Shown here: positions 1-64,000 of the stretch, piece after piece
Layout: each line of letters starts with the position of its first letter
Numbering within the stretch: position 1 is the stretch's first letter
NCBI RefSeq assembly: GCF_000422685.1
Contig: NZ_KE383904.1
Coordinates: 196,257-260,256 of the forward strand
Direction: 5' to 3'
Length of the DNA: 64,000 nucleotides
DNA from: Flavobacterium gelidilacus DSM 15343
GTDB lineage: Bacteria; Bacteroidota; Bacteroidia; Flavobacteriales; Flavobacteriaceae
Program-made: the position numbers and the translations under genes
Notes under the pieces: generated by a model
Databases searched by the model: none
What the model saw: the letters and a program-made list of their open reading frames with translations, nothing else
What the model was told of the DNA's origin: nothing

Positions 1-581
1 TCTATTTCAATTGGAACAATAGCGTTAATTTCTTCTGTTGTTGGGTTTTCAAGAATTGTTTCAATTGGTCGAATTGGAGCCAACATAAATAATCCTAAAA
101 TTGAAGCTAAAGTTATTGTTGATGTAAACCACAAACGACTTTTTGCTGTATCAGTAATTTTCAACATTAGTAACCAAATCAATAATCCAATTGCAATAAT
201 GTTTTTAATCATTGCTTCAATGGGCGTCATGGGAATTAATTCACCAAAACAACCACAACTTCCTGAATTTCCACCAGTTTTAAACGTTTCGTAGGCTAAA
301 TGAATTGTAAAAACAGCTAACATTAAGATTGAAACAGGTGTAATTACTTTTCTGATTTTGACTGGTAATAAGAATAATAATCCTAAAGCTAATTCAATTC
401 CGATTAAAAATCTAGAAAAGAAAGGAGCTATGTTTTCAGAAAATCCCAAAGGATAAAGTTGTTTTACTTCAAAAGTTGAAATGGCAAAATAAGGTGATGG
501 ATATATTTTTGCAACTGCTGAGAGTATAAAAAGACCAGCAATTATTATTCTGATAATCCAAGAAAGGGCATATTTATTCAT
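1..581 (-). CDS. DoxX/MauE-like redox-associated membrane protein (partial, runs off left edge)
   Basis: The gene reads leftward from an ATG at 581 and stays open to base 1, so about 193 N-terminal residues are visible and the C-terminus is missing. Hydrophobic helices lie near residues 8-25, 55-73, 79-96, 124-142 and 153-170. A CGC pair (Cys109, Cys111) sits in a Gly/Ser-rich loop after the third helix. This layout fits the MauE/DoxX-like family that flavobacteria and Bacteroides carry beside DUF1599 and folP, and the next two genes here are exactly those. Family members are thought to act in membrane redox or thiol chemistry, but this one's substrate is unknown. The family call rests on topology, the Cys pair and the neighbourhood. 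Confidence 0.75.
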   Translation of the reverse strand, partial: MNKYALSWIIRIIIAGLFILSAVAKIYPSPYFAISTFEVKQLYPLGFSENIAPFFSRFLIGIELALGLLFLLPVKIRKVITPVSILMLAVFTIHLAYETFKTGGNSGSCGCFGELIPMTPIEAMIKNIIAIGLLIWLLMLKITDTAKSRLWFTSTITLASILGLFMLAPIRPIETILENPTTEEINAIVPIEI

Positions 582-688
582 TTTTAAAAGGCTTAATTCT
601 TAATACTAAAATCTTAATTCTTATAGTTAGTAAAACTACAATTTCTAAAATTAAATTTTGTTAATAGTATGTTATTCTGTTGTTATTG

Positions 689-1228
689 CTAATCTTTTCC
701 CATTAATATCAAGGCAAAAATCGAATAGTTAATCATATCTTGATAGTTAGCATCAATTCCTTCAGAAACTAGAGTTTTACCTTTGTTATCTTCAATCTGC
801 TTTACGCGAAGTAATTTTTGAAGAATTAAATCCGTTAAACTACTCACACGCATTTCTCTCCAAGCTTCCCCATAATCGTGGTTTTTATTTTCCATTAATT
901 CTTTGGTTAGCGTCACTTTTTCATCATATAATTTTACGCCTTCTTCAAAACCTAAGTCAGGTTGATCGGCAATTCCTTTATCTATTTGAATTAAAGCCAT
1001 GATGCAATAATTGATGATTCCGATAAATTCAGAGGTTTCATCTTCGTCTACTTTTCGGACTTCATTTTCTTGTAAACTTCTAATTCTTTGGGCTTTTATA
1101 AAAATTTGATCGGTTAGCGATGGCAAACGCAAAATTCTCCAAGCACTACCGTAATCTTTCATTTTCTTTGAATATAATTCCCTGCAAATTGCAATAATTG
1201 AATCATATTGTTTTGATGTATTCTTCAT
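689..1228 (-). CDS. DUF1599 domain protein (internal duplication)
   Basis: A 179-residue soluble protein of unknown function. It is built from two similar halves: residues 1-80 and 110-179 each contain a Lys-rich stretch, DYGxAWR, then a R(L/V)xSLTD segment. This repeated DYG-AWR / SLTD pattern is the hallmark of DUF1599, usually encoded next to folP in Bacteroidota as here. I place the start at the ATG at 1228 (MKNTSKQ) rather than the in-frame ATG at 1258, because a TAnnTTTG -7 box on this strand (1256-1263) would overlap the longer start. The gene is divergent from folP. Confidence 0.8.
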   Translation of the reverse strand: MKNTSKQYDSIIAICRELYSKKMKDYGSAWRILRLPSLTDQIFIKAQRIRSLQENEVRKVDEDETSEFIGIINYCIMALIQIDKGIADQPDLGFEEGVKLYDEKVTLTKELMENKNHDYGEAWREMRVSSLTDLILQKLLRVKQIEDNKGKTLVSEGIDANYQDMINYSIFALILMGKD

Positions 1229-1236
1229 TAGAATTG

Positions 1237-1263
1237 TATCTTTGTATATAATTTTCAAAAATA
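1237..1263. promoter_or_regulatory. Overlapping opposed -7 boxes for DUF1599 and folP
   Basis: TATCTTTG at 1237-1244 on the plus strand fits the Bacteroidota -7 consensus TAnnTTTG and points toward folP. TATTTTTG on the minus strand at 1263-1256 points toward the DUF1599 gene. The two inferred start sites fall within about 10 bp of each other, so the promoters probably cannot fire at the same moment. Motif match only; no start-site data. Confidence 0.4.
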
Positions 1264-1276
1264 GAGTTTTTTTTTA

Positions 1277-1310
1277 GATTTTCGGATTTTCGGATAATAG
1301 ATTTTCAGAC
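1277..1310. repeat. Extragenic repeat, copy 1
   Basis: This 34-bp stretch of GATTTTC-type units matches 15526-15559 at about 30 of 34 positions (copy 2). Neither copy lies in a coding region. It is followed directly by a second recurrent module (see 1311-1326). Confidence 0.6.
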
Positions 1311-1326
1311 AAACCTGAAACTAAAA
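1311..1326. repeat. Extragenic repeat AAACCTGAAACTAAAA, copy 1
   Basis: The 16 bases are identical to 63778-63793, just upstream of the RND transporter gene. Here they lie 16 bp before folP. Both copies continue into an A-rich ACTAAA run that leads into a start codon. Confidence 0.5.
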
Positions 1327-1341
1327 GAAACTAAACAAATA

Positions 1342-2178
1342 ATGAAAACTTTGAAACAAACTATTAACTGCAAAGGAAACTTGATTGATTTATCGCAACC
1401 CAAAGTAATGGGAATTTTAAATTTGACACCAAATTCATTTTATGATGGTGGAAAATATAAAAATACAGTTGAAGTTATACATCAAGTTGAAAAAATGTTG
1501 CAAGATGGTGCGACTTTTATCGATGTTGGTGCTTATTCAAGTAAGCCTAATGCTGATTTTGTTTCTGAAGAAGAAGAAATTAGTCGATTGATTCCAATTG
1601 TTGAATTATTAGTTGAAAAGTTTCCTGACATTTTACTTTCCGTCGATACTTTTAGAAGTCAAGTTGCAAAAATTGCTATTGAAAATGGCGTTGCAATGGT
1701 AAACGATATTTCAGCAGGAATGTTAGATGATAAAATGATTGAAACTGTTTCGAAATTGCAAGTTCCTTATATAATGATGCACATGAGAGGAAATCCTCAA
1801 ACGATGCAAAGTCTGACGAATTATGAAGATATTGTAAAAGAAATGATCTATTATTTTTCCGAAAGAATTAAAACAGCCAGGAGTTTTGGGATGAATGACA
1901 TCATCATTGATCCAGGATTTGGTTTTGCAAAAACCTTGGATCAGAATTATGAAGCACTTCAAAAATTAGAATTATTTTCAATGTTAGAGTTACCTTTGCT
2001 AGCTGGAATTTCAAGAAAATCTATGATTTATAAAACGTTGGAAAGTACAGCAGAAGAAGCTTTAAACGGAACAACCGTTTTAAATACAATTGCTTTACAA
2101 AAAGGAGCAAAAATTCTACGTGTTCATGATGTAAAAGAAGCTGTAGAATGTGTTAAATTAATCAATAAATTAAATTAG
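1342..2178 (+). CDS. folP: Dihydropteroate synthase
   Basis: Condenses 6-hydroxymethyl-dihydropterin pyrophosphate with p-aminobenzoate to give dihydropteroate in folate synthesis; this is the sulfonamide target. At 278 residues the length is typical. The pterin-binding TIM barrel shows NLTPNSFYDGG at 27-37, DVGAYSSKPN at 61-70 (the Bacteroidota variant of the usual DIGGESTRP), IDPGFGFAKT near 190-199 and the GISRKS phosphate/substrate motif near 222-227. The ATG follows an A-rich leader. It is divergent from DUF1599, the usual Bacteroidota arrangement. A small lipoprotein gene follows after a palindromic spacer. Confidence 0.97.
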   Translation: MKTLKQTINCKGNLIDLSQPKVMGILNLTPNSFYDGGKYKNTVEVIHQVEKMLQDGATFIDVGAYSSKPNADFVSEEEEISRLIPIVELLVEKFPDILLSVDTFRSQVAKIAIENGVAMVNDISAGMLDDKMIETVSKLQVPYIMMHMRGNPQTMQSLTNYEDIVKEMIYYFSERIKTARSFGMNDIIIDPGFGFAKTLDQNYEALQKLELFSMLELPLLAGISRKSMIYKTLESTAEEALNGTTVLNTIALQKGAKILRVHDVKEAVECVKLINKLN

Positions 2179-2199
2179 ATTCTGAATCAAGTTCAGAAT
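2179..2199. repeat. Palindromic extragenic element after folP
   Basis: An 8-bp perfect inverted repeat (ATTCTGAA / TTCAGAAT) with a 5-bp loop begins one base after the folP stop codon. There is no T-run, so it may be a repeat or RNA-processing hairpin rather than a terminator. Confidence 0.45.
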
Positions 2200-2212
2200 A
2201 ACAAAGGAAAAC

Positions 2213-2929
2213 ATGAAAAAAATACTTTTTATAACAACTATATTTTTGTTCATTTCTTGTAAAAAGCAAGACGTTCAATTGCCAAAATCCAATAAAACAA
2301 TTTTAAAAGATATTCAGGATCATTCTCCTGTTTATATGTTTTTTAAAGTTACAGAAAAAGATACAACAGTTGAACTTAATCGCCAAAATACAATTAGCAC
2401 AACCAATTGGATTTATAATATTGACAAACGTTTGCCATTAAAATTTGTTATTCCAGAAGTGATGAAATTGCAAGAAAAAAAGAAAAACTCATCTCATACA
2501 AAAGAAGGAGCAATTAATGTTTACTCTTATGCCGATTCTATTGGAAAAAATTTGGCCTTTTTGCCTTTTACGAATGTTGTTTATAAATATGACAAAGAAT
2601 TTTCAAAATTTTATATTATTGATAACAGTAAAGTATATATAGGTTTTCAAAATTTCAGCATCAATTTTAATAAAGATAATAAAATTACAGTTGATGGAAA
2701 TGATGTTGGAAGAGAAGAATTTGTATCCTTTATAAAAGATTATACCCCTTTTGTAAGTCAAGGTAAAACAGCCTTATTGCATTTAAATTTTGAAGTCAGT
2801 TTAACTTATGAGCAATACATACAAAATAAAGTTATGCTTAATGAAGTCCTCTCAGATAGTATTGCATTTTCTCCAATAGAATTCATTTACGATACCAAAA
2901 AATTACCCGAATGTGGTTGTAAGCTTTAA
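2213..2929 (+). CDS. Hypothetical lipoprotein
   Basis: 238 residues. The N-terminus has a Lys-rich start, a hydrophobic stretch and a lipobox ending at Cys16 (FISC-KK), so the mature protein should be lipid-anchored in the cell envelope. No catalytic motif is visible. The body is rich in Lys, Asp and aromatic residues, and the C-terminus ends in a CGCKL tail with two Cys. It follows folP by 34 bp and is probably read through from it. Its 3' end faces rlmH, with a 16-bp perfect hairpin between. I do not recognise the family. Confidence 0.7.
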   Translation: MKKILFITTIFLFISCKKQDVQLPKSNKTILKDIQDHSPVYMFFKVTEKDTTVELNRQNTISTTNWIYNIDKRLPLKFVIPEVMKLQEKKKNSSHTKEGAINVYSYADSIGKNLAFLPFTNVVYKYDKEFSKFYIIDNSKVYIGFQNFSINFNKDNKITVDGNDVGREEFVSFIKDYTPFVSQGKTALLHLNFEVSLTYEQYIQNKVMLNEVLSDSIAFSPIEFIYDTKKLPECGCKL

Positions 2930-2930
2930 A

Positions 2931-2972
2931 ATTTAGAATTCAGAAGCCTTTTCTAACTTCTGAATTCTAAAT
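2931..2972. terminator. Bidirectional hairpin between convergent genes
   Basis: A perfect 16-bp inverted repeat (2931-2946 against 2957-2972, 10-nt loop) separates the convergent lipoprotein gene and rlmH. It has no strong T-tract on either side, so it may act as an RNA 3'-end stabiliser or extragenic palindrome as well as a terminator. Confidence 0.6.
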
Positions 2973-2975
2973 TCA

Positions 2976-3449
2976 TTATTGATGATGATAAGGTTCATTT
3001 TTTAAAATCGTAAAACCACGATAAAGCTGTTCAATTACAAACAACCTTACCATTTGATGGGAGAAAGTCATTTCCGATAAAGAAACTTTTCCGTTGGCTT
3101 TTTGATAAACGGTTTCACTAAAACCATAAGGACCACCAATTACAAATACTAATGTTTTAATTCCAGCATTCATTTTCTTTTGTAAAAACTCCGAAAATCC
3201 TAAACTTGAAAACGTTTTGCCATTTTCATCTAATAGTATAAGATTGTCGGTTGGTGTAATTTTAGATAGAATTAACTCACCTTCTTTTTCTTTTTGTTGT
3301 GCTTCCGAAAGGTTTTTGACGTTTTTTATATCAGGAATAATTTCTAAATCAAACTTTACATAAAAAGACAAACGCTTGGTATATTCTTCAATCAATGTTT
3401 GAAGATTTTTGTTGTCAGTTTTGCCAATTGCGATTAGTTTAATGTTCAT
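2976..3449 (-). CDS. rlmH: 23S rRNA (pseudouridine1915-N3)-methyltransferase RlmH
   Basis: Methylates pseudouridine 1915 in helix 69 of 23S rRNA using S-adenosylmethionine. 157 residues is the normal length for this SPOUT-class dimer. The trefoil-knot SAM site is visible as LVFVIGGPYGFSE in the second half, followed by LSEMTFSHQMVR and the family C-terminus EQLYRGFTILKNEPYHH. It is a single gene whose promoter region lies against the 3' end of the LysR gene. Confidence 0.96.
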   Translation of the reverse strand: MNIKLIAIGKTDNKNLQTLIEEYTKRLSFYVKFDLEIIPDIKNVKNLSEAQQKEKEGELILSKITPTDNLILLDENGKTFSSLGFSEFLQKKMNAGIKTLVFVIGGPYGFSETVYQKANGKVSLSEMTFSHQMVRLFVIEQLYRGFTILKNEPYHHQ

Positions 3450-3482
3450 TTTAAAACTTTTTGCAAATGTACAATTCTTTAT

Positions 3483-4409
3483 TTATTGATAATCTTCATA
3501 CCAATTAAAATTGTTTTCTATAATCTCTTTTTTATGTTCTCTTATGAAATTAAGATAAGCTTTTGCAATAGGAGAAAGTGATTTTTGTGATTGCCAAATT
3601 AGGTTCCAATCTGTTTTAGTAGGCAATCCTTTTACAGGGATAATTTTTAAATCTCCTTTTTGCAATTCATTTTTTATTCCAATCAACGGCATAATAGAAA
3701 GACCTAAACCAGCAATTACAGCTTGTTTTACAGCTTCGTTAGACGTCAATTCTAGTTTGTTTTTAATTTTTAAATGGTTAGTTTCAAAAAAGCGTTCCAT
3801 CTTAAAACGAGTTCCTGATCCATTTTCTCTATATATAATAGGAAATTCAGTAATTTTTTTAGGCAAAATTATATTTTTTGGCATTTCAAAATCGCGGTTA
3901 GCGACTAAGAAAAGTTTGTTTTGCATCAATTCTTCATTGAATACTCTCAAGTTTTCGGGTAAAATTGAAACTAAAGCAAAATCAACTTCATTTTTTTCTA
4001 AACTTCTAATAACCTTTGATTTATTGGTCACATCTAGTTGAAGGTCTATGCCTTGATGTTTTTTTAAAAAATCTGATAGAAAATAGGGTATAATATATTT
4101 AGCTGTAGAAACTACAGAAATTTTTAAAGTTCCTGTCAAGTGTCCTTTGAAAGCTAAAGTTTTGAATTGAATTTCTTGTACTTCATTATTTATTCTTCTG
4201 GCAATTTCTGCAATTTCATCTCCAAATTCGGTTACATATAATTGTCTACCAATAATTTCGGTTAAAGGAATTTCAAATTGGTCTTGAAAATTTCTCAATT
4301 GAATGGAAACTGCAGGTTGAGTTAAATGTAATTCTTCAGCAGCTTTAGTAACGCTCTTAGTTTCTACAATTTTTAAAAACACTTGCAATTGGTGTAATGT
4401 GTAATTCAT
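3483..4409 (-). CDS. LysR-family transcriptional regulator
   Basis: 308 residues, the standard LysR length. The N-terminal winged helix-turn-helix (about residues 1-60, with SVTKAAEELHLTQPAVSIQL) binds DNA. The remainder is the two-lobed periplasmic-binding-protein-like effector domain (about 90-300). It is divergent from icd across a 182-bp AT-rich gap, so regulation of icd and itself is a reasonable inference, although the effector is not evident. Binding-domain motifs resemble the CbbR/CysB-type branch only loosely. Confidence 0.9.
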   Translation of the reverse strand: MNYTLHQLQVFLKIVETKSVTKAAEELHLTQPAVSIQLRNFQDQFEIPLTEIIGRQLYVTEFGDEIAEIARRINNEVQEIQFKTLAFKGHLTGTLKISVVSTAKYIIPYFLSDFLKKHQGIDLQLDVTNKSKVIRSLEKNEVDFALVSILPENLRVFNEELMQNKLFLVANRDFEMPKNIILPKKITEFPIIYRENGSGTRFKMERFFETNHLKIKNKLELTSNEAVKQAVIAGLGLSIMPLIGIKNELQKGDLKIIPVKGLPTKTDWNLIWQSQKSLSPIAKAYLNFIREHKKEIIENNFNWYEDYQ

Positions 4410-4591
4410 AAAATATGTTTATGTAAAGTATATAATATATAAATAAAAACTAATGACAATAAAATATAATATTTGCAAAAGAATTTATGATAAAATAATA
4501 ATGCATAAATATAAATTATAAATATGAATTTTTTAAAAGAATCCAAAAATAATTTTATTAAATAATTACTAATCAATAAATACAAATAATT

Positions 4592-6028
4592 ATGACACGA
4601 ATTACAGTAGCAAAAGGAGATGGAATTGGTCCAGAAATTATGGATGCAACATTGAAAATTATCAAAGCAGCAGGTGCAAAAATTGAAATTGATGAAATTG
4701 AAGTTGGAGAAAAAGTATATTTATCGGGTAATACTTCAGGAATAGCCAATGAATCTTGGGATATAATTAGAAGAAACAAAATTTTCTTAAAAGCACCAAT
4801 CACAACGCCTCAAGGTGGTGGATATAAAAGTTTAAATGTAACGACAAGAAAATTTTTAGGTTTATATTCTAATGTTAGGCCTTGTATGAGCTTACATCCT
4901 TTTGTAGAGACCAAACATCCTAATATGGATATAGTAATTGTTAGAGAAAATGAAGAAGATTTATATGCAGGTATTGAACACCAACAAACTGATGAAGTAG
5001 TTCAATGTTTAAAATTAATAAGCAGACCTGGTTGCGAAAAGATCATTCGATACGCATTTGAATATGCAAAAGTTTACGGAAGAAAAAAAGTAACTTGTTT
5101 CACAAAAGACAATATCATGAAGCAAACTGACGGATTGTTTCACGAGGTTTTTGACGAAATTGCTTTAGAATATCCAGAAATTGAAAACGAACATTGGATT
5201 ATCGACATAGGTGCTGCAAAAATGGCAGATACGCCAGAAATTTTTGATGTAATTGTTACTTTAAATCTTTATGGTGATGTGATTTCTGATATTGCAGCTC
5301 AAATTGCAGGTTCGGTTGGTTTAGCTGGATCAGCTAACATAGGCGAAGAATGCGCTATGTTTGAAGCTATTCATGGATCTGCTCCCAGAAGAGCTGGTCA
5401 AAACATGGCTAATCCTTCAGGTTTATTGGAAGGAGCTGTCATGATGCTAAATCATATTGGACAAACAGAAGTTGCAGAAAAAGTTCAAAATGCTTGGTTA
5501 AAAACGATTGAAGACGGAATTCATACTTATGATATTTATAAAGAAAATATTAGTAAAGTAAAAGTTGGGACCAAAGAATTTGCGGAAGCAGTAATAGAAA
5601 ATTTAGGGCAAAAACCCTCTATATTAAAAGTAGTTAATTTCTCAAAAGATGCCGTTTTAACCTTACCAAAATATGAGAAGAAAACACCAAAAAACAAAGA
5701 ATTAGTTGGTGTAGACTTATTTGTACATTGGAATGGGACGAATCCAGATGAAATAGCTGAAATTCTCCAAAGTATAAATACAGAAAATAAAGAATTGACG
5801 ATGATTACTAATAGAGGGATTAAGGTTTGGCCTGAAGGATTCAACGAAACTTATTGTACAGATCATTGGAGATGTAGATTTAAGCCTACAAACGGAAAAA
5901 TAATGTATAAAAATCAGATAATTACGTTATTAACTAGAGCTCTGGAAGCTAAAATAGATGTCATTAAAACTGAAAATTTATATGAATTTGATGGAAAATC
6001 TGGATATTCTTTAGGTCAAGGACAATAA
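4592..6028 (+). CDS. icd: NADP-dependent isocitrate dehydrogenase, long form with C-terminal domain
   Basis: Converts isocitrate to 2-oxoglutarate and CO2 in the TCA cycle. The N-terminal 340 residues form the isocitrate/isopropylmalate dehydrogenase fold: ITVAKGDGIGPEI near the start, the substrate-binding segment TTPQGGGYKSLNVTTRK (about 72-88), LGLYSNVRP, and NLYGDVISDIAAQ with the metal-binding aspartates. An additional ~130-residue C-terminal domain (VDLFVHWNGTNPDEIAEIL and onward) makes 478 residues, the layout of the Thermus-type enzyme rather than the 416-residue E. coli form. The gene stands alone, divergent from a LysR regulator and closed by a strong terminator. Confidence 0.93.
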   Translation: MTRITVAKGDGIGPEIMDATLKIIKAAGAKIEIDEIEVGEKVYLSGNTSGIANESWDIIRRNKIFLKAPITTPQGGGYKSLNVTTRKFLGLYSNVRPCMSLHPFVETKHPNMDIVIVRENEEDLYAGIEHQQTDEVVQCLKLISRPGCEKIIRYAFEYAKVYGRKKVTCFTKDNIMKQTDGLFHEVFDEIALEYPEIENEHWIIDIGAAKMADTPEIFDVIVTLNLYGDVISDIAAQIAGSVGLAGSANIGEECAMFEAIHGSAPRRAGQNMANPSGLLEGAVMMLNHIGQTEVAEKVQNAWLKTIEDGIHTYDIYKENISKVKVGTKEFAEAVIENLGQKPSILKVVNFSKDAVLTLPKYEKKTPKNKELVGVDLFVHWNGTNPDEIAEILQSINTENKELTMITNRGIKVWPEGFNETYCTDHWRCRFKPTNGKIMYKNQIITLLTRALEAKIDVIKTENLYEFDGKSGYSLGQGQ

Positions 6029-6056
6029 AAGAGAATTTTAAAATTGACATTATCAG

Positions 6057-6093
6057 CTAAACAACAATGATTTATGTTGTTGTTTAGTTTTTA
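6057..6093 (+). terminator. Rho-independent terminator of icd
   Basis: An 11-bp perfect stem (6057-6067 with 6077-6087) with a 9-nt loop is followed by a T-rich tail, 29 bp after the icd stop codon. Confidence 0.8.
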
Positions 6094-6139
6094 TATAAAT
6101 AATGTTTATGAAACTCATTAAAAATATAAATAAAAATAT

Positions 6140-6361
6140 ATGAATAAGTTTATGGAGTTTTGCCTGATGAAAAACAATACCCTTAAGAAAACTAAATTAA
6201 TTTTTGCAACAGTTATTTATCTGAGTTTGTTATATATGGCTTTTATTAAGCCACAATCAACTTTAATATCAGATAGTTTAATGGTTGGGTCAACTCTTTT
6301 TTACGGGTTGTATTCCATGTCAATTTTAATTAATAATCAGAAAATAACTAAAAACAATTAA
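6140..6361 (+). CDS. Small membrane protein, unknown
   Basis: 73 residues with two predicted membrane helices (about 20-38 and 43-63) separated by a short polar turn. I recognise no family. Later in-frame ATG codons at 6152 and 6167 could also be the start; the last would leave a Lys-rich N-terminus followed at once by the first helix. It is followed after 1 bp by a small soluble gene, so the two are likely co-transcribed and translationally coupled. Confidence 0.55.
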   Translation: MNKFMEFCLMKNNTLKKTKLIFATVIYLSLLYMAFIKPQSTLISDSLMVGSTLFYGLYSMSILINNQKITKNN

Positions 6362-6362
6362 A

Positions 6363-6647
6363 ATGGAAAATCAGAAAGAATTTAAATTAGTAAAAGGTGT
6401 TTTTTCGCCAGAAGATGCTAAAGAAGTGTTGTTTAAGTTGGTTAACAGTAAAATTAAGTATCATCAATTGGAAAAGTTTAGTTTGGCTGAGCGAAATGCG
6501 GGTGATGTAAATTATTCTGAAGAAAGAATTCATCAGTTAGAATCTTCTAAAAATCAAATAGAAAATCAAATTAACCTGGCTCAAAAAGAAAACAAATTCA
6601 TTAAGATTGATGGTACAATTGTTTTAGAGTTCATAGATAAGTTTTAA
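6363..6647 (+). CDS. Small hypothetical protein (coiled-coil-like)
   Basis: 94 residues, charged, with no signal peptide or membrane segment. The central part (about 30-80) is helical and rich in Glu, Gln and Lys, suggesting a short coiled coil. The stop codon overlaps the next start (TAATG, sharing one base at 6647), which indicates translational coupling with the downstream zinc-ribbon protein. No family is recognised. Confidence 0.65.
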   Translation: MENQKEFKLVKGVFSPEDAKEVLFKLVNSKIKYHQLEKFSLAERNAGDVNYSEERIHQLESSKNQIENQINLAQKENKFIKIDGTIVLEFIDKF

Positions 6648-7483
6648 TGTTTCAAGGTAGAAAACTACTAATTGCAACTAAACACAAAAAGGAAGTAGTA
6701 ATCGTTCCTTTTTTTGAAAAACATCTACAAGTAGAATGTTTTGTAGCTAGTGAATTTGATACAGATTTATTAGGTACTTTTTCTGGAGAAATAGAACGAA
6801 AATTAGATGTAATTGAAACTTTAAGACAAAAATGCTTGTTAGCTCTTAAAAACACATCTTTTGATCTAGTAATAGCTAGTGAAGGTTCATTTGGAGCACA
6901 TCCAACACTTTTTTTTGCTCAAGCTGATGATGAATTGCTGATGTTTAAAGACATAAAAAATGACATCGAAATAATTGCAAGACATATTTCAGTTGAAACT
7001 AATTTTGAAGGCATCCTCGTGAACAATACAAAAGCAATCGAGGATTTTGCCTCAAAAGTAAAATTCCCTTCACATGGAATCATTCTTAAATCTTCAGAAA
7101 ATAACCCAGAAATAATTATAAAAGATTTTCTTTCACTTTCTGAATTGATTATTGCCTTCAAAAAATTAAATAAAAGTCATGAATTTGTATTTGCAGAAAC
7201 AGATATGCGAGCACATAGAAATCCAACACGAATGCAAGTTATTAAACGAGCAACAGAAAAACTAGTTAAAAAAATTACCACATTATGCCCTTCCTGTCAA
7301 TTTCCTGGTTTTGAAGTAAAACAAATAAATGCTGGTTTACCTTGTGGTTTTTGTGGTTTGAAAACAAAATCAACTTTAAGTTACACTTTTGGTTGTGCAA
7401 AATGTGATTATAAAGAAGAAAAGTATTTCCCTCTTGATAAAAAAATAGAAGATCCAATGTATTGTGATTATTGTAATCCTTAA
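6647..7483 (+). CDS. DUF6671-like protein with C-terminal zinc ribbons
   Basis: 278 residues. The N-terminal ~200 residues form an alpha/beta domain with conserved-looking ATKHKKE, SEGSFGAHP and ETDMRAHRNPTRM segments. The C-terminal ~70 residues carry four paired cysteines (CPSC, CGFC, CAKC, CDYC) spaced as one or two zinc ribbons. I believe this is the family annotated DUF6671, recalled from general knowledge; no activity is known to me. It lies in a tight operon between a coupled small gene and the TsaC/Sua5 gene 3 bp downstream, so a role linked to RNA or translation is possible but only inferred. Confidence 0.65.
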   Translation: MFQGRKLLIATKHKKEVVIVPFFEKHLQVECFVASEFDTDLLGTFSGEIERKLDVIETLRQKCLLALKNTSFDLVIASEGSFGAHPTLFFAQADDELLMFKDIKNDIEIIARHISVETNFEGILVNNTKAIEDFASKVKFPSHGIILKSSENNPEIIIKDFLSLSELIIAFKKLNKSHEFVFAETDMRAHRNPTRMQVIKRATEKLVKKITTLCPSCQFPGFEVKQINAGLPCGFCGLKTKSTLSYTFGCAKCDYKEEKYFPLDKKIEDPMYCDYCNP

Positions 7484-7486
7484 GTT

Positions 7487-8449
7487 ATGAAAATAAGTAA
7501 CGATATTAATGAAGCTGCTTTTTGGTTAAGTCAAAATAAAGTAGTGGCAATTCCGACCGAAACAGTGTATGGATTGGCTGCAAATATTTATAATGAAGCA
7601 GCTGTAAATTCTATCTATAAAATTAAAAATAGGCCTTCCAATAATCCTTTAATTGTTCATATAAAATCAACGCGTGAATTGTATAAATATGTCGAAAATA
7701 TTCCAGTTAAAGCAAGTTTATTAGCAAAGTATTTTTGGCCAGGACCATTGACATTAGTGTTAAAAAAAGCAGCTCATATTCCAGATTATATAACCTCTAA
7801 TAAAGATACAGTTGCAATAAGAGTTCCTGCTCATCCAGCCACTTTAAAATTATTGGAAAGTTTGCTTTTTCCTTTAGCAGCTCCAAGTGCAAATCCTTCG
7901 AATAGTGTGAGTTCAACTACTGCTCAACATGTTTTGGATTATTTTGGAGATAAATTGCCTTTTATTTTAGATGGTGGTTCGTGTGCAAAAGGATTAGAGT
8001 CTACAATTGTAGGATTTGAAAAAGGAGAACCAATTATTTATAGGTTAGGAGCTTTATCCATTGAACATATAGAGAGAGTGATAGGAAAAGTTGAAATAAG
8101 AAATAACGCTACTCAAAGTCCAGACGCACCAGGTATGTTTTCTAAGCATTATGCTCCAAAAACACCTTTGTATATTACTAATGATTTAGAAACATTTTTA
8201 ACAGAAAACAATACAACAAATATTGCTTTTTTAGGATTTGATAAGTCTTTAAGTCATTCAAAAATTACTCAAAATTATCTTTTGTCTGCAGAGGGAAATT
8301 ATGATGAAGCTGCAACCAATTTATATAAAACCTTAATCGAAATAGATTCAAAAAATTTCGATTTAATAGTAACCCAATATTTACCCGAAATAGATTTAGG
8401 AAAATCTATAAACGACAGACTTTCAAGAGCTGCATTTAAAATAAATTAA
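7487..8449 (+). CDS. tsaC: L-threonylcarbamoyladenylate synthase, Sua5 type
   Basis: Makes threonylcarbamoyl-AMP from threonine, bicarbonate and ATP, the first step of t6A37 modification of ANN-decoding tRNAs. Residues 1-200 are the YrdC domain: PTETVYGLAANI, KIKNRPSNNPLIVHI, FWPGPLTLVL, VAIRVPAHP, and PSANPSNSVS near residue 140. The C-terminal ~120 residues (PDAPGMFSKHYAPKTPLY onward) form the Sua5 domain, giving 320 residues, typical of the two-domain form. It starts 3 bp after the zinc-ribbon gene and ends 10 bp before sbtA, so the genes form one operon. Confidence 0.95.
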   Translation: MKISNDINEAAFWLSQNKVVAIPTETVYGLAANIYNEAAVNSIYKIKNRPSNNPLIVHIKSTRELYKYVENIPVKASLLAKYFWPGPLTLVLKKAAHIPDYITSNKDTVAIRVPAHPATLKLLESLLFPLAAPSANPSNSVSSTTAQHVLDYFGDKLPFILDGGSCAKGLESTIVGFEKGEPIIYRLGALSIEHIERVIGKVEIRNNATQSPDAPGMFSKHYAPKTPLYITNDLETFLTENNTTNIAFLGFDKSLSHSKITQNYLLSAEGNYDEAATNLYKTLIEIDSKNFDLIVTQYLPEIDLGKSINDRLSRAAFKIN

Positions 8450-8459
8450 AAACCCAACT

Positions 8460-9428
8460 ATGAATTTAGATTTACTGATCGACAACTTAAAAAACCCAGC
8501 TTTATTATTTTTTATTTTAGGAATAATTGCTGTACGCTTGAAAAGTGATTTGACTATTCCAGAGAATTCTTCCAAGTTTATTTCTCTATATCTTTTGTTT
8601 GCAATTGGTTTTAAAGGTGGTCAAGAATTAGCGCACAGTGAATTTTCAATGGAAATTATTTACTGTATTATTTTTGGACTTTCAACAGCTGTTTTGATTC
8701 CTATTATTACCTTTTTTATACTAAAGAAAAAGCTTTCAGTTTCTAATGCTGGTGCTATTGCTGCAGCCTATGGTTCTGTAAGCGCTGTAACTTTTGTAAC
8801 AGCCATTTCTTTTCTAGAATTACAAGACATCACTTTTAATGGACACATGGTAGCTGTGATGGCTTTGATGGAAGCACCTGCAATTATCGTAGGAGTTGTT
8901 TTAATTCGCATGTTTTCATCTAAAAAAGAAACGGATGCATCTCAATCTTTAGGATCAATTATAAAACATTCTTTTACCAACGGAAGTGTTCTTCTAATTT
9001 TAGGAAGTTTAGTAATTGGATTTTTGGCAAGTGACGAACAAGCGTTAGGTATTAAACCTTTTACAAACGATTTGTTTAAAGGGTTTTTAGCAATTTTTCT
9101 ATTAGATATGGGAATCGTTTGTGGTAAAAAATTAAAAGATTTTTTAAAGAATGGAGCTTTTACAACAGTTTTTGCCATAGTAGTTCCATTGATAAACGGA
9201 ATTATATTTGCTTGCTTAAGTGGTTTTTTTACTCAAAATATTGGTGATAGATTCATGTTAGCCGTTTTGGCAGCAAGTGCTTCATATATAGCTGTTCCTG
9301 CTGCCATGAAGATTGCAGTGCCTAAAGCAAATCCGGGAATTTTTATTCCAATGGCTTTAGCAATTACTTTTCCTGTCAATATTACTATAGGAATGCCGAT
9401 TTATATGTTTGTGATTATGTCTTGTTAA
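8460..9428 (+). CDS. sbtA: Sodium-dependent bicarbonate transporter, SbtA family
   Basis: 322 residues with about ten hydrophobic helices arranged as two inverted halves. The N-terminus (NPALLFFILGIIAVRLKSDL) and the GAIAAAYGSVSAVTFVTA and AASASYIAVPAAMKIAVPKA segments are the substrate and sodium site motifs of the SbtA family. In cyanobacteria SbtA imports bicarbonate; in a heterotroph the likely use is anaplerotic or carbonic-anhydrase-linked bicarbonate supply. No SbtB-type PII partner lies next to it. It follows the bicarbonate-using Sua5/TsaC enzyme by 10 bp, a suggestive but unproven pairing. Confidence 0.88.
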   Translation: MNLDLLIDNLKNPALLFFILGIIAVRLKSDLTIPENSSKFISLYLLFAIGFKGGQELAHSEFSMEIIYCIIFGLSTAVLIPIITFFILKKKLSVSNAGAIAAAYGSVSAVTFVTAISFLELQDITFNGHMVAVMALMEAPAIIVGVVLIRMFSSKKETDASQSLGSIIKHSFTNGSVLLILGSLVIGFLASDEQALGIKPFTNDLFKGFLAIFLLDMGIVCGKKLKDFLKNGAFTTVFAIVVPLINGIIFACLSGFFTQNIGDRFMLAVLAASASYIAVPAAMKIAVPKANPGIFIPMALAITFPVNITIGMPIYMFVIMSC

Positions 9429-9490
9429 AAAATTAAATTAATTTATACTAACTAAGGTATTTTTAAGTTATTCTAAAATAACATCATAAA

Positions 9491-10114
9491 ATGAAATACC
9501 TTTTTTTAGTAGTTTTTATAGTAGTCTTTAGTTGTAAAGAAGTTTCTTCGGAAAAATTTCTTTCCGAAATAGTTAATAAGGAAAAGTCAGCTAAAGACTA
9601 TTCTAAAAAACATCAAGAAGCTTTAACTTATTGTGAAGATAATGGTTTTAACGAAAACTATTATTTTTTAGTTGATATGAGTATTCATTCAGGTAAAAAT
9701 AGATTTTTTGTTTACGATTTTATTTCAGAAACTATTACAGATAAAAATCTTGTAACCCATGGAAGTTGCGATAAATTTGAAGATAATGAAACCAAATGGG
9801 AAAAAGCAAAATTTAGTAATGCAAAAAATAGTCATTGTTCATCAAAAGGGAAGTTTAAAATTGGTAAACGCGATTATAGTAGTTGGGGAATTAATGTAAA
9901 ATATTGGCTACATGGTTTAGAACCTTCAAACAATAGTGCTGTTGAAAGAGTAGTGGTGCTTCATTCTTGGAATGCTGTTAAAAATAAAGAAATTTATCCT
10001 AAATATTCACCTTTAAGTTGGGGTTGTCCTGCTGTTTCTAATGAATTTATGAAAGTTTTAGATGAAAAATTAAAAATATCAGAAAAGCCTGTTTTACTTT
10101 GGATTATAGAATAA
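9491..10114 (+). CDS. L,D-transpeptidase-like (YkuD_2) lipoprotein
   Basis: 207 residues with a lipoprotein signal ending at Cys15 (VFSC-KE). The catalytic domain has the pattern VVLHSWNAV followed by SPLSWGCPAVS, matching the H...SxGCxA nucleophile block of murein L,D-transpeptidase-like YkuD_2 proteins. Such enzymes act on peptidoglycan peptides in the periplasm. The catalytic Cys in SWGCPAVS is intact. Its stop codon abuts the stop of the convergent DUF2721 gene with no spacer. Confidence 0.85.
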   Translation: MKYLFLVVFIVVFSCKEVSSEKFLSEIVNKEKSAKDYSKKHQEALTYCEDNGFNENYYFLVDMSIHSGKNRFFVYDFISETITDKNLVTHGSCDKFEDNETKWEKAKFSNAKNSHCSSKGKFKIGKRDYSSWGINVKYWLHGLEPSNNSAVERVVVLHSWNAVKNKEIYPKYSPLSWGCPAVSNEFMKVLDEKLKISEKPVLLWIIE

Positions 10115-10128
10115 TTATTCTGTTTTTT
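10108..10128. terminator. Palindrome containing both convergent stop codons
   Basis: A 14-bp perfect palindrome (10108-10121) contains the TAA of the YkuD-like gene and, on the other strand, the TAA of the DUF2721 gene, and is followed by six Ts. It may serve as a minimal terminator, but it has no loop and would form only a short hairpin. Confidence 0.35.
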
Positions 10129-10516
10129 CTTCTATTAAATCACTTAAATGAACTCTCAAAGCTGTCACTGAAATACTAATTTCCCAAAATGATAAAGCTA
10201 GAGAAGCCAGCAAAGAAAGCATACTAGCTCCGAAAAGAAATATACCAATCATTTGTTGTTCAATGAATAACAAAAGCATCGCAAAAACAGATAAGAACAA
10301 ACACATTACACCAAAAAGTTGCATGTATCTGATTAATGTAATGCGAAGATTTAAGTTTTTAATTTGCAGTAAGATACTTTTTGTTTGTTCTTGGTCATAC
10401 GTTTTTTTTAAGCTTCTAACTATTTGAGCAATAGTTAAAAAGCGATTGGTATAAGCCAATAAAATTAGAGAAGTTGCAGAAAAAAGTAGTGCTGGAGTTT
10501 CTATGTTTAATGTCAT
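10115..10516 (-). CDS. DUF2721 membrane protein
   Basis: 133 residues. The first helix is at about 7-25, a basic cytoplasmic stretch follows, and two more helices are at about 66-84 and 86-108, with a final amphipathic segment. This topology and the TPALLFSATSLILLAYTNRFL start match the small DUF2721 family, whose function is unknown. It lies 3 bp downstream of the DUF389 gene in the same orientation, so both should be co-transcribed. Confidence 0.75.
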   Translation of the reverse strand: MTLNIETPALLFSATSLILLAYTNRFLTIAQIVRSLKKTYDQEQTKSILLQIKNLNLRITLIRYMQLFGVMCLFLSVFAMLLLFIEQQMIGIFLFGASMLSLLASLALSFWEISISVTALRVHLSDLIEEKTE

Positions 10517-10519
10517 GAT

Positions 10520-11815
10520 CTAATTTTCGTAGTTTATTATAATTTCATCTGTATTTAACCTAACTTTTAACCATTCTTTTATTTGATTTCTTTCTTTCGA
10601 ATTTATTTTTTCAATAGATTTTAGATTAGAAATCCAAATATTTTTCTGTAGGGAATCATTTACTAAAGTAGATGGCTGCAAAACAAAATTTTCAATAGAA
10701 GGATATTGTGCTTTTAATTCTTTGTAAATTTGAGTAGTCAATGTTTTTTGTTTATTAATACTGTCTAATTGATTAGAAAGATTTTCAATAAGAATGGCTT
10801 TTTCACTAATAGCATTAGTTAATAATTTTTCTTGATCGTTATTGTTGCTTTCATTTAAATATGAAAAACCTTGTTGAATTTTTAAAATACAGTCTTGAAG
10901 ATAATATTTATTTAGTTTAGCTTTTAACACATTGACAGCACTATCCTTTATTAATAATCCTCCATAAGTTAATACAATCTCCTTGCCATCAGCATTTATA
11001 GTTTTTTTTAATAAATAATTGTCTGGTAAGTTAGCTTCATTGTTAATAAATTCGTTGGCTTTTTTTTCAAATTTATTTTTTTGCACAATGTCATATCCAA
11101 AATAAATACTTGGAATTAAAGTTATGATTACTATTATCCAAACAATTCTATTTACTCTGGCTTTTTCTTTTTCATCAGGATGAACTTTAAAAGGAAATTT
11201 TAAAAGTCGAGCAGTAATTAAGGTCGCCAAAGCAATAAAAACGGTATTAATTAAGAATAAATAGAAAGCACCTAAAAAATATTCCCATCGTAAAGTTGCT
11301 AAACCATACCCAGCAGTACATAATGGAGGCATCAATGCAGTTGCAATAGCTACACCAGGAATGACGTTTCCTTTTAGTTTACTTGAAGTAGCTAAAATTC
11401 CAGCTAAACCACCAACAAAAGCAATTAATACATCATAAATTGTTGGAGAAGTTCTGGCTAATATTTCAGTATGAGCATCATTTATTGGTGAAATTGCAAA
11501 GTATAAAGTTGAAGTAACCAAACCAACAGCAGCAGCAAAAAGATAATTATAACCAGCTTTTTTAAGCAATGTTAAATCATTAATAGCCATTCCTAAACCT
11601 AACCCCATAATTGGTCCCATTAAAGGAGAAATTAACATGGCTCCAATAACTACAGCAGGAGAATTTATATTTAAACCCAATGATGCAATAAAAATAGCAA
11701 ATACTAAAACCCAAAGATTGGTTCCTTGAAAATCAACACCATTATAGATAGATTCAATAACATTTTTGAAACTTTCTTTTTCTCTGTTTAATTTAAAATT
11801 GTCTAATATATTCAT
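10520..11815 (-). CDS. DUF389 membrane protein
   Basis: 431 residues. The N-terminal half has six or more membrane helices with the DUF389 signature: GAMLISPLMGPIMGLGLGMAINDL near residues 55-78, GLAGILATSSKLKGNVIPGVAIATALMPPLCTAGYGL near 130-170, then further helices to about 240. The C-terminal ~190 residues are soluble, charged and partly coiled coil. The family is widespread in Bacteroidota with no established substrate. It forms an operon with DUF2721. Upstream lies the terminator of the S9 peptidase gene. Confidence 0.88.
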   Translation of the reverse strand: MNILDNFKLNREKESFKNVIESIYNGVDFQGTNLWVLVFAIFIASLGLNINSPAVVIGAMLISPLMGPIMGLGLGMAINDLTLLKKAGYNYLFAAAVGLVTSTLYFAISPINDAHTEILARTSPTIYDVLIAFVGGLAGILATSSKLKGNVIPGVAIATALMPPLCTAGYGLATLRWEYFLGAFYLFLINTVFIALATLITARLLKFPFKVHPDEKEKARVNRIVWIIVIITLIPSIYFGYDIVQKNKFEKKANEFINNEANLPDNYLLKKTINADGKEIVLTYGGLLIKDSAVNVLKAKLNKYYLQDCILKIQQGFSYLNESNNNDQEKLLTNAISEKAILIENLSNQLDSINKQKTLTTQIYKELKAQYPSIENFVLQPSTLVNDSLQKNIWISNLKSIEKINSKERNQIKEWLKVRLNTDEIIINYEN

Positions 11816-11869
11816 GTAGGCTTATTTCTATAGTGTAAAAATACATTTTCTTTTTTGATTTTTTTTCAT

Positions 11870-11903
11870 AAAAAATCCGATATGAAGTTCATATCGGATT
11901 TTT
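11870..11903 (-). terminator. Terminator of the S9 peptidase gene
   Basis: A 15-bp perfect stem (11871-11885 with 11889-11903) has a 3-nt loop. Read on the minus strand it ends in a T-run. It lies 22 bp after the peptidase stop and before the DUF389 start. Confidence 0.85.
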
Positions 11904-11924
11904 GATTCCCTATTTATATTTTAT

Positions 11925-14333
11925 TTAATTTTTTAAATACTTCTCTAAAAACTGGTCTTGTTCCCACAATAAATGAAAAATATTTTCTTGAGCAACATAA
12001 CCATGACTTTCTTTTGGCAAAAGAACCATTCTTACTGGAGCACCTAATCCTTTTAAAGCTTGAAAATAACGTTCCGTTTGCAAAGTAAATGTGCCAGGAT
12101 TGTTATCTGCTTCGCCATGAACTAATAACAGAGGTGTTTTCATTTTTTGTGCATTCATAAATGGTGACATTGTGTTATAAATAGCAGGAACATCCCAATA
12201 ATTACGTTGTTCACTCTGAAAACCAAATGGAGTTAATGTTCTGTTGTAAGCTCCACTTCGTGCAATTCCACAAGCAAATAAATTAGAGTGTGTTAGTAAA
12301 TTTGCAGTCATAAACGCACCATAACTATGTCCACCAACAGCCACTTTTGCTTTGTTGATATAACCTAATTTGTCAACAGCATCAATTGCAGCTTCAGCAT
12401 TTCCAACTAATTGTTGGATAAAAGTATCGTTTGGTTCTGTTTCTCCTTCTCCTACAATTGGAAAAGAAGCATCATCCAAAACCGCATAACCTCTAGTTAC
12501 CCAATAAACAAATGAACCATAATATGGGAAAGTGAATTCATTAGGATTTTGTGTGCTTTGTCCAGCACTGTTTTTGTCTTTATACTCTCTAGGATAAGCC
12601 CAAATTAATAAAGGTAATTTTTCTTTTTTCTTCATATCATAACCTGCTGGCAAGTATAAAGTTCCAGATAAATCTACACCATCTTTTCTTTTGTAATTGA
12701 TAACTTCTTTATAAACATTTTTAATGCTTTCAAAAGGATTAGCAAATTGCGTAATTGGCGTTACTTTTTTGCTTTTTAAGCTTCGCATATAATAATTTGG
12801 ATACTCATTTTTAGATTGAAGCATAATCATAACTTCACCTTTTTTTACATCTTCTAACGAAAGTAAATCTTCTTTTTTGTCTTTATAAGCTGATTGGTAT
12901 AAACGTTTTGGAGTTAATGATTTTAAACTAAATTCATCAATAAAAGGAAATTGACCATCTTTTGTATAACCATTACCGATTAAATATAAATTATTATTTT
13001 CTACTAATAATACATTTTGTCCAAATTCGTTTTTATGGGTTTCAAAATTCCCAGGATCAGCGTAGACATCTTGCGAATTTCTATCTGAAATAATTTTTGG
13101 AGTTACAGCGCTATTTGATGGATCAAAAAGATATGTTTTTGCATTTCTGGTGTCATACCAACTATCATAAGCAATTGCTATGTTTTTTGTTCCCCAAGTA
13201 ATTCCAGCATAACGCTGTTTTGTTTTTAAAATTGAAGTAGGTTTTGAAGTAAAAGGAGCATCCCAAGAAAAAACTTCATCTCTAAATTCTACTTCATTTG
13301 CTGGGTCACCTTCGTCTAATGCTTCTACATAAGATAAAGTTGCGGGTAAATCATTTCTCCAACCCATACTTCTTATTCCTTTACGTGTTGCCATAAAACC
13401 TTTTGGTCTAATTTCGTCTAAGGGAACTTCATTTACAACTTTTACGGACTTTCCACTTGCATCATAAATTGTAGATGTTATAGGGAAACGACTTACAGAA
13501 ACTATATAAGAAAATGGTTTCTCAACTGTGTTTATCATAATGAAATTTCCATCAGGAGAAAAACTTTCACCAGCATACATAGCAGCTTCTTTGAATAATG
13601 ATTTAGTTCCATTTAAAGAAACCTTATATAATTCTGAAGTAATTAAACTTTCAAAATTAGCCTCGTCAGTTTTGTTTTTTAATAAATCTTGATAGGTTCT
13701 ATTCTGAGATTTTGAACCATCACTAGTTGAAACAGTTGGTCCAGTTGGAATATCTTTCAACGTATCAATTAAAGCAGGTTTGTTTGCAGGTAAAGTTCTA
13801 ATTAAGATGTTTTCACTGTCATTAAACCAACTTGCTGGATTTCCAATATTTGCATTTATAATTCCTTCGGTTAGTTTTTTAGCTGAAGCAGAGGTAACAT
13901 CAATAACCCATAATTCAACTCCTTTTTGAGTGGTTTGTGTAAATGAAATTTTCTTATAGTTTGGTGACCAAGAAATATTTGTAATTCGAGGATTTTTTGG
14001 TAAACCTGAAACTTGAGTAAGATTTTTATCAGAAAATTTTCTGATTTTTAAATTGTTGATGTAAGTTACTGAACTTGAAATGTTGGTAATTGGGTTAATT
14101 CGTAAACCACCTAATTTCATTTCATCTTGATTTAAATCTTCAAGATTTTTGTATGTATTTCTATAACTAAATAAAATATATTGACGCTCTTTATCCATAG
14201 ATATTGAAGGTGCTCTTTCATAATCCGCTAAAGCCAAAATCTCTTTTGGAGGTGTTTGGTAAGAAACATTTTCTTGCGAAAAACCCAAAAATCCTATAAA
14301 TAGGAAAAGTAAGTGTAAAAATTTTAATTTCAT
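11925..14333 (-). CDS. S9-family serine peptidase (glutamyl endopeptidase-like)
   Basis: 802 residues with a Sec signal peptide (residues 1-19, ending FSQ). Residues 40-540 form a WD/beta-propeller-type gating domain; the C-terminal ~250 residues are an alpha/beta-hydrolase. The nucleophile is Ser670 in GGHSYGAF, followed by the acid in LVHGEADNNPGTF and the catalytic His in KESHGY near the C-terminus. The layout resembles the glutamyl-specific S9D peptidases known from Bacteroidota and plants. It should act in the periplasm or outside, degrading peptides. Single gene with its own terminator. Confidence 0.9.
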   Translation of the reverse strand: MKLKFLHLLFLFIGFLGFSQENVSYQTPPKEILALADYERAPSISMDKERQYILFSYRNTYKNLEDLNQDEMKLGGLRINPITNISSSVTYINNLKIRKFSDKNLTQVSGLPKNPRITNISWSPNYKKISFTQTTQKGVELWVIDVTSASAKKLTEGIINANIGNPASWFNDSENILIRTLPANKPALIDTLKDIPTGPTVSTSDGSKSQNRTYQDLLKNKTDEANFESLITSELYKVSLNGTKSLFKEAAMYAGESFSPDGNFIMINTVEKPFSYIVSVSRFPITSTIYDASGKSVKVVNEVPLDEIRPKGFMATRKGIRSMGWRNDLPATLSYVEALDEGDPANEVEFRDEVFSWDAPFTSKPTSILKTKQRYAGITWGTKNIAIAYDSWYDTRNAKTYLFDPSNSAVTPKIISDRNSQDVYADPGNFETHKNEFGQNVLLVENNNLYLIGNGYTKDGQFPFIDEFSLKSLTPKRLYQSAYKDKKEDLLSLEDVKKGEVMIMLQSKNEYPNYYMRSLKSKKVTPITQFANPFESIKNVYKEVINYKRKDGVDLSGTLYLPAGYDMKKKEKLPLLIWAYPREYKDKNSAGQSTQNPNEFTFPYYGSFVYWVTRGYAVLDDASFPIVGEGETEPNDTFIQQLVGNAEAAIDAVDKLGYINKAKVAVGGHSYGAFMTANLLTHSNLFACGIARSGAYNRTLTPFGFQSEQRNYWDVPAIYNTMSPFMNAQKMKTPLLLVHGEADNNPGTFTLQTERYFQALKGLGAPVRMVLLPKESHGYVAQENIFHLLWEQDQFLEKYLKN

Positions 14334-14476
14334 AAGTTGATTGATTTTGTTTTTTGAAGGCTCTAAAATACGTAGTTTTTTTAATAAAAAAGCAAAAATA
14401 AATGATAAAAAAAAGGCTAAATTTTATTAATTTAAAAATTTTGGTAATAAAATCATTTACTAATTTGATAATTTGG

Positions 14477-14484
14477 TAAATTTG
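14477..14484 (+). promoter_or_regulatory. -7 box of fabH
   Basis: TAAATTTG matches the TAnnTTTG consensus 29 bp before the fabH ATG. No Crp/Fnr-like dyad is found 29.5 bp upstream, in contrast to the promoters of the 27-61 kb block. Confidence 0.5.
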
Positions 14485-14512
14485 TTGCTTAAATATTTCA
14501 AATTTACTATTT

Positions 14513-15520
14513 ATGTATCATTCAAAAATAACAGGATTGGGTTTTTATGTACCTAATAATATTGTCACTAATGATGATTTGTCTAAAAAAATAGACACCA
14601 ATGACGAATGGATTCAAGAACGAACAGGAATTCAAGAAAGAAGACATGTCATAAGAGGAGAAGATACAACTACTTCAATGGGTGTAAAAGCTGCTGAGAT
14701 TGCCATTGAAAGAGCAAAAATAGCCAAAGAAGATATAGATTTTGTTGTGTTTGCAACTTTAAGTCCGGATTATTATTTTCCTGGCCCAGGAGTTTTAGTG
14801 CAAAGAGATTTGGGGTTAAGAACGGTTGGAGCTTTAGATGTTCGTAACCAATGTTCTGGATTTGTCTATGCCATTTCAGTTGCTGATCAATATATTAAAA
14901 CTGGAATGTATAAGAATATTTTAGTAATCGGTTCTGAATTACATTCAACTGGTTTAGATATGACAACTCGTGGAAGAGGCGTTTCTGTGATTTTTGGAGA
15001 TGGAGCTGGAGCAGCCATTTTATCTAGAGAAGAAGATTTGTCAAAAGGAATTTTATCAACCCATTTACATTCAGAAGGTCAACATGCTGAGGAATTAGCT
15101 TTAATAGCACCAGGTATGGGAAAAAGATGGGTGACAGATATTATTGCCGATAACGATCCAGATGACGAAAGTTATTATCCTTATATGAATGGTCAATTTG
15201 TATTTAAAAATGCAGTAGTTCGTTTCAGTGAAGTTATTAACGAAGGATTACAGGCTAATAATCTAGAGGTTTCAGACATTAATATGTTGATTCCTCATCA
15301 AGCAAATTTGAGGATTTCTCAATTTATTCAAAAGAAATTTGGGTTAAATGACGACCAAGTTTTCAATAACATTCAAAAATACGGAAATACAACAGCAGCT
15401 TCTATTCCAATTGCTTTAACAGAAGCTTGGGAACAAGGAAAAATTAAAGAAGGAGATTTAGTTGTTTTAGCAGCTTTTGGAAGTGGTTTTACTTGGGGAA
15501 GTGTAATTATTAGATGGTAA
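14513..15520 (+). CDS. fabH: 3-oxoacyl-ACP synthase III family protein
   Basis: Condenses an acyl-CoA starter with malonyl-ACP to begin fatty acid synthesis. In Bacteroidota several FabH paralogues exist, so this copy could instead serve a branched or specialised acyl product. The catalytic triad is complete: Cys114 (RNQCSGF), His262 (LIPHQANLR) and Asn292 (YGNTTAAS). At 335 residues the length is normal, with FGDGAGAAIL at 161-170. It stands alone, not next to plsX or rpmF, which is a mild hint that it is not the primary fabH. Confidence 0.88.
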   Translation: MYHSKITGLGFYVPNNIVTNDDLSKKIDTNDEWIQERTGIQERRHVIRGEDTTTSMGVKAAEIAIERAKIAKEDIDFVVFATLSPDYYFPGPGVLVQRDLGLRTVGALDVRNQCSGFVYAISVADQYIKTGMYKNILVIGSELHSTGLDMTTRGRGVSVIFGDGAGAAILSREEDLSKGILSTHLHSEGQHAEELALIAPGMGKRWVTDIIADNDPDDESYYPYMNGQFVFKNAVVRFSEVINEGLQANNLEVSDINMLIPHQANLRISQFIQKKFGLNDDQVFNNIQKYGNTTAASIPIALTEAWEQGKIKEGDLVVLAAFGSGFTWGSVIIRW

Positions 15521-15525
15521 AAATT

Positions 15526-15559
15526 GATTTTCTGATTTTCAGATACTAGATTTTCAGAT
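15526..15559. repeat. Extragenic repeat, copy 2
   Basis: Second copy of the 34-bp GATTTTC-type repeat found at 1277-1310, with about four differences. It lies 5 bp after the fabH stop. Confidence 0.6.
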
Positions 15560-15609
15560 TAATTTAATTTCATCCAAAAAAAAAGAAATACAGAGTAAAA
15601 CCTATAATA

Positions 15610-15640
15610 AATGCAGTTCATCCGAATTGCATTTTTTTTT
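15610..15640 (+). terminator. Terminator between fabH and argS
   Basis: A 10-bp stem with one G-T pair (15610-15619 with 15624-15633) has a 4-nt loop and is followed by a continuous T-run to 15640. Confidence 0.85.
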
Positions 15641-15675
15641 GCAAAAATATTTCAAAATCTATTGCCTAAATTTAC

Positions 15676-15683
15676 TACATTTG
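15676..15683 (+). promoter_or_regulatory. -7 box of argS
   Basis: TACATTTG fits TAnnTTTG and lies 21 bp before the argS ATG, so the leader should be very short. Confidence 0.55.
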
Positions 15684-15704
15684 CACCTTCAAAAAACACA
15701 TTAA

Positions 15705-17480
15705 ATGACTTTACATCAAATTCTTACCGAGCAGATACAAGACGCAATTCAAGAACTTTTCAATTTAACTATTGAAACAATTGAATTTCAAGCGACTAGG
15801 AAGGATTTTGAAGGTGATGTAACGATGGTTGTTTTTCCATTAGTAAAAATTTTGAAAGGAAATCCTGTTGAAATTGGAACTAAAATCGGAACTTTTTTAG
15901 CAGATAAAAATGACATCGTAAGTCGTTTTAATGTTGTGGGTGGTTTTTTAAATTTAGTAATTTCAGATGATTTTTATGTAAAATTCTTCAATTCAATTAA
16001 GAATAAAGAAGATTTTGGATTCGTAAAAATAGATGAAGATGCTAAAGCCATTATGGTTGAATATTCTTCGCCAAATACAAATAAACCTTTGCACTTAGGA
16101 CATATTCGTAATATTTTATTAGGCTATTCTGTAGCTGAAATCATAAAAGCATCCGGAAAAAAAGCTTATAAAACTCAAATTATTAACGATAGAGGAATTC
16201 ATATTTGTAAGTCAATGTTAGCTTGGCAAAAATATGGTGAAGGACAAACTCCAGCATCAACAGGTTTAAAAGGGGATAAATTAGTTGGGAATTTCTATGT
16301 AGAATTCGATAAGAACTACAAAAAAGAAATTGCTGTATTGATGGCTGAAGGAAAAACTGAAGATGAAGCTAAAAAATTAGCACCATCAATTGTTGAAGCG
16401 CAACAAATGTTGTTAAAATGGGAAGCTGGTGATGAAGATGTGGTAACGCTTTGGAAAACTATGAACCAATGGGTTTATGATGGTTTTGAACAAACATATA
16501 AAAACTTAGGAGTAAATTTTGATAGTTATTATTACGAAAGCAACACGTATTTATTAGGTAAAGAAGTAGTTCAATTTGGATTAGAAAAAGGGATTTTTGA
16601 AAAAGATCCTGATGGTTCAGTTTGGATTGACTTAACGGAAGATGGTTTAGATAGAAAAATTGTATTGCGTTCTGATGGAACAGCAGTTTATATGACGCAA
16701 GATATTGGAACAGCTATTCAACGTGTAAAAGATAATCCAGATATTGGTGGAATGGTTTATACGGTTGGAAATGAGCAAGATTATCATTTTAAAGTATTAT
16801 TCTTAATCCTAAAGAAATTAGGTTTTGAATGGGCAGAAAGCTTATTTCATTTATCATATGGAATGGTTGAATTACCTTCAGGAAAAATGAAATCTCGTGA
16901 AGGAACAGTTGTAGATGCAGATGATTTAATGCAAGAAATGATTACAACAGCTCAAACTATTTCTGAAGATTTAGGAAAATTAGATGGTTATTCGGAAGAA
17001 GAAAAATCTTGTTTATATGAAACAATTGGGATGGGTGCTTTAAAATATTACATGTTAAAAGTTGATCCTAAGAAACAAATGTTGTTCAATCCGGAAGAAT
17101 CGGTTGATTTTGCTGGAAATACTGGGCCTTTTATTCAATATACTTATGCTCGTATTCAATCAATTTTACGTAAAGCTGATTTTGATTGTTCTAAAGAAGT
17201 AAGTGTTGAATTGCATGAAAAAGAAAAAGAATTAATCAAACAAATTCAAATGTATCCTGATGTAATTCAGAGTGCGGCTACAAATTATAGTCCAGCTTTA
17301 ATTGCAAATTATACGTATGAGTTAGTAAAAGAATTCAATTCGTTTTATCAAAATGTTTCTATTTTAGGAGAAACCGATGAAGCTAAAAAGATATTCAGAG
17401 TTCAATTGTCTAGAACAGTTGGAAATACTATAAAATCAGCCTTTCAACTATTAGGAATTCAGGTTCCTGAACGAATGTAA
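15705..17480 (+). CDS. argS: Arginyl-tRNA synthetase
   Basis: Charges tRNA-Arg with arginine. 591 residues is the normal class I ArgS length. The order is an N-terminal Add-1-like domain (1-100), the HIGH-type signature in SSPNTNKPLHLGHIRN (about 123-138), the catalytic Rossmann fold, the KMSKS equivalent KMKSREG (about 395), and a C-terminal DALR anticodon-binding domain ending in GIQVPERM. It is monofunctional and essential. The next gene starts 15 bp later, so the surface-acylation genes may be partly read from the argS promoter. Confidence 0.98.
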   Translation: MTLHQILTEQIQDAIQELFNLTIETIEFQATRKDFEGDVTMVVFPLVKILKGNPVEIGTKIGTFLADKNDIVSRFNVVGGFLNLVISDDFYVKFFNSIKNKEDFGFVKIDEDAKAIMVEYSSPNTNKPLHLGHIRNILLGYSVAEIIKASGKKAYKTQIINDRGIHICKSMLAWQKYGEGQTPASTGLKGDKLVGNFYVEFDKNYKKEIAVLMAEGKTEDEAKKLAPSIVEAQQMLLKWEAGDEDVVTLWKTMNQWVYDGFEQTYKNLGVNFDSYYYESNTYLLGKEVVQFGLEKGIFEKDPDGSVWIDLTEDGLDRKIVLRSDGTAVYMTQDIGTAIQRVKDNPDIGGMVYTVGNEQDYHFKVLFLILKKLGFEWAESLFHLSYGMVELPSGKMKSREGTVVDADDLMQEMITTAQTISEDLGKLDGYSEEEKSCLYETIGMGALKYYMLKVDPKKQMLFNPEESVDFAGNTGPFIQYTYARIQSILRKADFDCSKEVSVELHEKEKELIKQIQMYPDVIQSAATNYSPALIANYTYELVKEFNSFYQNVSILGETDEAKKIFRVQLSRTVGNTIKSAFQLLGIQVPERM

Positions 17481-17494
17481 TTCATTTTCTAAAC

Positions 17495-18961
17495 GTGGAA
17501 ACTAACAAGAACTATTTCTTTCAAGCTTTTTTGTTGCTGATCATTTCAGCAGGAGCTTTTATTGCATTTAAAACAGTTTTACCAAAAAAATTATTAGAAC
17601 AAAGTAAACTAGAATCAAAAAATGTAGTCATTGATAGTTTGCTTTTAGATGCAATTGAAGAAGATACTAATGCTGAAAGCAATGAATTAGTAGATGAAAA
17701 GGATTCATTAATCAAGAAAGTAATTACTTTTAAAGCTAATCCAAAATCTGGTGTAAAATATGCTTCAGAAAAATTTGATAATTACAAAGGATATCAACAT
17801 GTAATTCCTTTTTACGAAAAATTACAACAATTAGAAGCTACAAAAACAGGAAGTGTTAGAATTGCTTATTTTGGAGATTCCATGAATGATGGCGATATGA
17901 TTGTGCAAGATATTCGAAAGCTTTTTCAGGATCAATTTGGTGGTCAAGGAGTTGGTTTTGTAAATATTACTTCCGAATCGGCAAGTTCAAGAGCTACAAT
18001 TAAGCATGAATTTTCAACAAATTGGAAAACACAATCTTATTTAAAAACTAAAAAGCCAATACGTTCTTTTGGAGTAAACGGACATGTCTTTTTTGCAAAT
18101 GATACTTTGCATACAACTTGGGTAAAGTTCAAAGCCAACAATTATAAGCATTTAACACAATTAAATAATCCAACGTTGTATTATGGAAATTCAACCAACA
18201 AAGAAGCAATGGTTTCTTATGTTATTGGAAAAGATACTATTTATAAGAAGCTGAATGGAGAAAGTCAATTGAACACTTTAAAATTAGCCGATAATTTAAA
18301 AAGTGTGAAAGTCAATTTCATTAACGCAGAAAATGTGCCAATTTATGGCTTCAATTTTGATGATGGAAAAGGAGTTCATGTAGATAATTTTTCTAATAGA
18401 GGAAATTCAGGATTGCCTATTTCAATTTTTAATGTTGGAATGATGCAAGCTTTTGATAGCAAATTAAATTATGATTTAGTAGTACTGCATTATGGTACAA
18501 ATGTGCTAAATTATGGTACTTATGATTACTCATGGTACGAAAAACGAATGACAAAAGTTGTGAATCATATTAAACAATGTTTTCCTGGAGTTGCCGTTTT
18601 AATTGTGTCAACAGCGGATAAATCAACTAAATATGATTTAGAAATGAAAACCGATTCGGCAGTTGTTCCTCTAGCTATGGCTCAAAAGAAATATGCCGTA
18701 AAATCTGAAGCTGGATTTGTAAATTTATATACATTAATGGGTGGCGATGGTTCTATGGTTCAATGGGTTGAAGGAGTTCCGTCAAAAGCCAATAAAGATT
18801 ATACACATTTTAATTACACAGGTTCAAAAGAAATAGCGCAATTGATTTATAATGAAATATTTAACGGCTATTCACTTTTTAAAACTCTAAATAAAGGATA
18901 TATTGTTCCCAAACGAAAAAATGACAGTGTTTACACCAAAATTGATAGTACAAATGAATAA
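17495..18961 (+). CDS. SGNH/GDSL-type hydrolase, membrane-anchored
   Basis: 488 residues starting at GTG. One N-terminal membrane helix (about 8-26) anchors a periplasmic SGNH-hydrolase fold. Block I is FGDSM with Ser129; the GTN oxyanion block appears as HYGTNVLNYG (about 331-340); the catalytic D-x-x-H is in KDYTHFNYTG near the C-terminus. Such proteins act as O-acetyl transferases or esterases on surface glycans, receiving acyl groups moved by an MBOAT partner. The next two genes are a second SGNH protein overlapping by 8 bp and an MBOAT, so this is the first gene of that module. Confidence 0.82.
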   Translation: METNKNYFFQAFLLLIISAGAFIAFKTVLPKKLLEQSKLESKNVVIDSLLLDAIEEDTNAESNELVDEKDSLIKKVITFKANPKSGVKYASEKFDNYKGYQHVIPFYEKLQQLEATKTGSVRIAYFGDSMNDGDMIVQDIRKLFQDQFGGQGVGFVNITSESASSRATIKHEFSTNWKTQSYLKTKKPIRSFGVNGHVFFANDTLHTTWVKFKANNYKHLTQLNNPTLYYGNSTNKEAMVSYVIGKDTIYKKLNGESQLNTLKLADNLKSVKVNFINAENVPIYGFNFDDGKGVHVDNFSNRGNSGLPISIFNVGMMQAFDSKLNYDLVVLHYGTNVLNYGTYDYSWYEKRMTKVVNHIKQCFPGVAVLIVSTADKSTKYDLEMKTDSAVVPLAMAQKKYAVKSEAGFVNLYTLMGGDGSMVQWVEGVPSKANKDYTHFNYTGSKEIAQLIYNEIFNGYSLFKTLNKGYIVPKRKNDSVYTKIDSTNE

Positions 18962-20483
18962 AGCCCTAATTTTTATTTTGGTGTTGACTTTTCAATTTTG
19001 TTTTTCGCAAGATGTGGATTCATTATACACCAAAGTTGACTCTATTCAAGTTGCAACTGATTCTGTTGTTTTTCCGGAATATTCAAATAGAATTATCAAC
19101 GATAAAGCTATAAGTAAATCGCTTTACGCTTTAGATGCTATTGAAAATAAACAATATAAAAAGTTACGCATTGTTCATATAGGAGATTCTCATATTCAGG
19201 CAGATATTATGACAGATTATATGAGACAAAATCTTCAAAAAAAATTTGGTAATGCAGGTTTAGGTTTTGCTTTTCCTTATAAAATGGCAAAAACGAATGG
19301 TTCTTATCTAGCTAAATTAACTTCAGATATTTCATTTGATTCTTATAGAAATATAAAAGCTATTGATACTTTACCCGTTGGATTGAGTGGAATTGCTATT
19401 TATACAGACAAAAAAGATTTTTCAATAGAGTTGAATGTAAAAGAAGACTATAAATTCAATTCGATAAGAATTATAACACCAAATAATCAAAATTCTTTTT
19501 TTGTAGCCAATACATTTGAAGTTAAAAACGAAATTATTCAAACAGAAGTTCCTAAAGAAATTCCAAAGAAAATTACAGGTTATACTACTAGAAAAATTAA
19601 TAAAACAATAAATCACAAAATTAAAAAAGGTGAAGTTTTATCAATTATTGCCAACAAATATGATGTAAGTGTTTCCGAAATTAAGAAAGCTAATCACTTA
19701 AAGTCGGATAACATTAATTATGGCAAAACATTAAAAATTCCAACAATAGTTACACAAAGAATTCCAATTGAAGAACCAGATACAAATGATATAGCTTCTG
19801 TTGAATATGAAATTGTGACTAAAGAAGTAGCTACTAAAAAATTCCTTCCTTTAAATCAAATTTCCTATCCAATGTCGCATGATTATTATAGTCAAACTGC
19901 CATGGATAAAATTTTTATCATTCCAAATTCTGATTATACTGCTTTTGCTTTAAACGGAATTATACTAGAAAACGACAAACCTGGAGTAATTTATAGTTCA
20001 ATTGGTGTTAATGGGGCAAAATGTTCAGATTTTAACAAATATGATATGTTTTTTCAGCAATTAACTGCTTTAGAACCTAATTTAATTGTCATTTCTTTTG
20101 GGACTAATGAGAGTTTTGACAAATTAGATAATGATGTATTTATTGAAAGGTTAAATCAATTAATTGATAATATTAGATTGTTTAATTATGAGGCTGAAAT
20201 TTTAGTTACAACACCACAACCTTCGCAATTTGGTAGAAAAAGTAAAAATTATTTAGTGGAACAATATTCTAAAAGCATCATTGACCAAGCTGAAATAAAG
20301 AATTATGCTGTTTGGGATATGTATAATGATTTAGGTGGTGCAAAAGACGTGAATACAAACTATAGAAATGGTTTAATTACTTCTGATAAAGTGCATTATA
20401 CTTACAAAGGCTACAAAAAACAAGCAGACGATTTTTATGAAGCGTTGATGCAAACTTATCAATTTTATAAATCAGCAAAATAA
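18954..20483 (+). CDS. SGNH hydrolase with internal LysM domain
   Basis: I start at the ATG at 18954 (overlapping the previous stop), which gives a clean signal peptide (residues 1-19, ending FSQ). The 509-residue protein has block I GDSHIQ (Ser79), then a long insertion with a LysM domain at about 221-263 (HKIKKGEVLSIIANKYDVSV...), then block III FGTNES (383-387) and the terminal DKVHYTYKGY with the catalytic His. LysM binds N-acetylglucosamine polymers, so the enzyme probably acts on or beside peptidoglycan. A LysM placed between the catalytic blocks is unusual. It lies 3 bp before the MBOAT gene. Confidence 0.85.
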   Translation: MNKALIFILVLTFQFCFSQDVDSLYTKVDSIQVATDSVVFPEYSNRIINDKAISKSLYALDAIENKQYKKLRIVHIGDSHIQADIMTDYMRQNLQKKFGNAGLGFAFPYKMAKTNGSYLAKLTSDISFDSYRNIKAIDTLPVGLSGIAIYTDKKDFSIELNVKEDYKFNSIRIITPNNQNSFFVANTFEVKNEIIQTEVPKEIPKKITGYTTRKINKTINHKIKKGEVLSIIANKYDVSVSEIKKANHLKSDNINYGKTLKIPTIVTQRIPIEEPDTNDIASVEYEIVTKEVATKKFLPLNQISYPMSHDYYSQTAMDKIFIIPNSDYTAFALNGIILENDKPGVIYSSIGVNGAKCSDFNKYDMFFQQLTALEPNLIVISFGTNESFDKLDNDVFIERLNQLIDNIRLFNYEAEILVTTPQPSQFGRKSKNYLVEQYSKSIIDQAEIKNYAVWDMYNDLGGAKDVNTNYRNGLITSDKVHYTYKGYKKQADDFYEALMQTYQFYKSAK

Positions 20484-20486
20484 TTC

Positions 20487-22001
20487 TTGAAAACAATTCA
20501 AAACATTAACGATTGGATTATTCAAAACATTGGCGTTTTGGATGCTGAAACTATTAATAGTTGGTTTATTTATAATCCAGAACGACCATTATTATTTAAT
20601 AGTGCCTTGTTTTTAGGATTTTTTATTGTTTTCTATCTTATCTACATTCTGACTAAGAAAACACATTATTTCAGAATCACTTATGTGGTTTTGTTTTCAT
20701 TGTTTTTTTATTATAAATGTAGTGGAATTTACTTTGGGTTATTGATATTTTCTTCTATTTTAGATTACTCTTTAGCTAAGTTAATTCATGAAGAGAAAAG
20801 CAAAGGCTATAGAAAATTTTATTTGATAGTCAGCCTTTTGGTAAATTTAGGATTGTTAGCCTATTTCAAATACACCAATTTTTTCATTGATAATATCAAT
20901 ACTATTTTAGATAGAAATTTTGCTTTTTATGATATTATTCTTCCTGTCGGAATTTCGTTTTATACCTTTCAAACACTAAGTTACACTATTGATGTTTATA
21001 GAAAAGAATTAGAGCCTACCAAAAGTTTTATTGACTTCTTGTTTTTCGTTTCCTTCTTTCCACAATTAGTGGCTGGACCAATTGTTAGAGCGAAAGATTT
21101 TATTCCACAGATTTATGAAAAATTAAGACTTTCTAAAGAAGATTTTAATAACGCTTTGTTCTTAATTATTGGTGGTTTATTGAAGAAAGCTGTTATTTCA
21201 GATTACATTTCCATCAATTTTGTAGATAGAGTTTTTGATGCACCAAACAGTTATTCAGCCTTTGAAAATTTAATGGCTTCTTATGGTTATGCTATTCAAA
21301 TTTATTGTGATTTCTCTGGATATTCAGATATTGCTATTGGTTTAGCTTTATTAATGGGATTTTGGTTGCCAGCCAATTTTAGAACTCCATATCAGTCAGG
21401 TTCTATAACAGAATTTTGGAGAAGATGGCACATTTCATTGTCAACTTGGTTGAGAGATTATTTATACATTTCATTAGGAGGAAATAGAAAAGGAAATTTT
21501 AGAACATATATTAACTTATTCTTGACTATGTTATTAGGAGGTTTATGGCATGGTGCAAATTGGAAATTTGTTTTTTGGGGAGTTTTACATGGAACTGCTT
21601 TAGTTGTAGAAAAATTCTTTAGTAAATTTATTAAATTACCTAAAAATTACTTTGTTCGTTTTATTCAAGTGGTTTTAACATTCCATTTTGTTGTTTTTGC
21701 TTGGTTGTTTTTTAGAGCCAAAGATTTTACAACAGCTTTTCAAATTGCAGAAAATATTAGTAATTTAACTTTTGATTTGAACAAATGGCAAACTATAATT
21801 TTAGGTTATAAAAATGTATTTATTCTTTTAGCCATAGGTTTTGTTTGGCACTTTTTACCAACGAAAGTTATTGATGGATTAAGAATAGCTTTCAACAAAA
21901 CACCATTACCTTTAAAAGCAGTTTTATTTGGATTAATCTTTTGGTTAATTTATGCTACTGCTTCTGCAGGACCACAACCCTTTATATATTTTCAGTTTTA
22001 A
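20487..22001 (+). CDS. MBOAT-family O-acyltransferase (AlgI/DltB-like)
   Basis: 504 residues with about eleven membrane helices and a TTG start 3 bp after the SGNH-LysM gene. MBOAT signatures are complete: LPVGISFYTFQTLSYTIDVYR (about 154-174), WRRWHISLSTWLRDYLYI, and the invariant His355 in GGLWHGANW. The protein moves acyl (usually acetyl) groups from the cytoplasm to the outside for transfer onto a surface polymer by an SGNH partner. With the two SGNH genes upstream it forms a self-contained glycan or peptidoglycan O-acylation module. It is closed by a bidirectional terminator. Confidence 0.92.
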   Translation: MKTIQNINDWIIQNIGVLDAETINSWFIYNPERPLLFNSALFLGFFIVFYLIYILTKKTHYFRITYVVLFSLFFYYKCSGIYFGLLIFSSILDYSLAKLIHEEKSKGYRKFYLIVSLLVNLGLLAYFKYTNFFIDNINTILDRNFAFYDIILPVGISFYTFQTLSYTIDVYRKELEPTKSFIDFLFFVSFFPQLVAGPIVRAKDFIPQIYEKLRLSKEDFNNALFLIIGGLLKKAVISDYISINFVDRVFDAPNSYSAFENLMASYGYAIQIYCDFSGYSDIAIGLALLMGFWLPANFRTPYQSGSITEFWRRWHISLSTWLRDYLYISLGGNRKGNFRTYINLFLTMLLGGLWHGANWKFVFWGVLHGTALVVEKFFSKFIKLPKNYFVRFIQVVLTFHFVVFAWLFFRAKDFTTAFQIAENISNLTFDLNKWQTIILGYKNVFILLAIGFVWHFLPTKVIDGLRIAFNKTPLPLKAVLFGLIFWLIYATASAGPQPFIYFQF

Positions 22002-22010
22002 AAATAAAAA

Positions 22011-22043
22011 AAATGGCAAGTATTTCACTTGCCATTTTTAATT
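22011..22043. terminator. Bidirectional terminator (MBOAT / peroxiredoxin)
   Basis: An 11-bp perfect stem (22011-22021 with 22027-22037), 5-nt loop, with an A-run on the left and a T-run on the right, lies between the convergent MBOAT and peroxiredoxin genes. Confidence 0.9.
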
Positions 22044-22057
22044 TTACATACTATGTA

Positions 22058-22765
22058 TTATTTTTTTAAAATGGTATTTAGCACTAAATCTTTGTCTAAT
22101 TTTTTGGTACAGAAGAACCAATCTTTACAATCTAAGTTTTCAGTATCTTCCATTCTGTCTTGAGCCACTCCACAAGAACCAGCTGTTGGAACTATTACTT
22201 CGTCACCTGGTTGCCAATCTGCTGGACAAGCAACTTGAAACGCATCAGCAGTCTGTAAAGCAAGTAAGGCTCTATATATTTCTTGAAAGTTTCTACCAAT
22301 ACTTAAAGGATAATATAAAATAGTTCTAATTATTCCTTTTGGATCTACAAAGAAAACCGCTCTAACTGCTTGTGTACTACTTTCACCAGGTTGAATCATA
22401 CCATATTTATTAGATACTTTCATAGAAATATCTTCAATTAAAGGAAATTTCACTTCTATGTTTTTCATTCCTTTATATTCAATTTTTTCTTTAATGGTTC
22501 TTAACCATGCAATGTGACTATATAATCCATCGATTGATAATCCTAATAATTCACAATTTGCATCATTAAATTGTTGTTCCATATTAGCAAATGTCATAAA
22601 CTCAGATGTACAAACAGGTGTAAAATCAGCTGGATGACTAAAGAAAATTACCCATTTTCCTTCATAATCTTTAGGGAAATTAATTGGTCCTTGTGTACTT
22701 ACAGCTGTAAATTCTGGAGCTTTATCTCCAATTCTCGGCATTACGTTTATTACTTGATCTTCCAT
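22058..22765 (-). CDS. Peroxiredoxin, Prx6/archaeal thioredoxin-peroxidase type
   Basis: Reduces hydrogen peroxide and organic peroxides. 235 residues, longer than AhpC. The peroxidatic Cys52 sits in HPADFTPVCTSEF, and two further Cys in NLDCKDWFFCTKK near 217-223 (C-x5-C) match the extra C-terminal cysteines of archaeal-type Prx6 enzymes. The Arg and Trp of the WLRTI and WQPGDEV segments are present. It is monocistronic; a possible minus-strand -7 box GAAATTTG is at 22806-22799. Cytoplasmic. Confidence 0.93.
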   Translation of the reverse strand: MEDQVINVMPRIGDKAPEFTAVSTQGPINFPKDYEGKWVIFFSHPADFTPVCTSEFMTFANMEQQFNDANCELLGLSIDGLYSHIAWLRTIKEKIEYKGMKNIEVKFPLIEDISMKVSNKYGMIQPGESSTQAVRAVFFVDPKGIIRTILYYPLSIGRNFQEIYRALLALQTADAFQVACPADWQPGDEVIVPTAGSCGVAQDRMEDTENLDCKDWFFCTKKLDKDLVLNTILKK

Positions 22766-23077
22766 AATTATATGTTTTTTGTGTTATTATTTCTGATACA
22801 AATTTCCTATAATATAAAATGTAAATATGTTACGCATGTGCTTGTGTATTGATTTTATTTATCGTATAATTAATCGTAATAGTATTTAGTTATAGCTAAA
22901 TAGTATTTCCTTATTTAAACCGATTATCGGTGTTTTTATTCGTTTAAAATCTTTTTTAAAATGATATTGTATTGACAATCAGATATTAACATTTATTGGA
23001 TAAAATAGGTTAATAAAAAATTATTGAAAAAAAGTATTGTACAAAAAAAAATAATACTTTTGAAAAAAAATAAATGT
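22766..23077. other. 312-bp AT-rich intergenic region
   Basis: This is the only gene-free stretch above 300 bp. It holds the divergent promoters of the peroxiredoxin and of the membrane protein that follows (a clear TACTTTTG box at 23055-23062, 16 bp before the ATG). It also has a 13-bp perfect odd palindrome, ACCGAT-T-ATCGGT, near 22919-22931 of unknown role. I see no RNA gene, repeat or ORF that I can support. Confidence 0.6.
23055..23062 (+). promoter_or_regulatory. -7 box before the four-helix membrane protein
   Basis: TACTTTTG matches TAnnTTTG. Its position argues that translation starts at the ATG at 23078 rather than at the in-frame TTG at 23024, which would lie upstream of the transcript start. 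Confidence 0.5.
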
Positions 23078-23875
23078 ATGAGTACAAATAAAAAAATCAC
23101 AAAAGTTAATAGTGAAAATAAACCAACTGGTAATTCTGACTATACTTTTGTTCCTACAGCGGAAAGTAAGTCTCAAGCCAATCAATTTAGAATGTTTGCT
23201 GTCTTATTATGGCTTGGCGCAATAGTGGCTCAAGTTTTTGCTATTAGAATGTTTCTAAAAGCTGTTAATACTGGAGAATCACCTATCAATGTTTGGGTAA
23301 TTGGACTTATTGTTTTAGATTTAATTCTTGTTTTTGCAGGTTCAATTTTATGGAAAAAATCAAACAGATTAGATCCTCCTTCAGAGAAGAACAAGTTTTT
23401 ATTCTATATGCAAAATCAATTAGGAGTAATTATGGCTTTTGTAGCTTTCTTACCTTTAATTATTTTTATTTTAACGAATAAAAAAGTTGATGGAAAAAGT
23501 AAAGCTATTTTAGGAAGTATAGCTGGAGTTGCTTTATTGATTGCAGGCATCGGTGGTTTTGAATCAAACATGGCTTCAGTGGAACAATACACAGAACAAA
23601 CAAGACAGGTTGAGGATTTAACTGGTGGTTCAAATAATGTGTTTTGGACAAAATCAGGAAAAAGTTATCATTTATATAACGATTGTGGATATATTAATGG
23701 TGACAGAACTACAGAAATCTTTGAAGGAACTGTTGCAAAAGCTCATGAAATGAAAAACATTACGGACTTATGTGATAGATGTGAAAACAGAGCTAAAAAA
23801 GCAAATGACGAAATTGTACAACCAGTTACAGAATCTGAAAATGCAGCGACACTTTCATTAGATTCGATACAATAA
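23078..23875 (+). CDS. Membrane protein with C-terminal Cys motif, unknown
   Basis: 265 residues. Four membrane helices (about 37-57, 67-90, 106-126, 136-155) are followed by a ~90-residue soluble tail. The tail contains FWTKSGKSYHLYNDCGYI...ITDLCDRCENRAKK, a pattern (Y-H-x4-C ... C-x2-C) seen in small Ada-like or zinc-binding tails of otherwise unrelated membrane proteins. Function unknown. I chose the ATG at 23078 because a -7 box lies 16 bp upstream. It stands alone and ends in a terminator facing the TonB receptor. Confidence 0.75.
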   Translation: MSTNKKITKVNSENKPTGNSDYTFVPTAESKSQANQFRMFAVLLWLGAIVAQVFAIRMFLKAVNTGESPINVWVIGLIVLDLILVFAGSILWKKSNRLDPPSEKNKFLFYMQNQLGVIMAFVAFLPLIIFILTNKKVDGKSKAILGSIAGVALLIAGIGGFESNMASVEQYTEQTRQVEDLTGGSNNVFWTKSGKSYHLYNDCGYINGDRTTEIFEGTVAKAHEMKNITDLCDRCENRAKKANDEIVQPVTESENAATLSLDSIQ

Positions 23876-23892
23876 TTCATATTTTAATATAT

Positions 23893-23927
23893 AAAAAAAG
23901 GGATAACGTATAAGTTATCCCTTTTTT
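23893..23927. terminator. Bidirectional terminator
   Basis: A GGATAAC / GTTATCC stem extended by A/T pairs to about 14 bp (6-nt loop) with flanking A-run and T-run serves both the membrane-protein gene and the convergent TonB-receptor gene. Confidence 0.9.
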
Positions 23928-23949
23928 ATTTGTAATAGTTTTAGAGTTA

Positions 23950-25944
23950 TTAAAAACCATAATTTACATTCAAAAACACATTTCTACCCATTCTTGGGAT
24001 TGTATTCCAATCGGCAAAAGTTGAATATTCGCTATCTAAGATGTTTTCAACTCCGGCTTTAAGGTTTAATTTGTTTTGATTTAAATCAAAAGTATAATTT
24101 GAAGCAAAGTTAAGAATTGCATAATCTGGTTTTTTAATTTCTCCGTAAGTTGGAGCATAATTAGTATGAATCAAATTTCCTTGAAGACCTATTTCAGAAG
24201 CAAATTTTCTTTTCTTGAATTGAAATTTAGAATTATAAGCTAATGGACTAATGAAAGGTAAGTTTTCATCATCACTTCCTTTTCCGTAGCTATATGTAAA
24301 TTGATTTACCCATTTTAAATCATTAGTAAAATAAGTTTCAAAATCTAACACTGATTTTATTAACGTAGCGTAGTCTAAAGCACTGTAAATCTTAACACCA
24401 CTTGCTCCAATTGTCATAGGTAAAATAGAAGCGTCTGGCGTTCCAATTATGTAATTTGAAATATGAAAATAAGAAGTAGTCAAAGAAGTTTTAAATTTTG
24501 AAGGCTTGTAACTAATAGCAAAAGAGCCTTCAACTGATTGTTCGTTTTTTAAATCAGGATTCCCAACATAATCATATCTATCAAAACTATTGAATAAATA
24601 AAATCCATAAGCTTCAGAAATTGATGGAGCTCTTTCTCCATAAGCTAATCCGAAATTAAAACCAAAGTTTCCTTTTTTCCAATTGTAATTTGAAGCTAAA
24701 CTTTTAAGCATTCTACTTTTATCAGCTTCCATATCTGGGTAAAAAATCTGTAAACTTTCTAATCCGAAGGTACTTTTAATTTCATTAAAGTGATTTCCCA
24801 AACTTGCTGATACTTTTAAGTTTGAATTAGGATTGAAAACATACGTATTATCTAAATAAATTCCGTTATAAAACGTAACAACATCAGGCCAAGTCAACAT
24901 AAACATTATATTTTCATTTGGATCACTTGGATACATAGTCATTTCAGCTTTTGAAAGATTATAAAACGAATTGAAAGCAGCTAAAAACGAATTTTTTTTA
25001 ACTTTCCCATTCAAGTTTAAATACATTCCGTAAGTATCACTCCAACCAGGCATGTCCATGTGAATAGCAACGTTTGGTCGTTTTGTATCATCCATAGTGT
25101 GAGTTATCGTATTGTAATATACTTTAGTTTCAAATTTACTTACAATTGAATTTAAAGGTAAATACTCAAATTTTAAAGATGTAATTAAAGCTTCAGCCAA
25201 AGAAACATCCATAGGTAGAGCAGGATAACCAACATCTGTAGCTTTATCATAAATAACTGCTCCTTCAATATATTTATTTTTGTTAAACAAATAACCAGCC
25301 GTACTTGACATGTTTAGCTTTCTAAATTGCGAAAATGAAACTTCATTGTTATTGCCTGCTTTGTAATTTTCGGCATCTCTAAACATGATGTTGTTGTCAA
25401 TAAAAAACGAATTACCTACATAATTTAAAGCTGCACCAATAATTTTTTGTTGGTTGTTAAACTCATAACCCGAGTTGATATAACCGTTAATTCCTTTTTT
25501 AGCGAATGTACTTTTACTTCTTTTTAAATCTAAAGAACCACCAATTGTTGGACCGTGGCAACTTCCACTTTGACCAGAAGAAATTTCAGCTTCAGAAAGA
25601 TTTGAAACCTCTACATAAGAAGTAATGGGATCCATTTTGTCTGTACAAGCGCCAAAAATTCGCATTCCATCAATTGTGATTACAGTTCGTTCTGTACTCA
25701 TATTATTGATGTTTGGTTCCCAAGCATAACCACCTCTTTTTATCATTTCAACGGTTCCTGCTTGTTGTAGGTATTCGTCAATTGTAGCTAATGGTTTAAA
25801 TTGTTTTTGTTCTAATTGTGCTTGTTTACCAATGAGGATAACTTCTTTTAAATTAATTTTTTTTAAAGTGTCAACTTCGATATCTTGGGCAAAAAGAGAA
25901 GTCATGCTAAAAAATAAAATAGCGATGAAATATAAATTTTTCAT
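23950..25944 (-). CDS. TonB-dependent copper receptor, NosA/OprC-like (receptor 1)
   Basis: 664 residues: signal peptide (1-19), a plug domain from about residue 25 to 150, and a 22-strand-type barrel ending in the aromatic C-terminus VFLNVNYGF. It carries CxxxM at Cys100/Met104 (GACTDKMDP) and HxM at His282/Met284 (THTMDD), the four copper ligands known from Pseudomonas OprC; NosA of P. stutzeri is the relative that feeds nitrous oxide reductase. Extra Met/His-rich stretches (AIHMDMPGW, MTMYPSDP, NIMFML) fit copper handling. It follows the Met/His-rich lipoprotein and the CNGKCHLKK peptide genes on the same strand, back-to-back with nos. Copper specificity is inferred from motifs. Confidence 0.85.
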   Translation of the reverse strand: MKNLYFIAILFFSMTSLFAQDIEVDTLKKINLKEVILIGKQAQLEQKQFKPLATIDEYLQQAGTVEMIKRGGYAWEPNINNMSTERTVITIDGMRIFGACTDKMDPITSYVEVSNLSEAEISSGQSGSCHGPTIGGSLDLKRSKSTFAKKGINGYINSGYEFNNQQKIIGAALNYVGNSFFIDNNIMFRDAENYKAGNNNEVSFSQFRKLNMSSTAGYLFNKNKYIEGAVIYDKATDVGYPALPMDVSLAEALITSLKFEYLPLNSIVSKFETKVYYNTITHTMDDTKRPNVAIHMDMPGWSDTYGMYLNLNGKVKKNSFLAAFNSFYNLSKAEMTMYPSDPNENIMFMLTWPDVVTFYNGIYLDNTYVFNPNSNLKVSASLGNHFNEIKSTFGLESLQIFYPDMEADKSRMLKSLASNYNWKKGNFGFNFGLAYGERAPSISEAYGFYLFNSFDRYDYVGNPDLKNEQSVEGSFAISYKPSKFKTSLTTSYFHISNYIIGTPDASILPMTIGASGVKIYSALDYATLIKSVLDFETYFTNDLKWVNQFTYSYGKGSDDENLPFISPLAYNSKFQFKKRKFASEIGLQGNLIHTNYAPTYGEIKKPDYAILNFASNYTFDLNQNKLNLKAGVENILDSEYSTFADWNTIPRMGRNVFLNVNYGF

Positions 25945-26003
25945 TTTTTTGATATAAAGATTTTCTATGAAATAAAAATCAATTATTGTAAGATTTGAAA
26001 AAA

Positions 26004-26040
26004 TTAAAAAGGTTAAAAAGTTGTTTTTTAACCTTTTTAA
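26004..26040 (-). terminator. Terminator or attenuator between lipoprotein and receptor 1
   Basis: A 16-bp stem (26004-26019 with 26025-26040) rich in A-T around a GGTT/AACC core lies just after the lipoprotein stop and 60 bp before the receptor start. It could lower receptor expression relative to the lipoprotein. Confidence 0.6.
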
Positions 26041-26050
26041 AGATGTATTA

Positions 26051-26896
26051 TTAGAACTCTAGTTCTAAATAAATACTACTTGCTGTAGTAGTTTCAGTAA
26101 TTGTTTCTCCTTTTAAAACTTCGTCTATATTGTTTAATAATTGAAGGTTGATTTTCCAATAACCCGTCATGGTTAAAGATAGTTTTCCTCTATATAATTT
26201 ATCAGCAGATTGTGTTAAATCTACATTGTTTGGAGAACCATGATTTCCCATACTTGGCATTCTTGGGTCGATTTTGATTTTAAAATTATCAACTACAGGA
26301 AAACTCATCATACTTTCCATTTTGTATAACCCAAATGTAACATCATTAGTAGCAACTTTAGGAGTAGTAGGTTCAATCATAGCTATAACGTATCTTACAT
26401 TATCAGAACCCGTAAAAGAAGTTACTCTTTGTTTTGCAGAAGCAGGAACATTTACTACAGCAGTTGCAGTATATGCAACATCAGCAATTGTATAATCTAC
26501 TTGTAAATCCCAGTATTCAGTATCATTTTGAGCCATTTGAAAAACGATATATCCATTGTATAATGTTTCTTTTGAAGCTATTTTTGCAATTTCAGATTTT
26601 GGACAAGAATGCATCATCATAGCCATGTGCATTACTGGCGTCCATGTAATAGTTGCGTTTTTTTCGTATTCGTTTGTAGTTTTATTTTTGATACGTAATG
26701 AAATACCATTAAAACCTTGTTCTAAAGTTCCGGTAGAACTATATAATTCGATAACATGTGTATCGTTAGCAATTTCTTGAACTTTGTTTAATCCATCAAG
26801 TTCTGTAACAATTTGTTCTATCGTAGTATCATCATCAGAAGAGCAAGAAAGCATTGTTCCTAATAAGAATAGGAAAGTATATTTTAAAATTTTCAT
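26051..26896 (-). CDS. Met/His-rich lipoprotein with two YtkA-like halves
   Basis: 281 residues with lipobox Cys18 (TMLSC-SS). The body splits into two similar ~115-residue immunoglobulin-like halves. The first contains TWTPVMHMAMMMHSCPKSEI, the second IDPRMPSMGNHGSPNNVDL; both place a Met/His cluster after a beta-strand, as in YtkA/FixH-like and PCuAC-like copper-binding domains. The likely role is a cell-surface or periplasmic copper-binding partner of the downstream TonB receptor. It sits between the CNGKCHLKK peptide gene and receptor 1, all on the minus strand. Confidence 0.7.
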   Translation of the reverse strand: MKILKYTFLFLLGTMLSCSSDDDTTIEQIVTELDGLNKVQEIANDTHVIELYSSTGTLEQGFNGISLRIKNKTTNEYEKNATITWTPVMHMAMMMHSCPKSEIAKIASKETLYNGYIVFQMAQNDTEYWDLQVDYTIADVAYTATAVVNVPASAKQRVTSFTGSDNVRYVIAMIEPTTPKVATNDVTFGLYKMESMMSFPVVDNFKIKIDPRMPSMGNHGSPNNVDLTQSADKLYRGKLSLTMTGYWKINLQLLNNIDEVLKGETITETTTASSIYLELEF

Positions 26897-26984
26897 TTTG
26901 GTTTAATTTATTTTAGACATAAGTTGAATGTGTTGGCTATAGAATAACCAATGATTTGATAGAAATATCAATAAAAGAGGATGT

Positions 26985-27353
26985 TTATGCTAAAATGGGA
27001 GGATGAAAAATAGAAGTACTATTTAATCGAAAATATATGCAAGTGTATAAAGGTTGAACCTTTTTATCGATATAAATTTTAGGGTTAAAAACAAAAGAAG
27101 TAATGCTTTCACAATACAAAATTTCAAAAATTATAGTATTACTTCTTTGTTCATTTGATTTTGAATTGTCTTTTTTAGCTTCATTAGCCAATTCTTTTTT
27201 CAAATGACATTTACCATTACATTCTAATTCTGGTTTTTCAATGTTTTCACATAATTGAGTTGAAATATAATCATAGTTAATTATGTAATCAACAACAGGA
27301 AAAACCGGTTTGATTAACATAAAAGCAACTACTATGAAGGTTATAATTTTCAA
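26985..27353 (-). CDS. Small secreted CNGKCHLKK/HPP protein (copy 1)
   Basis: 122 residues if started at the TTG at 27353, which gives a hydrophobic signal-like N-terminus; an upstream in-frame TTG at 27383 is excluded because it falls inside the -7 box. The mature part carries CENIEKPELECNGKCHLKKEL and the C-terminus ends in FHPPILA. A paralogue at 43271-43651 has the same CEN..KPEL.CNGKCHLKK block and ends EHPPQNLI; a third relative ends WHPPKFLL. The three Cys and His residues suggest metal or thiol chemistry in the periplasm. Both main copies precede a copper-type TonB receptor. No function is established to my knowledge. Confidence 0.75.
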   Translation of the reverse strand: MKIITFIVVAFMLIKPVFPVVDYIINYDYISTQLCENIEKPELECNGKCHLKKELANEAKKDNSKSNEQRSNTIIFEILYCESITSFVFNPKIYIDKKVQPLYTCIYFRLNSTSIFHPPILA

Positions 27354-27380
27354 TTTTATAGTATGAAATAATTTACAGCA

Positions 27381-27424
27381 CAAAATTAATACTTGATTTA
27401 TAAAATCAATATGATTGTAATCAT
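27381..27424 (-). promoter_or_regulatory. Crp/Fnr-type site and -7 box for the copper-uptake genes
   Basis: ATGA-N6-TCAT at 27411-27424 (perfect arms) has its centre 29.5 bp from the first base of a perfect minus-strand TAATTTTG box (27388-27381). The promoter fires leftward into copy 1 of the small HPP protein, the YtkA-like lipoprotein and receptor 1. Confidence 0.7.
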
Positions 27425-27544
27425 AAATAAGTAGAATTTAATTTCTCTTTCTTTAGACGAAGAAAAAATAATTCGCTTGCAAAAATAGAAATTAATTTTA
27501 TTAAGTTGAGTATTAAAACTAATAATAATAATAATTTTTAATGT

Positions 27545-27588
27545 ATGATTTGAGTCATAAAGCAAATGTTAAATAAATCAGAAATTTG
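27545..27588 (+). promoter_or_regulatory. Crp/Fnr-type site and -7 box for the nos operon
   Basis: ATGA-N6-TCAT at 27545-27558 (perfect arms) has its centre 29.5 bp upstream of GAAATTTG at 27581-27588. The box keeps TTTG but has GA for TA, as expected of an activator-dependent promoter. It drives the cytochrome c gene and nosZ. Confidence 0.7.
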
Positions 27589-27612
27589 TATCATAAATTA
27601 AAAACAAAGTTT

Positions 27613-28092
27613 ATGAACAAATTATCTTTATTAGTAGTAGTATTTGTTTTATTCCTTTCTTGTGGAAAAAGCAAATCAGAATCAGGAGAAGATTTTTCAG
27701 CACCAGCAGCGTCTGAAGAATCTGCAGCGACTGATGCTTCTTCTTACGATCCAAACAGAGGAGAAGGAAAACACAGTAACATTGAATTGGGTGCAGCTTT
27801 AGATGGAGCTATGGCCTCAAAAGGAGAAGAAGTAGCTGGTGTAAAATGTACTTCATGCCACAAAATGACCGATGAACGTTTAGTAGGGCCAGGATGGAAA
27901 GGCGTAACAGAACGCAAAAAACCAGAATGGATTATGAACTTCATTACAAATCCAGATCCAATGATCGACAAAGATCCAGAATTACAAGCGCAATTAGAAT
28001 TGTGTTTAGTACGTATGCCAAACCAATCGCTAAACGACACAGAAGCTCGCGAGATTTTGGAATTCATGCGTAAAAATGATGGTGTAAAATAA
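27613..28092 (+). CDS. Cytochrome c lipoprotein of the nos operon
   Basis: 159 residues from the ATG at 27613, with lipobox Cys17 (LFLSC-GK). After a low-complexity Ser/Glu/Ala linker, a class I cytochrome c domain has the heme motif CTSCH, GPGWKGVTERK, and a likely axial Met in CLVRMPNQSL. It is expected to donate electrons to NosZ in the periplasm; monoheme cytochromes hold this place in clade II nos clusters that lack NosR. nosZ follows 21 bp later. Confidence 0.9.
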   Translation: MNKLSLLVVVFVLFLSCGKSKSESGEDFSAPAASEESAATDASSYDPNRGEGKHSNIELGAALDGAMASKGEEVAGVKCTSCHKMTDERLVGPGWKGVTERKKPEWIMNFITNPDPMIDKDPELQAQLELCLVRMPNQSLNDTEAREILEFMRKNDGVK

Positions 28093-28113
28093 GTAATTTA
28101 AAATCGAAAGTAT

Positions 28114-30096
28114 ATGAAAAATAGATTTTTAAAAGCAACTTTTGCTATCGTTTTAATTGGAGCATATTTTGTTTCATGTAAGCCAAAAAACACAAGTGAC
28201 GTTGCAGTAGGTGACGCTGCTCAAAGAGTATATGTTGCACCAGGAAAGTATGATGAATTTTACAACTTCGTTTCTGGTGGATTTAGTGGTCAAATGAGTA
28301 TTTACGGACTTCCAAGTGGTAGAATGTTAAAAGTTATTCCTATTTTCTCTCAAGATCCTGAAAGTGGATGGGGATATAGTGAAGAAACAAAACCAATGTT
28401 AAATACTTCAGAAGGATATATCCCGTGGGATGATCAACATCACTTGGAACTATCTCAAACTAACGGAGAAGTAGACGGAAGATGGATTTTTGCAAACGCC
28501 AACAATACACCTCGTATTGCGAGAGTAGATTTAAAACGTTTTAAAACAGCAGAAATTTTAGAATTGCCTAATTCAGCAGGTAATCACTCATCACCATTTA
28601 TTACAGAAAACACAGAATATGTAGTTGCAGGAACACGTTTTGGTGTACCAGGTGATTATGAAGATGGTGATGTGCCAATTAATACATATAAGAAAAACTT
28701 TAAGGCTCACATCAGTTTTATTAAAGTAGACAAAGAATCGGGTGAAATGGATCTATCTTTCCAATTGCGTTTACCAGGTGTTAACTTTGACCTTTCTCAC
28801 GCAGGAAAAGGAAAATCGCACGGTTGGTTCTTCTTTACTTGTTACAACTCCGAATTAGCTAATACGCTTTTAGAAGTAAATGCTTCTCAAAATGATAAAG
28901 ATTTTATCATGGCAGTTAACTGGAAAAAAGCTGAAGAGTATATTAAAGCTGGTAAAGGTAAAATCGAAAAAGCAAGATATGCACATAATACTTGGGATGA
29001 CGAAACTCATACTGGGAAATCAGTTATCAAAGAAGAAGTTTTAGTATTAGATGCTACAGCATTGAAAGATATTGTTTATTTAATGCCATGTCCAAAATCA
29101 CCTCACGGTTGTGATGTTGATCCAACGGGAGAATACATTGTAGGTTCTGGAAAATTAGCAGCTTTAATCCCTGTATTTAGCTACACTAAAATGTTAGCAG
29201 CAATTGACAAAAAAGATTTCGAAGGAGATTATGAAGGAATTCCTGTATTAAAATACAACTCTGTTTTACATGGAGAAGTTCAAAAACCAGGTTTAGGACC
29301 ATTACATACTGAATTTGATGGAAAAGGAAATGCATATTCAACGATGTTCGTTTCATCTGAAGTAGTAAAATGGGATATTAAAACACTTAAGGTGTTAGAT
29401 AGACATCCAACTTACTATTCTCCAGGTCACCTTTCTATTCCAGGTGGAGATAGTAAAAAACCTTTTGGAAAATATATGGTAGTTTATAATAAAATTACCA
29501 AAGACAGATATTTACCAACTGGTCCAGAATTAACGCAATCTGCACAATTATTTGATATTAGTGGAGATAAAATGCAATTATTATTAGATTACCCTACAAT
29601 TGGGGAACCTCACTATGCACAATCAGCTCCAGCAGACTTAATTCGTAATAATGGTCAATTAAAAATTTACGATATTAAGAAAAATAATCACCCAAGAGTT
29701 TCAAAAGGTGAAAAAGATACTAAAGTAGTAAGAGAAGGGAACAAAGTACATGTTTATATGACAATGATACGCTCACACTTTGCTCCAGATAATATTGAAG
29801 GAATTAAAGTGGGTGATGAAGTATATTTCCATGTAACAAATCTTGAACAAGATTGGGATGTACCTCATGGATTCTCAATTAGAAGAGCTAACGCGGCCGA
29901 ATTATTAATTATGCCAGGTGAAACATCAACTCTATATTGGAAACCAACTAAAGTAGGTATTGTACCTTTCTATTGTACAGACTTCTGTAGTGCCTTACAC
30001 CAAGAAATGTCAGGTTACTTAAGAGTATCACCAGCAGGAAGTAATGTTCCAATTTCATATAGTTTAGGTACTAATTTACCAGCTTCTTCAAAATAA
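28114..30096 (+). CDS. nosZ: Nitrous oxide reductase, clade II (Sec lipoprotein type)
   Basis: Reduces N2O to N2 at the CuZ centre. 660 residues. The N-terminus is a Sec lipoprotein signal (Cys22) without the twin-arginine motif of clade I, so export is through Sec. The seven-bladed propeller contributes CuZ histidines in DDQHHLE, NHSSPF, DLSHAGKGKSHGW, SPHGCDVDP, LHTEFDGKG and the SPGHLS segment. The C-terminal cupredoxin has the complete CuA motif Cys621-x3-Cys625-x3-His629-x2-Met632. Downstream are nosL, nosD, nosF and nosY but no nosR, as is typical of clade II. A terminator lies just after the stop. Confidence 0.98.
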   Translation: MKNRFLKATFAIVLIGAYFVSCKPKNTSDVAVGDAAQRVYVAPGKYDEFYNFVSGGFSGQMSIYGLPSGRMLKVIPIFSQDPESGWGYSEETKPMLNTSEGYIPWDDQHHLELSQTNGEVDGRWIFANANNTPRIARVDLKRFKTAEILELPNSAGNHSSPFITENTEYVVAGTRFGVPGDYEDGDVPINTYKKNFKAHISFIKVDKESGEMDLSFQLRLPGVNFDLSHAGKGKSHGWFFFTCYNSELANTLLEVNASQNDKDFIMAVNWKKAEEYIKAGKGKIEKARYAHNTWDDETHTGKSVIKEEVLVLDATALKDIVYLMPCPKSPHGCDVDPTGEYIVGSGKLAALIPVFSYTKMLAAIDKKDFEGDYEGIPVLKYNSVLHGEVQKPGLGPLHTEFDGKGNAYSTMFVSSEVVKWDIKTLKVLDRHPTYYSPGHLSIPGGDSKKPFGKYMVVYNKITKDRYLPTGPELTQSAQLFDISGDKMQLLLDYPTIGEPHYAQSAPADLIRNNGQLKIYDIKKNNHPRVSKGEKDTKVVREGNKVHVYMTMIRSHFAPDNIEGIKVGDEVYFHVTNLEQDWDVPHGFSIRRANAAELLIMPGETSTLYWKPTKVGIVPFYCTDFCSALHQEMSGYLRVSPAGSNVPISYSLGTNLPASSK

Positions 30097-30115
30097 TAAT
30101 AAACAAAAAAAAACG

Positions 30116-30150
30116 AGGGAGCAACTTAAAAATGCTCCCTTATTTTTTTT
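30116..30150 (+). terminator. Hairpin-T terminator or attenuator after nosZ
   Basis: An 8-bp G/C-containing stem (AGGGAGCA / TGCTCCCT, 30116-30123 with 30133-30140) followed by TATTTTTTTT lies 19 bp after nosZ and 14 bp before the next nos gene. It should make nosZ transcript more abundant than the maturation genes. Confidence 0.8.
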
Positions 30151-30163
30151 AAAAAACATTAAA

Positions 30164-30748
30164 ATGAAAACAACAAATTTGTCTTTAGTTTCAAAAGTTA
30201 TGCTTTTGATTGTAGGAATACTTTTTATAGCGTCTTTATTTTTACCCTTATGGAGAATCGAATTAGATGCACCTCAATATCCTGAAGGATTAACATTACA
30301 ATTACATGCCAATAAAATTGCTGGTGATGTTAATATTATCAATGGATTAAATCATTACATTGGTATGGCAACATTGCACACAGAAAACTTTTTTGAGTTT
30401 AAAATTTTACCTTATATTTTTGGAGCTTTTGGCTTAATTGCATTTGCTTTGATTTTTATAAATCGTAGAAAAGCTGTTTTGGTTTTTTTAATCACTTTTG
30501 TACTTTTTATAGCGCTTTCAGCAGTTGATTTTTACAGATGGAATTACGAATACGGACATAATTTAGATCCAAATGCAGCTATTATTGTTCCAGGAATGGC
30601 TTATCAACCTCCGTTGTTAGGATTCAAACAATTATTAAACTTTGGTGCTTACTCAATTCCAGATGTTGGAGGTTGGTTGCTTACAGGTGCTGGATTATTA
30701 TTAGCAACAATTGTATGGGTAGAATACAAATATAAAAAAACGACATAA
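30164..30748 (+). CDS. Membrane protein in NosB position
   Basis: 194 residues with four membrane helices (about 11-30, 82-99, 104-122, 164-184). The first periplasmic loop holds LNHYIGMATLH and a Met/His distribution that could bind copper. In clade II nos clusters an integral membrane protein called NosB usually lies directly after nosZ; this gene has the place and topology, but I cannot confirm homology. The stop overlaps the nosL start by one base, so the two are coupled. Confidence 0.7.
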   Translation: MKTTNLSLVSKVMLLIVGILFIASLFLPLWRIELDAPQYPEGLTLQLHANKIAGDVNIINGLNHYIGMATLHTENFFEFKILPYIFGAFGLIAFALIFINRRKAVLVFLITFVLFIALSAVDFYRWNYEYGHNLDPNAAIIVPGMAYQPPLLGFKQLLNFGAYSIPDVGGWLLTGAGLLLATIVWVEYKYKKTT

Positions 30749-31167
30749 TGAAAATAGTATCTTACTTCTTATTACTAACCTTGATTTTCTCATGCGCTAA
30801 AAAAGAAGCAGAAGTAATCAAATTAAATACAGATGGATGCGAATTTTGTAAAATGAAAATCGCTGATGGAAAATTTGGTGCTGAGTTAATTACCACTAAA
30901 GGAAGAATTTATAAATTTGATGATATACATTGTATGGTGAATTATCAAAAAGAAAATCCAAATCCAAAGATTCAATCTTTTTACATTCACGATTTTAATC
31001 AGAACAATATACTTATTCCTGCAGAAACTGCTTTTTATGTAAAAGGAGGCAATATTAATAGCCCAATGCATGGCAATACTATTGCTGTTCAAACTAATGA
31101 AGAAGCCAAACAAATGGCTGAAAAATATAATGCAAGTCCTATTTCTTGGACCGAAATTATTAAATAA
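30748..31167 (+). CDS. nosL: NosL copper chaperone
   Basis: 139 residues, lipoprotein with Cys16 (IFSC-AK). The Cu(I)-binding motif is visible as GCEFCKMKI (Cys31, Cys34, Met36). The ITTKGRIYKFDDIHCMVNY block of the NosL fold follows, and SPMHGNTIAVQTNEEAKQMAEKY near the end. NosL delivers copper in the periplasm or outer leaflet for CuZ assembly. It overlaps the preceding membrane-protein gene by one base and precedes nosD by 6 bp. Confidence 0.95.
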   Translation: MKIVSYFLLLTLIFSCAKKEAEVIKLNTDGCEFCKMKIADGKFGAELITTKGRIYKFDDIHCMVNYQKENPNPKIQSFYIHDFNQNNILIPAETAFYVKGGNINSPMHGNTIAVQTNEEAKQMAEKYNASPISWTEIIK

Positions 31168-31173
31168 AAGTAA

Positions 31174-32403
31174 ATGAAATATTTTTTAATTATACTGCTT
31201 CTTTTTTCATTTTCTCTGAATGCAACCACAATTCACGTAGGAAAAAATTATCCTATAAAGTCGGTAAAAGAAGGAATCGCTTTAACAAAAGATGGTGATA
31301 CATTAATGGTTCATGGAGGATGGTACAAAGAAGGAAATATAATAATTGATAAAAAGATTGTGTTTATAGGCAAAGGTTTACCCGTTTTAGACGGTGAAAA
31401 GAAACATGAAGTCTTATCGATAAAATCAGATAGTGTCGTAGTAGATGGTTTTAAAGTAATCAAATCGGCTTATGCAACTATAACAGATCCGTGCGGCATC
31501 AAAGTATATAACGCTAAGTATGTTATAATTCAGAATAATGTTTTAGATGATAATTTTTTTGGTATTTACCTTCAGAATTGCCAGAAGTGTACCATAAAAA
31601 ATAATCGTTTAAAAGCATATGGTAAGGAAGAACAACAACTTGGAAACGGAATACACTGTTGGAAATCAAACGATATCTTAATAATTGCAAATAGAATAGA
31701 TGGCCATAGAGATGGTATTTATTTTGAATTTGTTTTTGACTCTTTAATTTGGAGAAACATCAGTACAAATAACGTTAGATATGGATTGCATTTTATGTTT
31801 TCTCACAGCGATACTTATATAACAAATATTTTTAGAAATAATGGAGCAGGAGTATCGGTTATGTACACTAAAGGTGTTAAAATGTTTAATAATACCTTCG
31901 AACAAAATTGGGGTGATTCTGCTTATGGACTACTTTTAAAAGACATTTCAGACAGTTATATTTTTAATAATAAATTTATATCCAACACTTCTGGAATTTA
32001 TTTAGAAGGTGGAAGTCGTAATAAAATTGAGAAAAACCAATTCATTTCAAACGGTTGGGGAATGAAAATTCAGGCTAATTGTATGGATAATGAAATTGTA
32101 AATAATAATTTTTTAAAAAATACTTTCGATATAAGCACCAACGGAAGTCTTGTTCTAAATACTTTTAACAATAACTATTGGGATAAATATGAAGGATATG
32201 ATTTAAATAGAGATGGAGTTGGCGATGTACCTTATCACCCATTAAGCTTATTTGCAGTTTTGGTCGAAAGTAACCCATCAACTATGTTGTTATATAGGAG
32301 TTTTATGATTACTCTTTTAGATAAATCTGAAAAAGTGTTACCCAGTATAACACCCGATAATTTTGTAGATAATAAACCATTAATGAAGCCATTGCCACTA
32401 TGA
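31174..32403 (+). CDS. nosD: NosD periplasmic maturation protein
   Basis: 409 residues with a signal peptide (1-17, NATT). The body is a right-handed parallel beta-helix of CASH/PbH1 repeats, seen as repeated NxI/NxF turns between about 90 and 340. NosD works with the NosFY ABC transporter in CuZ biogenesis, probably providing sulfide or copper. The stop overlaps the nosF start (ATGA, 4 bp). Confidence 0.95.
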   Translation: MKYFLIILLLFSFSLNATTIHVGKNYPIKSVKEGIALTKDGDTLMVHGGWYKEGNIIIDKKIVFIGKGLPVLDGEKKHEVLSIKSDSVVVDGFKVIKSAYATITDPCGIKVYNAKYVIIQNNVLDDNFFGIYLQNCQKCTIKNNRLKAYGKEEQQLGNGIHCWKSNDILIIANRIDGHRDGIYFEFVFDSLIWRNISTNNVRYGLHFMFSHSDTYITNIFRNNGAGVSVMYTKGVKMFNNTFEQNWGDSAYGLLLKDISDSYIFNNKFISNTSGIYLEGGSRNKIEKNQFISNGWGMKIQANCMDNEIVNNNFLKNTFDISTNGSLVLNTFNNNYWDKYEGYDLNRDGVGDVPYHPLSLFAVLVESNPSTMLLYRSFMITLLDKSEKVLPSITPDNFVDNKPLMKPLPL

Positions 32404-33119
32404 TTGAAGTAAGCCAAGTAAACAAAAAATTTGGAAAATTAGAAGTATTAAAAAACGTTAATCTTACTTGTAAAAAAGGAGAATGTATTGCGCTAATTGG
32501 TCCAAACGGTTGCGGAAAAACCACTTTAATAAAATCTATTTTAGGAATGGTTTTACCTGATAATGGAACCATTATTTTTAACGAAAAATCAATAAAAAAC
32601 GAATATTTGTACCGAAATAATATTGGATATATGCCACAAATTGGCCGTTATCCGGATACAATGACAATCGGACAAGTAATTGAAATGATTAAAACCATTA
32701 GAAGTTCAAATGAAGTGTTAGATGAAGATTTGATAAAAGCCTTTGAATTAGAAAAAATGTTCGACAAACAAATGCGAACGCTTTCTGGAGGAACAACGCA
32801 AAAAGTAAGTGCCACATTAGCTTTTTTATTCAATCCAGATGTTTTGATTTTAGATGAACCAACAGCTGGACTAGATCCATTGGCATCAGAAGTATTAAAA
32901 GAAAAAATCATCAAAGAAAAAGAAAAAGGAAAATTAATTCTAATTACATCACATTTATTGAGTGAATTAGATGATTTAATTACCGAAATTGTTTTCATGC
33001 AAGAAGGTGAAGTTCATTTTCATAAAAAAGTAGCTACACTTTTAGAAGAAACTAATGAAACTAAAATTTCTAAGGCTATTGCATCAATATTGAAATCAAA
33101 AAAGAATTTAACCACATAG
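32400..33119 (+). CDS. nosF: NosF ABC transporter ATP-binding subunit
   Basis: 239 residues. Walker A is GPNGCGKTT (34-42), signature LSGGTTQKVS (about 128-137), Walker B VLILDEPTAGLDP (about 153-165) and the H-loop His in ITSHLLSE. It pairs with NosY to drive CuZ assembly from the inner membrane. The last codons and the stop lie inside the left arm of an inverted-repeat element (see 33108-33233), so the C-terminal residues NLTT may be element-derived. Confidence 0.95.
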   Translation: MIEVSQVNKKFGKLEVLKNVNLTCKKGECIALIGPNGCGKTTLIKSILGMVLPDNGTIIFNEKSIKNEYLYRNNIGYMPQIGRYPDTMTIGQVIEMIKTIRSSNEVLDEDLIKAFELEKMFDKQMRTLSGGTTQKVSATLAFLFNPDVLILDEPTAGLDPLASEVLKEKIIKEKEKGKLILITSHLLSELDDLITEIVFMQEGEVHFHKKVATLLEETNETKISKAIASILKSKKNLTT

Positions 33120-33233
33120 AATCATAGAATTATAATATTTTTAAATAGCTTCCTGTTTTTACATAGCTCTGAAATCTATATAATGTGAAGCATCTTAACA
33201 CAATCAATGAAACTATGTTTCTATGTGTTTTAA
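33108..33233. repeat. Inverted-repeat element between nosF and nosY (MITE-like)
   Basis: The left arm 33108-33127 (TTAACCACATAGAATCATAG) and the right arm 33213-33233 are inverted copies with about three differences. They bound a ~126-bp AT-rich segment with no ORF. It spans the end of nosF and nearly all of the nosF-nosY gap, where other nos genes overlap or are a few bases apart. Confidence 0.6.
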
Positions 33234-33246
33234 ACTAATTAAAAAA

Positions 33247-34014
33247 ATGAATAGAATTATAAAAATTATATTATCCGATATTTTAAAGAACAAAATAGTT
33301 TTAGCTTTTACATTAATATTAGCTATTTTATCTTGGAGTTCGTTTGCCTTAGAAGATAATTCATCAAAAGGTTTGTTAACTATATTGAATGTAATTTTAT
33401 TTACAGTTCCTTTAGTTTCAATACTTTTTGCAACCATATATTTATATAACAGTTCTGAATTTATTGAACTTTTATTAAGTCAGCCCATAAAAAGAGTCAA
33501 AATCTGGATGAGTTTATTCATAGGATTATCCACATCAATGGTCATTGCTTTCTTACTTGGGGCCGGAATTCCATTATTAATTTATAGTCCAAATGCTGTT
33601 GGTTTTATGATGATTAGCGTTGGAAGTATTATTTCGATAGTTTTTGTGGCTTTGGCATTTTTAAGTTCAATTGTGACAAGAGATAAAGCCAAAGGAATCG
33701 GAATTGCAATTATGATCTGGTTGTTTTTTGCTTTGCTTTTTGACGGATTGGTTTTGTTTTTATTATTCCAATTTGCAGATTATCCAATAGAAAAAGCCAT
33801 GGTTGGAATAACAGCATTAAGTCCAATAGATTTAGCTAGAATTCAAATTTTATTACATCTAGATGTTTCTGCAATGATGGGTTACACAGGAGCTATTTTT
33901 AAAGACTTTTTTGGTACTTCATTAGGATTAATTGTTTCTTTTCTACTATTGTGTTTATGGGCAATTATTCCTTTTTCTATTTCCTTAAAAATGTTTAAAA
34001 GCAAAGATTTATAA
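33247..34014 (+). CDS. nosY: NosY ABC transporter membrane subunit
   Basis: 255 residues from the ATG at 33247, six membrane helices in ABC-2 permease style, with a short amphipathic coupling helix near the N-terminus (RIIKIILSDILKNK) and YNSSEFIELLLSQPIKRVKIW at about 69-89, typical of NosY. It partners NosF. The gap from nosF holds an inverted-repeat element, so expression may depend on read-through. The haemoglobin gene follows 17 bp later. Confidence 0.93.
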   Translation: MNRIIKIILSDILKNKIVLAFTLILAILSWSSFALEDNSSKGLLTILNVILFTVPLVSILFATIYLYNSSEFIELLLSQPIKRVKIWMSLFIGLSTSMVIAFLLGAGIPLLIYSPNAVGFMMISVGSIISIVFVALAFLSSIVTRDKAKGIGIAIMIWLFFALLFDGLVLFLLFQFADYPIEKAMVGITALSPIDLARIQILLHLDVSAMMGYTGAIFKDFFGTSLGLIVSFLLLCLWAIIPFSISLKMFKSKDL

Positions 34015-34031
34015 CCTTAAAAAAATGCGTT

Positions 34032-34403
34032 ATGAAGAAAGATATTCAAAATAGAGCAGACATTATTAAATTAGTAGATACTTTTTATAATAAAACTAAA
34101 AACGATCCTTTAATTGGGCATATTTTTACAAATGTAGCCCATGTTAATTGGGAATTACATTTGCCAAGAATGTATGATTTTTGGGAAAATATACTTTTTT
34201 CTACCGCAAATTTTGATGGAAATCCCATGAAAACGCACAAAGAGTTAAATCAAAAAGCACCAATGAATTTCACACATTTTAACCGTTGGAACACATTGTT
34301 TAATGAAACTGTAGATGCATTATTTAAAGGAGAAAAAGCCGAAGAAATTAAAAATAGAGCTATGAATATTTCAAAAGCAATGATGGATAAAGCATTAAGT
34401 TAA
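34032..34403 (+). CDS. Group III truncated haemoglobin
   Basis: 123 residues of the 2/2 globin fold. LPRMYDFWENILF and the THFNRWNTLFNETVDALF segment (proximal His region) are group III signatures. Group III globins occur with nitrosative or microaerobic functions; here the gene is the last of the nos transcription unit, 17 bp after nosY, and ric follows. A role in handling NO or O2 around NosZ is inferred. Confidence 0.92.
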   Translation: MKKDIQNRADIIKLVDTFYNKTKNDPLIGHIFTNVAHVNWELHLPRMYDFWENILFSTANFDGNPMKTHKELNQKAPMNFTHFNRWNTLFNETVDALFKGEKAEEIKNRAMNISKAMMDKALS

Positions 34404-34415
34404 ATTTTGTTAAGT

Positions 34416-34459
34416 ATGATTTAAAGCATAAAAATTTATTTGTTTTATCAATAATTTTG
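34416..34459 (+). promoter_or_regulatory. Crp/Fnr-type site and -7 box for ric
   Basis: ATGA-N6-GCAT at 34416-34429 (one arm imperfect) has its centre 29.5 bp upstream of TAATTTTG at 34452-34459. Confidence 0.6.
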
Positions 34460-34460
34460 A

Positions 34461-34492
34461 ACAGTTCGTAAAAAGTTTACGAGCTGTTTTTT
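34461..34492 (+). terminator. Hairpin-T structure at the start of the ric transcript
   Basis: A 12-bp stem with one G-T pair (34461-34472 with 34476-34487) followed by TTTTTT lies 2 bp downstream of the ric -7 box. It can end the nos-haemoglobin transcript. If ric starts near 34464, part of it would sit in the ric leader. Confidence 0.65.
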
Positions 34493-34510
34493 AATTTAAA
34501 TTCAAATTAT

Positions 34511-35233
34511 ATGAATGTTTTAGAACAACCAACAATAGGCGAATATGTAGCCAAAGATTTCAGAACTGCAGCAGTTTTTTCAAAATACGGAATTGATTTT
34601 TGTTGCAAAGGAAACAGAACTATCGAAGAAGCTTGTGAAAAAAAAGGAATGGATTTTTCTCAAATTGAAAATGAAGTTACGCAACTTTTAGAAACAAAAT
34701 CAGATGGAGCAATAGATTTTAAATCATGGCCAAGTGATTTATTAATTGATTATATCGAAAAAACACATCATCGTTATGTGGAAGAAAAATCAGCTGTTTT
34801 AGTCGCATTTTTAGATAAATTATGCAAAGTTCATGGACATAATCATCCTGAATTATTTGAAATAAAAGAATTGTTTGATGGATGCGCAGGAGATTTAGCA
34901 CAACATATGAAAAAAGAAGAATTGATTTTATTTCCTTTCATCAAAAAATTGGAATCTGCTAGTAGAACAGGACATTTAATTGAGCAACCTCATTTTGGAA
35001 CTGTAGAAAATCCAATTGCCATGATGAAACATGAACACGAAAATGAAGGAGATCGTTTTGTTAAAATTGCAGCATTAACTAAAAATTACACGCCACCAAC
35101 TGATGCTTGTAATACTTATAAAGTTACGTTTTCTATGTTGCAAGAATTTGAACAAGATTTACACAAACACATTCATTTAGAAAACAATATTTTATTTCCA
35201 AAAGCGATTGAAATGCAAAAGAAGTTTAGCTAA
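34511..35233 (+). CDS. ric: Iron-sulfur cluster repair di-iron protein Ric (ScdA/YtfE)
   Basis: Repairs Fe-S clusters damaged by NO or peroxide. 240 residues. The N-terminal ScdA_N domain has YGIDFCCKGNRTIEEAC (Cys31, Cys32, Cys42). The C-terminal hemerythrin-like four-helix bundle provides di-iron ligands in THHRY, HGHNHPELFE, HMKKEELILFPF, MKHEHENEGD and HIHLENNILFP. Its promoter carries the same Crp/Fnr-type architecture as nos, consistent with induction by NO or low oxygen. Confidence 0.97.
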   Translation: MNVLEQPTIGEYVAKDFRTAAVFSKYGIDFCCKGNRTIEEACEKKGMDFSQIENEVTQLLETKSDGAIDFKSWPSDLLIDYIEKTHHRYVEEKSAVLVAFLDKLCKVHGHNHPELFEIKELFDGCAGDLAQHMKKEELILFPFIKKLESASRTGHLIEQPHFGTVENPIAMMKHEHENEGDRFVKIAALTKNYTPPTDACNTYKVTFSMLQEFEQDLHKHIHLENNILFPKAIEMQKKFS

Positions 35234-35254
35234 AACTTAAGAAGTGATCCATAC

Positions 35255-35288
35255 AAAAAGCATAGTTCAAAATACTATGCTTTTTTTT
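35255..35288. terminator. Bidirectional terminator (ric / OsmC)
   Basis: A 12-bp perfect stem (35255-35266 with 35274-35285), 7-nt loop and eight Ts lie between the convergent genes. Confidence 0.9.
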
Positions 35289-35290
35289 GA

Positions 35291-35731
35291 TTAATAATTT
35301 TCAATAGTTACTATTGATTTTAATACTATTTCACTTTTAATAGAATTAGAAACTAAACAAGCTGCTTCTGATTTTTCTAAAATACGTTTTGCTCTTTCTA
35401 TTTTTTCTGGATCAGAAATTACTACTTCAGGTTTCAATATAATTTTAGTTATTAAATATTTACCTTCTATTTTTTCTAAAATTCCTTCAGAATCACACTT
35501 AAATGAAATGAAATCAAATTTTGAATATTCAGCAATAGCTAAAAAAGTCGTCATAAAACAACTTACAACTGAAGCAGTAAATAAATGTTCAGGAGACCAA
35601 ATATTAGGCATTCCTTTGTCAAATTCTGGTGGTGTTGCAACTTCAATACTTATGGGTAATTCAGGAGAAGATATAGTTCCTTTTCTATCATTAGTCCATT
35701 TTAAGTTTACATTGTATACGTGATTTTCCAT
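35291..35731 (-). CDS. OsmC/Ohr-family peroxidase
   Basis: 146 residues. The OsmC fold has the two redox cysteines Cys58 (ASVVSCFM) and Cys125 (SEAACLVSNSI), with the Glu in WSPEHLF. OsmC/Ohr proteins reduce organic hydroperoxides using thiols. It is monocistronic, with a Crp/Fnr-type site upstream shared in design with ric and nos. Cytoplasmic. Confidence 0.9.
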   Translation of the reverse strand: MENHVYNVNLKWTNDRKGTISSPELPISIEVATPPEFDKGMPNIWSPEHLFTASVVSCFMTTFLAIAEYSKFDFISFKCDSEGILEKIEGKYLITKIILKPEVVISDPEKIERAKRILEKSEAACLVSNSIKSEIVLKSIVTIENY

Positions 35732-35755
35732 TATGAATAAGTTTTAATTTATACA

Positions 35756-35799
35756 CAAATAGACTATTTATTTTTAATTAATTATATGACATTAGTCAT
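35756..35799 (-). promoter_or_regulatory. Crp/Fnr-type site and -7 box for osmC-like gene
   Basis: ATGA-N6-TCAT at 35786-35799 (perfect arms; ATGAC/GTCAT is also symmetrical) has its centre 29.5 bp from the minus-strand box TCTATTTG (35763-35756), with TTTG in exact register. Confidence 0.6.
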
Positions 35800-35823
35800 T
35801 TTACATCATTTTTTACAAGATAT

Positions 35824-35857
35824 AAAAAAAGCATAGGTTACGACAGCCTATGCTTTT
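35824..35857 (-). terminator. Terminator of the fasciclin gene
   Basis: An 11-bp stem AAAAGCATAGG / CCTATGCTTTT (35827-35837 with 35847-35857) ends in a T-run on the minus strand, 40 bp after the fasciclin stop. Confidence 0.85.
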
Positions 35858-35897
35858 CTCAATTAAAAAGAACAATTTTTGAATTAATAATTATCTT

Positions 35898-36455
35898 TTA
35901 TTTGGGTAATAAAACGTCATTAATTACATGAATAATTCCGTTTGAAGTTTCAATTGTAGCAACAATTTCAGAACCATTTACAAACGTTTTATCATCTTTT
36001 TTAGTGATTTTTACTTTTCCACCGTAAACCATATCAAAATCTTGACCGTCTTGCATGTATTCAGTTTTTAAAACACCAACATAAGTATGGTAGCCTAAAA
36101 TATTTTCTAAATCACCTTTTTTCTCTGGTTTTAATAAATCATCAACAGTTCCAGCTGGTAATTTGTCGAAAGCAGCATTTGTTGGAGCAAAAACGGTAAA
36201 TGGTCCTGCATTACTTAGCGAAGTTACAAGTCCAGCTGCTTTTAATGCTGCAACTAATGTTGAATGATCTTTGCTGCCAGATGCAACTTGCACAATATTT
36301 GGGTTTGAAGCATCATCTTGAACACCTTCTTGTCCAACACTTAAATCAGTACTAGTTTCTGTAGTTGTTGTTTCTTGTGTTGCTTCATTGTTCTCTTTAC
36401 AACTTCCTAAAAAGAATAAAGATGTAAGGACTAAAAATGAGATCGTTTTTTTCAT
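35898..36455 (-). CDS. Fasciclin-domain lipoprotein
   Basis: 185 residues, lipobox Cys19 (FLGSC-KE), then a Thr/Glu-rich linker and one fasciclin (FAS1) domain from about residue 55 (LVAALKAAGL, GPFTVFAPTNAAFDKLP, YHTYVGVL, NGIIHVINDVLLP at the end). FAS1 domains mediate adhesion; single-domain lipoprotein forms are common in Bacteroidota. The neighbourhood and its Crp/Fnr-type promoter connect it to the respiratory block, but its role there is unknown. Confidence 0.92.
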   Translation of the reverse strand: MKKTISFLVLTSLFFLGSCKENNEATQETTTTETSTDLSVGQEGVQDDASNPNIVQVASGSKDHSTLVAALKAAGLVTSLSNAGPFTVFAPTNAAFDKLPAGTVDDLLKPEKKGDLENILGYHTYVGVLKTEYMQDGQDFDMVYGGKVKITKKDDKTFVNGSEIVATIETSNGIIHVINDVLLPK

Positions 36456-36481
36456 AATGGTTATACTTTAATATTATACTA

Positions 36482-36525
36482 CAAAGTACCATCATAACCA
36501 CAATTTATTTTATGAGTCAAATCAT
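36482..36525 (-). promoter_or_regulatory. Crp/Fnr-type site and -7 box for fasciclin gene
   Basis: ATGA-N6-TCAT at 36512-36525 (perfect arms) has its centre 29.5 bp from GTACTTTG (36489-36482, minus), with TTTG in register. Confidence 0.6.
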
Positions 36526-36529
36526 AAAA

Positions 36530-37750
36530 CTATGCTTTTTTAAACTTTTTTGCATTTAAATAAAGCATGCTAAAAGCTCCAGAAAATAGAATAATGGCTA
36601 TTGCAAAAAGCATCTCGTTTGCATAAGGAATTAATGTATAGCTGAAAGAAGCAATTCCTTGTATAGCTAGAACCAATTCATTTAAAAAAATACCAATAAT
36701 AAATAGAGCTAATGCTTTTTTGATACTGTTATTTTGAAGTACTAAGTGATTTGTAAATAAGTAAACCAATAAAAATCCAGAAATAATGGCTAGTAAAACC
36801 AAATGCAAATAAGCAATAACTATAGGTCTAAATCCAAAAGCTAATTTTCCGATTATCGGAATGGTTGAACCGAATTGCAATATGAATTTAATAGAAACAC
36901 ACACTATTATACTAACATAAATCCATTTAAAGAAAGGAGCCAATGAAAAGGTTTTAATGAAATTTGGAACTATAACTTGTATGAATTTCACCCAAGCCAA
37001 GCCCTGAAGAACCGAACTTATAACCGCTATACTATAAATCCAAATGGGTAATTCAAGCCATAAGACAGATAATAAATATGCTGGAATACAACTGATAAAA
37101 AACCAAAGAAAAATATTTTTATTCGCTTTTTCAATACCTAAGGTTGGTGTGAGTTGATTCATGAATAAACCTAAACAAGCAAACCAAAACCATCCATTAT
37201 ATTGAAAGTGTAAATAAAAATAAATGGATGATAAATAGAAGTCTTGCGTTATATTTTTAGTAGCCATCATATAAGCTAATGCAAAAGTTCCTAAAGAAGA
37301 TAAAACATTGAAAATTAAGGCGGCTTTAAACCAGTTTATTGATAAATTGTCTTTTGGAATTTGTTTTAAATCTTTGAAGTATAAAATTGAAAACCAAAAT
37401 GAAACGAATATAGATAAAGTTGAGAATAATATTGAAATTAATCCATAACCCTGAAAGATAAAACTAAAAAGCATTATGTAAGCACAAATTAAATTAGCGA
37501 TAAAAACGTTTTTATATTTTTCAAGATTTATAGCGCTATTTTGTTTGGATAAGAAATGAACCATCAAAACAATTAAAGTTTGAGAAACCCAACCCGCAAA
37601 GGCAAAATGTGAATGCGAATGTTGAATGTTTTTTTGATTTAGAAATGGAAACTCGAAGGCAATTTTATAACGCATTAAAAGACCTAATGACGCGACTAAC
37701 AATAAATTAAATAAGGAAAATTTAATCCAGCATGAAAAATTTAATTTCAT
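36530..37750 (-). CDS. Polytopic His-rich membrane protein (heme-copper oxidase subunit I-like or NnrS-like)
   Basis: 406 residues with about eleven or twelve membrane helices. Histidines lie at helix boundaries in HSHSHFAFAGW (44-54), YLHFQYNGWFW (about 183-193) and YLHLVLLAIISGF (about 315-327). This resembles the helix and His pattern of heme-copper oxidase subunit I and of NnrS, but the standard CuB and proton-channel motifs are not evident and no subunit II gene is adjacent. The ATG overlaps the stop of the Crp/Fnr gene, so the two are translationally coupled. A heme or copper protein tied to NO response is a plausible inference. Confidence 0.6.
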   Translation of the reverse strand: MKLNFSCWIKFSLFNLLLVASLGLLMRYKIAFEFPFLNQKNIQHSHSHFAFAGWVSQTLIVLMVHFLSKQNSAINLEKYKNVFIANLICAYIMLFSFIFQGYGLISILFSTLSIFVSFWFSILYFKDLKQIPKDNLSINWFKAALIFNVLSSLGTFALAYMMATKNITQDFYLSSIYFYLHFQYNGWFWFACLGLFMNQLTPTLGIEKANKNIFLWFFISCIPAYLLSVLWLELPIWIYSIAVISSVLQGLAWVKFIQVIVPNFIKTFSLAPFFKWIYVSIIVCVSIKFILQFGSTIPIIGKLAFGFRPIVIAYLHLVLLAIISGFLLVYLFTNHLVLQNNSIKKALALFIIGIFLNELVLAIQGIASFSYTLIPYANEMLFAIAIILFSGAFSMLYLNAKKFKKA

Positions 37751-38346
37751 TAATAAAATAATTTGTGATTGTTTATTTCGACCTTATTGCATTTATTCAT
37801 TAGAGATAGAGTTCTAATTACAGTTTCTACACGTAATCCTGTAAAATCTGCAATTTCTTGTCTTGTATAGGGTATTTGAAGTTTTTCAGAATCTGAAACA
37901 CCATTTTTTTGTTTATAATCTCTTAAAAAAGCATGGATTCTATATTCAGGCTTTTGATTGACAATATTTTTATTGGTTAACGATTTTTTAAAAATTCGCA
38001 AAGCTAAAAGTTTCATAATGCTCTTATTAATTTCAGGATATTCTGCAATTATTGTCAAAAATTTGTCTTTTGATATTTTAATAACTACGCTATCTTGTGT
38101 AGCTATAGCAGTACACGGGTAAATTTCATCAATGAATAAGGGTGGTTCACCAAAACTACATCCTTTTTCAAAGACACCTTGCGTAAATTCTTTTCCATCC
38201 TCATTGGAGCAAAACATCTTAACCGCACCTTCTACTATTTGATAATAAAATAAAGCACTATCATCTTCATAAAAGATAATTTCATCTTTTAAATATTTCT
38301 TAGCTACTGCTCCCCAAGTGAATAAGATATCTACATCTATTTGCAT
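37750..38346 (-). CDS. Crp/Fnr-family transcriptional regulator
   Basis: 198 residues. An N-terminal cyclic-nucleotide-binding-type beta-roll (about 15-115), a dimer helix, and a C-terminal winged helix with YTRQEIADFTGLRVETVIRTLSLM (about 161-184). The recognition helix keeps the Glu-x-x-x-Arg spacing that reads TGA half sites in Crp/Fnr. Three scattered Cys are present but not the N-terminal Fe-S cluster of Fnr, so it may sense NO through heme, or another ligand. It lies divergent from a cytochrome c gene, is preceded by its own ATGA-N6-TCAT site, and is the best local candidate to bind the dyads at 27-61 kb. Confidence 0.92.
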   Translation of the reverse strand: MQIDVDILFTWGAVAKKYLKDEIIFYEDDSALFYYQIVEGAVKMFCSNEDGKEFTQGVFEKGCSFGEPPLFIDEIYPCTAIATQDSVVIKISKDKFLTIIAEYPEINKSIMKLLALRIFKKSLTNKNIVNQKPEYRIHAFLRDYKQKNGVSDSEKLQIPYTRQEIADFTGLRVETVIRTLSLMNKCNKVEINNHKLFY

Positions 38347-38368
38347 AACACACCTAATTTGTACTATA

Positions 38369-38412
38369 CAAAAATGCTAATTATCAGGGAATTAAAATAT
38401 GATAATTGTCAT
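38369..38412 (-). promoter_or_regulatory. Crp/Fnr-type site and -7 box for the crp/fnr gene (autoregulation)
   Basis: ATGA-N6-TCAT at 38399-38412 (perfect arms) has its centre 29.5 bp from GCATTTTG (38376-38369, minus). A degenerate ATGC-N6-TCAG site overlaps at 38374-38387, a possible repression site. Confidence 0.6.
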
Positions 38413-38416
38413 ATTT

Positions 38417-38460
38417 GTAACAATCGTTACAATTAAAAAGTAATGAAGTATGTAAATTTG
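38417..38460 (+). promoter_or_regulatory. GTAAC-N4-GTTAC site and -7 box for the DUF3365 cytochrome operon
   Basis: GTAAC-AATC-GTTAC at 38417-38430 is a perfect palindrome, extended by T/A on the flanks. Its centre is 29.5 bp upstream of TAAATTTG at 38453-38460. The start codon follows at 38477. Confidence 0.7.
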
Positions 38461-38476
38461 CTTTAAATACTATCTT

Positions 38477-39460
38477 ATGAAAAACCTGCTTTTACTTTTA
38501 CTTTCAGTTTTCCTTTTTTCTTGCAATGAAAAGAAGGAAAAGTATAAACCAATTCAAAACGAAACGGCTCAATTAGACACCATTGAACACAACGGTAAAA
38601 AACTAATGGAAACGCATTGTTATTTGTGCCATAGTCCAAGTGCTAAAGAAAATGAAGGTAGAATTGCTCCACCAATGATTGCGATAAAAGCGAGATATTT
38701 AATGGATTATGATTCAAAAGAAGATTTCATAAAAGCTATTTCTAATTTTGTGGAAAATCCAACAGAAGATAATACTAAAATGCACGGTGCTGTTAAAAAA
38801 TTTGGGGTAATGCCCAAACAAGTTTTCCCTGAAAATACAGTAGCTCAAATTGCCGATTTTATGTTTGATTATCAAATTGAAGAACCAAATTGGTTCAAAG
38901 AACATTGGCAAGGACACGGAAATGATGATTGGACACAACCAGGAAAAAAAGTAATTGTAGTTGAAAAACAAAAAACCTATGAAGAAATCGGATTGGAATA
39001 TGCGCTTTCAACCAAAAAATTGTTAGGTCAAAACTTAATGGGAGCGATTCAAAAGAAAGGAACATTAGAAGCCTTAGCTTTTTGTAATATTCAGGCTATG
39101 CCATTAACGGATAGTATGTCTGTCAAATATAATGCAACTATTAAAAGAGTTTCCGACAAAAATAGAAATCCAAATAATAAAGCAAATGCTGAAGAATTAG
39201 TTTATATAGAACAATTTAAAAAAGATTTAGTAGCTAAAAGAGAACCAAAACCGGTTACCATTGATAAAGGAGATAAAGTACATTTTTATTATCCAATTCC
39301 AACCAACACAATGTGTTTGCAATGTCATGGAAAACCTGAAAATATTAAACCAGAAGTTGCTAAACAAATTTTAAAATTATATCCAAAAGATTTAGCCGTG
39401 GGTTATGGAGAAAATGAAGTTAGAGGAATTTGGAGTATCACTTTTGATAAGAAGAAATAA
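38477..39460 (+). CDS. Diheme cytochrome c lipoprotein with DUF3365 domain
   Basis: 327 residues, lipobox Cys16 (LFSC-NE). The N-terminal cytochrome c domain has Cys48-YL-Cys51-His52; the C-terminal DUF3365 (Tll0287-like) heme domain has Cys280-LQ-Cys283-His284, followed by YPKDLAVGYGENEVRGIWSITF. DUF3365 domains bind heme for sensing or electron transfer in the periplasm. It is the first gene of an operon with a rhodanese gene whose start overlaps its last base, a DUF6132 protein and two methyltransferases. Confidence 0.9.
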   Translation: MKNLLLLLLSVFLFSCNEKKEKYKPIQNETAQLDTIEHNGKKLMETHCYLCHSPSAKENEGRIAPPMIAIKARYLMDYDSKEDFIKAISNFVENPTEDNTKMHGAVKKFGVMPKQVFPENTVAQIADFMFDYQIEEPNWFKEHWQGHGNDDWTQPGKKVIVVEKQKTYEEIGLEYALSTKKLLGQNLMGAIQKKGTLEALAFCNIQAMPLTDSMSVKYNATIKRVSDKNRNPNNKANAEELVYIEQFKKDLVAKREPKPVTIDKGDKVHFYYPIPTNTMCLQCHGKPENIKPEVAKQILKLYPKDLAVGYGENEVRGIWSITFDKKK

Positions 39461-39837
39461 TGGAAACTATAAAAATAAAAGAAGTTTGCCCAACAAGCAC
39501 TTTAGAATTAATAAAACGTAATTATCTTTTGTTAGATGTTCGTGAAGAAAATGAATTCAATCAATTTTCATTTGATGTGCCTCGAGTTTTGAATATTCCA
39601 ATGAGTCAGTTGACTGAAAGAATGAACGAAATTCCTAAAGATGAAAAAGTTATTTTGGCTTGTTTAACTGGCGAAAGAAGTCTAAGAGCAGTTCAATTTT
39701 TAAATGAATATGGTTTTACCAATTTATTGAATATGAAAAAAGGTCTTTCAAAATGGGCTCAAAAAGAATATCCAATTAAAGGAGAATCAATTGTTCAAGA
39801 AAAATTATGTTGTGGGGAACATTCAAATTGTAAGTAA
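39460..39837 (+). CDS. Rhodanese-domain protein with Cys-rich tail
   Basis: 125 residues. One rhodanese domain has LLDVREENEF (24-33) and the active loop with Cys68 (LACLTGERSLRA), so it can carry persulfide sulfur. After the domain comes a short tail with KLCCGEHSNC, three extra Cys and a His, that could bind metal. No signal peptide, so cytoplasmic. The ATG overlaps the preceding stop by one base and DUF6132 follows 2 bp later. Confidence 0.92.
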   Translation: METIKIKEVCPTSTLELIKRNYLLLDVREENEFNQFSFDVPRVLNIPMSQLTERMNEIPKDEKVILACLTGERSLRAVQFLNEYGFTNLLNMKKGLSKWAQKEYPIKGESIVQEKLCCGEHSNCK

Positions 39838-39839
39838 TT

Positions 39840-40043
39840 ATGACAAAAAAACAATATATTTTAACCGGAATTGGAGTAGTGGTTGGCTTAATTGCAGGCT
39901 ATGCTTATTATCATTATGTGGGTTGTGCTTCAGGAACTTGTGCCATAACATCAAAACCTCTAAATAGTACATTATATGGTGGACTAATGGGTGGATTGTT
40001 GTTCAATATGTTTGTAACTTCACCTAAAAAGAAAGAGAAATAA
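39840..40043 (+). CDS. DUF6132 small membrane protein
   Basis: 67 residues with two membrane helices (about 8-24 and 42-60) joined by a loop YYHYVGCASGTCAITSKP that contains two Cys spaced CASGTC. This is the DUF6132 pattern of Bacteroidota, usually encoded beside rhodanese genes, suggesting a membrane partner in sulfur or thiol transfer. The stop overlaps the methyltransferase start by one base. Confidence 0.8.
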   Translation: MTKKQYILTGIGVVVGLIAGYAYYHYVGCASGTCAITSKPLNSTLYGGLMGGLLFNMFVTSPKKKEK

Positions 40044-40642
40044 TGAGCGATTTTTGGAATCAACGATATGCTGAAAAAGAATATACTTACGGAATTCAGC
40101 CCAATCAATTTTTAGAAGCATCTATTTCTAAATTACCTAAAAGCGGAAAAATTTTATTTCCTGCGGAAGGGGAAGGTCGAAATGCTGTTTTTGCCGCAAA
40201 GAGTGGTTTTAAAGTTGTAGCTTTTGACACGAGTAGTGAAGGTAAAAAGAAAGCTGACAAATTAGCTCAAGATAATGACGTTATTATTGATTATCAAGTT
40301 GGTGTTTTAGAAGATTTAAAGTATAAAGAAGCTTCATTTGATGGAGTTGTATTAATTTATGCTCATTTTCCAAAAGCCATTCGAAAAGCTATGCATAAAC
40401 AAATTTTGCGATTAGTGAAACCTAACGGCATTATAATTTTTGAAGCATTTAGTAAAGAGCAATTGCAATATACATCAGGTGGACCAAAAGATAGTGAAAT
40501 GCTTTTTTCTGAAGAAGAAGTAAAAGATGAATTTCAGCATGTAGATTTCGATTTCTTAAAAACAGAAATTATCGAATTAAGCGAAGGAGCTTTTCATAAA
40601 GGAAAAGGTTCTGTAGTTCGATTTACAGGAAAGAAAAAATGA
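40043..40642 (+). CDS. Class I SAM-dependent methyltransferase (TehB-like)
   Basis: 199 residues. WNQRYAEKEYTYGIQPNQFL at the start and the SAM-binding block ILFPAEGEGRNAVFAAKSGFKVVAFDTSSEGKKKA (about 33-67) fit the TehB/thiopurine-type small methyltransferases that methylate tellurite, thiols or similar soft nucleophiles. It is coupled to DUF6132 (1-bp overlap) and to the next gene (4-bp overlap). Cytoplasmic; the substrate is not known. Confidence 0.88.
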   Translation: MSDFWNQRYAEKEYTYGIQPNQFLEASISKLPKSGKILFPAEGEGRNAVFAAKSGFKVVAFDTSSEGKKKADKLAQDNDVIIDYQVGVLEDLKYKEASFDGVVLIYAHFPKAIRKAMHKQILRLVKPNGIIIFEAFSKEQLQYTSGGPKDSEMLFSEEEVKDEFQHVDFDFLKTEIIELSEGAFHKGKGSVVRFTGKKK

Positions 40643-41103
40643 TGAAATCTTGGAAAGATTATCTATTTGTAAGCATACAATTTCTATTATTTGGAATCTA
40701 TGCTTTTGATTTTTTACCCAAATTTGAAATTCCGCAATTATTAAAATATATAGCTTTAGTAATTTCAATTTTAGGTGTTGTGATTTCTGTACTTTCGGTT
40801 TTACAACTCAATAAAAATCTAACTGTTTTTCCAACACCTAAAACGGATTCTGAATTAATCACTTTTGGAATGTACAAATTCAGTAGACATCCGATTTACA
40901 GTGGACTTATCTTATTTACTCTTGGATATGCTTTTTTTAAAGCGTCCTATTTTAAAATAGCAATTGCTTTAATTTTATTGCTTTTGTTTTATTTCAAAAC
41001 CAATTATGAAGAGCAAAAATTACTTCAAAAGTTTTCAAATTATAACGATTACAAGAAAAAAGTAAACCGATTTTTCCCAAAAATAAAAAAGCCTCAAGCA
41101 TAA
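40639..41103 (+). CDS. Isoprenylcysteine methyltransferase-family membrane protein
   Basis: 154 residues with four or five membrane helices and the ICMT-type motif FSRHPIYSGLILFTLGYAFF (about 83-102) plus the terminal NYEEQKLLQKFSNYNDYKKKVNRFFP. Members methylate varied membrane-associated substrates. It overlaps the preceding methyltransferase gene by 4 bp and closes the operon; its stop lies in the loop of the terminator. Confidence 0.85.
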   Translation: MMKSWKDYLFVSIQFLLFGIYAFDFLPKFEIPQLLKYIALVISILGVVISVLSVLQLNKNLTVFPTPKTDSELITFGMYKFSRHPIYSGLILFTLGYAFFKASYFKIAIALILLLLFYFKTNYEEQKLLQKFSNYNDYKKKVNRFFPKIKKPQA

Positions 41104-41120
41104 TAACTTGAGGCTTTTTT
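41085..41120. terminator. Bidirectional terminator (methyltransferase operon / receptor 2)
   Basis: A 14-bp perfect stem AAAAAAGCCTCAAG / CTTGAGGCTTTTTT (41085-41098 with 41107-41120), 8-nt loop. The TAA of the plus-strand gene lies within the loop. Confidence 0.92.
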
Positions 41121-41127
41121 GAGAGTT

Positions 41128-43224
41128 TTAAAACTTATAATTCACAAACAAAGTAAAGTTTCTTCCAGGTTCTGTGATAGGAACTCTTCCATAACCAGCC
41201 ACATTATTGAAAGCAAAAGTTAAGTGGTTGTTGTAATATTGGTCAAATACATTTAAAAGTCCCATTCCGATTGATAATGATTCTACAGGTTTATAACCGA
41301 TATTCAAATCCATTACTTCATAACCAGCTGTTGCAATTTCATCATAACTAGTTGAAATTTTGTCTTGTTTGGCTGTTAAAGTATATAGTGCTTTTGCCCA
41401 AAACTTTTTGTAATCATAACCTAACTTCAACCTTGTTACTAAAGGTGGTGTTAAAGGTAAGCTTTCGTTAAAATCTTTATTTTCTGTATAAGTGTACGAT
41501 ACTTCTGTTCCAAAATTGAAATTGTTGTAAAATTTCACATTTCCATATACTTCAAATCCTGTTTTTAAAGCATTGTCAATATTTCTAAAAACCTTCGGAT
41601 GAATAGGTGGTGTGGTTGCATTGTATTTTCGAGTTAATGTTTCATCAACAACTCCTAAAATATAGTTTTCATAAATAGAATAAAAGACAGATGTTCCATA
41701 TTGAACTGAATTAAAGAATCCTTTTAAGTCATTCTTACCATCAAAACTTACCTCAAATTGATTGTTGACTTCGGGTTTTAAATTTGGATTTCCTACATAT
41801 TCATAAGCATCCCTTCCAATATTAAAAAACGAAATATAACGCTCTTCAATATTAGCAGGTCTTGCACCTCTACCAAAAGAAGCTTCCATTTTGTACTTTG
41901 GATTAAAAAGATATTTGTAGGAAACAGTTCCACTATAAACGGTTTCATTTCTCTTTTCTAAATTTGGATATAAAGTTGCAAAAGTTGCATCTAAATCAGT
42001 TGCATCTGAGGTAACAAAGTCTAAACGCGAACCAACAGTTAACCAAGATTTATTAGATGCTTTTATTTTAGTTTCTGCAAAATATCCAAAGTCATTGGAG
42101 TAACTATCTTGCCAAACTTTATCAGTAAAAGCTAAAGGTGTTGGTAATGGATTTCCCATCATATTACGTTTTACTAACCTATCTCTATCACCTTCTCTTG
42201 ATAAATTTACCATATCAACTCCGGTAAAAAGGTTGACTTTAGAGCCTAAACGCCATTCGGTTTCTAATTTTCCACCATAAGTTGTAGCCTCTACTGCAGA
42301 AACAGCTTCTGATGTTGCAAATGTTGCTCTATTAGTATTGCTCATAATATGATCTACAAACGAGTAATATACTTTTGCAGTCAATCCTTTAAAATAATCA
42401 CCATTTTTCTCTAGTTTGTAATCCAAATTTGCCAATGTGCTATTGTCTTCATCCGTATCCATTGGTAAACCTGCGTGCAATACATCACGACCAAAATTTT
42501 GACGGAAAGTAGCTTGTAAACGTTGCTTGTCTGAAATTTGATAACCTGTTTTTAACCCATAACCTAAACTTCTAAAAGATGAAGGTATTTCGTTTTGATT
42601 TCCGTCTTTATAGTTTCCGTAATCTCTATGGCTAATATTTCCAGAAAAGTCAAACTTTTTAATTTTACTATCTAATGTGATCATATTGACAACAGAGTTT
42701 CCATTGCTTTCATAACCAGAAGAAACACTTCCGCTAATAAGTTTGGTATTGTTGGCTGGAGATTTTGAAACGAGATTAATAAGTCCGCCAAAAGTATTTC
42801 CATAACGAACTGAAAACGGACCTTTTATAATTTCAATTTTACTAACTTCTTCAGGATTAACTAATGTTGTAATTGGATCCATTCTGTTTGGACACGCGTG
42901 AAAAGCTTTCGTTCCGCCATCAATTTGAACATTTAATTGTTCGTATTGTGAAGCTCTAAAGGCTGGGTCAACAGCATAATTTCCTCTTTTTATAAGATGA
43001 AAACCATTGATGTCTTTAAATAATTCCCCTGAATTTTTAGGCTGCACTACTTTTTCCATAAAATCTTGCTTAACAATAATCTGGGCAGGATTTTTAATTT
43101 GAGAATCTGTTACAATTACTTCATTTAAAAGTGTAACTTTTGTTGTATCTATTGCTTTTGTTGGTTCTTGAGCGTATCCAACTAACGTGCCTATCATTGT
43201 TAGGACACAAATTATTTTTTTCAT
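41128..43224 (-). CDS. TonB-dependent copper receptor, NosA/OprC-like (receptor 2)
   Basis: 698 residues: signal peptide (1-19), plug (about 45-160), barrel ending in RNFTLFVNYKF. It has CxxxM at Cys111/Met115 (HACPNRMDP) and HxM at His292/Met294 (VDHIMSN), aligning with the same positions of receptor 1 and with the copper site of OprC. It is closer in sequence style to OprC/NosA than receptor 1 is. It lies downstream of copy 2 of the CNGKCHLKK protein by 46 bp with no promoter motif in between, so they form an operon under the 43699 dyad. Likely a copper importer for NosZ and other cuproenzymes. Confidence 0.9.
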   Translation of the reverse strand: MKKIICVLTMIGTLVGYAQEPTKAIDTTKVTLLNEVIVTDSQIKNPAQIIVKQDFMEKVVQPKNSGELFKDINGFHLIKRGNYAVDPAFRASQYEQLNVQIDGGTKAFHACPNRMDPITTLVNPEEVSKIEIIKGPFSVRYGNTFGGLINLVSKSPANNTKLISGSVSSGYESNGNSVVNMITLDSKIKKFDFSGNISHRDYGNYKDGNQNEIPSSFRSLGYGLKTGYQISDKQRLQATFRQNFGRDVLHAGLPMDTDEDNSTLANLDYKLEKNGDYFKGLTAKVYYSFVDHIMSNTNRATFATSEAVSAVEATTYGGKLETEWRLGSKVNLFTGVDMVNLSREGDRDRLVKRNMMGNPLPTPLAFTDKVWQDSYSNDFGYFAETKIKASNKSWLTVGSRLDFVTSDATDLDATFATLYPNLEKRNETVYSGTVSYKYLFNPKYKMEASFGRGARPANIEERYISFFNIGRDAYEYVGNPNLKPEVNNQFEVSFDGKNDLKGFFNSVQYGTSVFYSIYENYILGVVDETLTRKYNATTPPIHPKVFRNIDNALKTGFEVYGNVKFYNNFNFGTEVSYTYTENKDFNESLPLTPPLVTRLKLGYDYKKFWAKALYTLTAKQDKISTSYDEIATAGYEVMDLNIGYKPVESLSIGMGLLNVFDQYYNNHLTFAFNNVAGYGRVPITEPGRNFTLFVNYKF

Positions 43225-43270
43225 TTTTATAAATTTGATTAAACATTGTAGCTATTTAGCTTATAAGATG

Positions 43271-43651
43271 TTAAATCAAATTTTGTGGTGGATGTTCTAT
43301 GGGATAATAAGTATCAGATTTAAATAAATCTTTTTTAACACATATTGTTTTTTTCTTTAAAGCAGTGACAATAGAAAAATTAAAATTCTGAGTTGCATTT
43401 AAAAAAACAACTTCACTATCTGTAACTATTTTTTTTGAAGAGTTTTGAGTGTCTTGTTCTTTATTTACCTTTTTTAAATGACATTTACCGTTACATTTAA
43501 GCTCTGGTTTTGCTTTGTTTTCGCAAAATTGTTCTGTAAAACTATCATTAAAAAAAGAATATTCAAATTGTAAAATAGTAGTTTTTAAATTAAAACATAA
43601 AATGCTAATTGTGATAAGAAAAATAAAACTATTTTGAATCGATTTGTTCAT
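43271..43651 (-). CDS. Small secreted CNGKCHLKK/HPP protein (copy 2)
   Basis: 126 residues with an N-terminal hydrophobic segment (about 8-25), then CENKAKPELKCNGKCHLKKVN and C-terminal EHPPQNLI. Paralogue of the protein at 26985-27353: both have CEN, KPEL and CNGKCHLKK in order. It precedes receptor 2 as copy 1 precedes the lipoprotein and receptor 1. Expected in the periplasm or membrane; metal binding by the Cys/His motif is inferred. Confidence 0.78.
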   Translation of the reverse strand: MNKSIQNSFIFLITISILCFNLKTTILQFEYSFFNDSFTEQFCENKAKPELKCNGKCHLKKVNKEQDTQNSSKKIVTDSEVVFLNATQNFNFSIVTALKKKTICVKKDLFKSDTYYPIEHPPQNLI

Positions 43652-43668
43652 TCATTTTAAAAATTGTT

Positions 43669-43742
43669 CAAATTTCAGTATAAACTTTTATGTAGAAAGT
43701 GATAATTGTTACAGAGTAGCATAGAAAGAATTCTTAAATTAG
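43669..43742. promoter_or_regulatory. Shared Crp/Fnr-type site for divergent HPP/receptor 2 and thioredoxin genes
   Basis: GTGA-N6-TTAC at 43699-43712 (hybrid of the two dyad types) has its centre 29.5 bp from a minus-strand GAAATTTG box (43676-43669) and also 29.5 bp from a plus-strand TAAATTAG box (43735-43742). One site could therefore control both directions. Confidence 0.5.
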
Positions 43743-43800
43743 CGTAAACTAATAAAAATGTATATTCTTCATTGCTGTACATTTATTTACTATTTTTTAC

Positions 43801-44100
43801 ATGGAAAAGGATTTATTTCAAATTATAAAATCAGAAGAAATTGTATTGATTGAATTTATTAATACAAATTGTGGACCTTGTGCAATGAATAAGCCAATTT
43901 TGCAACAAGTCAAAAATACTCTTGGAAAAAGAGTAGAAATTAATGTTGTTTCTTTGAAAGAAGTGCCTGAATTCGTGAAAATTTATAAAATTGATACGGC
44001 TCCCACAATAGTTTGTTTTCAAAGTGAAAAATTAATTTGGAGAACCACTGAAATATTATCCAAACAACAAATCGTAAAAAAAATATTAGCAATAGTTTAA
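43801..44100 (+). CDS. Thioredoxin-like protein
   Basis: 99 residues, with the active site Cys24-GP-Cys27 and the cis-proline in IDTAPTIV near 63. It lacks a signal peptide, so it works in the cytoplasm, and the N-terminal helix is short. It could reduce Cys of the rhodanese or methyltransferase pathway or assist copper handling; context gives no direct evidence. The small HPP-ending gene follows 17 bp later. Confidence 0.9.
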   Translation: MEKDLFQIIKSEEIVLIEFINTNCGPCAMNKPILQQVKNTLGKRVEINVVSLKEVPEFVKIYKIDTAPTIVCFQSEKLIWRTTEILSKQQIVKKILAIV

Positions 44101-44117
44101 AATCTTATATTTACACC

Positions 44118-44432
44118 ATGAAATTTAAAGTTTACATACTTTTTATCTACTTGATTGCTTTAACGGCATTGCCTTCTGTGCGTGCCATTAAACTTCAATT
44201 TGGGAGTAACTGTGAACAATCATTTGATGATTCTGAAGAAAAAGAATGTGAACATTATAAGTTTGTAATGGGGTTGAATTTTAGTCCTGTACAAGTGATA
44301 CATGAAATTCATTATTCACTTAAAAGTATAATTTCAGATTTTAAATTGACAAAAGAAACTTCGTTTTATGAAACTTTTTTTGTTTCAATTTATCAGACTA
44401 CCATTTGGCATCCTCCAAAATTTTTGTTGTAA
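44118..44432 (+). CDS. Small secreted HPP protein (copy 3, divergent)
   Basis: 104 residues: hydrophobic N-terminus (about 5-22, cleavage near VRA), two Cys-containing acidic stretches (GSNCEQSFDDSEEKECEHY), and the C-terminal WHPPKFLL that matches the HPP ends of the proteins at 26985 and 43271. It lacks the CNGKCHLKK block. It is encoded directly after the thioredoxin gene, divergent from copy 2. Family unknown to me. Confidence 0.6.
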   Translation: MKFKVYILFIYLIALTALPSVRAIKLQFGSNCEQSFDDSEEKECEHYKFVMGLNFSPVQVIHEIHYSLKSIISDFKLTKETSFYETFFVSIYQTTIWHPPKFLL

Positions 44433-44486
44433 AAACGACTTAAATTTAATGCTGCATAAATTGCAGTTAACATAACTTATAACAAA

Positions 44487-46085
44487 ATGAAAAAGTTTAT
44501 ATTTTTTCTTGTCTTGGTTTTAACACAACTAATTCAAGGACAAAACAATTTTCCATATGATGTAGTTTTAACACCTGTGACTGTTTCAGGTTTGCCGGGT
44601 TTGCATTCATACGCATTTGGACAACACAACGGAAAATGGTTAATAATAGGTGGAAGAAAAGACGGAATTCACGCTCGTCAGCCTTTTAACGCTTTTCCGG
44701 GAAGCCAGAATAATACGGATATTTATGTAGTTGATATTGCTACACAACAAACTTGGTCTGCTTCTGTAACCACTTTAGCAACTGGAATACAAGAGCAATT
44801 ACAATCTACTAACATGAATTTTTATCAAGATGGAAATGCATTGTTTATAATTGGTGGTTATGCTTTTGCAACTTCGACTAATGATCATATTACACATGAT
44901 AAATTAACGTCAATCGATGTTTCAGGTTTGATTACTGCGATTACAACTAATGCTAGTATTACAAGTTATTTTAAGCAAATTACAAATACAAATTTTGCAA
45001 TTACTGGAGGATATTTAGGTAAAATTGGGAATGAATTTTATTTAGTAGGAGGTCATCGTTTTGATGGTCGATATAATCCTATGAATAATCCAACGTTTAC
45101 TCAAACCTATTCAAATTCTATTAGAAAGTTTGAAATTGATAATTCAGGAACACAATTATCTATCAGTAATTATTCGGCTATAACCGATGCTGTTCATTTA
45201 CACAGAAGGGATTATAACCTGTTACCACAAGTATTTCCTAATGGTGAATTAGGATACACTATTTCTTCTGGAGTATTTCAAATCAATGCAGATTTACCAT
45301 TTTTGTATCCAGTTGACATTAAAGCTAGTGGTTATTTTCCACAAACAGGTTTTAATCAATATTTGAGTAATTATCATTCAGGAAAAGCTTGTTTGTATGA
45401 TGCAACTAATAATAATATGCATAATCTGTTTTTTGGTGGAATAAGTCAATATTATTACAATAACGGTACTTTAATTCAAGATGATACAGTTCCTTTTGTA
45501 AAAACAATTAGTAGAACGACTAGGACTTCTAACGGTTCTTTAACTGAGTATCAATTGCCAGTTGAAATGCCTAATTTAAAAGGCGCTGGAGCGGAATTTA
45601 TTCCGAATGAAAATTTACCGCATTATTCAAATGAAGTAATAAAACTTTCAGATATAACGGCAAATGAATTTGTGATTGGTCATCTTTTTGGTGGAATTCA
45701 AAGTAGTTCGACTTCTCCATTTACTAATAATCAAACTAGTACTACTAGCGCAGATCCAACAGTTTATGAAGTTAAGTTGGTTTATAACCCAGCCTTAAGT
45801 GTTGATAAAATTGATGGAAGAAATCCGTTTTCATTTACGGTTTATCCAAATCCTGCCGAAAATGACACTATCAAAGTTGATTTGACAATTCCATATTTAG
45901 CCGAATTAGAATATATGATGTCTAGTTTAGATGGAAAAATTTTATCAGAAGGAACAATTGAAGATTTAAAAATAGGAAATAACCAAATGGATTTTAGTTT
46001 AGAAGAAGCACAAACTAAAACGGTTATTTTAACATTTGTTTTTGACCATAAATTTTACGAATCAAAAAAAATCATAAAAAAATAA
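44487..46085 (+). CDS. Secreted kelch-like beta-propeller protein with T9SS-type tail
   Basis: 532 residues with a signal peptide (1-18, IQG). Residues 30-430 contain recurring GG-(K/Y/H) strands (IIGGRKDG, IIGGYAFA, LVGGHRFDG, FFGGISQYY, LFGGIQSS), the spacing of kelch propeller blades. The final ~80 residues (NPFSFTVYPNPAENDTIKV onward, ending ESKKIIKK) look like a type IX secretion sorting domain, so the protein is probably surface exposed or released. No catalytic motif is seen. Confidence 0.82.
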   Translation: MKKFIFFLVLVLTQLIQGQNNFPYDVVLTPVTVSGLPGLHSYAFGQHNGKWLIIGGRKDGIHARQPFNAFPGSQNNTDIYVVDIATQQTWSASVTTLATGIQEQLQSTNMNFYQDGNALFIIGGYAFATSTNDHITHDKLTSIDVSGLITAITTNASITSYFKQITNTNFAITGGYLGKIGNEFYLVGGHRFDGRYNPMNNPTFTQTYSNSIRKFEIDNSGTQLSISNYSAITDAVHLHRRDYNLLPQVFPNGELGYTISSGVFQINADLPFLYPVDIKASGYFPQTGFNQYLSNYHSGKACLYDATNNNMHNLFFGGISQYYYNNGTLIQDDTVPFVKTISRTTRTSNGSLTEYQLPVEMPNLKGAGAEFIPNENLPHYSNEVIKLSDITANEFVIGHLFGGIQSSSTSPFTNNQTSTTSADPTVYEVKLVYNPALSVDKIDGRNPFSFTVYPNPAENDTIKVDLTIPYLAELEYMMSSLDGKILSEGTIEDLKIGNNQMDFSLEEAQTKTVILTFVFDHKFYESKKIIKK

Positions 46086-46114
46086 AAGAAATAAAAAAGT
46101 TAAACAAATATTTA

Positions 46115-46122
46115 TATATTTG
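46115..46122 (+). promoter_or_regulatory. -7 box of the Lys/Cys-rich secreted peptide gene
   Basis: TATATTTG fits TAnnTTTG, 40 bp before the ATG at 46162. No Crp/Fnr dyad lies 29.5 bp upstream. Confidence 0.5.
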
Positions 46123-46161
46123 TGACTGAAACGATTAAAAATAATTTTAAAACTATACACA

Positions 46162-46365
46162 ATGAAAAAATTAGTAACAATATTAGCAGTAGCTTTATTT
46201 ATGTTTTCTTTCGATGCTAGCGCTCAAGAGCCAAAACAAAAAAAGAAAGAAAAAGCAAAAACTGAAAAAGCATCTTGCTCTAAAGAAGAAAAAAAATCTT
46301 GTGGAACAGAAGCTAAAAGTTCTTGTTGTTCTTCTAAAAAAGCAGAAGCTAAAAAAGAAGATTAA
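46162..46365 (+). CDS. Small secreted Lys/Cys-rich protein
   Basis: 67 residues: signal peptide (1-21, ending SAQ) followed by a ~45-residue mature part that is mostly Lys, Glu and Ala with four Ser-Cys steps (SCSKEE, SCGTEA, SSCCSSKK). Such short secreted Cys-rich proteins could bind metal ions, but no family is recognised. It has its own promoter and a terminator, so it is an independent unit. Confidence 0.65.
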   Translation: MKKLVTILAVALFMFSFDASAQEPKQKKKEKAKTEKASCSKEEKKSCGTEAKSSCCSSKKAEAKKED

Positions 46366-46376
46366 TTATAATAATT

Positions 46377-46408
46377 AAAGCATTTCTTAATTGAAATGCT
46401 TTTTTTTG
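46377..46408 (+). terminator. Terminator before the TetR promoter
   Basis: A 10-bp perfect stem AAAGCATTTC / GAAATGCTTT (46377-46386 with 46393-46402) with a T-run to 46408, directly abutting the TetR -7 box. Confidence 0.9.
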
Positions 46409-46432
46409 TATCTTTGTTAACCAAATGGTTAA
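46409..46432 (+). promoter_or_regulatory. -7 box and TetR operator
   Basis: TATCTTTG (46409-46416) is followed without a gap by the inverted repeat TTAACC-AAAT-GGTTAA (46417-46432). The operator would cover the start point, and TetR translation begins 14 bp later, so autorepression of the whole efflux operon is likely. Confidence 0.75.
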
Positions 46433-46446
46433 ACCAATTAGTTGAA

Positions 46447-47055
46447 ATGAAAAAAATAGAATCAAATACTGAAGAAATAATTTTTAAAAGTGCCATCACA
46501 ATTTTTCATAAAAAAGGATTGGCTGGATCACGTATGCAAGAAATTGCCGATGAAGCTGGAATTAACAAAGCCATGTTGCATTATTATTTTAGAAGTAAAC
46601 AATTGTTGTTTGAAGCTGTATTTAAAAATGCTTTTATGCAATTAGCACCACAAATTCAACAAGTATTGAACTCTGAGGATTCTTTATTCGAAAAGATTGA
46701 AAATTTTGCGGATAAGTATATTTCCTTTATTATGGAAAATCGTTTTTTGCCAACCTTCATTATTCAAGAATTAAATAACAATCCAGATTTTGCTAAAAAC
46801 TTTTTCAGTCAAGCTGAATTTCCAAAACCAACCCATTTTTTACTTCAAATAGAAGAGGAAATTAGAAAAGAAACCATTCTACCGATAAATCCGAAACAAT
46901 TATTAATTGATATGTTTTCATTGGCAGTTTTTCCATTTGTAGGCTCGCCATTACTTCATAAAATTTTAAACTCTACTGAAGAAGAATATGATGATTTGCT
47001 TTTAGAACGAAAAAAACACTTAGCTTCAATGCTAATAAATAGTATTAAAAAATGA
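46447..47055 (+). CDS. TetR-family repressor of the exporter operon
   Basis: 202 residues from the ATG at 46447; an upstream in-frame start is excluded because it lies in the promoter. The HTH is at about 10-50 (AITIFHKKGLAGSRMQEIADEAGINKAMLHYYFRSKQ). The C-terminal ligand domain resembles CecR-type regulators. It overlaps tolC by 4 bp and controls an ABC exporter with the same gene content as E. coli cecR-ybhGFSR, an analogy that is inferred. Confidence 0.92.
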   Translation: MKKIESNTEEIIFKSAITIFHKKGLAGSRMQEIADEAGINKAMLHYYFRSKQLLFEAVFKNAFMQLAPQIQQVLNSEDSLFEKIENFADKYISFIMENRFLPTFIIQELNNNPDFAKNFFSQAEFPKPTHFLLQIEEEIRKETILPINPKQLLIDMFSLAVFPFVGSPLLHKILNSTEEEYDDLLLERKKHLASMLINSIKK

Positions 47056-48302
47056 AAAATTTTCTAAAAATAGTGCTTTTGTTTTTTATAACGATGTCAA
47101 ATGCACAACAAAAATTAACAATAGAAGAATGTTACGCTTTGGTAGATAAAAATTATCCGTTAGCCAAACAAAACGAGTTGTTACAACAAAAAGCAAACTA
47201 TGAAACCGAAGTATTAAACAAAGCAAAATTACCAACAATAGGCTTAAACGCTCAAGCTACTTATCAATCTGCTGTGACTCAATTGCCAATTAGTTTGCCT
47301 AATGTCACTATAAATCCCTTAAACAAAGATCAATATAGAGCAACAGTTGATGTAAATCAATTGCTATATAATGGAGGAATGATTGATGCCAATGTGCAAT
47401 TAAAAGAAGTGCAAACCAAAGTGCAACAACAACAAGTGGCCGTGAATTTATATCCTTTAAAATCTAAAGTCAACTATTACTTTATGTCGGTTTTATTGTT
47501 GCAAGACCAAAAGGAATTATTGTTGTCTAAAAAAAATCAGATTGGAGAAAAAATTAAAGAAGTTAAAACAGCCGTAAAATATGGTGCATTATTACCTTCA
47601 TCTGAACAAACTTTAGAAGCTGAATTACTAAAAATTGATCAACAATTAATCGAAAATGACTTTCAACATATTGAAAACATTCAAAATTTAGCTAGTCTGA
47701 CTTCAACTTCAATTTCAAATAATGTAGAATTAACAAGACCAATTATTGATAATAGCAAAAACGGAAATCGTCCAGAATTAGTACTTTTTGATTTGCAACA
47801 ACAACAAATTGATCAATCTAAAACAATTATTTCTAAAAGTAATTTACCAAAATTGAACGCTTTTGGGCAAGCAGGTTATGGGAATCCAGGTTTAAATATG
47901 CTTGAAAATTCCTTTCAAAGTTTTTATATGGTTGGATTAAAAATGAATTGGAATGTGTTTGATTGGAATAAAACTAAAGCTGAAAAGCAAGCCTTAGATA
48001 TTGCAAAAGAGGTTGTAAATTCTGAAAAAGAAACATTTGAATTAAATTACTCGATGCAAGTAAAGGAAATAGAAACACAAATAAATAAAATAGAAAAAAT
48101 TATCGAAATTGACGAAAACAGTATCACTTTACGAGAAGAAATTCTAAAAGTTTCTGATTCACAATTAAAAAATGGAGTTATTACAACATCTGATTATTTA
48201 GTTGAACTAACTCAATTATACGATGCAAAAACCAACCAAAAGGTGCATCAAACACAGCTCGAATTAGCAAAAGTAAATTACCAAATTATTAAAGGTTTAT
48301 AA
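47052..48302 (+). CDS. TolC-family outer membrane efflux protein (ABC exporter)
   Basis: 416 residues with a signal peptide (1-18, SNAQ). Long alternating helices (about 60-130, 150-215, 260-350) give the two-fold coiled-coil pattern of TolC. It provides the outer-membrane channel for the HlyD and ABC proteins encoded downstream, overlapping tetR by 4 bp (ATGA) and preceding the adaptor gene by 1 bp. Confidence 0.92.
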   Translation: MKNFLKIVLLFFITMSNAQQKLTIEECYALVDKNYPLAKQNELLQQKANYETEVLNKAKLPTIGLNAQATYQSAVTQLPISLPNVTINPLNKDQYRATVDVNQLLYNGGMIDANVQLKEVQTKVQQQQVAVNLYPLKSKVNYYFMSVLLLQDQKELLLSKKNQIGEKIKEVKTAVKYGALLPSSEQTLEAELLKIDQQLIENDFQHIENIQNLASLTSTSISNNVELTRPIIDNSKNGNRPELVLFDLQQQQIDQSKTIISKSNLPKLNAFGQAGYGNPGLNMLENSFQSFYMVGLKMNWNVFDWNKTKAEKQALDIAKEVVNSEKETFELNYSMQVKEIETQINKIEKIIEIDENSITLREEILKVSDSQLKNGVITTSDYLVELTQLYDAKTNQKVHQTQLELAKVNYQIIKGL

Positions 48303-48303
48303 A

Positions 48304-49176
48304 ATGAAAAACATAATACTATTTCTTATAACACTAGGTTTTATTTCTTGCAACAAAGATAATAACGAAGCAGATGCATATGGAAATTTTGAAGCAACAG
48401 AAGTTACTATTTCTTCAGAAGCTAATGGAAAAATTGAATTTCTAAAAGCAGAAGAAGGAAATGTGATAGATAAAGATTTCGTTGTAGGTCAGATTGATAC
48501 AATTCAATTGTATTTAAGCAAACAACAATTAATGGCTTCAAAAAACACAATCTATTCAAAATCTGCCAATGTTTTATCACAACGAAGTGTTTTAAACGAA
48601 CAATTAAAAACAACTTTGATAGAACAAAAACGAATTAAAAATATGTTTGCTGAAAGTGCTGCTACCAAACGACAAGTGGACGAAGTAAATGGAAAAGTAA
48701 GCGTTTTACAACAACAAATAAAAAGCGTTGCAACACAAAATGCACCAATCATTAATGAAGTAAATTCAATTGAAGTACAGATTGAAAAAATCAACGACCA
48801 ACTCAAAAAAGCTAAAATCATTAATCCGATTAAAGGAACAGTTTTGGCCAAATATGCAGAACCAAATGAAATTACAGCTTTTGGAAAACCCTTATACAAA
48901 ATTGCCGATTTATCTGAAATGACATTACGTGTTTATTTTAGCGAAACCCAATTAGCATCTATAAAAATGGGACAAGAAGTTACGGTTTCAATTGATAATA
49001 ATGATGGAACAAAATCTTATAAAGGAATTATTTCTTGGATTTCATCTTCAGCTGAGTTTACTCCAAAAGTGATTCAAACTAAAGAAGAAAGAGTCAATTT
49101 GGTTTATGCAGTAAAAGTGATGGTTAAAAATGATGGCAGTTTAAAAATAGGAATGCCAGCTGAAGTAAAATTGTAA
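48304..49176 (+). CDS. HlyD/YbhG-family periplasmic adaptor (lipoprotein)
   Basis: 290 residues, lipobox Cys16 (GFISC-NK). Barrel-sandwich half motifs EATEVTISSEANGKIEFLKAEEGNVIDKD (about 29-57) and KIINPIKGTVLAKYAEPNEIT (about 172-192) flank a coiled-coil hairpin (about 75-165). It links the TolC protein to the inner-membrane ABC-2 permeases. YbhG is the nearest E. coli analogue by neighbourhood. Confidence 0.92.
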   Translation: MKNIILFLITLGFISCNKDNNEADAYGNFEATEVTISSEANGKIEFLKAEEGNVIDKDFVVGQIDTIQLYLSKQQLMASKNTIYSKSANVLSQRSVLNEQLKTTLIEQKRIKNMFAESAATKRQVDEVNGKVSVLQQQIKSVATQNAPIINEVNSIEVQIEKINDQLKKAKIINPIKGTVLAKYAEPNEITAFGKPLYKIADLSEMTLRVYFSETQLASIKMGQEVTVSIDNNDGTKSYKGIISWISSSAEFTPKVIQTKEERVNLVYAVKVMVKNDGSLKIGMPAEVKL

Positions 49177-49250
49177 AGAATTGTAATATCAATTTCAACA
49201 TCAATGAAAATTTCAAATTAAAAGATTATTCAAATTTTTCAAATTTCTTG

Positions 49251-49267
49251 AATCTGTGTTCCAAAAA
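49251..49267. repeat. ATCTGTGTTCCAAAAA extragenic module, copy 1
   Basis: Part of a ~33-bp module (CAAATTT-CTT...ATCTGTGTTCC-A-run) that recurs at 51868-51885 and 62614-62631, always in gaps of efflux operons. Confidence 0.6.
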
Positions 49268-49373
49268 AAATAACAATTTTAAAAACATATAAAATTAAAA
49301 AATCATCACAATAGTATCCTTATTTATATTGTTTGGATGCAAAACAATTCAACTTAATTCTAAAACAACCACT

Positions 49374-49658
49374 ATGAATTTAAAAAGTCTTCACACCGAA
49401 AACAAAGCTGTTCAAACAAATGTATTATTTGAACCGACTGAAAAAGTGATTTCCATGCAGATTGCAAAAGGAGAAACCTTAAAAGAACATATTTCAAAAA
49501 TTCCAGTTTTATTAGTTTGTGTTTCTGGAAAAGCAAAGTTTGGAGACGAACAAGGGAAAAATATTAGCTTACAATCAGGTGATTATGTAAAAATTGAGCC
49601 AAACGTAAAACATTGGGTTGATGCTTTTGAAGAAAGTAACTTTTTATTAATCAAATAA
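49374..49658 (+). CDS. Cupin protein, tandem copy 1 (decayed lipoprotein signal)
   Basis: 94 residues from the ATG at 49374, a small single-domain cupin (LLVCVSGKAKF...SGDYVKIEPNVKHW). The tandem copy 37 bp downstream is a lipoprotein. Upstream of this copy, in frame from 49299, the reading is KIITIVSLFILFGC-KT, clearly a former lipoprotein signal, but no start codon precedes it: the expected ATG reads ATT and one base of the following A-run is missing. So this copy has probably become a cytoplasmic protein or is decaying. The last 28 codons differ from copy 2 at only two bases. Confidence 0.7.
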   Translation: MNLKSLHTENKAVQTNVLFEPTEKVISMQIAKGETLKEHISKIPVLLVCVSGKAKFGDEQGKNISLQSGDYVKIEPNVKHWVDAFEESNFLLIK

Positions 49659-49695
49659 TTTTCAATAGAGAATCAAATTTTCTTAAAACCAAAAC

Positions 49696-50061
49696 ATGAA
49701 AAAATCAATCGTATTATTAGCGTTTTTTGCTTTATTTAGTTGTAAATCAGTTACAGTAGAGCCAATAAAAACAATGAATTTAAAAGACTTGCATACTGAA
49801 CAGAAAGATGTTCAAACAGCTCTTTTATTTGTGCCTTCAGAAAGTAAAGTAGTGTCATTACAAATTGCTAAAGGCAAACAATTAGCAGAACACATCACAA
49901 CTGTGCCAGCCTTATTAGTTTGCGTTTCAGGTAGCGGAAGCTATAGTGATCAAAGTGGTAGAAAAATGAGTTTAAAATCAGGTGATTATGTAAAAATTGA
50001 GCCAAACGTAAAACATTGGGTTGATGCTTTTGAAGAAAGCAACTTTTTATTAATAAAATAA
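49696..50061 (+). CDS. Cupin lipoprotein, tandem copy 2
   Basis: 121 residues, lipobox Cys16 (ALFSC-KS), then a small cupin domain with LQIAKGKQLAEHITTVPALLVCVSGSGSYSDQSG and the terminal SGDYVKIEPNVKHWVDAFEE. The metal-binding His pattern is partial (EH and KHW), so it may bind a ligand without catalysis. It sits between the HlyD and ABC genes of the exporter operon, an unusual place; a substrate-sensing or scavenging role is possible. No specific family is recognised. Confidence 0.78.
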   Translation: MKKSIVLLAFFALFSCKSVTVEPIKTMNLKDLHTEQKDVQTALLFVPSESKVVSLQIAKGKQLAEHITTVPALLVCVSGSGSYSDQSGRKMSLKSGDYVKIEPNVKHWVDAFEESNFLLIK

Positions 50062-50113
50062 ACAATTTCAAAATTTGATTTTTGTAATTGACATTGTAAT
50101 TGAAATTTAAAAT

Positions 50114-51010
50114 ATGAGCATTTCTGTCCAAAATATTTCCAAATCCTATCAACAACTCAAAGCTGTTGATGCCATTTCTTTTGAAGTAAATGAAGGAGAG
50201 TTATTTGGATTAATTGGACCAGATGGAGCAGGTAAAACAACGATTTTTAGAATTCTAACAACGCTTTTATTAGCTGATGAAGGAAAAGCCAAAGTTTTAG
50301 AATATGATGTGGTTAAAGATTATAAATCCATCAGAAACTCTGTGGGTTATATGCCTGGAAAATTTTCATTATACCAAGATTTAACAGTCGAAGAAAACCT
50401 AACCTTTTTTGCTACTATTTTCGGAACAACCATTGAAGAAAACTACGACTTAATTGAAGATATTTACGTCCAAATAGAACCTTTTAAAAACCGTAGAGCT
50501 GGAGCATTATCTGGTGGAATGAAACAAAAATTGGCTTTATGTTGTGCTTTAATTCACGCACCAAAAGTCTTGTTTTTAGACGAGCCAACAACTGGAGTTG
50601 ATCCAGTTTCGCGAAAAGAATTTTGGCAAATGCTAAAGCGATTACAGCAAAAAGGAATCACCATTTTAGTGTCAACGCCTTATATGGATGAAGCTTCACT
50701 TTGTGATAGAATAGCATTAATCCAAAAGGGGAAAATATTAAAGATCGATTCACCACAAAATATCATTTCAAATTATGATAAATTAATTTACGATATAAGT
50801 TCCAAAAATACACATGGTTTAATTCACGATTTAAAAAATTATCCAAGTCAATATAGTGTTTATGCTTTTGGCGAATTTATTCATTACATTGATAGCAAAA
50901 AAGATTTTAATCCAAGCGATTTAAACGAATATTTAGAACATAAAAAGCATTCAGAAATCATCATTCAACCAGCAAAAACAAGTATTGAAGATGTTTTTAT
51001 GGATTTATAA
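50114..51010 (+). CDS. ABC transporter ATP-binding protein 1 (YbhF N-half-like)
   Basis: 298 residues. Walker A GPDGAGKTT (35-43), Q-loop at VGYMPGKFSLYQDLTVEENL, signature LSGGMKQKLALC (about 135-146), Walker B VLFLDEPTTGVDP. In E. coli YbhF the two ATPase halves are fused; here they are separate genes 3 bp apart. A ~70-residue C-terminal extension ends in TSIEDVFMDL, typical of drug exporters. Confidence 0.94.
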   Translation: MSISVQNISKSYQQLKAVDAISFEVNEGELFGLIGPDGAGKTTIFRILTTLLLADEGKAKVLEYDVVKDYKSIRNSVGYMPGKFSLYQDLTVEENLTFFATIFGTTIEENYDLIEDIYVQIEPFKNRRAGALSGGMKQKLALCCALIHAPKVLFLDEPTTGVDPVSRKEFWQMLKRLQQKGITILVSTPYMDEASLCDRIALIQKGKILKIDSPQNIISNYDKLIYDISSKNTHGLIHDLKNYPSQYSVYAFGEFIHYIDSKKDFNPSDLNEYLEHKKHSEIIIQPAKTSIEDVFMDL

Positions 51011-51013
51011 AAT

Positions 51014-51748
51014 ATGAACCGAGAAAAAATCATACAAGTCGAAAACCTAACCAAAGAATTTGGCGATTTCACAGCAGTGGATAGTATTTCTTTTGATGTT
51101 TACAAAGGAGAAATTTTTGGTTTTCTTGGAGCAAATGGAGCAGGAAAAACAACGGCTATGAAAATGCTAATCGGAATTTCAAATCCAACTTCAGGAAAAG
51201 CAATTGTTGCTGGATACGATGTTTTTTCACAAGCCGAAATGGTTAAGAAAAGTATTGGTTACATGAGTCAAAAATTCTCGTTGTACGATGATTTAACCAT
51301 CAAAGAAAATATTACCTTTTTTGGAGGAATTTATGGTTTGTCAAGAAAAAGAATAAAAGAAAAAATAGCCGAACTAGTAGAAGAATTGCAATTACAAGAA
51401 GTTGCGAATCATTTGGTTGGTTCTTTGCCTTTAGGTTGGAAACAAAAATTATCCTTTTCAGTTGCTTTATTGCACGAGCCAAAAATTGTGTTTCTAGATG
51501 AGCCAACTGGAGGCGTTGATCCCATTACAAGACGACAGTTTTGGGAAATGATTTACACACAAGCCAACAAAGGAACAACCATATTTGTTACAACACATTA
51601 TATGGATGAAGCTGAATATTGCGACCGAGTTTCTATAATGGTTGAAGGTAAAATTGAAGCTTTGAATTCACCAAAAAAGCTCAAAGAACAATTTAAAGTG
51701 GATTCCATGAACGAAGTGTTTTTGAAATTAGCGAGAAATATTGAATAG
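51014..51748 (+). CDS. ABC transporter ATP-binding protein 2 (YbhF C-half-like)
   Basis: 244 residues. Walker A GANGAGKTT (38-46), Walker B IVFLDEPTGGVDP and switch His (TTHYMDEAE). The usual LSGG signature is replaced by LPLGWKQKLSF, a variant I recall in YbhF/YhiH-type C-terminal halves. It therefore forms an asymmetric pair with the preceding ATPase, which has a canonical LSGG. It is followed by a ~196-bp gap full of repeat modules and then the permease genes. Confidence 0.93.
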   Translation: MNREKIIQVENLTKEFGDFTAVDSISFDVYKGEIFGFLGANGAGKTTAMKMLIGISNPTSGKAIVAGYDVFSQAEMVKKSIGYMSQKFSLYDDLTIKENITFFGGIYGLSRKRIKEKIAELVEELQLQEVANHLVGSLPLGWKQKLSFSVALLHEPKIVFLDEPTGGVDPITRRQFWEMIYTQANKGTTIFVTTHYMDEAEYCDRVSIMVEGKIEALNSPKKLKEQFKVDSMNEVFLKLARNIE

Positions 51749-51944
51749 CACAAAGAACAAAGATGAAAGAGCAAAGACAAAAAAATCCGGGCTAATCCGT
51801 AAAATCCGTGTCAAAAACAGATTTTTCTAATTTCTTACCCGAGCCTGAAAGTGCGAACTGACGAAGTAAATCTGTGTTCCAAAAATTAAAACCTTGCGAA
51901 CTGTGCATAATTCTTTGCGGACTTCGCGGTTAAAAAATAATAAA
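51749..51944. repeat. Mosaic of extragenic repeat modules within the exporter operon
   Basis: The gap holds AAGATGAAAGA (shared with 62555-62565), AAAGACAAAA, an AATCCGTG-type unit, AAATCTGTGTTCCAAAAA at 51868-51885 (shared with 49251 and 62614), and a TTTGCGGACTTCGCGGTTAAA unit near 51914-51934 that resembles TTCGTGTCTTCGTGTCAAA at 53101-53119. There is no ORF or terminator; the permease genes should be read through. Confidence 0.6.
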
Positions 51945-53051
51945 ATGAAAAGATTCATCGGTTTTGTAAAAAAAGAATTCTATCACATTTTTCGTGACAA
52001 ACGTTCCATGTTCATCCTTTTCGGAATGCCAGTTGCGCAAATTATGTTGTTTGGTTTTGCCATTACCAACGAAATTAATAACGTAAAAATTGCTGTTTTA
52101 GATCAATCAAAAGATACAGAAACACAACAAATAATCAACAAAATTTCAGCTTCAAGTTACTTTAGTATAGAGCAAGGAATTCAATCCGAAAATCAAATTG
52201 AATCTATATTTAAAAAAGGAAAAGTCAAAGCTGTTTTAGTTTTCGAAAAAGATTTTATTAAACATTTAGAAACTAAAAAAGCAGCTAAAGTACAAGTCAT
52301 TACCGATGCAACTGATCCCAATATGGCAAACACTATTTCCAATTATATCAATTCAATTTTACAGAATCATGCAACCGAAAAAAATGCCAATATAAATCCA
52401 GCTTACCAAATTCAAACGCAAACACAGTTGTATTACAACCCAGAAATGAAAAGTGTTTTTACCTTTGTTCCTGGAGTAATGACAGTCATTTTAATGTTGG
52501 TTTCGGCTATGATGACTTCAATTTCTATCACACGTGAAAAAGAATTAGGTACGATGGAAATTTTACTTGTTTCACCATTAAAACCCATTCAAGTTATTAT
52601 TGGCAAAGTGTTTCCGTACATCTTTTTATCCATTATTAACGCAACAGTTATTGTGTTATTAGGCTTTTTTGTCTTTGGAATGCCTATTGAAGGAAGTCTG
52701 TTTTTACTCGCTTTTGAAAGTGTATTGTTTATTATCTGTGCCTTGTCATTGGGAATTTTAATTTCAACTGTTTCTAATTCACAACAAACAGCTATGATGA
52801 TTTCGTTATTTGGACTAATGTTACCCGTAATTTTGTTATCCGGATTTATTTTTCCGATTTCAAGTATGCCATTTCCTTTGCAAATTATCAGCAATATAAT
52901 TCCAGCTAAATGGTTTATCATTATCATCAAAGCCATTATGCTAAAAGGATCAAGCCTAGCTTTAATTTGGAAAGAAACAGTAATTTTGGTAGCCATGACT
53001 TTGTTTTTCATAGTAGTAAGTATCAAAAAATATAAAATACGATTAGAATGA
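51945..53051 (+). CDS. ABC-2 type permease 1 (YbhS-like)
   Basis: 368 residues from the ATG at 51945. One N-terminal helix (about 22-42), a large periplasmic domain (45-175) and five C-terminal helices with SITREKELGTMEILLVSPLKPIQVIIGK (about 200-227), the ABC2_membrane_3 signature. It pairs with the next permease to form a heterodimer powered by the two ATPases. Confidence 0.93.
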   Translation: MKRFIGFVKKEFYHIFRDKRSMFILFGMPVAQIMLFGFAITNEINNVKIAVLDQSKDTETQQIINKISASSYFSIEQGIQSENQIESIFKKGKVKAVLVFEKDFIKHLETKKAAKVQVITDATDPNMANTISNYINSILQNHATEKNANINPAYQIQTQTQLYYNPEMKSVFTFVPGVMTVILMLVSAMMTSISITREKELGTMEILLVSPLKPIQVIIGKVFPYIFLSIINATVIVLLGFFVFGMPIEGSLFLLAFESVLFIICALSLGILISTVSNSQQTAMMISLFGLMLPVILLSGFIFPISSMPFPLQIISNIIPAKWFIIIIKAIMLKGSSLALIWKETVILVAMTLFFIVVSIKKYKIRLE

Positions 53052-53130
53052 AATACTCAATATCAATTGCAATGACAATATCAATTTCAATAAAAAAAAC
53101 TTCGTGTCTTCGTGTCAAAAACGAAATAAA

Positions 53131-54255
53131 ATGAAAACAATATTATTCATCATACAAAAAGAATTCAAGCAAATTTTTAGAAATAAAGGAATGCTACCTA
53201 TTATTTTTATTTTGCCTTTGGTGCAACTAATCGTATTATCTAATGCAGCCAGTTTTGAAGTAAGAAACATCAAGTTTTCTTATGTAGATAAAGATCATTC
53301 AGCAGCTTCACGCGAATTGATTAGTAAATTTGAAACTTCACACTATTTCAAAATCATAAATGAATTTCCTTCCAAAAAAGAAGCCAATTTAGAAATGCAA
53401 AAAGGAACAGTAGATGTCATTTTAGAAATTCCAATTTATTTTGAAAAAAACCTATTAAAAGATAAAAAATCTAATTTATTAGTGAGCATTAATGCTATTG
53501 ATGGAGCAGCTGCAGGTGTGACTAATGTTTACATTATGCAAATTATTGCTGGTTTTAATCAAAAAATTCAAACCAAATTATTTCAATATAACGATGCAAT
53601 GCTTGTAAAACCTCAAAATATAGAAACCATTCCATCATTTTGGTACAACAAAACCCTAAATTATAAAACTTTTATGGTTCCAGGAATTTTGGTTTTATTA
53701 GTTACTATGTTGTCTTTGTTTTTGTCCTCAATGAATATTGTTCGCGAAAAAGAAATTGGAACTTTAGAACAAATTAACGTAACACCAATCAAAAAATACC
53801 AATTTATAATCGGAAAATTATTTCCTTTTTGGGTAATAGGTTTAATGGTTTTAACAGTTGGATTAATCATTGCAAAACTAGTTTTTAACGTACCCATTTT
53901 AGGAAATATTTTCTTGATTTACGGTTTCACTTCTGTTTATTTAATCCTCATTTTAGGTATTGGTTTGTTTATTTCTAATCACACTGAAACCCAACAGCAA
54001 GCTATGTTTATTGCTTGGTTTTTTACCGTAATTTTTATTTTAATGAGTGGACTTTTTACACCTATAGAAAGTATGCCAACTTGGGCTCAAAAAATAACGT
54101 TGCTCAATCCAATTCGTTACTTTGTAGAAGTAATCAGAATGGTTATGCTAAAAGGTGCTGGTTTTCAAGAAATAAAAATACAATTAGGCATAATAGCTCT
54201 TTTTGCTTTTGCCATAAATGGTTTGGCTGTTTGGAGTTACAGGAAGTCAAATTAA
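53131..54255 (+). CDS. ABC-2 type permease 2 (YbhR-like)
   Basis: 374 residues from the ATG at 53131. Same architecture as the previous permease: helix at about 18-36, periplasmic domain, then five helices with NIVREKEIGTLEQINVTPIKKYQFIIGK (about 200-227). The likely partner in a YbhSR-type exporter for drugs or other small hydrophobic compounds. It ends the exporter operon; cydAB starts downstream from its own promoter. Confidence 0.93.
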   Translation: MKTILFIIQKEFKQIFRNKGMLPIIFILPLVQLIVLSNAASFEVRNIKFSYVDKDHSAASRELISKFETSHYFKIINEFPSKKEANLEMQKGTVDVILEIPIYFEKNLLKDKKSNLLVSINAIDGAAAGVTNVYIMQIIAGFNQKIQTKLFQYNDAMLVKPQNIETIPSFWYNKTLNYKTFMVPGILVLLVTMLSLFLSSMNIVREKEIGTLEQINVTPIKKYQFIIGKLFPFWVIGLMVLTVGLIIAKLVFNVPILGNIFLIYGFTSVYLILILGIGLFISNHTETQQQAMFIAWFFTVIFILMSGLFTPIESMPTWAQKITLLNPIRYFVEVIRMVMLKGAGFQEIKIQLGIIALFAFAINGLAVWSYRKSN

Positions 54256-54293
54256 GGCTATTTTTAATGAACATTAGTTAAAGTTTGAAATAT

Positions 54294-54337
54294 GTAACGC
54301 TTGTTACTTAAAACCATGTTAAATATAGATAATTTTG
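54294..54337 (+). promoter_or_regulatory. GTAAC-N4-GTTAC site and -7 box for cydAB
   Basis: GTAAC-GCTT-GTTAC at 54294-54307 (perfect arms) has its centre 29.5 bp upstream of TAATTTTG at 54330-54337. cydA begins at 54361. Confidence 0.75.
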
Positions 54338-54360
54338 TACTCAATAAAAAATAACACGTT

Positions 54361-55707
54361 ATGGATGTTGAAATATTAGCAAGAATTCAGTTTGCTTTCA
54401 CAATTGCCTTTCATTATATCTATCCACCTTTAAGTATTGGTATTGGTTTAATTATGGTTATTATGGAAGGTTTGTATCTAAAAACTGGAAATAAAGAATA
54501 TGAAGTTTTAACTCGTTTTTGGTTAAAAATTTTCGCAATAACTTTTGGAATAGGTGTTGCAACAGGAATTATTATGGAATTTGAATTTGGAACCAACTGG
54601 GCCGTTTATTCAAAATATGTTGGGGACATTTTTGGAAGTGCATTAGCAGCTGAAGGTTTATTTGCTTTCGGATTAGAAAGTACTTTTTTAGGAATTTTAA
54701 TTTTTGGATGGAATAGGGTTTCACCTAAAGTTCACTTTATTTCAACAATAGGAGTGTTTTTAGGCTCAATGTTTTCTGCGGTTTGGATAGTTGTAGCAAA
54801 TAGTTGGCAACAAACACCAGCAGGTTATCATATTGTTGGAGAGGGATTAAATGCTCGTGCAGAAGTAACAGATTTTTGGGCTATGGTTTTTAATCCGTCA
54901 AGTGTAGATAGAATTATTCATGTTTGGCAAGGAGCTTTTTTAGCAGGTGCCTTTTTAGTATTGAGTGTTCATGCATATTACATTAGAAAAGGAAGATACG
55001 TTGAATTGTCTAAAAGAGCTTTTAAAATTGCTTTAGTCGTAGCTACAGTAGTTTCGTTCACTCAATTGCTTTCAGGTCATAGTTCTGCAGATGGAGTTGC
55101 TGTAAATCAACCTGCAAAATTAGCTGCAATGGAAGGTCATTATGAAAAGTCAGCTCCAGCTGATTTATATCTTTTGGGATGGGTGGATAATAAAAATCAA
55201 AAGGTAACTGGTTTAGGATTGCCTGGAGGATTATCATTTTTAGTTCATCAAGACTTTCAAGCACCAATTACAGGTTTAAATGCATTTCCTGAAGAAGATA
55301 GACCTGGACAAGTTAATGCCGTTTTTCAGTTTTATCATATTATGATTTCTATTGGAATGTTTTTAATAGCAATTACTTTTTATGCTAGTTTTTTATGGTG
55401 GAGAGGCAAATTATTTGAAAAAAAATGGTTGATGTGGATATTTTCATTTTCGGTTATTTTACCACAAATAGCCAATCAAGCAGGATGGTTTGCGGCTGAA
55501 ATGGGAAGGCAACCCTGGATTGTTTATGGACATTTACGAACAAGTCAAGGATTTTCTCAAGAAGTTTCAGCAAATCAAATAGTGTTTTCATTAGTCATGT
55601 TTACAGTTGTTTATAGTTTATTGTTGATTTTATTTTTATATTCTTTAAATAAAAAAATAAAACATGGTCCTTATGATGAAGCTGTAAATCCTTTAGAAAT
55701 TATTTAA
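54361..55707 (+). CDS. cydA: Cytochrome bd ubiquinol/menaquinol oxidase subunit I
   Basis: High-affinity terminal oxidase, resistant to NO and sulfide. 448 residues with nine helices. His18 (AFHYIYPPLSIG) is the predicted heme b595 ligand region; the GRQPWIVYGHLRTSQ block near 382-396 is the CydA signature and the second and third heme ligands lie in SVHAYY and the WFAAEMGRQPW stretch. It lacks the long insertion of E. coli-type CydA, so it is the short Q-loop form. cydB follows 10 bp later. Confidence 0.96.
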   Translation: MDVEILARIQFAFTIAFHYIYPPLSIGIGLIMVIMEGLYLKTGNKEYEVLTRFWLKIFAITFGIGVATGIIMEFEFGTNWAVYSKYVGDIFGSALAAEGLFAFGLESTFLGILIFGWNRVSPKVHFISTIGVFLGSMFSAVWIVVANSWQQTPAGYHIVGEGLNARAEVTDFWAMVFNPSSVDRIIHVWQGAFLAGAFLVLSVHAYYIRKGRYVELSKRAFKIALVVATVVSFTQLLSGHSSADGVAVNQPAKLAAMEGHYEKSAPADLYLLGWVDNKNQKVTGLGLPGGLSFLVHQDFQAPITGLNAFPEEDRPGQVNAVFQFYHIMISIGMFLIAITFYASFLWWRGKLFEKKWLMWIFSFSVILPQIANQAGWFAAEMGRQPWIVYGHLRTSQGFSQEVSANQIVFSLVMFTVVYSLLLILFLYSLNKKIKHGPYDEAVNPLEII

Positions 55708-55717
55708 ATAAAAAAAT

Positions 55718-56755
55718 ATGGAAACATTTTTAGGTATAGATTATCCCACACTTTGGTTTTTAGTAGTTGGATTGTTATTTTCAGGATATGCAATTTTAGA
55801 AGGTTTTGATTATGGTGCTGGAGCTTGGCATTTATTTTTTAAAAAAGATATTAGTAGAAGAATCGCCATAAACGCTATTGGTCCAATTTGGGATGCCAAT
55901 CAAGTTTGGTTAATTATTGGTGGTGGAGCTTTGTTTGCAGGATTTCCGGTAATGTATGCTACGATGTTATCTTCGATGTATGTTCCTTTTATGTTGTTTT
56001 TAATGTTTTTGGTACTTCGTTCTACATCCATAAAATTTAGAAGTGCAGAAGAAATGCTTTGGTGGAGAAAAATGTGGGATATTACCTATTTTGTATCTAA
56101 TGTATCCATTGCTTTTTTATTAGGAGTTGTTTTAGGAAATGTGCTACAAGGTTTCGAAATTGGTCCAAACTTCAGTTATCAAGGTGGTGTTTTCTTTTCA
56201 TTTTTAAGTCCTTATGCAATCATGACAGGATTTACGACATTATCGATTTTTATGACACAAGGAGCTATTTTCTTGTTATTAAAAACAGAAGGAAGATTAC
56301 ATGCTAGATTAACATTCTTATTAAAAAAAGGAATGATTTTTTTTATTGTAAGTTTTTCAATTACATCTTTATATACTTTAATCTTTACTCCAGGTGTAAC
56401 AGATAATTTTAAAGAAACACCAGCATTTTTCATATTACCTTTATTATCATTTTTAGCAGTTGCAAATGTGCCTAGATTAGTATCTAAGAAAAAATATGGA
56501 CAAGCATTAATATTTTCATCCTTAACGATGGCTTTTTTATTGATGTTAGTTGCTTTTCAATTATATCCTGTTTTATTGCCCTCAACAATACATCCAGAAC
56601 ATAGTGTAACTATATATAACGCTGCATCTTCTCAAAAATCTTTAGGAATCATGCTTACAATAGTAGTAATTGGAACTCCTTTATTAGCAGGTTATTTCAT
56701 ATTTCTCTACAGAACATTTTACGGTAAAGTTAAACTAGATGATACTAGTTATTAA
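55718..56755 (+). CDS. cydB: Cytochrome bd oxidase subunit II
   Basis: 345 residues with eight or nine helices, including LEGFDYGAGAWHLFF and GPIWDANQVWLIIGGGALFAGFP, the conserved CydB N-terminal half. It pairs with CydA in the inner membrane. No cydX or cydCD is adjacent; the operon ends at a T-tract terminator that recurs verbatim after the next gene. Confidence 0.96.
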   Translation: METFLGIDYPTLWFLVVGLLFSGYAILEGFDYGAGAWHLFFKKDISRRIAINAIGPIWDANQVWLIIGGGALFAGFPVMYATMLSSMYVPFMLFLMFLVLRSTSIKFRSAEEMLWWRKMWDITYFVSNVSIAFLLGVVLGNVLQGFEIGPNFSYQGGVFFSFLSPYAIMTGFTTLSIFMTQGAIFLLLKTEGRLHARLTFLLKKGMIFFIVSFSITSLYTLIFTPGVTDNFKETPAFFILPLLSFLAVANVPRLVSKKKYGQALIFSSLTMAFLLMLVAFQLYPVLLPSTIHPEHSVTIYNAASSQKSLGIMLTIVVIGTPLLAGYFIFLYRTFYGKVKLDDTSY

Positions 56756-56760
56756 ATTCA

Positions 56761-56788
56761 AAAGTGTCTTTTTTAAGGCACTTTTTTT
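56761..56788 (+). terminator. Terminator after cydB (repeat copy 1)
   Basis: AAAGTG / CACTTT stem with a T-rich loop and T-tail. The 28-bp sequence is identical to 57478-57505 after the following gene. Confidence 0.75.
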
Positions 56789-56790
56789 AT

Positions 56791-56834
56791 GTAACAAATG
56801 TGGCTTATAATTGATTTTTATGGTGTTAAATTTG
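56791..56834 (+). promoter_or_regulatory. GTAAC-type site and -7 box for the DUF2202 gene
   Basis: GTAAC-AAAT-GTGGC (56791-56804; right arm imperfect) has its centre 29.5 bp upstream of TAAATTTG at 56827-56834. Confidence 0.6.
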
Positions 56835-56859
56835 ATTATTAATTTTAAAATAAAACAAA

Positions 56860-57471
56860 ATGAAATCAAATTTATTTTTAGCGAGTGCAATGATAATTGC
56901 CTTGTTTGCCGTTTCATGTGATGACAATGAGAGCAATAATACAGTTTCTGATACTATTTCTTTAACTGAAGAGGAAAAAGTAGGATTATTGTTTATGTTG
57001 GAAGAAGAAAAATTGGCAAGAGATACTTATATTTATATGAATAATCTTTGGAGTATGAATCAGTTTGACAATATTAAAAATAGTGAGCAAACACATATGA
57101 ATTCTATTAAAACTATTTTAGATCAAAATAATATAGATTATACTATCCTCCCAGAAGGGCAATTCGATAATGAAAATTTACAAAATTTATACAATCAATT
57201 TGTTATTGATGGTCAAATAAGCAATTCATATGCTTTACAAATAGGAGCAACAATTGAAGATTTAGACATAGTTGATTTAGAAGATTATATTAATGAATCT
57301 ACAAATCAAGTTTTAATTTCAACCTATCAAAGTCTACAATGTGGATCAAGAAATCATTTAAGAAGTTTTGTTTCAGCAATCAATAACAATGAATCTATAT
57401 ACATTCCCCAATTTTTGACGATTGAAGAATATGAAAATATACTCAATGGTTCTCACGAACAATGCAATTAA
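56860..57471 (+). CDS. DUF2202 ferritin-like lipoprotein
   Basis: 203 residues, lipobox Cys20 (FAVSC-DD). The DUF2202 domain is a ferritin-like four-helix bundle with MLEEEKLARDTYIYMNNLW, NSEQTHMNSIKTIL and the C-terminal CGSRNHLRSFVSAI; the Glu and His residues are the predicted di-metal ligands. It is anchored in the cell envelope. The shared dyad places it in the same regulon as cytochrome bd, consistent with iron or oxygen handling. Confidence 0.9.
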   Translation: MKSNLFLASAMIIALFAVSCDDNESNNTVSDTISLTEEEKVGLLFMLEEEKLARDTYIYMNNLWSMNQFDNIKNSEQTHMNSIKTILDQNNIDYTILPEGQFDNENLQNLYNQFVIDGQISNSYALQIGATIEDLDIVDLEDYINESTNQVLISTYQSLQCGSRNHLRSFVSAINNNESIYIPQFLTIEEYENILNGSHEQCN

Positions 57472-57477
57472 ATTTTA

Positions 57478-57505
57478 AAAGTGTCTTTTTTAAGGCACTT
57501 TTTTT
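57478..57505 (+). terminator. Terminator after DUF2202 (repeat copy 2)
   Basis: Identical in 28 bp to the terminator at 56761-56788: AAAGTG / CACTTT stem plus T-run. Confidence 0.75.
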
Positions 57506-57595
57506 TTAGGTTAAGGTAAATATTTCAAATTCATAAACATTTTATATATATCAATAAAACGTTTTAATGATTTTTTTTGTTAAGTTGCTGGTAAA

Positions 57596-57639
57596 CTGAT
57601 AATTATCATATTTTTAAGATTGTAAATTGCTTAAATTTG
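57596..57639 (+). promoter_or_regulatory. Crp/Fnr-type site and -7 box for the DUF6799 gene
   Basis: CTGA-N6-TCAT at 57596-57609 (left arm imperfect) has its centre 29.5 bp upstream of TAAATTTG at 57632-57639. Confidence 0.55.
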
Positions 57640-57667
57640 AGTAATATTAATTCTAAATACTTATCTA

Positions 57668-58372
57668 ATGAAAAAAATTTTATGGTTATTCGCATTAGTA
57701 GTTTTAAGTACTACTTCGTTAATTGCACAAGATCAAATTAAAGATCAAGATAGAGACAAGGATCAAGACCAGGACCGAGATAGAGTACATCTTATGTTAG
57801 TTGATGGTGATGTTCTACAAATTAGAGATCGTGATCAATTAAGATTAAAAGATAAACTAACATTAAGTGATGGTACTTTGGTAGAAACGGATGGTACTTA
57901 TCAAAAAAGAGATGGAGAAAAATTGCGTTTACGTAATGACGAATGTATAGATATGGATGGAAATGTTTATACCAATGAATATCAGTATAGACAAAGAATG
58001 CAACAAGAAAATAAGAATTTGAACGAAAATCAAATTAGAGAAAGAAATCAAAATCGTTATCAATTAACTCTTATAGATGGAGAGTTATATCAAATTAGAA
58101 CACAAGATCAAACACGTTTGCAAAAACAACTTAGTCTTGGTGATGGTACAGTAGTTAATCCTGATGGTACTTACCAAAATAAAAATCAAAAACAAATGCG
58201 TCTTAAAGAAGGTGAGTGTTTGAATATGGATGGTGAAATGCATAAAAACATGAACCAACAAAGAAAAATGCTTGTCCAAAAAAACAGTAAGGCAAATAAA
58301 AAAATTATAAAAAATAAAACACAAAAAAAACCAACCGTTAAAAAAATGACAAAGGCTAAAAAAGGAAATTGA
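57668..58372 (+). CDS. DUF6799 protein, duplicated domain
   Basis: 234 residues with a signal peptide (1-20, ending IAQ). An Asp/Gln/Arg-rich linker (DQDRDKDQDQDRDRD) leads into two DUF6799 copies: residues about 39-107 (MLVDGDVLQIRDRDQLRLKDKL...DGTLVETDGTYQKRD...CIDMDGNVY) and 137-200 (TLIDGELYQIRTQDQTRLQKQL...DGTVVNPDGTYQNKN...CLNMDGEMH). The tail is Lys-rich. Each copy has one conserved Cys. Secreted or periplasmic, function unknown. Confidence 0.85.
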   Translation: MKKILWLFALVVLSTTSLIAQDQIKDQDRDKDQDQDRDRVHLMLVDGDVLQIRDRDQLRLKDKLTLSDGTLVETDGTYQKRDGEKLRLRNDECIDMDGNVYTNEYQYRQRMQQENKNLNENQIRERNQNRYQLTLIDGELYQIRTQDQTRLQKQLSLGDGTVVNPDGTYQNKNQKQMRLKEGECLNMDGEMHKNMNQQRKMLVQKNSKANKKIIKNKTQKKPTVKKMTKAKKGN

Positions 58373-58388
58373 CCTTTTTAATTCATTA

Positions 58389-58426
58389 GAAAATAAAGGA
58401 GTTAATATGAAGACTTCTTTATTTTC
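58389..58426 (+). terminator. Hairpin between DUF6799 and beta-barrel genes
   Basis: A 14-bp stem with one G-T pair (58389-58402 with 58413-58426), 10-nt loop, A-T rich. It may act as an attenuator because the downstream gene starts only 19 bp later and has no evident -7 box. Confidence 0.55.
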
Positions 58427-58444
58427 TTATTAAACTCATCTAAA

Positions 58445-59341
58445 ATGAAAAATAGCAACATTTTATTATATGTATTAACTTTTTGCTTACCAATTTACTT
58501 GTTTGCACAGGATAGTACTAATACACAAATAAATAAATTAAAATCATATATATTAACAGATGTTAGTTTTCAAAATGATGCCGTTTTTATGGGGCGTAAT
58601 GACTCTATTACTGCACCATATTTAGTTCCTTCTATTGGTTATTATGATGCTTCAGGTTTTTTTGCGGATGCATCTTTGTCTTACCTTACTAAATCAAATG
58701 AAAACCGAGTAGATTTATTTTTGTTTACAGCAGGATATCGTTTTGAATCTAAAAAATTTAGTGGTTATGTTTCAGGAACAAAATACTTCTTTAATGATAT
58801 AAGTTATAATATTCAATCTGAAATTGTAGCAGATGTTTCTGCAATAATTAGTTATGATTTAAATATAATTAAAACGTCTTTAACAGCAAGTACTTATTTT
58901 AATAAAAATAGTAATCCTGATTTTTTTGTTGGAGCTCATTTAGTTAAGGAAATTCATACAAGAGACGAAAGTTTTGAGATTATTCCAACCTTAAGCTTAT
59001 ATGCTGGCTCTCAATATTTTTATGAAGAATATTACAAGTATAATAAAACAGGAAATAATCAAATTGCGGGTAATGGAAGTGGACAAAACCAACAAGTTGA
59101 ATTTGTAGTTATAGATATTAATGAAGTTAACAAGTTTAATTTACTTAGTATAGAATTAAGTATGCCAATTAATTATTATTATAAATCATTTATAATTTCA
59201 ATTACACCCCAGTTAGCATTTCCTCAAAGTAATGCAACGTTCACAACTGAAGATGCTGTTTTTAAAGAAAATCTTAAGGATGTTTTTTATTGGTCAGCAG
59301 GAATTAGTTATTGGTTTAACACAAGAAAAGACAATAAATAA
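58445..59341 (+). CDS. Outer-membrane beta-barrel-like protein, unknown
   Basis: 298 residues with a signal peptide (1-21, ending LFAQ). The remainder alternates hydrophobic and polar residues with aromatic girdles (GYRFESKKFSGYVSGTKYFF, YDLNIIKTSLTASTYF, SIELSMPINYYYKSFIISITPQLAF) and ends in a Trp-Phe rich strand WSAGISYWFNTRK. This is what an outer-membrane beta-barrel of about 12 strands looks like. No family is recognised. It lies between DUF6799 and the SQR-like gene. Confidence 0.7.
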   Translation: MKNSNILLYVLTFCLPIYLFAQDSTNTQINKLKSYILTDVSFQNDAVFMGRNDSITAPYLVPSIGYYDASGFFADASLSYLTKSNENRVDLFLFTAGYRFESKKFSGYVSGTKYFFNDISYNIQSEIVADVSAIISYDLNIIKTSLTASTYFNKNSNPDFFVGAHLVKEIHTRDESFEIIPTLSLYAGSQYFYEEYYKYNKTGNNQIAGNGSGQNQQVEFVVIDINEVNKFNLLSIELSMPINYYYKSFIISITPQLAFPQSNATFTTEDAVFKENLKDVFYWSAGISYWFNTRKDNK

Positions 59342-59378
59342 AAACCATATTTCAATCTTAAAAGTACTTTTTTTATCT

Positions 59379-59422
59379 GTAACAAATGTAGCAGTAGGAA
59401 GATAAGTAATAAACTAATTTTG
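59379..59422 (+). promoter_or_regulatory. GTAAC-type site and -7 box for the SQR-like gene
   Basis: GTAAC-AAAT-GTAGC (59379-59392) has its centre 29.5 bp upstream of TAATTTTG at 59415-59422. The T-run and GTAACAAATGT core match the DUF2202 promoter module at 56781-56804. Confidence 0.65.
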
Positions 59423-59441
59423 AAGTATTAAACTAAGTAAG

Positions 59442-60902
59442 ATGTCAAAAATAGTAATATTAGGTGCAGGAATATCTGGTCATACAGCTGCTGCACATTT
59501 AAGAAGAAAATTAGGTAAAGAACACGAAGTTCTTGTAGTTTCTCCTAATCGAAATTACCAATGGGTTCCTTCCAATATTTGGGTGGGAATTGGTAGAATG
59601 AAAGCTGAACAATTAATCTTTCCTTTAGAACCTTTATACAAAAGAAAAGGAATTGGTTACAAACAAGCCAAAGTAGTTTCTTTTCATCCTGAAGGAAATA
59701 AAACAGAAGATAAACCATATGTTGCGGTTGAATATGTTTTTGGAGAAAAAAAAGGTACACAAGAAAATGTAACCTATGATTATCTAATCAACGCAACTGG
59801 ACCAAAATTAGCTTTCGATATGACGGAAGGTTTAAATCCAGGAACTAATAAAGCCTTTTCTGTTTGTACTTATGATCACGCAGAACACGCTTGGCATGGT
59901 TTAAAAGATTTAATTGATCAACTAAAAAAATCAGATAAAAAAGCTAAAATTCTTATCGGAACTGGTCACGCTAAAGCAACTTGTCAAGGTGCAGCATTTG
60001 AATATATATTAAATGTAGAAAAAGAGTTAGTCAGACATGGTGTTAGAGATAAAGTAGATGTTACATGGATTTCCAATGAAAATGACTTAGGTGATTTTGG
60101 AATGGATGGTATGTTAATGGATTACAATGGTTTCAATATGAAATCCAAAGACATGATCGAAATGATTTTTGAAGACAGAGGTATCAAATGGATTTTAGGT
60201 GCTGGTGTCAATAAAATTGAAGATGGAATTGCTCATTATGAAAATTTAGAAGGAGAATACAAATCAGAAACTTATGATTTTGCCATGTTAATACCAGCTT
60301 TTTCTGGACACGGATTTAAAGCGTACGATAAAAATGATGCAGATATCACAGATAAATTATTCAAAGGATTTATGATAGTGGATGCCGATTATACTCCAAG
60401 ACCTTACGAAGAATGGACCGTTCAAGATTGGCCAGAAACCTATCAAAATCCATCTTATAAAAATATTTTTGCACCTGGAATTGCTTTTGCACCACCTCAT
60501 GCTATTTCAAGACCTCGTAAGAGTAAAAATGGAACAGATATTTCTCCAGCACCACCAAGAACAGGAATGCCTTCTGGAATTACAGCAAGATTAGTTGCTG
60601 ATAACATAATTGATTCAATCAAATCTGGTAAAGAATCATTACACCACAAAGGTTCTATGGGAAATATGGGTGCTGCTTGTATAGCTTCAGCTGGTTTTGG
60701 AATGACAAAAGGAAGTGGTGTAAGTATAACAACTTTTCCAATTGTTCCAGATTATAAAAAATACCCAGAAACAGGAGGAAGAGATATAAACAAAACGTTT
60801 GGAGATATTGGTTTAGCTGGACATTGGGTAAAATTATCTTTACACTATGCGTTCATATACAAAGCAAAAATGCTTCCTTTTTGGTGGTTAATTCCTGAAT
60901 AG
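59442..60902 (+). CDS. Sulfide:quinone oxidoreductase-like FAD protein
   Basis: 486 residues. FAD-binding GAGISGHTAAAHLRRKL (8-24), second dinucleotide motif KILIGTGHAKATCQGAAFEY (169-188) and Cys142 (SVCTYDH), Cys181 (ATCQGA) and Cys413 (GAACIASAGFG) fit the redox cysteines of SQR-type flavoproteins that oxidise sulfide into the quinone pool. The C-terminal MLPFWWLIPE tail is amphipathic, suited to membrane attachment. A GTAAC dyad controls it, as for cydAB, whose oxidase resists sulfide. Polysulfide-linked functions also remain possible. Confidence 0.85.
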   Translation: MSKIVILGAGISGHTAAAHLRRKLGKEHEVLVVSPNRNYQWVPSNIWVGIGRMKAEQLIFPLEPLYKRKGIGYKQAKVVSFHPEGNKTEDKPYVAVEYVFGEKKGTQENVTYDYLINATGPKLAFDMTEGLNPGTNKAFSVCTYDHAEHAWHGLKDLIDQLKKSDKKAKILIGTGHAKATCQGAAFEYILNVEKELVRHGVRDKVDVTWISNENDLGDFGMDGMLMDYNGFNMKSKDMIEMIFEDRGIKWILGAGVNKIEDGIAHYENLEGEYKSETYDFAMLIPAFSGHGFKAYDKNDADITDKLFKGFMIVDADYTPRPYEEWTVQDWPETYQNPSYKNIFAPGIAFAPPHAISRPRKSKNGTDISPAPPRTGMPSGITARLVADNIIDSIKSGKESLHHKGSMGNMGAACIASAGFGMTKGSGVSITTFPIVPDYKKYPETGGRDINKTFGDIGLAGHWVKLSLHYAFIYKAKMLPFWWLIPE

Positions 60903-60949
60903 AATATAAAGACTAATAATTGTCAACTGACAACAAAAAAAATAAAAAA

Positions 60950-61078
60950 ATGACACAAAGAATATCAAAATCACAGCACGCCAAAATGCAAAATCCAATT
61001 TTACAGTTTTTTAAGTTTTTCTATTTAAATTTTAGAATTATTAAAATCGTAGCAGGAGGTCATGGAGGAACGCGATAG
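60950..61078 (+). CDS. 42-residue small protein downstream of the SQR-like gene
   Basis: This small ORF starts at the ATG at 60950 and ends at the TAG at 61076-61078. It begins MTQRISKSQHAKM, has a hydrophobic/basic middle (PILQFFKFFYLNFRIIKIV) that could be a membrane-associated helix, and ends AGGHGGTR. It follows the SQR-like gene by 47 bp behind an A-rich leader typical for this genome, with a terminator 47 bp downstream. I cannot name a family. The Gly/His-rich C-terminus and strong framing suggest it is real, perhaps a small subunit of the flavoprotein. Confidence 0.5.
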   Translation: MTQRISKSQHAKMQNPILQFFKFFYLNFRIIKIVAGGHGGTR

Positions 61079-61124
61079 AAAATCGTCTTAATTGATGATT
61101 GTTTTTAGTTTATTGGTTAGTATT

Positions 61125-61160
61125 AGAGGTTGTTTAAATTGAAGTAAACAGCCTCTTTTC
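61125..61160 (+). terminator. Terminator of the SQR-like operon
   Basis: A 12-bp stem with one G-T pair, AGAGGTTGTTTA / TAAACAGCCTCT (61125-61136 with 61145-61156), followed by a T-rich tail. Confidence 0.85.
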
Positions 61161-61176
61161 TTTTATAAAACACAGT

Positions 61177-61220
61177 GTAACTCTTGTTACAGACTACGCT
61201 TTAATCTTGAACTACTTTTG
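61177..61220 (+). promoter_or_regulatory. GTAAC-N4-GTTAC site and -7 box for the RND efflux operon
   Basis: GTAAC-TCTT-GTTAC at 61177-61190 (perfect, flanked by T and A) has its centre 29.5 bp upstream of TACTTTTG at 61213-61220. tolC follows at 61241. Confidence 0.75.
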
Positions 61221-61240
61221 TGATAAATAAGTTAATAACC

Positions 61241-62554
61241 ATGAAGAATAAATTAGTACTCACTTTAATTGGAATTTTTACCTTAGCTTTTAATGCTTCA
61301 GGTCAAGATACCATTGCTATTTCTAAAAAAGAAATTTTAGAAAAAGTAAACGATAATAATTTGCAAATCAAAATTGCAGAAAAAAATGCAGCTTCAGCAA
61401 AAGCAGATTATAATCAATCGAATTCTTTGTTTTTACCAAGTATTTCGGCTTCACACACTGCAATTTCTACAACAAATCCTTTAATGGCTTTTGGTTCTAA
61501 ATTGAATCAGGAAATTTTAACAGCCTCCGATTTTAATCCAGCCTTATTGAATAATCCAAACAAAACGCAAAACTTTGCCACTAAAATTGAAGTGTTACAA
61601 CCTTTAATTAATGTAGATGGTTTTTACGGAAGACAAGCTGCTAAATCAAAATACGAAGCTTTTCAACTGCAAACCGAAAGAACGAAAGAATATTTACAAC
61701 TCGAAGTAAATAAGTCGTTTATGCAATTACAATTAGCTTATAAAGCGGTTGCCGTTTTAGAAAAGGCAAACATAACTGGACAAGCAAATCTTAAATTAGT
61801 AGAGAATTACGCTAAACAAGGTATGCTTCAAAAAACGGATTTACTTTCTGTTCAAGTTCGTGTAAATGAAATCAAAAATCAATTGCAATATGCTAAATCT
61901 AATGTTCAAAATGCTTCGGATTATTTAGCTTTTTTACTAAATGAAGATAATACAAACAAAGTTTTCAAACCAACTGAAGATATTGAAAAAGTTATAGAAA
62001 TTTCATCATTTGACCCAAAATTGATTTCCAACAGAAAAGACATTTTAGCTATGGATAAGTCGGTAGAAGCTTACGGACAAATGACACAAATGAATAAAAT
62101 GGGTTTCTTACCAAGACTAAACGCTTTTGGAAGTTATGAATTATATGATACCAAAGTTTTTCAAACTGGTGCAAAAGGATATACAGTTGGAGCTCAATTA
62201 TCTTGGAGTGTTTTTGATGGATACAAAACTATCGGAAAATATCAAAAAGCAAAAGCAGATTATGACAAAGCTCAAACCGAAAGTCAACAATACAAAGCAC
62301 AAAGTCAGTTGGAATTAAATAAAACCAATCGTCAATTAGTAGATGCTGAAAACAAAGTAAATCTTTCAAAATTAGCTTTAGAGCAATCACAAGAAGCTTA
62401 TAGAATTAGAGAAAATCGTTTCAAAGAAGGTTTAGAAAAAACAACCGATTTATTAAATTCAGAAACCTTACAATTCCAAAAAGAATTAGAATACTTACAA
62501 GCCGTTTTTGAATATAATTTCACCCAAAAATATTTAGAATTTTTAACCAAATAA
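61241..62554 (+). CDS. TolC-family outer membrane protein of the RND operon
   Basis: 437 residues from the ATG at 61241 with a signal peptide (1-22, ending SGQ). TolC-type helical repeats include NLQIKIAEKNAASAKADYNQSNSLFLPSISASHTAIST and the second-repeat LAMDKSVEAYGQMTQMNKMGFLPRLNAFGSYELY. It forms the channel for the RND pump encoded next. The GTAAC dyad upstream places this pump in the anaerobic/NO-type regulon. Confidence 0.92.
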   Translation: MKNKLVLTLIGIFTLAFNASGQDTIAISKKEILEKVNDNNLQIKIAEKNAASAKADYNQSNSLFLPSISASHTAISTTNPLMAFGSKLNQEILTASDFNPALLNNPNKTQNFATKIEVLQPLINVDGFYGRQAAKSKYEAFQLQTERTKEYLQLEVNKSFMQLQLAYKAVAVLEKANITGQANLKLVENYAKQGMLQKTDLLSVQVRVNEIKNQLQYAKSNVQNASDYLAFLLNEDNTNKVFKPTEDIEKVIEISSFDPKLISNRKDILAMDKSVEAYGQMTQMNKMGFLPRLNAFGSYELYDTKVFQTGAKGYTVGAQLSWSVFDGYKTIGKYQKAKADYDKAQTESQQYKAQSQLELNKTNRQLVDAENKVNLSKLALEQSQEAYRIRENRFKEGLEKTTDLLNSETLQFQKELEYLQAVFEYNFTQKYLEFLTK

Positions 62555-62646
62555 GATGAAAGAAACGAGAAGAAAGAGAAAAGACAAAATTTTTAAGATT
62601 TCTCAAATTTCTCAAATCTGTGTTCCAAAAAAATAAAATTATCAAG
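62555..62646. repeat. Extragenic repeat modules before the RND adaptor
   Basis: Contains AAGATGAAAGA at the start (shared with 51749-51944), AAAGACAAAA, and a ~33-bp block ending in AAATCTGTGTTCCAAAAA (62614-62631) that repeats the module at 49251 and 51868. No ORF of its own; the operon is read through. Confidence 0.6.
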
Positions 62647-63738
62647 ATGAAAACAAAAATAACGACATTAATCCTTTCAGCTCTTTTCCTAATCTCTTGT
62701 GGTGACGAAAAGAAAAACGAAATCGCAACTGAAACTCCAATCGCAGTAAAAGTTAGTGGAACAACAGAAAACGATAACAGTCCATTTGTAACGGCAAGTG
62801 GAAAAATCGAATCCCAAAAAAGTGCCAATGTAAGCACAAGAATGATGGGTTACGTAACCAAAGTCAATGTAAAAATGGGACAAAAAGTAAGTCAAGGTCA
62901 ATTATTGGTAAGCATCAATAACACAGATTTACAAGCTAAAAAAGCACAAGTTGACGCTTCTATTTTACAAGCAACTGCAGGATTCAATAATGCAAAAAAA
63001 GATTATGAGCGTTTTAAAACTTTGTTTTCACAGCAAAGTGCTTCTCAAAAAGAATTAGACGATATGACATCTCGTTACGAAATGGCAAAAGCTGGTTTAG
63101 AAGGAGCAAAGCAAATGCGTAACGAAGTTATGGCTCAATTTTCTTACTCAAATATTACAGCACCATTTTCTGGAGAAGTTACAAATACTTTCGTAAAAGA
63201 AGGTGATATGGCAAACCCAGGAATGCCTTTAGTAAGTGTAGAAGGAAACGGCTTAATGCAAGTAATGGCAATGGTTTCTGAAGGAGATATAACTTCAATC
63301 AAAAACGGAATGTCTGTTGATGTTTTAGTAAAATCATCCAACCAACAATTAAAAGGGAAAGTTAGTGAAGTTAGTGGTTCAGCAACAAATACTGGTGGAC
63401 AATATTTAGTAAAAATCAATTTAGATAAAACAGATAAAAATATCCTTTCGGGAATGTTCGTAAATGTTCAATTTCCTATTGAAAAAACAAAGGCTAAAGC
63501 AGAAACAGAAACAAAAAAATCAGATAGGATTTTAGTTCCAGAATCTGCATTAGTAAATCAAGGTCAATTAACTGGAATTTATACTGTAAGTAATAATGTA
63601 GCCATTCTTCGTTGGATAAGAACAGGAAAATCATTCGGAAATCAAGTAGAAGTTCTATCAGGATTATCAGCAGATGAAAAATACATAGTTTCAGCAGAAG
63701 GAAAATTATACAACGGAGTAAAAGTTAGTATTCAGTAA
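62647..63738 (+). CDS. RND efflux periplasmic adaptor (lipoprotein)
   Basis: 363 residues from the ATG at 62647, lipobox Cys18 (FLISC-GD). Barrel-sandwich halves GKIESQKSANVSTRMMGYVTKVNVKMGQKVSQGQLL and YSNITAPFSGEVTNTFVKEGDMANPGMPLVSV surround a short coiled-coil; beta-barrel and membrane-proximal domains follow. It connects the TolC protein to the RND transporter encoded next. Confidence 0.94.
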   Translation: MKTKITTLILSALFLISCGDEKKNEIATETPIAVKVSGTTENDNSPFVTASGKIESQKSANVSTRMMGYVTKVNVKMGQKVSQGQLLVSINNTDLQAKKAQVDASILQATAGFNNAKKDYERFKTLFSQQSASQKELDDMTSRYEMAKAGLEGAKQMRNEVMAQFSYSNITAPFSGEVTNTFVKEGDMANPGMPLVSVEGNGLMQVMAMVSEGDITSIKNGMSVDVLVKSSNQQLKGKVSEVSGSATNTGGQYLVKINLDKTDKNILSGMFVNVQFPIEKTKAKAETETKKSDRILVPESALVNQGQLTGIYTVSNNVAILRWIRTGKSFGNQVEVLSGLSADEKYIVSAEGKLYNGVKVSIQ

Positions 63739-63777
63739 TTAGTTTTTAGTATTCAGTCGCAGTTTTCATAAAGTTTG

Positions 63778-63793
63778 AAACCTGAAACTAAAA
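63778..63793. repeat. Extragenic repeat AAACCTGAAACTAAAA, copy 2
   Basis: Identical to 1311-1326, here 30 bp before the RND transporter start. Confidence 0.5.
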
Positions 63794-63822
63794 AAACTAA
63801 AAAAACTTTTAAACAAAAAATT

Positions 63823-64000
63823 ATGCAAGAAGGTATAGCAGGTAAAATAGCCCATTTTTTCATCAATTCTAAATTGACCATTCTATTAATGGTAGGTTTG
63901 ATGATAATTGGAGTATATAGTTCGTTTTTAATTCCACGTGAAGAAGAACCACAAATTAACGTTCCAATGGCCGATGTAATGATTGGTTATCCAGGAGCAA
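63823..64000 (+). CDS. RND multidrug efflux transporter (partial, runs off right edge)
   Basis: The first 59 residues are visible: an N-terminal amphipathic stretch QEGIAGKIAHFFINSKLTI, the first membrane helix LLMVGLMIIGVYSSF and the AcrB/HAE-type start of the porter domain IPREEEPQINVPMADVMIGYPGA. It is the inner-membrane pump of the operon with the adaptor and TolC genes upstream. HAE versus heavy-metal type cannot be decided from this fragment. Confidence 0.93.
   Translation, partial: MQEGIAGKIAHFFINSKLTILLMVGLMIIGVYSSFLIPREEEPQINVPMADVMIGYPGA

Follow-up and report, generated by a model that had tools for sequence, protein, structure and literature searches.

The 130-bp intergenic region 38347-38476 of Flavobacterium gelidilacus DSM 15343 separates the gene of a local Crp/Fnr regulator (minus strand) from a cytochrome gene (plus strand) and contains one ATGA-N6-TCAT and one GTAAC-N4-GTTAC dyad (Table 1). 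We consider it likely that the region forms a back-to-back promoter with one activator site in each direction, and that the two sites are read by different Crp/Fnr proteins: an FNR-type regulator that would head a cascade, and a sulfur-type regulator that would recognize GTAAC. This reading draws on the dyads themselves, their register with the two promoters, their separate conservation and their co-occurrence with two types of regulator. Positions refer to the analysed window, a contiguous stretch of 64,000 nucleotides. Besides the cytochrome and rhodanese genes, the window holds the nos cluster, in which NosZ is Sec-dependent, genes for the iron-sulfur repair protein RIC, OsmC and a fasciclin-domain protein, and further cydAB, a DUF2202 gene, a flavoprotein gene and a TolC-type gene. 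The flavoprotein matches the sulfide:quinone reductase (SQR) model weakly, far below the model cut-off.

Table 1 Positions of the dyads, promoter boxes, genes and regulators discussed in the text.
Feature	Position	Strand	Remarks
Local Crp/Fnr regulator, 198 aa	37750-38346	-	helix GLRVETVIR; V180 E181 I184 R185 (CRP numbering)
Cytochrome c with Tll0287-like domain	38477-39460	+	relatives in L072, L078, L079 and L106 also with GTAAC and box
Rhodanese	39460-39837	+	second gene of the putative GTAAC-driven operon; overlaps cytochrome stop
ATGA-N6-TCAT dyad ATGATAATTGTCAT	38399-38412	-	minus-strand reading ATGACAATTATCAT; FNR-type core; putative class II activator site of the regulator promoter
GTAAC-N4-GTTAC dyad GTAACAATCGTTAC	38417-38430	+	putative class II activator site of the cytochrome-rhodanese operon
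-7 box CATTTTTG, regulator promoter	38376-38369	-	one mismatch to TAnnTTTG; 36 nt from ATGA dyad start
-7 box TAAATTTG, cytochrome operon promoter	38453-38460	+	36 nt from GTAAC dyad start
Degenerate ATGC-N6-TCAG	38374-38387		judged chance from shuffling and lack of a counterpart in three relatives
ATGA dyad before the cytochrome gene preceding nosZ	27545-27558	+	non-FNR core; box GAAATTTG (one mismatch)
ATGA dyad divergent from nos	27411-27424	-	non-FNR core; box TAATTTTG
ATGA dyad (one mismatch), RIC iron-sulfur repair gene	34416-34429	+	weakly non-FNR core; box TAATTTTG
ATGA dyad, OsmC gene	35786-35799	-	FNR-type core; box TCTATTTG (one mismatch)
ATGA dyad, fasciclin-domain gene	36512-36525	-	non-FNR core; two-mismatch box GTACTTTG at 36 nt
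GTAAC dyad, cydAB (cytochrome bd, 54361-56755)	54294-54307	+	box TAATTTTG at 54330-54337
GTAAC-like dyad (two mismatches), flavoprotein gene 59442-60902	59379-59392	+	box TAATTTTG
GTAAC dyad, TolC-type outer-membrane efflux gene (61241-62554)	61177-61190	+	box TACTTTTG at 61213-61220
FNR-type protein	C3:285.8 kb		T180 E181 I184 R185
Three-cysteine Crp/Fnr protein	C1:103.5 kb		R180 V181 S184 R185; encoded beside sulfur-detoxification genes
HcpR2-like Crp/Fnr protein	C10:64.4 kb (C10:64414-65082, L142)		R180 P181; helix GTSRPTLN

Two dyads in register with divergent promoters

The distance from dyad start to a TAnnTTTG-like box is exactly 36 nt for both dyads, leftward for ATGA and rightward for GTAAC, which bears out the proposal of the initial annotation that each is in register with one of the two promoters. 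Both dyads lie where that annotation had placed them, but the gap between them is 4 bp (38413-38416) instead of the 5 bp it gave; their centres are 18 bp apart. In class II CRP/FNR-dependent promoters, the dyad is centred at -41.5. For F. psychrophilum, the TAnnTTTG box has been located between -12 and -5 (PMC9723704), and -7/-33 promoter motifs are described in PMC2483708. Because of the 36-nt offset and the box register of F. psychrophilum, each dyad centre falls at -41.5 from predicted transcription starts at 38364 (minus strand) and 38465 (plus strand), so that by sequence register both dyads occupy the class II position. Relative to the opposite start, each sits at -59.5, near, yet not at, the usual class I position.

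The ATGA-N6-TCAT dyad occurs 10 times in the window against 2.3 expected, a count that none of 100 shuffles reached, and GTAAC-N4-GTTAC with up to one mismatch occurs seven times against 1.0 expected (0 of 100 shuffles). Base shuffling of the 130-bp region (20,000 times) produced a perfect ATGA dyad in 0.5% of cases and a perfect GTAAC dyad in 0.01%, and never both together. Genome-wide, neither dyad is in excess when counted without the box (perfect GTAAC, 6 versus 5 for the reversed pattern; ATGA, 129 versus 120). With a box at 36 nt, perfect GTAAC dyads number three in this genome versus none for the control. The combination of dyad and box discriminates from the control; the dyad by itself does not. 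All three window GTAAC dyads counted as intergenic have at offset 36 a box that deviates at no more than one position, and four such matches occur at the six intergenic ATGA dyads, gene limits having been entered by hand.

That the GTAAC dyad is a functionless chance palindrome is hardly credible. The flat genome-wide count of perfect dyads would suit such an origin, but the count with box, the conservation of the dyad and the presence of GTAAC sites before other members of the cytochrome family all argue against it. For the two dyads together, chance is rejected on the excess in the window, the shuffles of the region and the box counts in 397 genomes. Weaker GTAAC matches are another matter: as the genome holds 18 dyads with box at up to two mismatches versus 6 in the control, two-mismatch sites are partly due to chance. 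Such a weak dyad with box also precedes the DUF2202 gene.

The initial annotation further described a degenerate ATGC-N6-TCAG dyad on the regulator's -7 box and suggested negative feedback. The letters are present, but the site does not rise above chance: it has two mismatches, and a site as close as this to the ATGA dyad (up to two mismatches) turns up in 75% of 5,000 shuffles. No counterpart occurs at the same place in three close relatives, which have two-mismatch sites only elsewhere. The chance level in shuffles and the absence in relatives rule out this dyad as a feedback operator. Negative feedback at the regulator promoter finds no footing either, since the ATGA dyad has an activator position and is of FNR type.

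A different arrangement is seen among 66 homologues of the local regulator (63 matches in 61 genomes and three from the scan for relatives, distant ones included). An ATGA dyad lies within 35 nt before the start codon in 34 of the 66, at exactly -20 in 27; one homologue with a wrong reading frame (L049) is counted as lacking the dyad. In 17 of the 34, a -7 box is found at most 30 nt upstream, and 14 of these share the same 15-nt offset. Autorepression is plausible in those relatives that have the ATGA dyad near the start codon.

Conservation was followed in three close relatives, whose regulators are 94% (L152, a MAG), 81% (L153, Flavobacterium jejuense) and 74% (L154, a Flavobacterium sp. MAG) identical to the local one; six distant relatives from the same scan were set aside. 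The ATGA dyad is kept in all four species, the window included. L154 and L152, which both retain the divergent cytochrome gene, have a GTAAC dyad, perfect in the former and with one mismatch in the latter. F. jejuense, with no cytochrome gene at the locus, lacks the GTAAC dyad but keeps the regulator and the ATGA dyad. In the three species with both dyads the 18-bp spacing is identical. Taken alone, the shared spacing is weak evidence for selection, because the genomes compared are close.

Regulators co-occurring with GTAAC sites

Four proteins of the genome exceed the threshold of the Crp-type helix-turn-helix model, and a cNMP-binding domain is found in eight. Helix residues (Table 1) were read from sequence alignments with CAP, Vfr and FNR chains, and the helix of the HcpR2-like protein was assigned by eye. 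From its V-E-I-R residues, the helix of the local regulator would be expected to read TGA and not GTAAC.

Co-occurrence was surveyed in 397 Flavobacteriaceae genomes, with protein sets defined by E-value and not by tree, and with counts uncorrected for genome size and shared ancestry. Presence lists for the cross tables were entered by hand, and their sizes agree with the tallies. A perfect GTAAC dyad with box occurs in 273 of the 397 genomes, and the reversed control gave four matches in all (counted by hand). The three-cysteine type of regulator is present in 340 genomes (E<=1e-25). GTAAC with box is found in 270 of these 340 versus 3 of the 57 others (p=4e-28), and 70 of the 340 have the regulator without any perfect site. 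Of 30 loci of this regulator type, 27 carry perfect GTAAC dyads; the reversed control gave none. Exact boxes number 27 at offset 36 and at most two at any other offset. L075 is missing from a separate reading of the regulator loci. The three cysteines are invariant in 30 of 30 proteins of this type, which may sense thiols.

The initial annotation had offered two regulators or one protein with two site classes, and the survey favours the former: GTAAC with box tracks the unlinked three-cysteine protein, and the ATGA dyad is of FNR type. The local regulator has no association with GTAAC and box (45 of 61 genomes with it versus 228 of 336 without; p=0.45), and it is rejected as the GTAAC binder on these counts. 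That it alone uses both site classes is very improbable. The position of both dyads beside its gene is the one point in favour, and against it stand the lack of association, the V-E-I-R helix and F. jejuense, where regulator and ATGA dyad persist without the GTAAC dyad and the cytochrome gene.

We also regard it as improbable, though less so, that GTAAC is bound by the HcpR2-like protein, as in the published Bacteroides and Clostridium regulons. A correlation of P181 with GTAAC has been published (PMC1274295), and the protein has the helix GTSRPTLN. Its homologues do not track GTAAC with box, however, in the 199 genomes of this cross table (taken to be G000-G198): sites occur in 30 of 55 genomes with a homologue versus 96 of 144 without (p=0.14). 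Among genomes with the three-cysteine type the association is negative (p=0.002), and a GTAAC dyad was found in none of 10 loci of the HcpR2-like type. On the missing association and the empty loci, this candidate is rejected. Homologues of the HcpR2-like protein as such occur in 55 of the 199 genomes.

Sites associated with the three-cysteine regulator precede sulfur-detoxification genes. The 58 distinct genes that follow GTAAC and box in the loci examined were grouped by blastp clustering, with Pfam run on one representative of most groups. They comprise 18 TauE-type exporters, 15 TolC-type proteins, 11 lactamase/rhodanese proteins, five members of the cytochrome family (that of the window included), three SulP proteins, two peroxiredoxins and four singles; these counts are descriptive only, as the loci were picked by regulator or pattern. 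Cytochrome relatives 48-49% identical to that of the window have GTAAC and box in four loci (L072, L078, L079, L106), and in the first three the gene adjoins that of the three-cysteine regulator. Elsewhere in the F. gelidilacus genome, a GTAAC dyad with a one-mismatch box precedes a metallo-beta-lactamase/rhodanese gene, which we take to be persulfide-dioxygenase-like.

SulP-type sulfate permease genes directly follow GTAAC and box in other Flavobacteriaceae (L114, L116, L119). Peroxiredoxins 75-77% identical to that of the window (22058-22765) have GTAAC and box in L109 and L117; for the window's own copy, the window scan with up to one mismatch gave no GTAAC dyad.

FNR-type and operator-type cores of ATGA sites

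The recognition helix of the FNR-type protein, GTATESCIRLL, aligns with GLTVETISRLL of solved FNR-type regulators, and E181 and R185 are present. The iron-sulfur cluster of FNR has four cysteine ligands. In the F. gelidilacus protein, C4, C7 and C106 align with FNR cysteines and the third FNR cysteine is unmatched; among ten homologues of this type, all have C53 and nine have C29. Because one FNR-aligned cysteine is missing, oxygen sensing by this protein is not secured.

The ATGA dyad with box occurs in 309 of the 397 genomes, although matches to the local regulator (E<=1e-25) are limited to 61. Within the 203 genomes of the FNR-type cross table (taken to be G000-G202; E<=1e-40), 115 of the 121 that have the FNR type contain it, versus 45 of the 82 that lack the FNR type (p=5e-12). 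Presence is also linked to the local regulator (57 of its 61 genomes versus 252 of the other 336; p=0.0007), which leaves some role for that protein or for genome size. The mean number of sites per genome does not rise with it (3.4 with versus 4.0 without, in 203 genomes). Because 45 of the 82 genomes without the FNR type have sites and because of the link to the local regulator, ATGA sites may be read by another protein, the local regulator included.

At ten FNR-type loci, the 36-nt offset to a box (one mismatch) holds for seven of eight ATGA dyads; offset 22 also recurs, six times. The FNR-type sites of the F. gelidilacus genome precede, among others, a presumably CcoI-like Cu-ATPase gene, whose product has metal-binding and E1-E2 ATPase domains, and a gene of the radical-SAM type judged HemN-like by eye.

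The sequence between the half-sites distinguishes two groups of ATGA dyads. Class II sites in genomes without the local regulator have the core ATGAyAwwTrTCAT, and the operators of local-regulator homologues are mostly ATGATTnnAATCAT. A leave-one-out log-odds score of the core separates 126 of 135 FNR-type sites from 15 of 15 distinct homologue operators; the training set of 135 sites was drawn from among the matches listed, with 15 rows from the local-regulator genomes G027, G254 and G306 left out. The dyad in the regulator promoter is of FNR type in all four species, at +9.2 to +11.4 bits. The regulator-promoter dyad of homologue L229 is also of FNR type (+8.7), and that of L211 weakly so (+3.0). 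In the cluster of the window, the two nos dyads (-5.2 and -5.1) and the fasciclin dyad (-9.0) are of operator type and the RIC dyad is weakly so (-1.8); the OsmC dyad has an FNR-type core (+8.0) and is an exception to the cluster rule. The corresponding dyads of the relatives score -9.0 for fasciclin (2 of 2), +0.4 and -0.8 for OsmC, and +0.9 and +3.2 for a norC-like gene (assigned by eye). The core preferred by the local regulator appears to differ from the FNR core and fits three of the five nos-cluster dyads well; the separation of nos-cluster dyads from the FNR type by this rule is not clean.

These scores bear on the proposal that the local regulator itself binds the ATGA dyad of its promoter, in positive autoregulation and with the FNR-type protein uninvolved, which we regard as unlikely. 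The two proteins have E181, I184 and R185 in common and may both read xTGA half-sites. Conservation of the dyad together with the regulator in four of four species, the ATGA dyads near the start codons of 34 of 66 homologues and the greater frequency of ATGA with box in genomes with the local regulator are also consistent with autoregulation. Against it, the core of the promoter dyad is of FNR type in every one of the four species, all 15 homologue operators score in the opposite sense, and the mean counts stay flat.

The divergent pairing of ATGA and GTAAC dyads recurs; among the loci examined, the 18-bp spacing is found only in the window, L152 and L154. At C3:286509-286556 (L001, L171, L189), an FNR-type ATGA dyad faces the Cu-ATPase gene and a GTAAC-like dyad faces the fnr-type gene, with centres 34 bp apart. 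This GTAAC-like dyad has one mismatch, or two if the box is included; in the relative L137 the corresponding GTAAC dyad is perfect. In the divergent promoter of the HemN-like and thioredoxin genes at C3:296878-296976 (L167, L181), the ATGA dyad and a GTAAC dyad with one mismatch have centres 25 bp apart. L199, which lies out of register at a contig end, was left out of the reading of sites in this genome. Elsewhere in the window, the FNR-type dyad CTGATAATTATCAT (57596-57609), with box TAAATTTG at 36 nt, precedes a DUF6799 gene at 57668.

Proposed wiring and relation to known systems

In the reading with two Crp/Fnr proteins, an FNR-type oxygen regulator, probably the protein at C3:285.8 kb, would bind ATGACAATTATCAT at -41.5 and switch on the local regulator in the leftward direction. 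The local regulator would then activate the nos-cluster genes via a related dyad whose core differs (ATGATTnnnnTCAT type), and FNR-type protein, local regulator and nos-cluster genes would form a cascade working like Anr-Dnr. Rightward, the three-cysteine protein at C1:103.5 kb would bind GTAAC-N4-GTTAC at -41.5 and switch on a cytochrome-rhodanese operon. Binding, direction of effect, signals, the operon and mutual hindrance of the dimers are all predicted from sequence.

Dimers of the Crp/Fnr fold cover some 22 bp or more. At a spacing of 18 bp this suggests that neighbouring dimers would hinder each other, coupling the two promoters as a switch. It is a tentative and rather doubtful extension that the switch is of the either/or kind, with sulfide or persulfide, acting via the three-cysteine GTAAC regulator, turning the cytochrome-rhodanese genes on and the gene of the N2O-reductase regulator off, and low oxygen doing the reverse via FNR. 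Should the two dimers be mutually exclusive, a single 32-bp segment governing N2O reduction would receive both sulfur and oxygen signals. Such a switch, if true, implies that a GTAAC-binding Crp/Fnr protein governs a sulfur regulon throughout the family.

Our analysis assigns two dyad classes of the Flavobacteriaceae to two regulator types and provides, in the neighbourhood of a Sec-dependent N2O reductase, a candidate cascade from FNR to the nos regulator. It also suggests a sulfur regulon built on GTAAC, for which 273 of the 397 genomes sampled have one or more perfect sites, and we found no paper on such a regulon among those our searches listed. The literature was searched by titles and abstract openings, with few subscription journals covered; within this scope, none of the papers listed treats these sites or a sulfur Crp/Fnr regulon of Flavobacteria, and GTAACnnnnGTTAC was found only in PMC1274295.

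In Pseudomonas aeruginosa, denitrification genes are run by a second regulator whose own gene is under direct control of the FNR-type regulator Anr (PMC12403760). The same wiring is suggested here by the FNR-type core in the promoter of the local regulator in four of four species. In contrast to Anr-Dnr, the promoter is of the Bacteroidota type (TAnnTTTG), the half-sites are ATGA rather than TTGAT, and the divergent region is shared with a sulfur-type Crp/Fnr site. The arrangement also differs from a class II CRP/FNR-dependent promoter in that two stand back to back, with dyad centres 18 bp apart.

For the GTAAC site, the closest comparison is HcpR2. In Rodionov et al. 2005 (PMC1274295), R180 is tied to a G of the motif and the replacement of E181 by P to GTAAC; P181 is the consensus in HcpR2, with S and Q in three species. 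The dyad consensus GTAACnnnnGTTAC is identical, and the probable binder in F. gelidilacus likewise keeps R180 and has E181 replaced. However, this three-cysteine type has V181 and not P181, and the downstream genes in the loci examined are of the TauE, lactamase/rhodanese, SulP, peroxiredoxin, TolC, cytochrome and cydA types, with no hcp noticed among them. Wiring of the Anr-Dnr type and the GTAAC consensus of HcpR2 are already known, whereas the associated helix and the targets here differ.
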